Source of the DNA: an uncultured Candidatus Thioglobus sp.
GTDB lineage: Bacteria; Pseudomonadota; Gammaproteobacteria; PS1; Pseudothioglobaceae
Length of the DNA stretch: 32,200 bases
Direction of reading: 5' to 3'
Assembly: GCA_905612405.1 (NCBI GenBank)
Contig: CAJQRX010000012.1
Span: forward strand, 93,351 to 125,550
Every line of letters begins with the position of its first letter. Position 1 is the stretch's first letter. The notes beneath the pieces are model-generated. The model searched no databases. It saw only the letters and a program-made list of their open reading frames with translations, and was not told the DNA's origin. Positions 1 to 32,200 of the stretch are shown here, piece after piece. The translations under genes and the position numbers were made by a program.

Positions 1-291
1 TTTTTTATCGCTTTGCATTGCTTTTCCCTTGGCAGCCCTATCCTTGCGAGCTTTTTTAGGGTCAGCAACAAGGGGCCTATAAATTTCAACTCTGTCTTTG
101 TCGCGCAAAATAGTATCAAGAGATGCAAAATTTGCAAAGATACCCACCCTATCCTTTGTAAGATCAATCTGCTCAAAAGTCTCAAGAATGCCAGAAGCTT
201 CTATAGCTTCTTTTAATGTAGATCCATTTTTAATCTCGATGCTTATAAGGCTTTGCTTATGAGGTAATGCATACGCAACTTCAACTATCAT
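1..291 (-). CDS. rnfH: RnfH/RatB-family (UPF0125) protein, 3'-truncated by window edge
   Basis: Manual minus-strand translation from ATG at 291: [97 protein letters not shown], open to base 1. The 'VEVAYALP...VEIYRPLxADPKxARxxRA' pattern is typical of the family. Missing from the ORF track because its stop lies outside the window. Confidence 0.88.
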
Positions 292-1018
292 AAATATCAC
301 TCATTGTTTGTGCATCATGAAAATCGAGCTTTCCCTCGTAAATCGCTCTTCCAGTAATGGCGCCCATTATACCGTTATGCGCATTTTTCAAAAGTGCGGT
401 AATGTCATCAAGGTTAGTAATGCCTCCAGAAGCAATTATTGGAATAGAAGTCTGCCTTGCAAGACTTGCTGTTGCCTCCACATTAACGCCCTGCATCATT
501 CCATCTCTAGCAATATCAGTATAAATAATTGAACTAACTCCATATTGCTCATATTTTTTTGACAAATCAACTACATTCAAATCTGTCTGTTTAGCCCATC
601 CATCTGTTGCCACAAGTCCATTATTTGCATCAAGTCCAACAATAATCTTATCAGGAAATTCTCTACATAAATTAGACACAAACTCAGGATTTGTTACAGC
701 CATAGTTCCAATAATAAGGTAGCTTATTCCAGCGTCAATATAAGCGCCAGCAGTTTTAAAATCACGGATTCCACCTCCAATTTGAACGGGTAAATCTGGG
801 AATTTTTTTGTGATTTCATTAACGCACTTTGCATTAACTGGCTTACCTTCAAATGCACCATTAAGATCAACTAAATGCAGTCGTCTTGCACCTTCATTGA
901 CCCATTTAGCTGCCATTTCAGTTGGATCATTAGAAAAAACCGTAGTATCCTCCATAAGTCCTTTTCTAAGGCGAACACATTGACCATCTTTTAAATCGAT
1001 TGCAGGAATAATAAGCAT
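281..1018 (-). CDS. hisA: 1-(5-phosphoribosyl)-5-[(5-phosphoribosylamino)methylideneamino]imidazole-4-carboxamide isomerase
   Basis: [20 protein letters not shown] start; IGGGIRD and IASGGI motifs; 245 aa. Overlaps rnfH by 11 bp. Confidence 0.96.
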
Positions 1019-1115
1019 AAAATTTTTAATTTAACTAACATCTATATTATATGCACCTTAATTCGTTGAAGGATTACTTTCAATGGTAACTCAGGGAAAT
1101 TCAGAAAATTCAGAG

Positions 1116-2150
1116 CTATACTGGTTGAAGCTCTTCAAGACTCCAGCGAGGCTTAATTGATATTTCATAATAGTTATTAGCCTGCCCAGCAAGAAAGCGA
1201 TAATGGCCTGCTAAAGCAATCATAGCACCATTATCTGTACAAAAATCAAGTGCTGGATAAAAGACATTGGAGCCAAGTTTCTTACTCATATCATTCAGGG
1301 ATTGACGCAGTGAAGTATTAGCACTAACTCCTCCCGCTACAACCAAAGTTTTAAAGCCAGTATGTTTAAGTGCGCGGCTGCATTTAATTGTTAGCGTTTC
1401 AATTGCCGCAACTTCAAAAGCTTTTGCAATATCTTCTTTTTCATTCGGAAATTCAATAAATGTATTTTTTGCAAATGTTTTTAAACCGCTAAAACTAAAA
1501 TCAAGGCCCGGTCTATCTGTCATTGGCCTTGGAAAGGTAAATCTATCTTTAGTGCCTTTAGTTGCAAGTTTTGCTAGTGCAGGACCGCCAGGATAACCTA
1601 GACCAAGTATTTTTGCAGTTTTATCAAAAGCCTCACCAACTGCATCATCTAATGATTCACCAAGAATTTTATATTCACCTATTCTCACAACCTCCACAAG
1701 TAGTGTATGCCCACCCGAAACCAGAAGCGCTACAAATGGAAACTTTGGCTTATCAACTTCTAATAAAGGGGCTAAAAGATGGCCTTCCATGTGATGAACA
1801 CCAAGTGCTGGAATTCCAAGACCCCAAGCTAGGCTTTGAGCAATAGAGCCACCAACTAATAATGCTCCCGATAGCCCAGGTCCGGCGGTATATGCAATAC
1901 CTGTAAGATCTTTTAATTGAATGTGACTATCACTAAGTGCTTCCTTGATCAAGGGCAAGGCTCTTTGAATATGGTCTCTTGAAGCTAACTCAGGAACCAC
2001 ACCTCCATATTCTGCGTGCAAATCAACTTGCGAGAAAAGTTTATGCGAAATAAGGCCTTGTTTACTACTATAAATTCCAATTCCTGTTTCATCACAAGAG
2101 GATTCAATCCCCAATGTAATTAGATTCTTATTAGCCACCTGCCGTTTCAC
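1116..2150 (-). CDS. tsaD: tRNA N6-adenosine threonylcarbamoyltransferase
   Basis: [16 protein letters not shown] and LVSGGHT motifs; 344 aa. Annotated start overlaps the lptB end by 20 bp. Confidence 0.96.
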
Positions 2151-2862
2151 CTAAATATACCTTCTTCACCTCTTCATTTGCTAAGATAGAATCTTTTCCA
2201 CCCTGCGCAATTATCTTTCCAGCACTTAAAACATAAGAATGATCGCAAGTATCAAGCATTTCCCTATAATTATGATCAGTAATAAGAATCCCAATTCCTT
2301 TATCTCTGAGCTTATAAATAATTTCTTGTATATCACCAACAGATATTGGATCTATCCCAGCAAAAGGCTCATCAAGCAAAATAAACTTTGGATTCATTGC
2401 TAATGCTCTAGCAATTTCCACTCTTCTTCTCTCACCGCCAGATAAAGTAATACCTTTAATATGGCGAACATGTTCAACCTTAAATTCAGACAAGAGCTCT
2501 TCTAGTCGAAACCTTCTATCCTTTGGTAAGATTGATCTATTCATTTCAAGAACAGCCATAATATTATCTTGGACACTTAATTTTCGAAAAATTGATGGCT
2601 CTTGTGGAAGATAACCAAGTCCAAGATTAGCTCTCTTATGAATAGGCATATGGCCTATACTTTTATTGTCAAGAATAACATTACCTTTACTAGACCTTAC
2701 TAAACCACACGCAATATAAAAACATGTAGTTTTACCTGCACCATTAGGGCCTAAAAGGCCAACAATTTCTCCACTTCTAACCGAAAATGAGACGTCATTG
2801 ACTACTGCACGACCAGCATATTTTTTGTAAATATTTGTTACTTCTAATTTATGTTCTGACAT
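2131..2862 (-). CDS. lptB: LPS export ABC transporter ATP-binding protein
   Basis: Walker [25 protein letters not shown] signature, DEPFAGIDP Walker B; 243 aa typical of LptB. Confidence 0.94.
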
Positions 2863-2898
2863 TATTTTGAATGCGTTAATACTGTTTACTATCTTACC

Positions 2899-3654
2899 CT
2901 AAATGTATTCTATATTCTTAGAGCTATAGAGCTCTTTAGAGCCATTTTTTGTTAAAACTTTTAATGCTCCTTGGTCGGTAATTCCTGTCACCTCACCCTC
3001 AAAATTTTTTCCTAATTCTATTGATTTTAGCTTTACGCCTTTAAGCATATCGTACTTATCCCATTGAGAGAGTAGGTCTGACAAGCCATTTAATTTAAAG
3101 TAGAGTGACATAGACAAGATATTATTAATAATTGATGCTGTCAACTTGTGAATATCTGGTAATTTCTTTACAATTTTTGAAAGATCGACCCAGGGAATAT
3201 CAAAGGATATGTCTTGCTCTAAATCATAGTTAACCCCAACTCCAATAATGACAGATTGAGACCCTGCCTGAATATTATTTTCCAACAAAATTCCTGCTAA
3301 TTTTGCTTCTCTAAAATAAATATCATTAGGCCATTTAATTTTAAATCCATCAACTTTACATTCTTTTTCTAAAGCCTTAATAATTGCTAAACCAACTACT
3401 AAACTTAAGCCACTTAAATTAACATCATTAGCAAATGTTTGACGAATTGAGAGAAGAATACTGCCATCTTTCTGAGACAGCCACTCTCTACCATGCTGCC
3501 CTTTTCCCTGAGTTTGCTCTCGCGTTACACATAGCTGAGTTAAATTAGAACTTGGTAAGTTATTTAGAAATGAACTAGTACTCTCTAGAGAATCAAAATA
3601 ATGACACTCTATATCGTTATCAATTAGGCTATTTAGAGAAGAATAATGATCCAT
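2899..3654 (-). CDS. birA: Biotin--[acetyl-CoA-carboxylase] ligase, apparently without N-terminal HTH domain
   Basis: QTQGKGQHGREWLSQ, KWPNDIYFREAKLAGIL and GVGVNY motifs; the N-terminus goes directly into the catalytic domain. Confidence 0.9.
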   Translation of the reverse strand: MDHYSSLNSLIDNDIECHYFDSLESTSSFLNNLPSSNLTQLCVTREQTQGKGQHGREWLSQKDGSILLSIRQTFANDVNLSGLSLVVGLAIIKALEKECKVDGFKIKWPNDIYFREAKLAGILLENNIQAGSQSVIIGVGVNYDLEQDISFDIPWVDLSKIVKKLPDIHKLTASIINNILSMSLYFKLNGLSDLLSQWDKYDMLKGVKLKSIELGKNFEGEVTGITDQGALKVLTKNGSKELYSSKNIEYI

Positions 3655-3995
3655 GTAAATATAAAAATAATTAAAGAGATAGAAACTGCTGCTGATGCAA
3701 CATCCTTGGCGAAACCTGATAACTCATGCTGCTCAAGACCAATCCTATCAACAACAGCCTCAATTGCTGAGTTTAACATTTCGACAATCAAAACTAAAAA
3801 TATAGGCGTAATAAGAAGTACTTTTTCAACGGGTGATTCACCAAGCCAGTAACCAAGAGGAGTCAGAACTAGTGTCAACCAAACTTCAAGTCTAAATGCA
3901 TATTCAGACTGATAGCAAGCCTTGAAACCTTTTGCAGAATAGATTGAAGCAGACCAAAGTTTTTTAATGCCCGTAGGCTTGTTATTTTGTTTCAT
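3633..3995 (-). CDS. dgkA: Diacylglycerol kinase
   Basis: 120 aa; EMLNSAIEAVVDRI and KDVASAAV motifs with three TM segments; 22-bp overlap with birA. Confidence 0.93.
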   Translation of the reverse strand: MKQNNKPTGIKKLWSASIYSAKGFKACYQSEYAFRLEVWLTLVLTPLGYWLGESPVEKVLLITPIFLVLIVEMLNSAIEAVVDRIGLEQHELSGFAKDVASAAVSISLIIFIFTWIIILL

Positions 3996-4093
3996 AAAGT
4001 TTGTATTATCCAGAATAGTCTCATTTAGATAGTTACAATAGTTTGTTAAAATATTACTATCGATTTTACAATAAAAAAAATTAGCGGTTGCTT

Positions 4094-4837
4094 ATGAAAA
4101 TTGCACTTGGTGTTGAATATTTAGGTACGGATTTTCATGGATGGCAAATCCAAAAATCTGGCCTGAGAACAGTCCAGGGCGTTGTTGAGCCCGCTTTATC
4201 TAAGATAGCAAATCATCCTGTAAGGGTATTTTGCAGTGGGAGAACCGATGCTGGCGTGCATGCACAAGAGCAAATCATTCATTTTGAAACTCAAACGACT
4301 AGGACCGATGGAGCATGGCTATTTGGAGGAAATGCAAACTTGCCAAGTGATGTAAATTTCAAATGGGCTAAGGAAGTCAATGATGACTTTCATGCTAGAT
4401 TTAATGCGCACGCGCGCTCTTATGAGTACAGAATTCACCATCATCCAGTTAGGTCATCACTAAAGACTGGCTATTATTTATGGGAGCCTAGGTCACTCAA
4501 CATTAATGAAATGAGAAAAGCAGCAGCTTTTTTAGTCGGTGAGCATGATTTTTCATGCTTTAGAGGAAGCATGTGCCAAGCAAAATCACCTATTAAGACT
4601 ATCGAATATCTTCAAATTGATGAGATAGGTGATGATCTCATTATTAAGGTTAAAGCAAATGCTTTTCTACACCACATGGTTCGCAACTTGGTAGGAACAC
4701 TTTTAAAGATTGGGAGGGGAGAGGAAAACCCTCAATGGATACTATCAGTGCTAGATAGTAAAGATCGGAAAGAAGCAGGGCCAACTGCCGAACCACAAGG
4801 CCTCTACTTTATAAAAGCCCACTATCAAAGTTTATAA
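4094..4837 (+). CDS. truA: tRNA pseudouridine(38-40) synthase
   Basis: MKIALGVEYLGTDFHGWQIQ and GRTDAGVHA motif. The track's 4088 start is TTG; ATG at 4094 is more likely. Confidence 0.95.
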   Translation: MKIALGVEYLGTDFHGWQIQKSGLRTVQGVVEPALSKIANHPVRVFCSGRTDAGVHAQEQIIHFETQTTRTDGAWLFGGNANLPSDVNFKWAKEVNDDFHARFNAHARSYEYRIHHHPVRSSLKTGYYLWEPRSLNINEMRKAAAFLVGEHDFSCFRGSMCQAKSPIKTIEYLQIDEIGDDLIIKVKANAFLHHMVRNLVGTLLKIGRGEENPQWILSVLDSKDRKEAGPTAEPQGLYFIKAHYQSL

Positions 4838-4841
4838 TTTA

Positions 4842-6650
4842 CTATTCCTCATCCACATTTTTAATATGTTCTAGCTCTTGCCAAACATATTTTAAGGCGT
4901 CCGCCCTTAAATCAAAAAATCGATTATTACCAAATCGCTTTTTGAATCCAGAGCGAAATAACTCTGCCTCCAATCTTTCAGTTCTTGCAAAAAGAATTTC
5001 AATTCCTGAATTTGAACATGTTTCAACTAAGCCAGATAAAACTTGCTCACCACTAGCATCAACCTGAACAATTGTTGCAACATCAACAATGATATATTTT
5101 AATCCCTCATTATTTTTAGCAATTAATTCAAGCATCTTTGTTTCAAAATATGCTGCATTAGCAAAATAAAGTGAGCCACTCCATTTTGCTACTTTAACGG
5201 AATTACTAACTTCATTTGAGTCATCTGCAAACCTTGAGGCAATAATCGAGCCATGTTCAACAGACAATTCAGAAAAATTTGGCTCCATAGTTCTATATAA
5301 AAATAATCCTAGAGACATAATTACCCCAAAAGCGATACCGTTTTCTAAATGCGGTGCAAAAACTAGTGTCATTACAAATGTTAATAGGCCAACTAATCCA
5401 TCATGCTTCTCAACTTTCCATGCATGCTTTAGCGGGGCGAAATGAATCAAACTTGCTACTGACATTAGAATGATAGCAGCTAATGTAGCGAGGGGAAGAT
5501 GGTAAAGTAAAGGTGTCAACCAAAGAATAGTTATGCCAACAATGACTGCCGTTACTACGGATGAAAAACCAGTAACTGCGCCAGCAGTTAAGTTAACTGC
5601 TGAACGTGAAAAAGAGCCTGAAACAGGGTAACCCTGAAAGAAACTTGAAGTAACGTTTGAAAGCCCCTGACCAATTAGTTCTTGATTCACATCTAAGCGC
5701 TGCTTCGTAGAAGCTGCCATTGACTTAGCAACTGATATTGCCTCCATAAACCCAATTAATGAGATTGTAATTGCATAAACAAATAAGGTTCCCACAGCAT
5801 TAAAATCAAAGCGCGGCATCTTAAAACTAAACAAACCATTTATGCTTATCGAATTTACAATAGCTCCTCCCATTCCTTGATAATCAATCAAGAATGACGC
5901 TGCCGTTGACAACACAGCTACAGTAAGGATTGCAGGCAATTTAGGGAAAAAACGCTGTAATATTATAATACCAACTACGCCCATTAGTGCCATAGCTAAT
6001 GTAGGCAGATGAGTGAAATAAAATGCAGCCTCAAGAAGTCTGGCTATAGTTTCATAACTTTGATCTGCGTTACAAATCGTATGAAGGCCTCCAACATCTA
6101 CACTCTCAACTCTTTCAGGGATAGATAGTGTTTGGCAAGCACTTACCCAGTCCGTATCATTTGAACTTATAACCCTTATACCAAAAACTTTAGGAAGTTG
6201 AGATGCTCCAATAATAATTGCAGCTGCACTTGTAAATCCAGTTACTACAGGGTGAGACAAGAAATTAACTACAAAACCTAATCTAAGAACGCCTAATGAA
6301 AACTGAAACAATCCCACGATGAGCGCCAATAATGCGGCATAAACTGCATAGCTCGATGGATCAGTAACTATTTCCCCAAGTGCGGCTGCAGTTAATAGAG
6401 ATACAACTGCAACTGGGCCTGTAGAGAGCTGCCTGGATGACCCCATCACTGCCCCAACTAAGACAGGCAAGAATGCAGCATAAAGACCATATTGTGGACC
6501 TAATCCAGCTAACTGAGCATATGCCATTGACTGAGGAACGATTACGAAACCAACAGTAAGGCCGGCTAAAATATCCGCTTTTAAAGTTTTTGGATTACTT
6601 AAATCTTTAATCCATAACAAAAATGGAAAGAGTTTTATCAACCAGCTCAT
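4842..6650 (-). CDS. SulP-family sulfate/anion permease with C-terminal STAS domain
   Basis: 602 aa, many TM segments, ADILAGLTVGFVIVPQSMAYAQLAGLGPQYGLYAAFLP signature, STAS-like C-terminus (IIVDVATIVQVDASGEQVL). Confidence 0.93.
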   Translation of the reverse strand: MSWLIKLFPFLLWIKDLSNPKTLKADILAGLTVGFVIVPQSMAYAQLAGLGPQYGLYAAFLPVLVGAVMGSSRQLSTGPVAVVSLLTAAALGEIVTDPSSYAVYAALLALIVGLFQFSLGVLRLGFVVNFLSHPVVTGFTSAAAIIIGASQLPKVFGIRVISSNDTDWVSACQTLSIPERVESVDVGGLHTICNADQSYETIARLLEAAFYFTHLPTLAMALMGVVGIIILQRFFPKLPAILTVAVLSTAASFLIDYQGMGGAIVNSISINGLFSFKMPRFDFNAVGTLFVYAITISLIGFMEAISVAKSMAASTKQRLDVNQELIGQGLSNVTSSFFQGYPVSGSFSRSAVNLTAGAVTGFSSVVTAVIVGITILWLTPLLYHLPLATLAAIILMSVASLIHFAPLKHAWKVEKHDGLVGLLTFVMTLVFAPHLENGIAFGVIMSLGLFLYRTMEPNFSELSVEHGSIIASRFADDSNEVSNSVKVAKWSGSLYFANAAYFETKMLELIAKNNEGLKYIIVDVATIVQVDASGEQVLSGLVETCSNSGIEILFARTERLEAELFRSGFKKRFGNNRFFDLRADALKYVWQELEHIKNVDEE

Positions 6651-6749
6651 GAAATATGTTTCTGAAGTTTAATATTTAAAATTTAAGTCTACCTCACTAA
6701 AACAGCTAGACAAAAGATTTTTAATTAAACTTATGAAAATTAAAATTTA

Positions 6750-7271
6750 TTAAAAATCTTCATCCCAATCAACAATAATTTGTTTAGTTTCTGCATTAGT
6801 AGAAATTAAAAATGGCTCAATATAAGGAATCCAATATTCTTTTTTACCTTTGGTTACTAAAACATTGTTTGACCCTGTCTCAACAAAGTAATCCACTTCG
6901 CCTAACTTTTCATTGTGCTGGTTAATTACATCAAAACCAATCATTTCATACCAATAATATTCACCTGAATCGAGCTTAGGAAGTTGTTCTTTATCAATAT
7001 ATATATCTTTACCAATAAATATTTGGGACTGCTCTCGGTTATCAATATCCTTAATATGGGCAACAATAGTTTTGGACTGTTCGCGGCCATTTGTTACTTC
7101 AATCTTTTCATAGATCCCATCACTCAGCGAGTACCAAGGCTGGTAGTTTAGAATATTTTTTCTGGGCTCAGTATAAGATAAGAGTTTGACCCACCCCTGT
7201 AAACCAAAAAAGCCATTAATCTTTCCGACTAATAGCTTTTTATCGTCTAAATGAGGCGCTTTTGACACCAA
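6750..7271 (-). CDS. rimM: Ribosome maturation factor RimM
   Basis: VGKINGFFGLQGWVKLLSYTEPRKNIL; EYYWYEMIGFDV; WIPYIEPFLI; adjacent to rpsP. Confidence 0.94.
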   Translation of the reverse strand: MVSKAPHLDDKKLLVGKINGFFGLQGWVKLLSYTEPRKNILNYQPWYSLSDGIYEKIEVTNGREQSKTIVAHIKDIDNREQSQIFIGKDIYIDKEQLPKLDSGEYYWYEMIGFDVINQHNEKLGEVDYFVETGSNNVLVTKGKKEYWIPYIEPFLISTNAETKQIIVDWDEDF

Positions 7272-7272
7272 A

Positions 7273-7830
7273 TTATTTTTCTGCAGGCTTCTCTTCAGCT
7301 GCTGGAGTTTCTGCTGCGGCTTCTGCTACTGGAGTTTCTGCTGCGGCTTCTGCTACTGGAGTTTCTGCTGCGGCTTCTTCTACTGGAGCAGCTTCTGCTG
7401 CGGCTTCTTCTACTGGAGCAGCTTCTGCTGCGGCTTCTTCTACTGGAGCAGCTTCAGCTGCTGCTGAAGCAGCTTCAGCTGCTTCTTTTGCCTCTAAATC
7501 TGCCTTAGCTTTTACTTCAGCTGCAACTTTTTTAGCATTAACGTCAGCTTTTGCTGCATGTTTGGCTAATTGTTTTTCACGAATTGAAGGGTCTCTATAT
7601 TCTTTCACAAGCTGTTTTACGCGATCTGAAATCTGTGCGCCTTGTGAAATCCAATGTGACAGTCTGTCTTCTTCTAGTTGAAGCCTGACTTCTTGTCCGC
7701 GAGCAACTGGATTAAAGAATCCAATACGCTCAATGTACCCACTGTCTCTTCTCTTTCTAGAGTCAGTTGCTACAATCGAATAAAAAGGGTTTTTCTTGGC
7801 TCCACCTCGGGCTAGTCTAATCTTAACCAT
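7273..7830 (-). CDS. rpsP: 30S ribosomal protein S16 with ~100-residue Ala/Glu/Pro-rich repetitive C-terminal extension
   Basis: [41 protein letters not shown] is canonical S16, followed by a long [10 protein letters not shown] / AAAETPVAE repeat tail. Confidence 0.95.
7298..7468. repeat. In-frame tandem repeats inside rpsP: 3 x 27 bp then about 3 x 30 bp
   Basis: 27-bp unit GCTRCTGGAGTTTCTGCTGCGGCTTCT at 7298, 7325, 7352 (the first copy with one mismatch); 30-bp unit TCTACTGGAGCAGCTTCTGCTGCGGCTTCT perfect at 7379 and 7409, decaying third copy at 7439. Confidence 0.93.
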
Positions 7831-7886
7831 GGGTTTTTTGCTCCTTTTAGATTGTTGAAATATTAAGGCGAGAAATTATATCAGTT

Positions 7887-9284
<1,398 letters not shown>

Positions 9285-9344
9285 TCATATTAAAAAGGAT
9301 AAAATTATACTCTTATATTTAAACACCTAATAGTCAGTATTATT

Positions 9345-11903
9345 ATGAAAGAAGCCTACTTAAAGCATTGTGATGAAAGAAAATCAGAAAATTTACCTCC
9401 CTTAGTACTTAACGCAAAACAAACCAAGTCAGTAGTTGAAGGCCTCATTTCAGGCTCAGATGATGATTTTTATCTAGACTTATTAACGCATAGAATTCCT
9501 CCTGGTGTTGATGAGGCGGCCTATGTAAAAGCTGGATTTTTAACAAGTATTGCCAAAGGTGGTGAGTCTTGTAAGGCTATTTCACAAAAGCATGCTACAT
9601 TTTTATTAGGAACAATGCTTGGTGGATATAGCATTACTTCACTAATTGACCTACTTGATATTGATGAAACTGCTGAGGAAGCATGTAAGGCACTTTCTCA
9701 CAACATTCTTATCTATGAAGCACACCAGAGTATTCTAGAAAAATCAACACGCAATACTTACGCAAAAAAAATAGTTGACTCTTGGGCTTCGGCTGACTGG
9801 TTTACATCAAAAGATCCTCTTCCTGAAAGCATTAAAGTGGTAGTTTTTCGCGTAGATGGTGAAACTAATACAGATGATCTCTCGCCTGCTACTGAAGCAT
9901 GGTCTCGCCCTGATATACCTCTTCATGCAAAAGCAATGCTTATCAAAAAAATGGATAAACCACTTGAAAAAATTGAACAGCTTAAGGAAAAAGGATTTCC
10001 TTTAGCCTATGTTGGTGACGTGGTTGGGACAGGGTCTTCTCGAAAATCTGCAATTAATTCAGTTTTATGGCATATGGGTAAGCCAATAGATTTCATTCCT
10101 AATAAAAATAGTGGCGGCATAGTACTTGGCGGAAAAATTGCACCAATATTTTTTAATACAGCCGAGGATTCTGGAGCACTTCCAATTGAATGTGACGTTT
10201 CTAAGCTTCAAATGGGTGATGAAATTACGATCTATCCCTATGAGGGTGTTATTAAAGACGCATCTGATAATATAGTTTCTAAATTTGAGCTGGCACCAAG
10301 CACTATGCCTGATGAAGTTCAGGCTGGTGGAAGAATTCCTCTCATTATTGGAAGAGGACTTACTGACAAAACAAGATCTGAACTTGGTTTAGATGTTAGT
10401 GATGTTTTTCTGCGTCCAGTTGACCCAAAAAATAGTACTGCAGGATTTACATTAGCGCAAAAAATTGTAGGTAAAGCTTGCGGAGTTAAGGGGATTAGAC
10501 CAGGAACTTATTGTGAGCCTCGAATGAGTACTGTTGGCTCTCAGGACACCACTGGTGCTATGACTCGTGATGAATTAAAAGAGCTAGCCTGCTTAGGTTT
10601 TTCTGCAGACCTGGTGATGCAAAGTTTCTGCCATACAGCGGCCTATCCTAAACCTATTGATCTTGAGCTACAGCATACTCTTCCAGATTTTATGCATTCT
10701 CGAGGCGGAGTTTCGCTAAAACCAGGAGATGGCATCATTCACTCCTGGCTCAATCGTATGCTTTTGCCAGATTCTGTTGGAACTGGTGGAGATTCACACA
10801 CACGCTTCCCAATTGGTATTAGTTTCCCTGCAGGCTCTGGATTAGTTGCGTTTGGAGCTTCTATTGGCGTCCTACCACTAGATATGCCTGAGTCAGTTTT
10901 AGTTCGATTTAAGGGAAATATGCAGCCTGGAATTACCTTAAGAGATTTAGTTAACGCCATACCTTATGTTGCAATTCAAAAAGGTCTTCTCACTGTAGAT
11001 AAGTCTAATAAAAAGAATGTATTCTCTGGGCGTGTTTTAGAAATTGAAGGACTGGGAGATCTTAAAGTTGAGCAGGCATTTGAGCTTGCTGATGCTACTG
11101 CTGAAAGATCTGCAAATGGCTGCACTGTTCAGCTTAACAAAGAGCCAATTGCAGAATATTTAACTTCGAATATCACCCTTCTAGGCTCAATGATTGATGC
11201 TGGTTACGATGATAAAAAAACTATTGCCAAAAGAATTCAAGATATGAAAAAGTGGCTTGATAATCCCGAGCTTCTTAAGGCCGATAAAGATTGTGAGTAT
11301 GCTGAAGTAATTGAAATAAATTTAGACGAAATTAAAGAGCCAATTCTAGCTTGTCCTAATGATCCAGATGATGTCAGACTGCTTTCGTCAGTTGCCAAAA
11401 CTTCAATTGATGAAGTCTTTATTGGCTCATGTATGACTAATATTGGACACTTTAGAGCTGCTGCTCAGCTACTAAAAGATAAAACTGAATTAAATACCGT
11501 TTTATGGGTAGTGCCTCCAACACGTATGGATGAAAAACAATTGAGGGCTGAAGGCATTTATGAAACATTTGAAAGACTAACAGATCGAACTGAAGTTCCT
11601 GGGTGCTCACTTTGCATGGGAAACCAAGCTAGAGTAGAAGAAGGCGCCTCCGTCGTTTCAACCTCAACTAGAAACTTTCCAAATCGACTTGGTGATAATA
11701 GTGATGTTTATCTCGCCTCTGCTGAGGTTGCAGCAATATCTGCAAAACTAGGTTACATTCCAACTCCTGAAGAATATCTATCTTTAATGAAAGATATAGA
11801 GCCTATGTCTGGTGAGATTTATCAATACCTGAACTTTGATAAGATTGCTGATTACCAAAAATCAGCTTCAAAGGTCCCACTTGAAAATATCCTTCAAAGC
11901 TAA
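9345..11903 (+). CDS. acnB: Bifunctional aconitate hydratase 2 / 2-methylisocitrate dehydratase
   Basis: 852 aa; [36 protein letters not shown] and [10 protein letters not shown] Fe-S motifs of AcnB. Confidence 0.97.
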
Positions 11904-11917
11904 ATAGATTAGACGTT

Positions 11918-11946
11918 AAAAAAGCCGCTATAAAGCGGCTTTTTTA
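11918..11946. terminator. Rho-independent terminator between convergent acnB and rpmG, likely bidirectional
   Basis: AAAAAAGCCGC-TATAAA-GCGGCTTTTTT: GC-rich 6-bp stem extended by A/T tracts on both sides. Confidence 0.9.
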
Positions 11947-11964
11947 ATAATATTTTATAAAGAA

Positions 11965-12120
11965 TTACTTAATCTTAGCTTCTTTATACATCACGTGCTT
12001 TCTAACCACGGGATCAAATTTTTTAACTTCAACTTTTTCAGGGTGAATACGCTTATTTTTAGTAGTCGTATAAAAGTGACCTGTTTCTGCTGAAGATACT
12101 AGTTTAATTTTTTCTCTCAT
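11965..12120 (-). CDS. rpmG: 50S ribosomal protein L33
   Basis: Manual translation: [51 protein letters not shown], 51 aa. Absent from the ORF track because of its size. Confidence 0.95.
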
Positions 12121-12130
12121 AACTTACTCC

Positions 12131-12367
12131 TTATACCTTTTCGCCACGACCACGGATTTCAGCCAATACTTCATCAATACCCTTCTTATCAATAATTCGA
12201 AGACCTCTAGCACATAGCTTTAACTTAACAAAGCGATTCTCAGCTTCAACCCAAAAACGATGTGTATGAAGATTCGGATAAAAACGACGACGCGTTCTAT
12301 TGTTGGCATGCGAAACGTTATTACCACTCATAGGTCGCTTACCAGTTACTTGACATACTTTTGCCAT
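12131..12367 (-). CDS. rpmB: 50S ribosomal protein L28
   Basis: [34 protein letters not shown]; upstream of rpmG. Confidence 0.97.
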
Positions 12368-12441
12368 AACGACTACCTTTTACAAAATTCTAAAAAAGGG
12401 AAATTATACGCAAAAATTGGGAGTTTTTTTATATAAATTTA

Positions 12442-12469
12442 TTTACTTTATTGATAAAAACTGTATCAT
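12442..12469 (+). promoter_or_regulatory. Candidate sigma70 promoter for tRNA-Ser
   Basis: TTTACT (12442-12447) - 16 nt - TATCAT (12464-12469), about 11 nt upstream of the mature tRNA 5' end. Consensus match only. Confidence 0.4.
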
Positions 12470-12480
12470 ACCAATCTTCT

Positions 12481-12570
12481 GGAGGGATGGCAGAGTGGTC
12501 GAATGCACTGGTCTTGAAAACCAGCAAGGGTTAATCCCCTTCCAGGGTTCGAATCCCTGTCCCTCCACCA
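12481..12570 (+). tRNA. tRNA-Ser(UGA)
   Basis: Class II tRNA: acceptor GGAGGGA/TCCCTCC, anticodon stem CTGGT/ACCAG with loop CTTGAAA (anticodon TGA), long variable arm, T-arm CAGGG-TTCGAAT-CCCTG, encoded CCA. Confidence 0.96.
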
Positions 12571-12571
12571 T
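12542..12571 (+). repeat. Left direct repeat (attL-like) within the tRNA-Ser 3' end
   Basis: CCAGGGTTCGAATCCCTGTCCCTCCACCAT, identical to 15031-15060. Confidence 0.95.
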
Positions 12572-12644
12572 GCATTCCTGCTACTAAAGCATCCTTATTT
12601 TAGATCCCTCACATTATGTCACTATATTCCAATAAATTGCTCTC

Positions 12645-12666
12645 ATTAGTGCAACATTAGTGCAGC
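12645..12666 (+). repeat. Arm-type-like repeat near left end (two tandem 11-mers)
   Basis: ATTAGTGCAAC-ATTAGTGCAGC; 20/22 identical to 14974-14995 in the same orientation. Confidence 0.75.
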
Positions 12667-12809
12667 TTTTCTCATAGTAATATAACAAAAAAAATTTGTA
12701 CTATTGCCATATCAAACATTACAGATATAGAATCAAACAAAGATAAATCGAGCCTTGTTAATAGAGTGATGAGTGGTATTTGGATTCAGAATAAACTACA
12801 ATATGATTT

Positions 12810-14324
12810 ATGAAAGATGAGCCAAATAACGACATCCCCAAATATCTAGAAGAGTTTCTAGAGCCAACAAGAAGTAGCATTGAAAAACTTCTTGCTGCTT
12901 TTGATGGCTTAAGTGTTGAAACTCAAATCAAATTGCTAAGTACGATTGAAGGAAAACTCAGCCAATGGGAATTTCCAAATATAACGTATCTCTATAAAAA
13001 AGTTTTTCTTAAGGCTTTTGAGAGTCCTAACTCTTATGTTCGTTACTTAAGTGTTCGCAACTTAGTTTCGATAATGTATGGAGATGACGAGGAGTTAAAT
13101 AATTTTATTGCTAAAGTAGATAAAGACAAAAGTAGTCTTGTCAGAAATTCTAGATTTGAAAGTTTAATTCGAGCAGGCTCAACGATGGCACTAATGGGTG
13201 ATGACTTCTTTACAAAGCAATCACACGATGAAAGATTAGCAAGAGTAAGAAGTGGGCATCTTGATGGCAAGTCCTTTGCAAAGTCATTAGAACGAGCTGC
13301 AAAAGATAAACATTTTGAAGAAACCAACGCGCAGATTGAACTTATTGAATTGTTAGATGAGTACTTGAGTAACCATTACAACAATAATGGCTATTATATG
13401 GAAGAACATACTTTTATAGACGGTTGGAGAGACTCCGATATTTCAAAAGAACTAGAAAGTTTATGGGATGTAATTCCTAGAATACCAGAATTAGCTGGGC
13501 GATTGTTGGTTAAGAAACTACCCGCAAGAGCTAGAAATATGGGTATGAATCCTTATAAAAATATCCTTTATGACTTAAGAGATGAGCAGCTTGAGTTTTT
13601 TCTAATACGAAAAGATATCAAAGTTGAGGAATTTAGAAAAGAGATATTTTGGAGAGATGAAATTCCAAATGATAATGAGGATAAATTTATGCCTTATCGT
13701 GAATTTTGGTCTCAAGCATCTTTATATCACTTTAAGCTTAATGAGGAAGAGTTTGCAACGATACTCAGTCTTCCTCCTAAAGAACAACAAAAGCGCTTGG
13801 AAAGTCTTTCTCAGGCTCATTCACTGGAGCTCTATCAATATCTAGCAATTATTCAATTAGTAACTAAATTTGATAAAGATTCTTATGATAACTTCTATAT
13901 ACATTTCGCAAAAGATGAGCTTAAAAAAAGACTTAATCAAGAACCAGAGTTCTTTAGAGATGAGCAATTAATCAAGCTAAGATTATACGACTTAGCTTAT
14001 AAGTCCAGAAATTGGAGAAATCCTGATGATTTATATAGCTGCGAGGAAATACTCTATCCTGTTAAAGTTGAAGATGATACCTGGAAGACATTTCTTGCCT
14101 TTATAGTGGCTTTTAAGGAATCGGAATTGACTCTTAAAGATTTACATAAAACTGAATATGAAGAATGGGAGGAAGAGGAAGAAGAAAAACCTCTAGAAAA
14201 GCCTCTTGCAAATGAGTTGAATCAGCTAAATTCTTTAATATCGACTACCAGAGATGCGGTCCTCCAGAGTAGGCCTGCATTAGCAGTAATTGCTGGGCTT
14301 ATTCTTATATCGATAATATTCTAA
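12810..14324 (+). CDS. Unknown 504-aa island protein; possible HEAT-like N-terminal region, acidic linker, C-terminal TM helix (tail-anchor-like)
   Basis: Long ORF with ATG start. The sequence is rich in helical, charged segments and ends LQSRPALAVIAGLILISIIF, a hydrophobic C-terminus. No family recognised by eye. Confidence 0.85.
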   Translation: MKDEPNNDIPKYLEEFLEPTRSSIEKLLAAFDGLSVETQIKLLSTIEGKLSQWEFPNITYLYKKVFLKAFESPNSYVRYLSVRNLVSIMYGDDEELNNFIAKVDKDKSSLVRNSRFESLIRAGSTMALMGDDFFTKQSHDERLARVRSGHLDGKSFAKSLERAAKDKHFEETNAQIELIELLDEYLSNHYNNNGYYMEEHTFIDGWRDSDISKELESLWDVIPRIPELAGRLLVKKLPARARNMGMNPYKNILYDLRDEQLEFFLIRKDIKVEEFRKEIFWRDEIPNDNEDKFMPYREFWSQASLYHFKLNEEEFATILSLPPKEQQKRLESLSQAHSLELYQYLAIIQLVTKFDKDSYDNFYIHFAKDELKKRLNQEPEFFRDEQLIKLRLYDLAYKSRNWRNPDDLYSCEEILYPVKVEDDTWKTFLAFIVAFKESELTLKDLHKTEYEEWEEEEEEKPLEKPLANELNQLNSLISTTRDAVLQSRPALAVIAGLILISIIF

Positions 14325-14328
14325 ATCT

Positions 14329-14910
14329 ATGAAAAAACTCTATAAAAAATTAATCAGTCAGCTAATCGAAATTGGTCGCTCAGAGATAATTCCAACAATC
14401 GCTGATTCAGAGTTTAGTTACTTAAGGAAAGGAAAGTGGCTGAGACCAAAAGCAGTAGATTTTGACAATTATGTCTATGAAGAGCTTAAGTCACTATACA
14501 AAGGTGTTGTTCTTTGTGAAAAAGAATTTGAGTGGCAGACAGGCTCAACTACTTCGACTAATTGGCTTTTTGATAAGCTTGCAGTTAGAGCAGAATATAG
14601 TGAACATTATCAAGAGAAAAAAGAGTTATACGAATTTGGCTTTGCCAATAGAGGCTACTTTTCTTATGCTTCTGCAGGTATGGGGCTTGGCTCAAACTAT
14701 GAAAACTATGAAGACTATTTGAAAGCTTCTGCTGAAGCTAAAATTGAAAAAGCGAAACGCTCAGCTCAGTTGTTTGAAATTCAAAAAGCAAGTAAAGAGT
14801 TGTCAGCTGTTAAAAAAGAATTTAAAGAAAGAGATAAAGAAGAAAGAATGAAAGAGCGTGCTAAGAGAAAAAAAGAAAAAGATAAAGATATAATAATTAC
14901 TGAATACTAA
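14329..14910 (+). CDS. Unknown 193-aa island protein with highly charged, likely coiled-coil C-terminus
   Basis: Starts 4 bp after the stop of the upstream ORF, same strand; C-terminus KKEFKERDKEERMKERAKRKKEKDKD. Confidence 0.83.
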   Translation: MKKLYKKLISQLIEIGRSEIIPTIADSEFSYLRKGKWLRPKAVDFDNYVYEELKSLYKGVVLCEKEFEWQTGSTTSTNWLFDKLAVRAEYSEHYQEKKELYEFGFANRGYFSYASAGMGLGSNYENYEDYLKASAEAKIEKAKRSAQLFEIQKASKELSAVKKEFKERDKEERMKERAKRKKEKDKDIIITEY

Positions 14911-14973
14911 CAGTTCTCAAAAATAATTTGTTTTGATTCTAATTTTGAACTTTATGATTGCCTGAAATTACAG

Positions 14974-14995
14974 ATTAGTGCAACATTACTGCAAC
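14974..14995 (+). repeat. Arm-type-like repeat near right end
   Basis: ATTAGTGCAAC-ATTACTGCAAC; 20/22 match to 12645-12666. Confidence 0.75.
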
Positions 14996-15030
14996 ATAGC
15001 CTCTCTAGGCACTACTTCGACAACATGAGG

Positions 15031-15060
15031 CCAGGGTTCGAATCCCTGTCCCTCCACCAT
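15031..15060 (+). repeat. Right direct repeat (attR-like), isolated tRNA-Ser 3' fragment
   Basis: Exact copy of 12542-12571, preceded by sequence that does not form the rest of a tRNA. Confidence 0.95.
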
Positions 15061-15214
15061 TAATTTCCTTTAAGAAAACATCCTTATTCAGTAAGAATTA
15101 GATGGTGAGGTAAAAATGAATTATTAACTTCATCAAATCAACTTCAAATCTTCATTTAATTGAAATAATTTTATTGTAAATTACGTTTTCTTTTAATAAC
15201 TAACTAAGGAACAC

Positions 15215-15460
15215 ATGAAAAAAATACTCTCTTTTGCTTTTATAATTTTACTTTTACCTTCTATGGCTTTTGCTGGAGCATGTCCAATGCTCAAATCACA
15301 AGTTGAAGATAAAATTGCAACATTAGATCAAGCAAGATATGCAACTTTAATTACTGCTGCACTTATGCTTCATGAAGAAGGTGTCAAAGCGCATAGCTCT
15401 GGTGATCATGGTATGTCTGAAGATCTACTTAATGGTGCTTTAAGACTTCTAGACGTCTAA
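15215..15460 (+). CDS. Small exported hypothetical protein (81 aa)
   Basis: Clear signal peptide MKKILSFAFIILLLPSMAFA|GAC; upstream AAGGA-like SD. Confidence 0.8.
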   Translation: MKKILSFAFIILLLPSMAFAGACPMLKSQVEDKIATLDQARYATLITAALMLHEEGVKAHSSGDHGMSEDLLNGALRLLDV

Positions 15461-15551
15461 ATTACAAAATTTTTATAAATGTGTCTTAATTTATTAGGGC
15501 ACATTGAATATAATTAATTAAATTTCTTTTTTGTAGATAAATTAATTTTTT

Positions 15552-16139
15552 ATGTTGATTACATTTTCAAAACCTTCAAAAGTATTATATTTTTTATCAA
15601 TATTTTTTATGATTACCATCAACTCACAAGCAATTGCAATTGCTGATCTTTCTTTTCCATTTAGTGCAGATAGTGGTAAATACTGGCAATATGTTAGTGA
15701 TCGAGTAATGGGTGGTGTATCCGATGGTCAAGTCTCTCTTGAACAAGATGGAGAAACCTATTATGCAAGACTTACAGGCAATGTTAGTACAGCAAACAAT
15801 GGTGGCTTTATTCAGTTACGTTCAGGAGTTTCATTCGAAAACTCTCAAAAAAATGGTAAAAATCTTCAAGGTGTCCGACTTAACGTAAGAGGTAATGGTG
15901 AAACTTATGAAATTCATATTACAACTAATGATAGAGTCTATCGTGGGGACTATTATTCAGCAACCTTTAAAGCCGATTCTGATTGGACAATGATTGACTT
16001 ACCTTTTAATAAATTCAAACGTAAACGTTCAAATAATTCAAAATTAGATGCAAAAAATATAACAAGATTTGCTATTGTGGCTTATGGACGAGAGTACGTT
16101 GCTGATGTTTCGGTCTCAACAATAGAGTTTTACTATTAG
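15552..16139 (+). CDS. CIA30-domain (NADH:ubiquinone oxidoreductase intermediate-associated protein 30-like) protein, probably exported
   Basis: YWQYVSDRVMGGVSDGQVSLEQ...GGFIQLRS and carbohydrate-binding-like jelly-roll pattern typical of CIA30; hydrophobic N-terminus. Confidence 0.8.
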   Translation: MLITFSKPSKVLYFLSIFFMITINSQAIAIADLSFPFSADSGKYWQYVSDRVMGGVSDGQVSLEQDGETYYARLTGNVSTANNGGFIQLRSGVSFENSQKNGKNLQGVRLNVRGNGETYEIHITTNDRVYRGDYYSATFKADSDWTMIDLPFNKFKRKRSNNSKLDAKNITRFAIVAYGREYVADVSVSTIEFYY

Positions 16140-16146
16140 TTTATTT

Positions 16147-16590
16147 TTACTTATAGCTCTTTTGTAAGTCTGCCAATAATTCTATGACATGACTATAACC
16201 ATTGGCACCAAGACCAGCAACTACAGCATCTACCACAGGTGAGATATAAGAAACATGCCGAAAAGATTCTCGTAAATGTGGGTTAGAAATATGCAGCTCT
16301 ATTTTGAAACCTGAAAATGATTTTAATGCGTCATGAATTGCAATTGAAGTGTGAGTGTAAGCTGCTGCATTAATAACAATAGCGTCTATTTTTTCTTTGA
16401 TTGCATTTTGAATCCACTCAACTATTTCGCCCTCATAATTAGACTGCATAAATTTAACATCATGGCCATCTTTTAATCCCTTTTTGATGCAATCCTTTGA
16501 GATACTATCTAATGTCTCATGCCCATAAATCTCAGGCTCACGCGTACCAAGTAGATTTATATTTGGACCATTTATAACGTATATATTCAT
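16147..16590 (-). CDS. aroQ: Type II 3-dehydroquinate dehydratase
   Basis: NGPNINLLGTREPEIYG, QSNYEGEIVEWIQ, NAAAYTHTSIAIHDAL, ELHISNPHLRESFRHVSYISP. The track start at 16593 is TTG; ATG at 16590 overlaps the upstream TGA (TGATG). Confidence 0.94.
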   Translation of the reverse strand: MNIYVINGPNINLLGTREPEIYGHETLDSISKDCIKKGLKDGHDVKFMQSNYEGEIVEWIQNAIKEKIDAIVINAAAYTHTSIAIHDALKSFSGFKIELHISNPHLRESFRHVSYISPVVDAVVAGLGANGYSHVIELLADLQKSYK

Positions 16591-17057
16591 CAATTTTTTC
16601 TCAGTTTTCTATGCACTGCTCTAATAGCAAGTTCATAGCTATGAATACCAAATCCACTTACAAACCCAACGTTCCCTTCAGATACTTTTATAGGCTCAGT
16701 AACATCAACCCTTTTTTGAAAAATATTGGCAATATGCACCTCAATAACTGGTTTATTTTGAAGAGTAACTGTTTCTATATTCGAAGTATAAATATCAAAG
16801 TCTAGCGATGATGCATTAGCATAACTTACAGGATTGATTATGAGCGCATCAAACTCTTTACAAGCCCTTGTTAAATAATTCGTTAACTCAGCCTCATCAT
16901 CAGATTGACAGAACTCTAAAGATAAGCCTAAACTCTCACAAGTTTCTGAGCATTTTTTCTGAACTTTCTCTAAAGTAAGATCATCATGACCAAATTCATT
17001 AAAGTGACTTAAATCTGAGAGACCAGGTCCATTAATTATTAGTAATCTATTATTCAT
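16590..17057 (-). CDS. Degenerate AroQ-like protein (predicted catalytically inactive paralog)
   Basis: 155 aa, AroQ-like frame NGPGLSDLSHFNEFGHDDLT...CQSDDEAELTNYL...ALIINPVSYANAS...VIEVHIANI...GFGIHSYELAIRAV, but key motifs altered. Confidence 0.78.
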   Translation of the reverse strand: MNNRLLIINGPGLSDLSHFNEFGHDDLTLEKVQKKCSETCESLGLSLEFCQSDDEAELTNYLTRACKEFDALIINPVSYANASSLDFDIYTSNIETVTLQNKPVIEVHIANIFQKRVDVTEPIKVSEGNVGFVSGFGIHSYELAIRAVHRKLRKN

Positions 17058-17151
17058 TAAGTATTTAAATTCAATTTATTACAACGATATTATACTTTCC
17101 GAATGAAGATATAGCACATGATTAGGAATTGTGAAGTTTTCTAGCTAAATA

Positions 17152-17715
17152 TTAGTTTTTGACTAGAGACTCAATCAAAGCCCGATAGGATGAAAATGAT
17201 GGGCAAGCCCTTTCCAAATCTTTAGCATCTTCATCCCAATAACGAAGATTGATGCACTCTTCTAGATAATCATTTTTTTCAAACTCTTTAACCTCTTCTT
17301 TATTCATTGGGCCTCCTTGTAGATTAAGAGTATGAATAGATGCTTGAGAAAGACGCTCAAAATAGTCTGGCTTAACTGCACATAAATAACGCTTTGCAGC
17401 AACATGCTGACGTATTGGCTCCACAACAGATAACGGAAAGTAGTCTTCTAAAAAATTAGCACCTGCCTCTTCATGGAAATTATTTTTACCTTTAGCCAGT
17501 GCTGTTTCTGGAATTTCATTCTGATAATGTCCAATATCATGAAGGAGTGCTGCAACAATTAGACTGCCATCAGCGCCAGATTGTTCAGCACACTGTGCAG
17601 CCTGAAGCATATGCTGCGCCATTGTGACGTCTTCCCCTAAATAGGATTCTGCACCTCGCCTATTAAAAATATCTTCGATATGATTTACAATATTATGGCT
17701 ATTGATCTTAATCAT
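17152..17715 (-). CDS. HD-domain mixed-valent diiron oxygenase, PhnZ/TmpB-like
   Basis: 187 aa; YLGEDVT (Y-x-x-E), AQHMLQAAQCAE, LLHDIGH, FHEEAG, RQHVAAKRYL, LNLQGGPM; overlaps the upstream TauD-like gene by 8 bp. Confidence 0.8.
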   Translation of the reverse strand: MIKINSHNIVNHIEDIFNRRGAESYLGEDVTMAQHMLQAAQCAEQSGADGSLIVAALLHDIGHYQNEIPETALAKGKNNFHEEAGANFLEDYFPLSVVEPIRQHVAAKRYLCAVKPDYFERLSQASIHTLNLQGGPMNKEEVKEFEKNDYLEECINLRYWDEDAKDLERACPSFSSYRALIESLVKN

Positions 17716-18862
17716 TATTTCGATTTTCTAAAATATTAAGAAGACTATAAAGACCATCTAAATCAGTATAAGCCCCCTGTAAATGGCGCTTACCTTTATC
17801 AGAAAAAGCAGTCCTTGCATGCATAACCCTGGTGTTATCAAATATAATTATTTCTCCAGGTTGTAGCTGAAATGTAACCTTTAACTCTTCTCTCTCAATT
17901 ACTTCACCCCAATGCTGATAAGCTAAATAAAATGGACGAATCTTTTCTGCAGGTAAGTTAATTGTATCAATAGATCGATTGTTATATCTCACCTTGATAA
18001 CTTCATTATTGTCATTCACTTCAATCATTGGCACTCTAGATCTGAGGTCTGTTTTTTCATCTGAAAATCGAAAATTAATCCAGTTATTTGTTAGATTTTC
18101 AAAGTTTTCAAAGCTTTCCTCTCTCAGTATTTTTGCCGCGTTAAAGCCATCCAATAGTACTGAATCTCCACCCTGTGTTGAACTCTCTAAGCAATGTAAA
18201 AGCTGAACTGTTGGAACAGGATCACGGTATGGATTATCAGTATGAGAGCCAAGCCCCATATTTGTATAGGCAAGATTATTTGGATTTACTTCAGTACGAA
18301 CCTCAAATAATTTTCCATAATTTGTCTCTCTAGTAAATCCTACCTCAGCGATTAAAGATTGCACAAGGCCTTCTTTGGTTGAAGCATCTTTAATAATACA
18401 AAAACCTACATCCCGAACTGAGCGTAAAGTCTCTAACTTAGCATTATCACTCTTTTGAAAATTTATAAATTTAACTCTGGGTAGGCCATCACTAAAACTA
18501 GTTTTTTTCCATAATTTTTTATTTTTTTCACTTCTATCATCGTAATGATTATTAAGGTTATAACAGTTTCTCCATAGCCATTCCTGTGAAAAAATAGACC
18601 AGTAGTTTTCGGGCATGAATTGAATATGAACATCACCCCTTTCATCTTGCTTAACCTTCTCAATAGAGGTATTTTTGGGTATGCTAATAACACTAAATAA
18701 ACGCTGCCCATTATTAGCATTCCTTGATTTAGGCATCTGACAATGGTCTCGTAGCCAATGACTATAAAGATTACTTTGACTGCCATCTTTCCAATTAATC
18801 ACTAACTCATCATTAGCTAAAAAGATTTTTTTAATTTGATTAATTGGACTATCATTTTTCAT
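17708..18862 (-). CDS. Fe(II)/2-oxoglutarate dioxygenase of the gamma-butyrobetaine hydroxylase/TmpA group
   Basis: GSHTDNPYRDPVPTVQLLHCLE (HxD), FDNTRVMHARTAF (distal His), QGAYTDLDGLYSLL; N-terminal GBBH-like domain WLRDHCQMPKSRNANNGQRL. Confidence 0.86.
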   Translation of the reverse strand: MKNDSPINQIKKIFLANDELVINWKDGSQSNLYSHWLRDHCQMPKSRNANNGQRLFSVISIPKNTSIEKVKQDERGDVHIQFMPENYWSIFSQEWLWRNCYNLNNHYDDRSEKNKKLWKKTSFSDGLPRVKFINFQKSDNAKLETLRSVRDVGFCIIKDASTKEGLVQSLIAEVGFTRETNYGKLFEVRTEVNPNNLAYTNMGLGSHTDNPYRDPVPTVQLLHCLESSTQGGDSVLLDGFNAAKILREESFENFENLTNNWINFRFSDEKTDLRSRVPMIEVNDNNEVIKVRYNNRSIDTINLPAEKIRPFYLAYQHWGEVIEREELKVTFQLQPGEIIIFDNTRVMHARTAFSDKGKRHLQGAYTDLDGLYSLLNILENRNND

Positions 18863-18913
18863 TAGAGTAAGGTTATTGAACTAAAGAATTCATAATAAAA
18901 AACTATAAAATTA

Positions 18914-19804
18914 TTACATCATTCGGCTCTTGGTTTTATCCTGCTGGCCAAAAAAAGAAACCTCTTTTGGATACTCCGGCAACTCAACACTATAACTTGA
19001 GCATCTCACTGTATCCGTTTTTATACCTCTAACTATAAGTCCATCTAAATCACTTGGTAATGGATTTTCAGTAAGTGGTATAGCATCTTCTGCAGTATAA
19101 CTAACAATATATAGAGACCTAGGAAATTTAGTTCGATTCGAATTAGAACCATGCAAAAGCTTAGAGTGCATCAAGCAAGCTGAGCCCGCCCTTCCAGTGC
19201 AACTTATAGCTTCACCCTTATTAGCTGACTCAACTTCAGAACCTACCGCTCCTGTAAAAACTCCATCATGCCATAATGAATAAAGAGGTCCATTATGTGA
19301 ACCTGGAACCACTTCAAGTGGTCCATTTTCAAGCGTAACGTCGTCTAGAAAAAAAAGAACTGTCATAATGTCTTCATTTGAATGTGGCTCAAAAGGAAAA
19401 TCTTGATGAAACTTAACTTCAGTTCCTGAGCTGGGTAATTTAAGATTTAGTTTGTTCGTCCAATGCTTAATATTAGGACCAAATATCTCAGCAACAAGAT
19501 CTAGGGCGCTGTTGTCCTTAACAATATCAAGGCAAGAGTCTGATATTTCTGCTGGTGAGGTAATCCTTCTTAAGGCTGGCTTATCTGCACTATGACTTTT
19601 TATATCAACATCAAAACGTGGCCTGCCATCCTTGATCTTACCAAAAGACTCTGAATGAAGTTTGCTTTCATCAACCCAAGTTGCAAGCTGGTCGTTGACT
19701 GATAGTAGTTGAGCCTTAGTAAGAGCATTTTCAAGAAATATATAGCCATCTTTTTTAAACTGATCTACTAAAGTTTTATTTTTTAAAGAATTTTTAATTT
19801 GCAT
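18914..19804 (-). CDS. Phytanoyl-CoA dioxygenase (PhyH) family Fe(II)/2OG oxygenase
   Basis: KFHQDFPFEPH (HxD), NGPLEVVPGSHNGPL, LLHGSNSNRTKFPRSLYIVSY (distal H and R); strong SD GGAGGT upstream. Confidence 0.88.
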   Translation of the reverse strand: MQIKNSLKNKTLVDQFKKDGYIFLENALTKAQLLSVNDQLATWVDESKLHSESFGKIKDGRPRFDVDIKSHSADKPALRRITSPAEISDSCLDIVKDNSALDLVAEIFGPNIKHWTNKLNLKLPSSGTEVKFHQDFPFEPHSNEDIMTVLFFLDDVTLENGPLEVVPGSHNGPLYSLWHDGVFTGAVGSEVESANKGEAISCTGRAGSACLMHSKLLHGSNSNRTKFPRSLYIVSYTAEDAIPLTENPLPSDLDGLIVRGIKTDTVRCSSYSVELPEYPKEVSFFGQQDKTKSRMM

Positions 19805-19895
19805 ATACTACCTCCAAATCAAATTATGTACTAAATTTAAGAAAAAATAAAGAAAAAAATTTTTCAACCTCAGAAAGAATATAAAATCTTACGTC

Positions 19896-20333
19896 ATGGA
19901 ATTACTATTTGAAAATTCACACTTTGTGTACTGGTTCATTCTTGGACTTACTTTAATATTGATAGAATTATTTTTATGGACAGCTTTTCTTCTTTGGATT
20001 GGCTCATCTGCAATCATTGTTGGAATCATTTCCTACTTTTCGCCTAATATCTCGAGCTTAATGGAGTTATTAATTTTTATAGTTCTTGCAGTAGCAACGA
20101 CTTTCTTGTCAAAGAAATACTACCCAGTAAAAACAGTTGATGATCAGCTTCATGATAAAGCCAAGGTACATATTGGCAAAGAGTGTACTGTAATTTCTAT
20201 TGAAAATGGAGTTACTAAGATTCAGATAGGAAAATCTCTTTGGTTTGCAAAAGGCTCAAATCTTAGTGCTGGTCAAACAGTTAAAATTATTGACGTTGAG
20301 TCTTCGACTTTTATTGTTAAACCTTCAAAATAA
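19896..20333 (+). CDS. NfeD-like membrane protein
   Basis: 145 aa, N-terminal TM segments followed by an OB-fold-like C-terminus (GKECTVISIENGVTKIQIGKSLWFAKG). Confidence 0.82.
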   Translation: MELLFENSHFVYWFILGLTLILIELFLWTAFLLWIGSSAIIVGIISYFSPNISSLMELLIFIVLAVATTFLSKKYYPVKTVDDQLHDKAKVHIGKECTVISIENGVTKIQIGKSLWFAKGSNLSAGQTVKIIDVESSTFIVKPSK

Positions 20334-20340
20334 CGAGTTC

Positions 20341-20378
20341 TTCAGAAATTAGTATTGCAATAGCTCTAAATTTCTGAA
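20341..20378. terminator. Hairpin between convergent nfeD-like gene and pyrE (possible terminator)
   Basis: TTCAGAAATT ... AATTTCTGAA perfect 10-bp inverted repeat with an 18-nt loop; lacks a good U-tract. Confidence 0.45.
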
Positions 20379-20389
20379 AAATAATTTAA

Positions 20390-21031
20390 TTATTTGACGC
20401 CATATTGAGTCCTATAGTCCTCTATGCTTTGAAGGGTCTCTAAATTTTTTGAGTCTTTTAAATAGTCAATAATGTGCGATAGATTAATAATACTTAGAAC
20501 CGTAATTCCAAAAATTTCCTCAACCTCCTGAATTGCTGAAAGCTCACCATTTCCTTTTTCTTGACGATCTAACGCAACTATCACTCCTTTTGTTTTAGCA
20601 CCATTGGCATTGATAATATCTTGTGCTTCTCGAATTGCAGTTCCTGCTGTTATTACATCGTCAATGATAAGAATGTCACCCTCTAAAGGGTGTCCAACAA
20701 TACTGCCGCCCTCTCCATGATCTTTTGCTTCTTTGCGATTAAAGCTGTAAGGTACGTTTCTTCCAAGACTATCATTAAGCGCAATAGCTGTTGCAGTGGC
20801 TAAAGGAATTCCTTTGTAGGCAGGGCCAAAAAGGACATCAAACTCCAGCCCACTTGCTTCGATTGCTTTTGCATAGAAAATACCCAGTTGTGATAAATGA
20901 CTTCCAGTATTAAATAGGCCTGCATTAAAAAAGTAAGGACTAATTCGACCAGACTTAAGGGTAAATTCACCAAACTTAAGGACGCCAGTTGCTAACGTAA
21001 AATCTACAAAATCCTTTTGATACTGTTCCAT
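20390..21031 (-). CDS. pyrE: Orotate phosphoribosyltransferase
   Basis: [38 protein letters not shown] motif. Confidence 0.97.
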
Positions 21032-21062
21032 TGGTTATTCCTAAACTATTAAAATAAGTGCA

Positions 21063-21827
21063 ATGAGAATTATAACAATTAATGTTAATGGTATTAGAGC
21101 CGCTGAGCGAAAAGGTTTGTTTGACTGGCTCAAGACAAAAAATGCTGACGTCGTTTGCCTGCAAGAAATTAAAGCACAAGAGGATCAACTAGATGAAAGG
21201 TTCTACCCAGAAGGGATAAATACCTATTACCATAGCGCAGAGCGCAAAGGCTATAGCGGAACTGGCCTCTACTGTAAATCTAAGCCAGATAAGATTTCTT
21301 ATAGCCCCTGGGAAGATATGAATTCAGAAGGAAGAATTATTCAAGCTGATTTTGGAGATTTAAGTGTTATCTCAATTTACCTACCTTCAGGATCATCTAA
21401 AGAAGAGAGGCAAGCATTCAAAATGGAATTTATTACTCAACGCTTTATGCCTCATTTAAAAAAACTGCAAAAGGATGGTAGAAAGTACATTATTTGTGGT
21501 GATTGGAATATCGCACATAAAAAAATTGACCTAAAAAACTGGCGTCCTAACCAAAAAAACTCTGGCTTTCTCCCAGAGGAGCGAGAATGGCTTGATACGC
21601 TTTATGATGATGTTGGTTTTATAGACTCTTTTAGAGAAATTAACCAAGATGAATTTCAATACACTTGGTGGTCAAATAGAGGGCAGGCATGGGCTAATAA
21701 TACAGGCTGGAGACTCGACTACCAGGTAGTCAGTAGCAATCTAGCTGGACTTGCCAAATCATGTGAAATATACAAAGAGCAGCGTTTTTCTGATCATGCT
21801 CCGCTAATAATTGATTACCAGCTATGA
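21063..21827 (+). CDS. xthA: Exodeoxyribonuclease III
   Basis: MRIITINVNGIRAAERKGLFDWL, CLQEIKAQ, CGDWNIAHKKIDL, SDHAPL. Confidence 0.95.
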   Translation: MRIITINVNGIRAAERKGLFDWLKTKNADVVCLQEIKAQEDQLDERFYPEGINTYYHSAERKGYSGTGLYCKSKPDKISYSPWEDMNSEGRIIQADFGDLSVISIYLPSGSSKEERQAFKMEFITQRFMPHLKKLQKDGRKYIICGDWNIAHKKIDLKNWRPNQKNSGFLPEEREWLDTLYDDVGFIDSFREINQDEFQYTWWSNRGQAWANNTGWRLDYQVVSSNLAGLAKSCEIYKEQRFSDHAPLIIDYQL

Positions 21828-22519
21828 CAGAAACTAAATATTTACGAAAAATACAGAGCTTTGTTAGGCGCTCAGGAAGACTCTCTAAGGCTCAATCTTT
21901 TGGACTCAATGAGCTATGGAGTTTTTATGGCGTTGATCTGAGTGAAAAAAAACTTGATTTTGATAAACTCTTTGTATCGAAAAATAATGTCACACTTGAA
22001 GTTGGATTTGGAAATGGTGATAGCCTTCTTGAAATGGCAATCGAACAATCTAATCAAAACTTTTTAGGGATAGAGGTTTATGAGGCTGGCGTTGGAAGGC
22101 TTATTAATGAGGCTAATAAAAATAAACTTACCAACCTCAAAATTATCAAGGATGATGCGGTAGAGGTGCTAACAAATAATATTTCAGATAATAGTATTTC
22201 GCATTTTCAGTTATTCTTTCCTGATCCTTGGCACAAAAAGAAACACTATAAGCGTAGAATTGTTCAAATAAGCTTTTTGGACCTCCTATCAAAAAAACTT
22301 AAAAATAATGGTATTGTTCATATAGCTACCGACTGGGAGAACTATGCCGAGCATATTATGGAGTTACTAGAATCACATCCACACTTTAAAAACTTTGCTG
22401 GCGTCCATATGTATTCTTCAAGACCAAAAAATAGGCCTTTGACTAAATTCGAAAATCGAGGTCAAAAATTAGGCCATAGGGTTTGGGATATAATTTTTAC
22501 AAACATAAAAGGAGGTTAA
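21824..22519 (+). CDS. trmB: tRNA (guanine-N7-)-methyltransferase
   Basis: LEVGFGNGDSLLEMA, FFPDPWHKKKHYKRRIVQ; ATGA overlap with xthA. Confidence 0.96.
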   Translation: MTETKYLRKIQSFVRRSGRLSKAQSFGLNELWSFYGVDLSEKKLDFDKLFVSKNNVTLEVGFGNGDSLLEMAIEQSNQNFLGIEVYEAGVGRLINEANKNKLTNLKIIKDDAVEVLTNNISDNSISHFQLFFPDPWHKKKHYKRRIVQISFLDLLSKKLKNNGIVHIATDWENYAEHIMELLESHPHFKNFAGVHMYSSRPKNRPLTKFENRGQKLGHRVWDIIFTNIKGG

Positions 22520-22975
22520 ATGTTATTTCCTATATTTGTTGTTGTTACTATTGCTGAAATCGCTGTACTAATTAATGTGGGGGAGTTGTTCGGTACATGG
22601 CCAACTGTATTATTAGTTATTATTACTGCCTTAATAGGTTCAACACTCCTTAAACAGCAGGGTTGGTCAACTATGGCAAAGGCTCAACAAAGTCTAGTGG
22701 AAGGAAGGTCACCTGCTGTAGAAATGCTTGAAGGTGTTGTTATTTTAGTGTCTGGAGTTCTTCTATTAACACCTGGTTTTCTGACAGATGGTCTTGGGCT
22801 TCTAGGTTTAATACCTTGGAGTAGATTGTATTTTATTAATCATTTTTTGGAAAAAAATGCAGAGCGCGTCTTTAGTAAAAAAAATTCAGTCTTTATCAAT
22901 AAGGTTGAAAATAGTGAGACAAAAAAAACTAACAAAGATGAGACCATTGAAGGTGAGTTTTGGGAAGATAAATAA
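22520..22975 (+). CDS. fxsA: FxsA-family membrane protein
   Basis: TIAEIAVLINVGELFGTWPTVLLVIITALIGSTLLKQQG; LLLTPGFLTDGLGLLGLIP. Confidence 0.92.
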   Translation: MLFPIFVVVTIAEIAVLINVGELFGTWPTVLLVIITALIGSTLLKQQGWSTMAKAQQSLVEGRSPAVEMLEGVVILVSGVLLLTPGFLTDGLGLLGLIPWSRLYFINHFLEKNAERVFSKKNSVFINKVENSETKKTNKDETIEGEFWEDK

Positions 22976-23016
22976 TTTCAGCCTTTTTTTTTGATTTAGT
23001 AAAACTACTCTTCAAT

Positions 23017-24213
23017 ATGCAAAATAAAAGAACTCTCGATGATTGGCTAAATTGGCAAGATACATTAATGGAAAAAACCATTGTTTTAGGTCTTGATAGA
23101 GTTCAAATTGTCTATGATCAACTATTTCCAAATGGAGTACCATTCGCAGTTATCACAGTAGCAGGAACAAATGGTAAAGGCTCCACCGTTTCTTTTATTG
23201 ATAGTATTTATAATGAAACAAAATATAAGGTTGGCCGCTCTACTTCTCCTCATCTATTAAAATATAACGAACGCTTTGCAATTGATGGCCAGGAAGTTAC
23301 TGATGAATTAATCATAAAAGCTTTTGAATTAATTGAGACAAAAAGGGAAGGTGTAACGCTAACGTATTTTGAATTTTCAACTCTTGCTGCACTAATCATG
23401 TTTGCAGAAGCTAGTGTTGATCTTGCGATTCTAGAAGTTGGCCTTGGTGGAAGACTTGACTCTGTCAATGTAGTTGATAGTGATGTAAGTGTTATTACAA
23501 ATATTGCAATTGATCATACAGACTATTTAGGAGACACAAGAGAGGCTATTGGCAGGGAAAAAGCAGGAGTAATGAGAACCTCAAAGCCATGTATTTGTGG
23601 TGATCAAGATCCACCAAAAAGCTTACTATCCTTCGCAAAAGAAATCAATACTCCCCTTACGCTTGTCTCTGAAAGTTATAAAAATACAATAGGATTAGAG
23701 GGAGCCCATCAAAAGCTTAATGCTGCAGTTGCAGTAAAAGCTGTAGAGAGCCTTACAAGTCAATTTCCAGTTTCAAATAATATGATTAGTGAGGGAGTTA
23801 AAAAAACTAGAATCGCAGCACGATTTGAAAAAATAATTATTGATGATAAAACAGTTATTCTTGATGTTGCTCATAATCCAGCCGCTGTTAAGACTCTTGT
23901 AGAAACATTGTCAGAAAATCCAGTGAAAACAGTTGCCATTTTTTCAGCACTTGTTGATAAAAATATCGCTGATATGATTGAGCTTGCCTCAGGGTCAATT
24001 AAGCACTGGTTTTTAGTTCCAATTAAAGCCGAGCGATCAATTGAGCTAAAGGCTCTAAGAGATAAATTTGGTAACTCAGAATCGACAACAATTTGCCTTA
24101 ATATGATTGATGCGATTGATCAATCACTTAGGCTTGAGGGGATTGACCGAGTTGTTATTTTTGGCTCTTTCTATATAATTGCTGACGCCTCTGAAATTAT
24201 AAAAAAGTTTTAA
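23017..24213 (+). CDS. folC: Bifunctional dihydrofolate synthase/folylpolyglutamate synthase
   Basis: VAGTNGKGSTVSFI, RSTSPHLLKYNERFAIDG, LEVGLGGRLDSVN, DVAHNPAA. Confidence 0.95.
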   Translation: MQNKRTLDDWLNWQDTLMEKTIVLGLDRVQIVYDQLFPNGVPFAVITVAGTNGKGSTVSFIDSIYNETKYKVGRSTSPHLLKYNERFAIDGQEVTDELIIKAFELIETKREGVTLTYFEFSTLAALIMFAEASVDLAILEVGLGGRLDSVNVVDSDVSVITNIAIDHTDYLGDTREAIGREKAGVMRTSKPCICGDQDPPKSLLSFAKEINTPLTLVSESYKNTIGLEGAHQKLNAAVAVKAVESLTSQFPVSNNMISEGVKKTRIAARFEKIIIDDKTVILDVAHNPAAVKTLVETLSENPVKTVAIFSALVDKNIADMIELASGSIKHWFLVPIKAERSIELKALRDKFGNSESTTICLNMIDAIDQSLRLEGIDRVVIFGSFYIIADASEIIKKF

Positions 24214-24287
24214 CATTATTAGTTATTTGAGATAACCACAAACGCTAAGAAACTGTTGTAAAATTAGGCCTATCTATCAGGGAACTC

Positions 24288-25184
24288 ATGGGCAATTTTT
24301 TTAACAACGTTTGGAGTACTATAAGCTTACTGGCTTGGTCAGACTGGCTTACCCTTATTATTCTAGTTATTTTTATAATTAGAGGCTTTATTCAAGGCCT
24401 TGCTAAAGAAATTATTAGCTTTATTTTTGTTATATTTGCAATAATTTTAGCTTGGCTTTACTACGACTCACTCACTAAGACCTTCCTAAGTAATTGGATT
24501 AGTGCAGATAATCAATCAATCTATGCACTATCTTTTGGTGGGATATTTTTTGGCATTTGGTTTATCAAAAAAGGCTTCTATAGACTTGCTGGAGCGTCTT
24601 CTAATAATGATAATCCTAATGACCTTAATCGGCCTTTTGCGATTAGCATAATATTAGCCATTACTGCAATTGTGAGTTTTAACTATTTAGCTTTTATTAC
24701 TGAACTCCAAACAATTGAATCACTAATAACTAATGAGTCACTGCGAAGTTTTGTTGCATTTTCTGTAGTTTTTATAATTTTAGTAGTCACACTAGTTGTA
24801 TTATCAAAACTTCTCAATATTAAAATTGATACTGAAAACTCCTCTTTTATGACATCAGTTTTCAAGAGAATCTTAAGAATGTTGAGCTCACTTGATATCC
24901 TTCTAAATGCTAGAAATGTGGGTGGACTAAAAAATAATTTTTTTGGCGCAATATTAGGATTATTTAAAGGCGGTACTTTTGTTCTAATCATCGTACTTAT
25001 TCTTCAAAGTATGCCATGGGTCACTCAAAATCATGCCTGGGTAGAAACTAGTGGCGCTCTTAGAACATTTCAAGATTGGTCAGTTGATATAAAGCCTGTG
25101 TTATCTAAGCATTTATTGTTTGTTGAACTTGAGCCCGGCGATGTAGTTGTCGAATTCATAGAAAGTGAAATCTTAAAGGAATAA
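24288..25184 (+). CDS. cvpA: CvpA-family membrane protein
   Basis: DWLTLIILVIFIIRGFIQGLAKEIISF; multiple TM; immediately upstream of purF. Confidence 0.9.
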   Translation: MGNFFNNVWSTISLLAWSDWLTLIILVIFIIRGFIQGLAKEIISFIFVIFAIILAWLYYDSLTKTFLSNWISADNQSIYALSFGGIFFGIWFIKKGFYRLAGASSNNDNPNDLNRPFAISIILAITAIVSFNYLAFITELQTIESLITNESLRSFVAFSVVFIILVVTLVVLSKLLNIKIDTENSSFMTSVFKRILRMLSSLDILLNARNVGGLKNNFFGAILGLFKGGTFVLIIVLILQSMPWVTQNHAWVETSGALRTFQDWSVDIKPVLSKHLLFVELEPGDVVVEFIESEILKE

Positions 25185-25188
25185 ATAT

Positions 25189-26706
25189 ATGTGCGGTATT
25201 GTTGGCATCCTCTCCACTACTAAAAAAGATGTAGGTCTTTATATTTATGACGCTCTTACGATTATCCAACATCGTGGGCAAGATGCTGCAGGAATAACGA
25301 CTGCCAATAAAGGTCGTTTTTATATGCGCAAAGGTAATGGCCTAGTTCGTAATGTTTTTAGAACAAAGCATATGGAAAAACTGATTGGTGATATGGGAAT
25401 TGGACACGTCCGCTACCCTACAGCAGGAAGTTCATCTGAGGCTGAAGCGCAGCCTTTGTATGTCAACTCACCTTATGGAATTGCTTTTGCACACAATGGA
25501 AACTTAACAAATGCCGAGGTATTAGCGCAAGAAATCTTTGAGCAAGATCTAAGGCATATTAATACTGATTCAGACTCAGAAATACTTCTCAATATTCTTG
25601 CAAGTGAGATAGCTGAAGAGCAAAAACATCGAATTAACGAAAGGGATATTTTTAAAGCTGTAACTAAACTGCATCAAAGAGTTAAAGGCGCTTATGCTGC
25701 AATTGGAATGATCCCAGGCTACGGGATTTTTGGATTTAGAGATCCCTATGGTATCCGACCACTGATTCTAGGAAAAAGAGTCACTAAAGCAGGGACTAAA
25801 TATATGCTTGCATCTGAAAGTGTTGCTCTGACTGCTCTTGGTTTTAAAATTACTAGGGATGTAAAGCCTGGTGAAGCAGTTGTGATAGATCGCAATGGTG
25901 AAGTTCACTCTCAACAATGCTCAAATAACTCAGTTTTGTCTCCATGTATATTTGAATTTGTTTATTTTGCTAGACCTGATTCAATTATTGATAATATTTC
26001 TGTATATAAATCACGTCTTAGGATGGGTGAAAAGCTAGCTGCAAAAATTAAATCTGATTGGTCAGAAGAAAATATTGATGTGGTTATGCCTGTCCCCGAT
26101 ACCTCAAGAACTGCAGCTCTTCAGCTTGCAAATGACTTGGACTTAAAGTACAGGGAAGGGTTTATAAAAAATCGCTATATTGCTAGAACTTTTATTATGC
26201 CTGGACAGAAAGAAAGAAAGAAATCAGTACGTCAAAAATTAAGTGCTATTGAACTCGAGTTTAAAGATAAGAATGTTCTTCTAGTAGATGACTCTATTGT
26301 AAGAGGCACAACAAGTAAAGAAATTGTCCTAATGGCAAGAGCCGCTGGAGCAAAAAAAGTCTACTTTGCATCTGCTGCACCGCCAGTACGATACCCTAAT
26401 GTTTACGGTATAGATATGGCAAGCAAAAATGAGTTTGTCGCTCATAATAAAACAACTAAGGAAGTATGCAGATCTATTGGTGCTGATAAATTAATTTATC
26501 AGAATCTTGATGATTTAATATGGTCAGTTCAACAAGGTAACTCTGATATTAAGAATTTTGATTGTTCATGTTTTGATGGAAATTACCTAACTAAAGACAT
26601 TGATAAACCTTATCTAGATAACCTTGAAGTGAAAAGATCTGATAAAGCCAAAAAAGGTAGTATTTCCAATGAAACCTCTGAATTGATCTACAATGATGCT
26701 GACTAA
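25189..26706 (+). CDS. purF: Amidophosphoribosyltransferase
   Basis: MCGIVGI N-terminal nucleophile, LTIIQHRGQDAAGI, LLVDDSIVRGTTSKEI. Confidence 0.97.
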   Translation: MCGIVGILSTTKKDVGLYIYDALTIIQHRGQDAAGITTANKGRFYMRKGNGLVRNVFRTKHMEKLIGDMGIGHVRYPTAGSSSEAEAQPLYVNSPYGIAFAHNGNLTNAEVLAQEIFEQDLRHINTDSDSEILLNILASEIAEEQKHRINERDIFKAVTKLHQRVKGAYAAIGMIPGYGIFGFRDPYGIRPLILGKRVTKAGTKYMLASESVALTALGFKITRDVKPGEAVVIDRNGEVHSQQCSNNSVLSPCIFEFVYFARPDSIIDNISVYKSRLRMGEKLAAKIKSDWSEENIDVVMPVPDTSRTAALQLANDLDLKYREGFIKNRYIARTFIMPGQKERKKSVRQKLSAIELEFKDKNVLLVDDSIVRGTTSKEIVLMARAAGAKKVYFASAAPPVRYPNVYGIDMASKNEFVAHNKTTKEVCRSIGADKLIYQNLDDLIWSVQQGNSDIKNFDCSCFDGNYLTKDIDKPYLDNLEVKRSDKAKKGSISNETSELIYNDAD

Positions 26707-26719
26707 CAGGGTTTAAATC

Positions 26720-27877
26720 ATGGAAGAATACAATTTTCAAACAAAAGCAGTCCGCGAAGGGGCTAATGAAACAGAGGAGCAAGAGCATTCTGCAGCTATC
26801 TTTCTGACTTCGAGCTACAGATTTAAGAGCGCTGAGCAAGCTGCTGATCGTTTTGCAAATAAACAAAAAGGTAATGTTTATTCCAGATTTACCAATCCAA
26901 CAGTTGAGGCCTTTCAAAAAAAATTAGCTGCTCTAGAGGGCGCGGAAAAATGCCATGCAACTGCTAGTGGAATGTCTGCCATATTTGCAACAATTATGAC
27001 TCTTCTTAAACCTGGTGAGCACATGATTGCATCACGGTGTATGTTTGGCACCACTATAGTCCTTCTAAATACTATCATTAAAAAGTTTGATATTCAAATA
27101 ACATTTGTTGATTTAAAAGATTTAGATGCGTGGGAAAAGAGTGTTCAAAAAAATACTAAATTATTTTTATTAGAAACGCCATCAAACCCACTTGGTGAAA
27201 TTGTTGATATAGAAAAGCTTGCAGCTATATCAAAGAAAAATAATATAGCACTAGCGGTTGATAACTGTGTCATGACGCCCGCACTTCAAAAGCCATTAGC
27301 CTTAGGGGCTGATCTAGTAATTCACTCTGCAACTAAATATATTGATGGTCAAGGTAGGTGTCTTGCAGGTGCGGTTGCAGGAAGTGGATTATTAATTGAT
27401 GAAATAAGTTCGTTTACGCGAAGCACAGGCCCAACCTTAAGTGCATTCAATGCCTGGATTGTCCTAAAAGGTCTAGAGACACTCAAGATAAGAATGGACG
27501 CTCACTGTAAAAGTGCAATGAAATTAGCTATTTGGCTTGATGATCAATCATTTATTAAAAAAGTTCACTACATTGGACTTGAAAGCCATCCACATCATAG
27601 TATTGCCAAAAAACAACAAACAGATTTTGGTGGAATAGTTTCGTTTGAAGTTAATGGGAACAGAGAAGATGCTTTTCGTTTGATAAATAATACGAAGATG
27701 CTTTCTATTACTGCAAACCTTGGTGATACTAAAACCACTATCACTCATCCCTCCTCTACAACTCATGTTCGGCTCACTGATGAAGAAAAAAAACAAAGTC
27801 ATATTAGTGAAAACCTTATTCGCATATCTGTCGGATTGGAAGATATTGATGATATTATTGCAGATCTTAAGCCATAA
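26720..27877 (+). CDS. metZ: O-succinylhomoserine sulfhydrylase
   Basis: Cys/Met-metabolism PLP family: YSRFTNPTVEAFQKKLAALEGAE, SATKYIDGQGRCLAGAV; cvpA-purF-metZ synteny. Confidence 0.93.
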   Translation: MEEYNFQTKAVREGANETEEQEHSAAIFLTSSYRFKSAEQAADRFANKQKGNVYSRFTNPTVEAFQKKLAALEGAEKCHATASGMSAIFATIMTLLKPGEHMIASRCMFGTTIVLLNTIIKKFDIQITFVDLKDLDAWEKSVQKNTKLFLLETPSNPLGEIVDIEKLAAISKKNNIALAVDNCVMTPALQKPLALGADLVIHSATKYIDGQGRCLAGAVAGSGLLIDEISSFTRSTGPTLSAFNAWIVLKGLETLKIRMDAHCKSAMKLAIWLDDQSFIKKVHYIGLESHPHHSIAKKQQTDFGGIVSFEVNGNREDAFRLINNTKMLSITANLGDTKTTITHPSSTTHVRLTDEEKKQSHISENLIRISVGLEDIDDIIADLKP

Positions 27878-27940
27878 GTTGAATTTCAATCGTAAATTAA
27901 CTATGATAAAATTATAATAGTATTTAATTTACTTAATCTT

Positions 27941-28453
27941 ATGATTCAAAATAGTTATTCTTATAAAGATTTAATTCTCTGCGGAAAGGGAGAGCTTTTT
28001 GGTGCTGGCAATGCTCAACTTCCTCAGCCACCTATGCTGATGTTTGACCGCATTACAAATATTAGCGAAAATTCTGGTGACTATGGAAAAGGAGGCATAA
28101 CTGCAGAGCTGGATATTAATCCAGATTTATGGTTTTTTGACTGTCATTTTAATAAAGACCCAGTAATGCCTGGTTGCCTTGGAATTGATGCAATGTGGCA
28201 ACTAGTTGGTTTTTATTTAGGCTGGCTTGGGGGGTTAGGAAGAGGGCGCGCCCTTGGCTCTGGACAAATTAAATTTAAAGGTCAGGTTCTACCTACAAAT
28301 AAAAAAATTACATACAATATAAGTCTATCTCGAGTTATTGCAAGAAAACTCTATATGGGTATTGCAGACGCAACCATGGAAATTGATGGGAAAACTATTT
28401 ATGAGGCTACAAACCTTAAAGTAGGACTATTTACTGATACATCTTCCTTCTGA
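27941..28453 (+). CDS. fabA: 3-hydroxydecanoyl-ACP dehydratase/isomerase
   Basis: [48 protein letters not shown]. Confidence 0.97.
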
Positions 28454-29673
28454 TGAAAAGAGTAGTCGTAACAGGAATGGGAATTATAAGTAGCTTAGGC
28501 TCTAACAAAATTGAGGTTCTTAATTCCTTAAAATCTTCAAAATCTGGAATAGTATTCAATGAGAAATACTCAGAAATGGGCCTTAGATCTCATGTTCATG
28601 GATCAATTGATGAGATTGATTCAAGTAAAGTTATTGATCGAAAAATGCTACGATTTATGGCCGATGCAGCTATATATAACGCAATTGCATTAGATGAGGC
28701 AATCAAAGAATCTAGGTTAAGCGAAGATATGATTTCGAACGAACGAACTGGTTTAATTATGGGCTCTGGTGGAGCTTCAAATCAAAATATTGTTGAAGCT
28801 GCAGATATTTTAAGAGAAAAAGGTATTAAAAGAGTTGGTCCATATCGTGTACCCAGAACTATGGGTTCTACTACTTCTGCCTGTCTTTCTACACTCTTTA
28901 AAATAAAGGGAGTAAATTATTCAATCAGCTCGGCTTGCTCCACAAGTGCGCACTGCATTGGTAATGCTATGGAGCAGATTCAACTTGGCAAACAAGATGT
29001 TGTTTTTGCTGGTGGAGGAGAAGAACTGGACTGGTCTTTAACTATGTTATTTGATGCTATGGGTGCACTTTCTTCAAAATATAATGACTCTCCAAATAAA
29101 GCATCACGTGCTTTTGATGTAGATCGAGATGGATTTGTAATTTCTGGTGGAGGTGGTGCTCTTGTACTTGAGTCTTTAGAACATGCAGAAGCCCGTGGTG
29201 CAAAAATAATTGCAGAATTAGTAGGATATGGCGCAACCTCTGATGGATATGACATGGTCGCTCCATCCGGTGAAGGTGCAAAACGTTGTATGGAAATTGC
29301 TATACATGGGCTTAAAGGTCCAATTGATTATATTAATGCTCATGGCACATCAACCCCAGTTGGTGATGCTAAAGAACTAGGCGCAATTAAGAAGGTTTTT
29401 AGTTCTACCTCAACTCCTTTAATTGGCTCAACTAAATCTCTTTCAGGACATGCGTTGGGAGCAGCTGGAGTTAACGAATCTATTTATTCACTTTTGATGT
29501 TACAAAATGATTTTGTTGCTGAATCTGTAAATATAGAAAATCTTGATGATGAGGCAATAGGATTACCAATTGTCAGAGAAACCAAAAATGTTAAACTTAA
29601 CCGCATCCTCTCTAATAGTTTTGGTTTTGGTGGGACAAATGCTTGTCTTGTTTTTGAAAGATTCAGAAAATAA
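28453..29673 (+). CDS. fabB: 3-oxoacyl-ACP synthase I
   Basis: [50 protein letters not shown] overlap with fabA. Confidence 0.97.
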
Positions 29674-29680
29674 ATTTAAC

Positions 29681-30607
29681 TTAAGGCCTAGCATCAATCT
29701 CTTTTTTCTCTTTCTCCGAAGGAAGCATATCCTCTTTAGAAATTCCCATAGCAAGAATTGTTGAACTAGCAACGTAAATAGAAGAATAAGTACCAATTAC
29801 AACACCAATTAGAAGTGCGCCTGCAAAACTATGAATAACCTCTCCCCCTAAATAGAATAAGGCTAAAAGAACAAGCAAAGTTGTAAATGAAGTCATTAAA
29901 GTTCGAGATAAGGTTTGATTAAGCGCTTCATTAATAATAGATCCGGGCTCCACTTGTCGTGTTGCAAGGAAGTTTTCTCGAATCCTATCAAACACTACAA
30001 TCGTATCATTTAGAGAGTATCCAATTACTGCAAGGATAGCAGCCAATACTGTTAAATCAAACTCAATTTGTAGCAATGAAAATACCCCTAGTGTAATAAT
30101 TACATCATGAATAAGTGCTGCAATTGACCCCAAAGCAAAGCGATACTCAAATCTAAAAGCAACATAAATTAAAATTCCGATAAGAGCATAAAGCATTGCA
30201 AACCCACCATCATTAGTCAGCTCTTCACCCACTTTTGGTCCTACAAATTCAACTCGTCGGACATCTATTCCTTCACCAAGCATTCTAATAATTGATGAAC
30301 TAATTTCTGCACTTGAGGCAGTTTGTGGCTCAAGTTGAATAAGCACTTCAGTATCTGAACCAAAATACTGTACGTTTGTACCTTTAAAGTTAGCAGAAAT
30401 AAGCTTTGAACGAATACTCTCAAGATCAGCTGTTTTTTCATAACCTAATTCGATTAAGGTACCACCAGTAAAGTCGATACCAAATTTGAGACCCTGAAGT
30501 CCCATTGAGGTTATAGAAACAATTAATAAGATTGCAGAAAAAAACATCGCATATTTGCGTCTACCTACAAAATCGATTACTGGAATATTTAATGATTTAA
30601 GGCTCAT
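29681..30607 (-). CDS. secF: Protein translocase subunit SecF
   Basis: GLKFGIDFTGGTLIEL; YSLNDTIVVFDRIREN. Confidence 0.97.
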   Translation of the reverse strand: MSLKSLNIPVIDFVGRRKYAMFFSAILLIVSITSMGLQGLKFGIDFTGGTLIELGYEKTADLESIRSKLISANFKGTNVQYFGSDTEVLIQLEPQTASSAEISSSIIRMLGEGIDVRRVEFVGPKVGEELTNDGGFAMLYALIGILIYVAFRFEYRFALGSIAALIHDVIITLGVFSLLQIEFDLTVLAAILAVIGYSLNDTIVVFDRIRENFLATRQVEPGSIINEALNQTLSRTLMTSFTTLLVLLALFYLGGEVIHSFAGALLIGVVIGTYSSIYVASSTILAMGISKEDMLPSEKEKKEIDARP

Positions 30608-32200
30608 ATTGCTAATTCCTTATCTTTCTTACCACCATAAATAAGGTTTATCATTGCCCTAGAGACAATAATTGCTGTAAACATCGAGGTAATAATTCCA
30701 ATTGAAAGTGTAACAGCAAAACCTTTAATTGCCCCTGTACCAAAACTAAACAGCACCAAGGATGCTATAAGAGTTGTAATGTTAGCATCAGCAATAGTCA
30801 AAAGTGCTTTCTCATAACCCAAAGAAATTGCTTTTTGAATATTTTTAGTTGAGCGCATCTCTTCCTTAATGCGTTCAAAAATTAAAACATTGGCGTCAAC
30901 AGCCATACCCACTGTTAAAACAATGCCTGCAATCCCTGGCAACGTTAAAGTTGCTTGGATCATTGACAATATTGAAACTATAGTGATTAAATTTAACGTT
31001 AAAGCTACATTTGCAACCAAACCAAATATGCGATATCGCCAGGCCATAAAAACTAGCACCAAAATAAATCCAACTAAAACAGAGATAAATCCTTTTTGAA
31101 TATTATCAGCACCTAAGCTTGGCCCAATTGTTCGCTCTTCAATAATTTCAACAGGCGCCGAAAGGGAGCCTGCTCTTAATAGTAATGCTAGGTTTCTTGC
31201 CTCTCTAGCACTGTCTATTCCAGTTATCTGGAAACGATTTGAGAAAGTTCCTTGTATTGTTGCTGCATTAATAATATCTTGTGTCTTGCTACGTTTTTTC
31301 ACTAAAACACCATCCTCCACAATTGTCTCTACTTGATTCTCAATAAAAACAACAGCCATCCGGTAGCCTATATATTCCTTAGTAGTTTCCAGCATAGTTC
31401 TACCACCAGAGCTATCTAACACAATACTAACTTGCGGTTGATTATCTTGATCAATACTAGAAGATGCATCTACTATGTTCTCACCAGTTGCTATAACAGT
31501 AGTTTTAAGCAGTAAAGGCCTGCCATCTTTGAACTTATAAAGCTTTGAGCCCTGTGGTGTCTTACCTGATTGTATGGCAGTTTGAATATCATTTTGCTCA
31601 TCAACTAGCCTAAACTCAACAGTTGCTACAGCGCCCAATATTTCTTTTGCTCTAGCCGTGTCTTGAACTCCGGGCAATTGAACAACAATTCTTTCAGCAC
31701 CTTGTTGTTGAATTATAGGTTCAGCAACTCCCAATTCATTAACTCTATTTCGAAGGGTAGTAATATTTTGTTTTAATGCACTTGATTTTGCAACAGCCTG
31801 AGCATTCGATGAGATTTCAAGACTAAACTCCAACTCTGACTCGCTATTTTCCACAATTACTAAATCAGGCAAATTTTTATTTATAACTTTTTTTGCCTCA
31901 TTCTTAAGATCTTCTCTCTTAAAGCTAACAACTAAAATATTATTTTCTTTGCGAATTTTTTTATAAAGCTTATCCTTGCGCAATATCGTCCTTAACTCAT
32001 TGTAATAACGATCTATAGAGGCTGAAACAACTGCCTCCATATCTACTTCAAGTAAAAAATGGACACCTCCTCTGAGATCAAGCCCTAGAGACATAGCCCT
32101 TCCTCCCAGATTTCCAAGCCATTGAGGAATGGATGGAGCCAGATTTAAGGCAACCACATAATTTCTACTCAAAGAGTTCTTCAAAAGTGTTTTAGACGAA
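30604..32200 (-). CDS. secD: Protein translocase subunit SecD, 5'-truncated by window edge
   Basis: GLDLRGGVHFLLEVDM; VGMAVDANVLIFERIKEEM. The track 'start' at 32184 is an internal TTG; the frame stays open to the window edge and the usual SecD N-terminus is missing. Confidence 0.95.
   Translation of the reverse strand, partial: SSKTLLKNSLSRNYVVALNLAPSIPQWLGNLGGRAMSLGLDLRGGVHFLLEVDMEAVVSASIDRYYNELRTILRKDKLYKKIRKENNILVVSFKREDLKNEAKKVINKNLPDLVIVENSESELEFSLEISSNAQAVAKSSALKQNITTLRNRVNELGVAEPIIQQQGAERIVVQLPGVQDTARAKEILGAVATVEFRLVDEQNDIQTAIQSGKTPQGSKLYKFKDGRPLLLKTTVIATGENIVDASSSIDQDNQPQVSIVLDSSGGRTMLETTKEYIGYRMAVVFIENQVETIVEDGVLVKKRSKTQDIINAATIQGTFSNRFQITGIDSAREARNLALLLRAGSLSAPVEIIEERTIGPSLGADNIQKGFISVLVGFILVLVFMAWRYRIFGLVANVALTLNLITIVSILSMIQATLTLPGIAGIVLTVGMAVDANVLIFERIKEEMRSTKNIQKAISLGYEKALLTIADANITTLIASLVLFSFGTGAIKGFAVTLSIGIITSMFTAIIVSRAMINLIYGGKKDKELAI

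What the first reader, a model, noticed from the sequence alone, without database searches (positions are those of the whole stretch)
12542..15060. tRNA-Ser-nested mini-island with att repeats but no integrase, carrying only two unknown genes
Seen directly: an intact tRNA-Ser(UGA) at 12481-12570, and an exact 30-bp copy of its 3' end (CCAGGGTTCGAATCCCTGTCCCTCCACCAT) at 15031-15060. The spacing between copies is 2489 bp, and the interior holds just two co-directional ORFs (504 and 193 aa). Established knowledge: tyrosine recombinases of phages, satellites and genomic islands commonly integrate in tRNA 3' ends and leave this type of duplication. Inference: this is a compact non-autonomous element mobilised in trans by a phage or island integrase, or a decayed remnant, whose only cargo is a two-gene module. 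Such cargo is often anti-phage or interference-related, so this is the best candidate in the window for an undescribed system.
Basis: partly seen in the sequence, partly recalled or inferred. Interest (0 to 1): 0.85.

Follow-up and report, generated by a model that had tools for sequence, protein, structure and literature searches.

The report
Integrase-less island with phage attachment site
A 2.5-kb stretch of DNA sits in a serine tRNA gene of a marine bacterium, carries two genes of unknown function and no enzyme of its own, but has at both ends the attachment site used by a family of marine viruses, so it probably moves by borrowing a virus's integrase.

Summary
In detail: tRNA-Ser(UGA) 12481-12570, an exact 30-bp copy of its 3' end at 15031-15060, two co-directional ORFs (504 and 193 aa), no integrase. 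It is a real, variable insertion: relatives have an unoccupied site (G026), a different 4.1-kb element (G020) or a decayed 1.2-kb one (G025) at the same place. Between att copy and arms, both ends are homologous to the attP of marine temperate tailed phages that encode a tyrosine integrase beside it. Models built from phage sequences only, without the tRNA core, find both ends in the right place and orientation (E 1e-11 and 8e-7). That integrase was found in none of the 29 genus genomes, yet integrase-less elements with such ends occur at two tRNA genes with unrelated cargo. Best reading: small non-autonomous elements keep a phage attP and use phage integrase in trans. Movement itself was not shown, the exact helper was not found, and the cargo has no detectable relatives; a defence role is untested.

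The parts
12481..12570 (+). tRNA-Ser(UGA), intact; target gene of the insertion
   Evidence: ARAGORN
12542..12571 (+). att core copy 1 (attL), the 3' end of the tRNA
   Evidence: exact match to 15031-15060; none in shuffles
12572..12669 (+). P' half of a phage-type attP
   Evidence: phage-only model R2 hits 12576-12669, 39.7 bits, E 1e-11; 68.8% identity over 208 bp of joined attP to phage L164
12645..12666 (+). two tandem 11-bp arm-type repeats ATTAGTGCAAC/ATTAGTGCAGC
   Evidence: repeat search; same motif in G020
12810..14324 (+). ORF1, 504 aa, helical by prediction (low confidence), hydrophobic C-terminus (residues 487-504); no known family
14329..14910 (+). ORF2, 193 aa, starts 4 bp after the ORF1 stop, highly charged helical C-terminus; no known family
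14936..14997 (+). weak P'-like extension on the P side, where the phages have the int gene
   Evidence: R2 13.6 bits, E 0.0014 in the window; much stronger in G020, L046 5172-5251, 30.3 bits
14974..14995 (+). two tandem 11-bp arm-type repeats ATTAGTGCAAC/ATTACTGCAAC
14974..15030 (+). P half of the phage-type attP (arms and spacer up to the core)
   Evidence: phage-only model R3 hits 14974-15016, 24.3 bits, E 7.5e-7
15031..15060 (+). att core copy 2 (attR)
   Evidence: degenerate by 3 bases in G025, 1 in G020

Best explanation
The element (about 2.49 kb, 12572-15060) is a non-autonomous integrative element: a phage-type attP split over its two ends, plus a two-gene cargo and no integrase. A temperate phage of the L156/L164 type with arm motif TTAGTGCAACA, entering or resident in the same cell, would supply integrase (and excisionase) that bind the arm sites and the tRNA-3' core, excising the element as a circle and inserting it into tRNA-Ser(UGA) of another cell. 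Between cells it most likely travels in phage particles, either co-excised in tandem with a phage at the same tRNA or packaged on its own. Shown: insertion polymorphism, phage homology of both ends, absence of integrase, unrelated cargo behind the same ends. Inferred: recombination in trans, helper identity, route between cells. The cargo is an accessory two-gene operon of unresolved function.
For: Unoccupied site in G026 and different elements in G020 and G025 at the same tRNA. Arm repeats at both ends, identical motif in G020. Ten phage contigs with the same attP layout directly beside a tyrosine integrase. Phage-only, core-free models find both window ends in the right place and orientation. 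Joined ends align with phage attP, E 8e-25 for the window and 7e-43 for G020. Phage core L156-L163 equals tRNA-Pro(UGG) of the same bacterial family, found in 16 of 29 genus genomes against 5 of 387 class genomes. Integrase family absent from all 29 genus genomes. A further element at tRNA-Ser(GCT) in G023 has other cargo and the arm code of phages L161-L163.
Against: No circle, empty-site read or transfer was observed. The exact helper (arms TTAGTGCAACA with a tRNA-Ser(UGA) core) was not found in the viral contigs or genomes searched. Several relatives carry decayed ends (G025, G008, G009, G017, G018), as expected of remnants. The inverted arm of the phage attP is not recognisable in the window. 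Half the genus genomes are incomplete drafts, so absence of integrase is weaker than it looks.
Confidence: 0.72

Rival explanations
1. A decayed prophage or satellite: a phage or island of this family integrated at tRNA-Ser(UGA), and internal deletion left only the att ends plus two passenger genes. It no longer moves.
For: Decayed ends exist in relatives (G025 att with 3 mismatches and no recognisable arms; P' scars at G008, G009, G017, G018). Defective prophages are common (PMC2669165).
Against: Window, G020 and G023 share little but attP-type sequence with the phages and no phage genes or int fragment remains; unrelated cargo behind the same ends; att copies 30/30 identical in the window and arms intact at both ends, which an unused remnant would lose.
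Confidence: 0.17
2. A composite island in cis: the element never moves alone but is co-excised with an integrase-bearing neighbour that inserts in tandem at the same tRNA (CIME-like accretion).
For: G006 has a second P' copy behind a truncated tRNA 3' piece at the downstream junction; G005 carries an integrase at the same tRNA; CIME-IME and CIME-ICE tandems are documented (PMC5704250).
Against: Window, G020 and G023 elements stand alone between their own core copies; the G005 integrase has other flanking repeats and is only 20% identical to the phage integrase. Nothing tested excludes both routes operating.
Confidence: 0.08
3. The ORF pair is a defence or phage-interference system and the att context is incidental.
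For: Small phage-associated islands often carry such genes (general knowledge); the pair has no housekeeping relatives.
Against: No usable match to PADLOC, Pfam, PHROGs or NCBIfam, no relatives at all, and an element elsewhere carries genes that look metabolic. The att context is homologous to phage attP and is not incidental.
Confidence: 0.03

Closest known systems
Temperate tailed phages of the L156-L165 type (IMG/VR contigs; integrases about 40% identical to those of Pseudomonas phage JBD68 and Halomonas phage H4907)
   Same: attP layout, spacer sequences and arm spacing (162 bp in the phages, 160 in the window)
   Different: The phages encode integrase, excisionase and virion genes; their core is tRNA-Pro(UGG) or tmRNA-like; their arm motifs differ from TTAGTGCAACA
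Cis-mobilizable elements (CIMEs), as defined in PMC5704250
   Same: attL and attR kept, no integrase or transfer genes, tandem arrangements at one tRNA
   Different: CIMEs derive from ICEs or IMEs by deletion; here the ends are phage-type and the cargo is unrelated between elements
MITEs and CALINs (hitchers of transposases and integron integrases; PMC11389934)
   Same: Keep the recombination sites, lack the enzyme, depend on a helper in trans
   Different: Other recombinase; site-specific tRNA target; protein-coding cargo of kilobase size
Phage satellites: PICI, PICMI, tycheposon, P4-like islands
   Same: Small, tRNA-integrated, probably phage-dependent; G020 shares an AlpA-like and a 370-aa protein family with an integrase-bearing island in G017
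   Different: Those encode their own recombinase and, for PICIs, a regulator and replication module (PMC6092414; PMC10872708)

Membership tests
Recombinase hitcher (MITE/CALIN-like, in the broad sense) | Carries the helper's recombination sites | tested here: met
   Phage-only models hit both ends
Recombinase hitcher (MITE/CALIN-like, in the broad sense) | Lacks the recombinase | tested here: met
   Only two ORFs, no integrase match
Recombinase hitcher (MITE/CALIN-like, in the broad sense) | Is recombined in trans by the helper | not testable with these tools
   Needs reads or a reporter assay
CIME | attL and attR retained, integration and transfer genes absent | tested here: met
CIME | Derived from an ICE or IME by deletion | tested here: not met
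   Ends homologous to phage attP beside phage genes; no conjugation genes seen
PICI | Own integrase, regulator and replication module, about 12-15 kb | tested here: not met
   2.5 kb, two ORFs, none of these; definition from PMC6092414
Tycheposon | tRNA at the border and its own tyrosine recombinase | tested here: not met
   tRNA present, recombinase absent; definition as used in PMC10872708
Known anti-phage defence system | Match to a known defence gene family | tested here: not met
   PADLOC: only a 16-bit partial hit of ORF2 to a 1791-position model

The most novel reading that the evidence does not exclude
A class of phage-integrase hitchers: integrase-less mini-islands that are a helper phage attP plus arbitrary cargo, whose helper is chosen by an 11-bp arm code that diversifies between phages (at least five codes seen in phages, a sixth in the window and G020), acting as a general gene-cassette system in streamlined marine gammaproteobacteria whose genomes lack the integrase.
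Probability: 0.4. Interest if true: 0.8.

Novelty: new variant of a known kind. Interest (0 to 1): 0.66.

Why it matters
Many small genomic islands have repeats but no integrase and are usually dismissed as remnants. Here the borrowed recombinase family can be named from sequence, the helper code can be read (the arm motif), and the idea can be tested with one integrase and one attL/attR reporter. It offers a route by which single operons could move between streamlined marine bacteria, and it shows how to find such elements: search for phage attP halves, not for integrases.

Tried and rejected
Chance repeat: rejected. Xer-dependent integration: not pursued; the duplicated core is a tRNA 3' end and the ends resemble phage attP. 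Known families for ORF1/ORF2: none usable. Relatives of ORF1 in 84 family and 399 phylum genomes, in the genome, viral, plasmid and phage collections and in the PDB: none; ORF2 in the viral and plasmid collections: none; ORF2 was not searched across genomes. AlphaFold models: pLDDT 43 and 51; the fold search gave nothing with E below 0.001. ORF1 against the satellite protein pair G020-370aa/G017-333aa: no similarity. Exact att, arm and junction patterns in viral contigs: none; only the relaxed arm pattern found the phages, and ten of its 13 contigs were single chance-like matches. Single arm-like hits in G057, G222 and G019 lie in or near ordinary genes and were dismissed. The G005 integrase as helper: different repeats and 20% identity, not favoured.

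Full report
OBSERVATION. The tRNA-Ser(UGA), the exact 30-bp duplication, the 2489-bp spacing and the two ORFs are as described. The two ORFs show host-like codon bias in frame. No recombinase is encoded in the interval.

VARIABLE INSERTION. The window lies in a 1.09-Mb, 58-contig, 68%-complete genome; 29 genomes of its genus and 84 of its family are held. At the same acnB/tRNA-Ser site, G026 (left flank 96.2% identical) is unoccupied, the tRNA being followed directly by the sequence that follows the window's right repeat. G025 (left flank 99.5%) has a 1.2-kb element with one 328-aa ORF and a degenerate repeat. G020 has a 4.1-kb element with a different cargo (DUF2130 protein, AlpA-like HTH, 249-aa, 370-aa and 83-aa proteins) and a repeat that matches in 29 of 30 bases. 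G005 has a 397-aa integrase directly beside the tRNA. Most other relatives have no second repeat. ORF1 occurs in none of the other family genomes.

ARM SITES. Just inside both att copies the window has two tandem 11-bp repeats, ATTAGTGCAAC, in the same orientation. G020 has the same motif at both ends. Window and G020 share their ends and no cargo. A core flanked by direct arm repeats is the layout that lambda-type tyrosine integrases use; that is general knowledge, not tested here.

THE PHAGES. A relaxed arm pattern in viral contigs hit 13 contigs; three carried two arm pairs 162 bp apart around a tRNA/tmRNA-3'-like core, directly beside a tyrosine integrase. One of them encodes a terminase and a head-tail adaptor, and a gene beside int matches an excisionase family. 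An integrase search gave 19 loci, ten with the same attP layout: two direct arms, a conserved spacer (CTACAGACCCTACTAATAAAGGAA), the core, CTACTAAAGCATTCTTA, an inverted arm, GTCTGAATA...GGCT, two direct arms. The arm motif changes between phages (TTAATGCAACA, TTAGGGCAACA, ATTATCGCACG, TTAATGCACGA, TTAAGACAGCA), and by eye the inverted copy changes with it. G082, in the same bacterial family, has a 42%-identical integrase beside a tRNA-like core with arms AAAAGTGGCAT.

HOMOLOGY OF THE ENDS, NON-CIRCULAR TEST. The joined window ends align with phage attP at 69% over 208 bp (E 8e-25), G020 at 80% over 204 bp (E 7e-43). Because tRNA cores resemble each other anyway, models were built from the phages alone and without the core: the P' model hits 12576-12669 (39.7 bits, E 1e-11) and the P model 14974-15016 (24.3 bits, E 7.5e-7). 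Outside the ends no similarity of the window element to the phage loci was found. On the P side G020, and weakly the window, carry P'-like sequence where the phages have int, so the elements do not look like simple deletions of the sampled phages.

HOST LINK. The core of phages L156-L163 equals the 3' end of tRNA-Pro(UGG). It is present in 16 of 29 genus genomes with at most one mismatch, and exactly in 5 of 387 class genomes, three of them in the same family. The G008 tmRNA 3' end nearly equals the core of L164/L165. So the phages probably infect this bacterial family. The public contig with the length and arm position of G020:C22 is from a marine-type single-cell record, 'uncultured gamma proteobacterium' AG-313-L21 (CABXDP010000022.1). 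I infer a SUP05/Thioglobus-like group, but did not test the name.

OTHER ELEMENTS. The P' model found further sites in the genus. G023 has, at tRNA-Ser(GCT), a 2.5-kb interval with two genes that by eye look metabolic (an aminotransferase-like and a kinase-like protein), a copy of the tRNA 3' end, and a right end with arms TTAATGCACGA, the code of phages L161-L163; its left end is degraded. G006 has a P' half beside tRNA-Ser(UGA) at a contig end and a second one at the downstream junction, behind a truncated tRNA 3' piece: apparently a tandem array. No integrase of the phage type was found in any of the 29 genus genomes. G020's HTH (61%) and 370-aa protein (30%) have relatives in an integrase-bearing island of G017, so at least that element mixes satellite-type genes with a phage attP.

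MECHANISM. Shown: polymorphic insertion, phage-homologous ends, retained arms, no integrase, interchangeable cargo. Inferred: a phage with the matching arm code supplies integrase and Xis in trans; transfer is by phage particles, alone or as a tandem composite. The predicted helper (arms TTAGTGCAACA, core tRNA-Ser(UGA)) was not found. Within the model it is also possible that one integrase tolerates several tRNA cores, because T-arms are alike and only the overlap must match between attP and attB; this is untested.

CARGO. ORF1 and ORF2 have no detectable relatives in anything searched, and the structure models are too poor to use. The hydrophobic C-terminus of ORF1 and the charged helix of ORF2 are the only hints. 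A defence role is possible and untested.

COMPARISON AND VERDICT. It works like a MITE or CALIN with a phage integrase in place of a transposase or integron integrase, and looks like a CIME whose parent is a phage rather than an ICE. It fails the defining features of PICIs and tycheposons (no integrase). In the papers searched I found no described group of integrase-less elements that share a phage attP with exchangeable cargo, but the library is partial.

Noticed in passing
L195 (G023:C5:44000-58000), about 3866-6382 on the reverse strand: Another integrase-less 2.5-kb interval at tRNA-Ser(GCT) with two metabolic-looking genes and a phage-type right end (arms TTAATGCACGA); the same two genes stand beside the tmRNA with a degraded P' half in G008 (L196).
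   Followed up: partly
L101 and L194 (G006:C7 and G006:C34): P' half beside tRNA-Ser(UGA) at a contig end and a second P' half behind a truncated tRNA 3' piece at the downstream junction: apparently tandem elements at one tRNA.
   Followed up: partly
L046 5172-5251 and window 14936-14997: P'-like sequence on the P side of the elements, where the phages have int; makes the two ends partly symmetrical.
   Followed up: partly
window 12542-12599 and 15031-15088: Similarity between the two att copies extends 28 bp beyond the core (84% over 58 bp), so the chromosomal flank resembles the phage P' half; possibly a scar of an older insertion.
   Followed up: no
L156-L165 (viral contigs): Arm motif differs between related phages while layout and spacers are conserved, and all arm copies within one attP agree: looks like coevolution of integrase and arm code.
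   Followed up: partly
L047 5129-6115 (G025): Cargo of the decayed G025 element: 328-aa protein with a signal-peptide-like start and an HEAIH motif (possible secreted metallopeptidase), no Pfam match.
   Followed up: partly
window 7273-7830: Ribosomal protein S16-like gene with a long Ala/Glu/Pro-rich repetitive C-terminal tail.
   Followed up: no
window 16147-17057: Two adjacent genes resembling 3-dehydroquinate dehydratase (aroQ); the second copy is more diverged between relatives.
   Followed up: no
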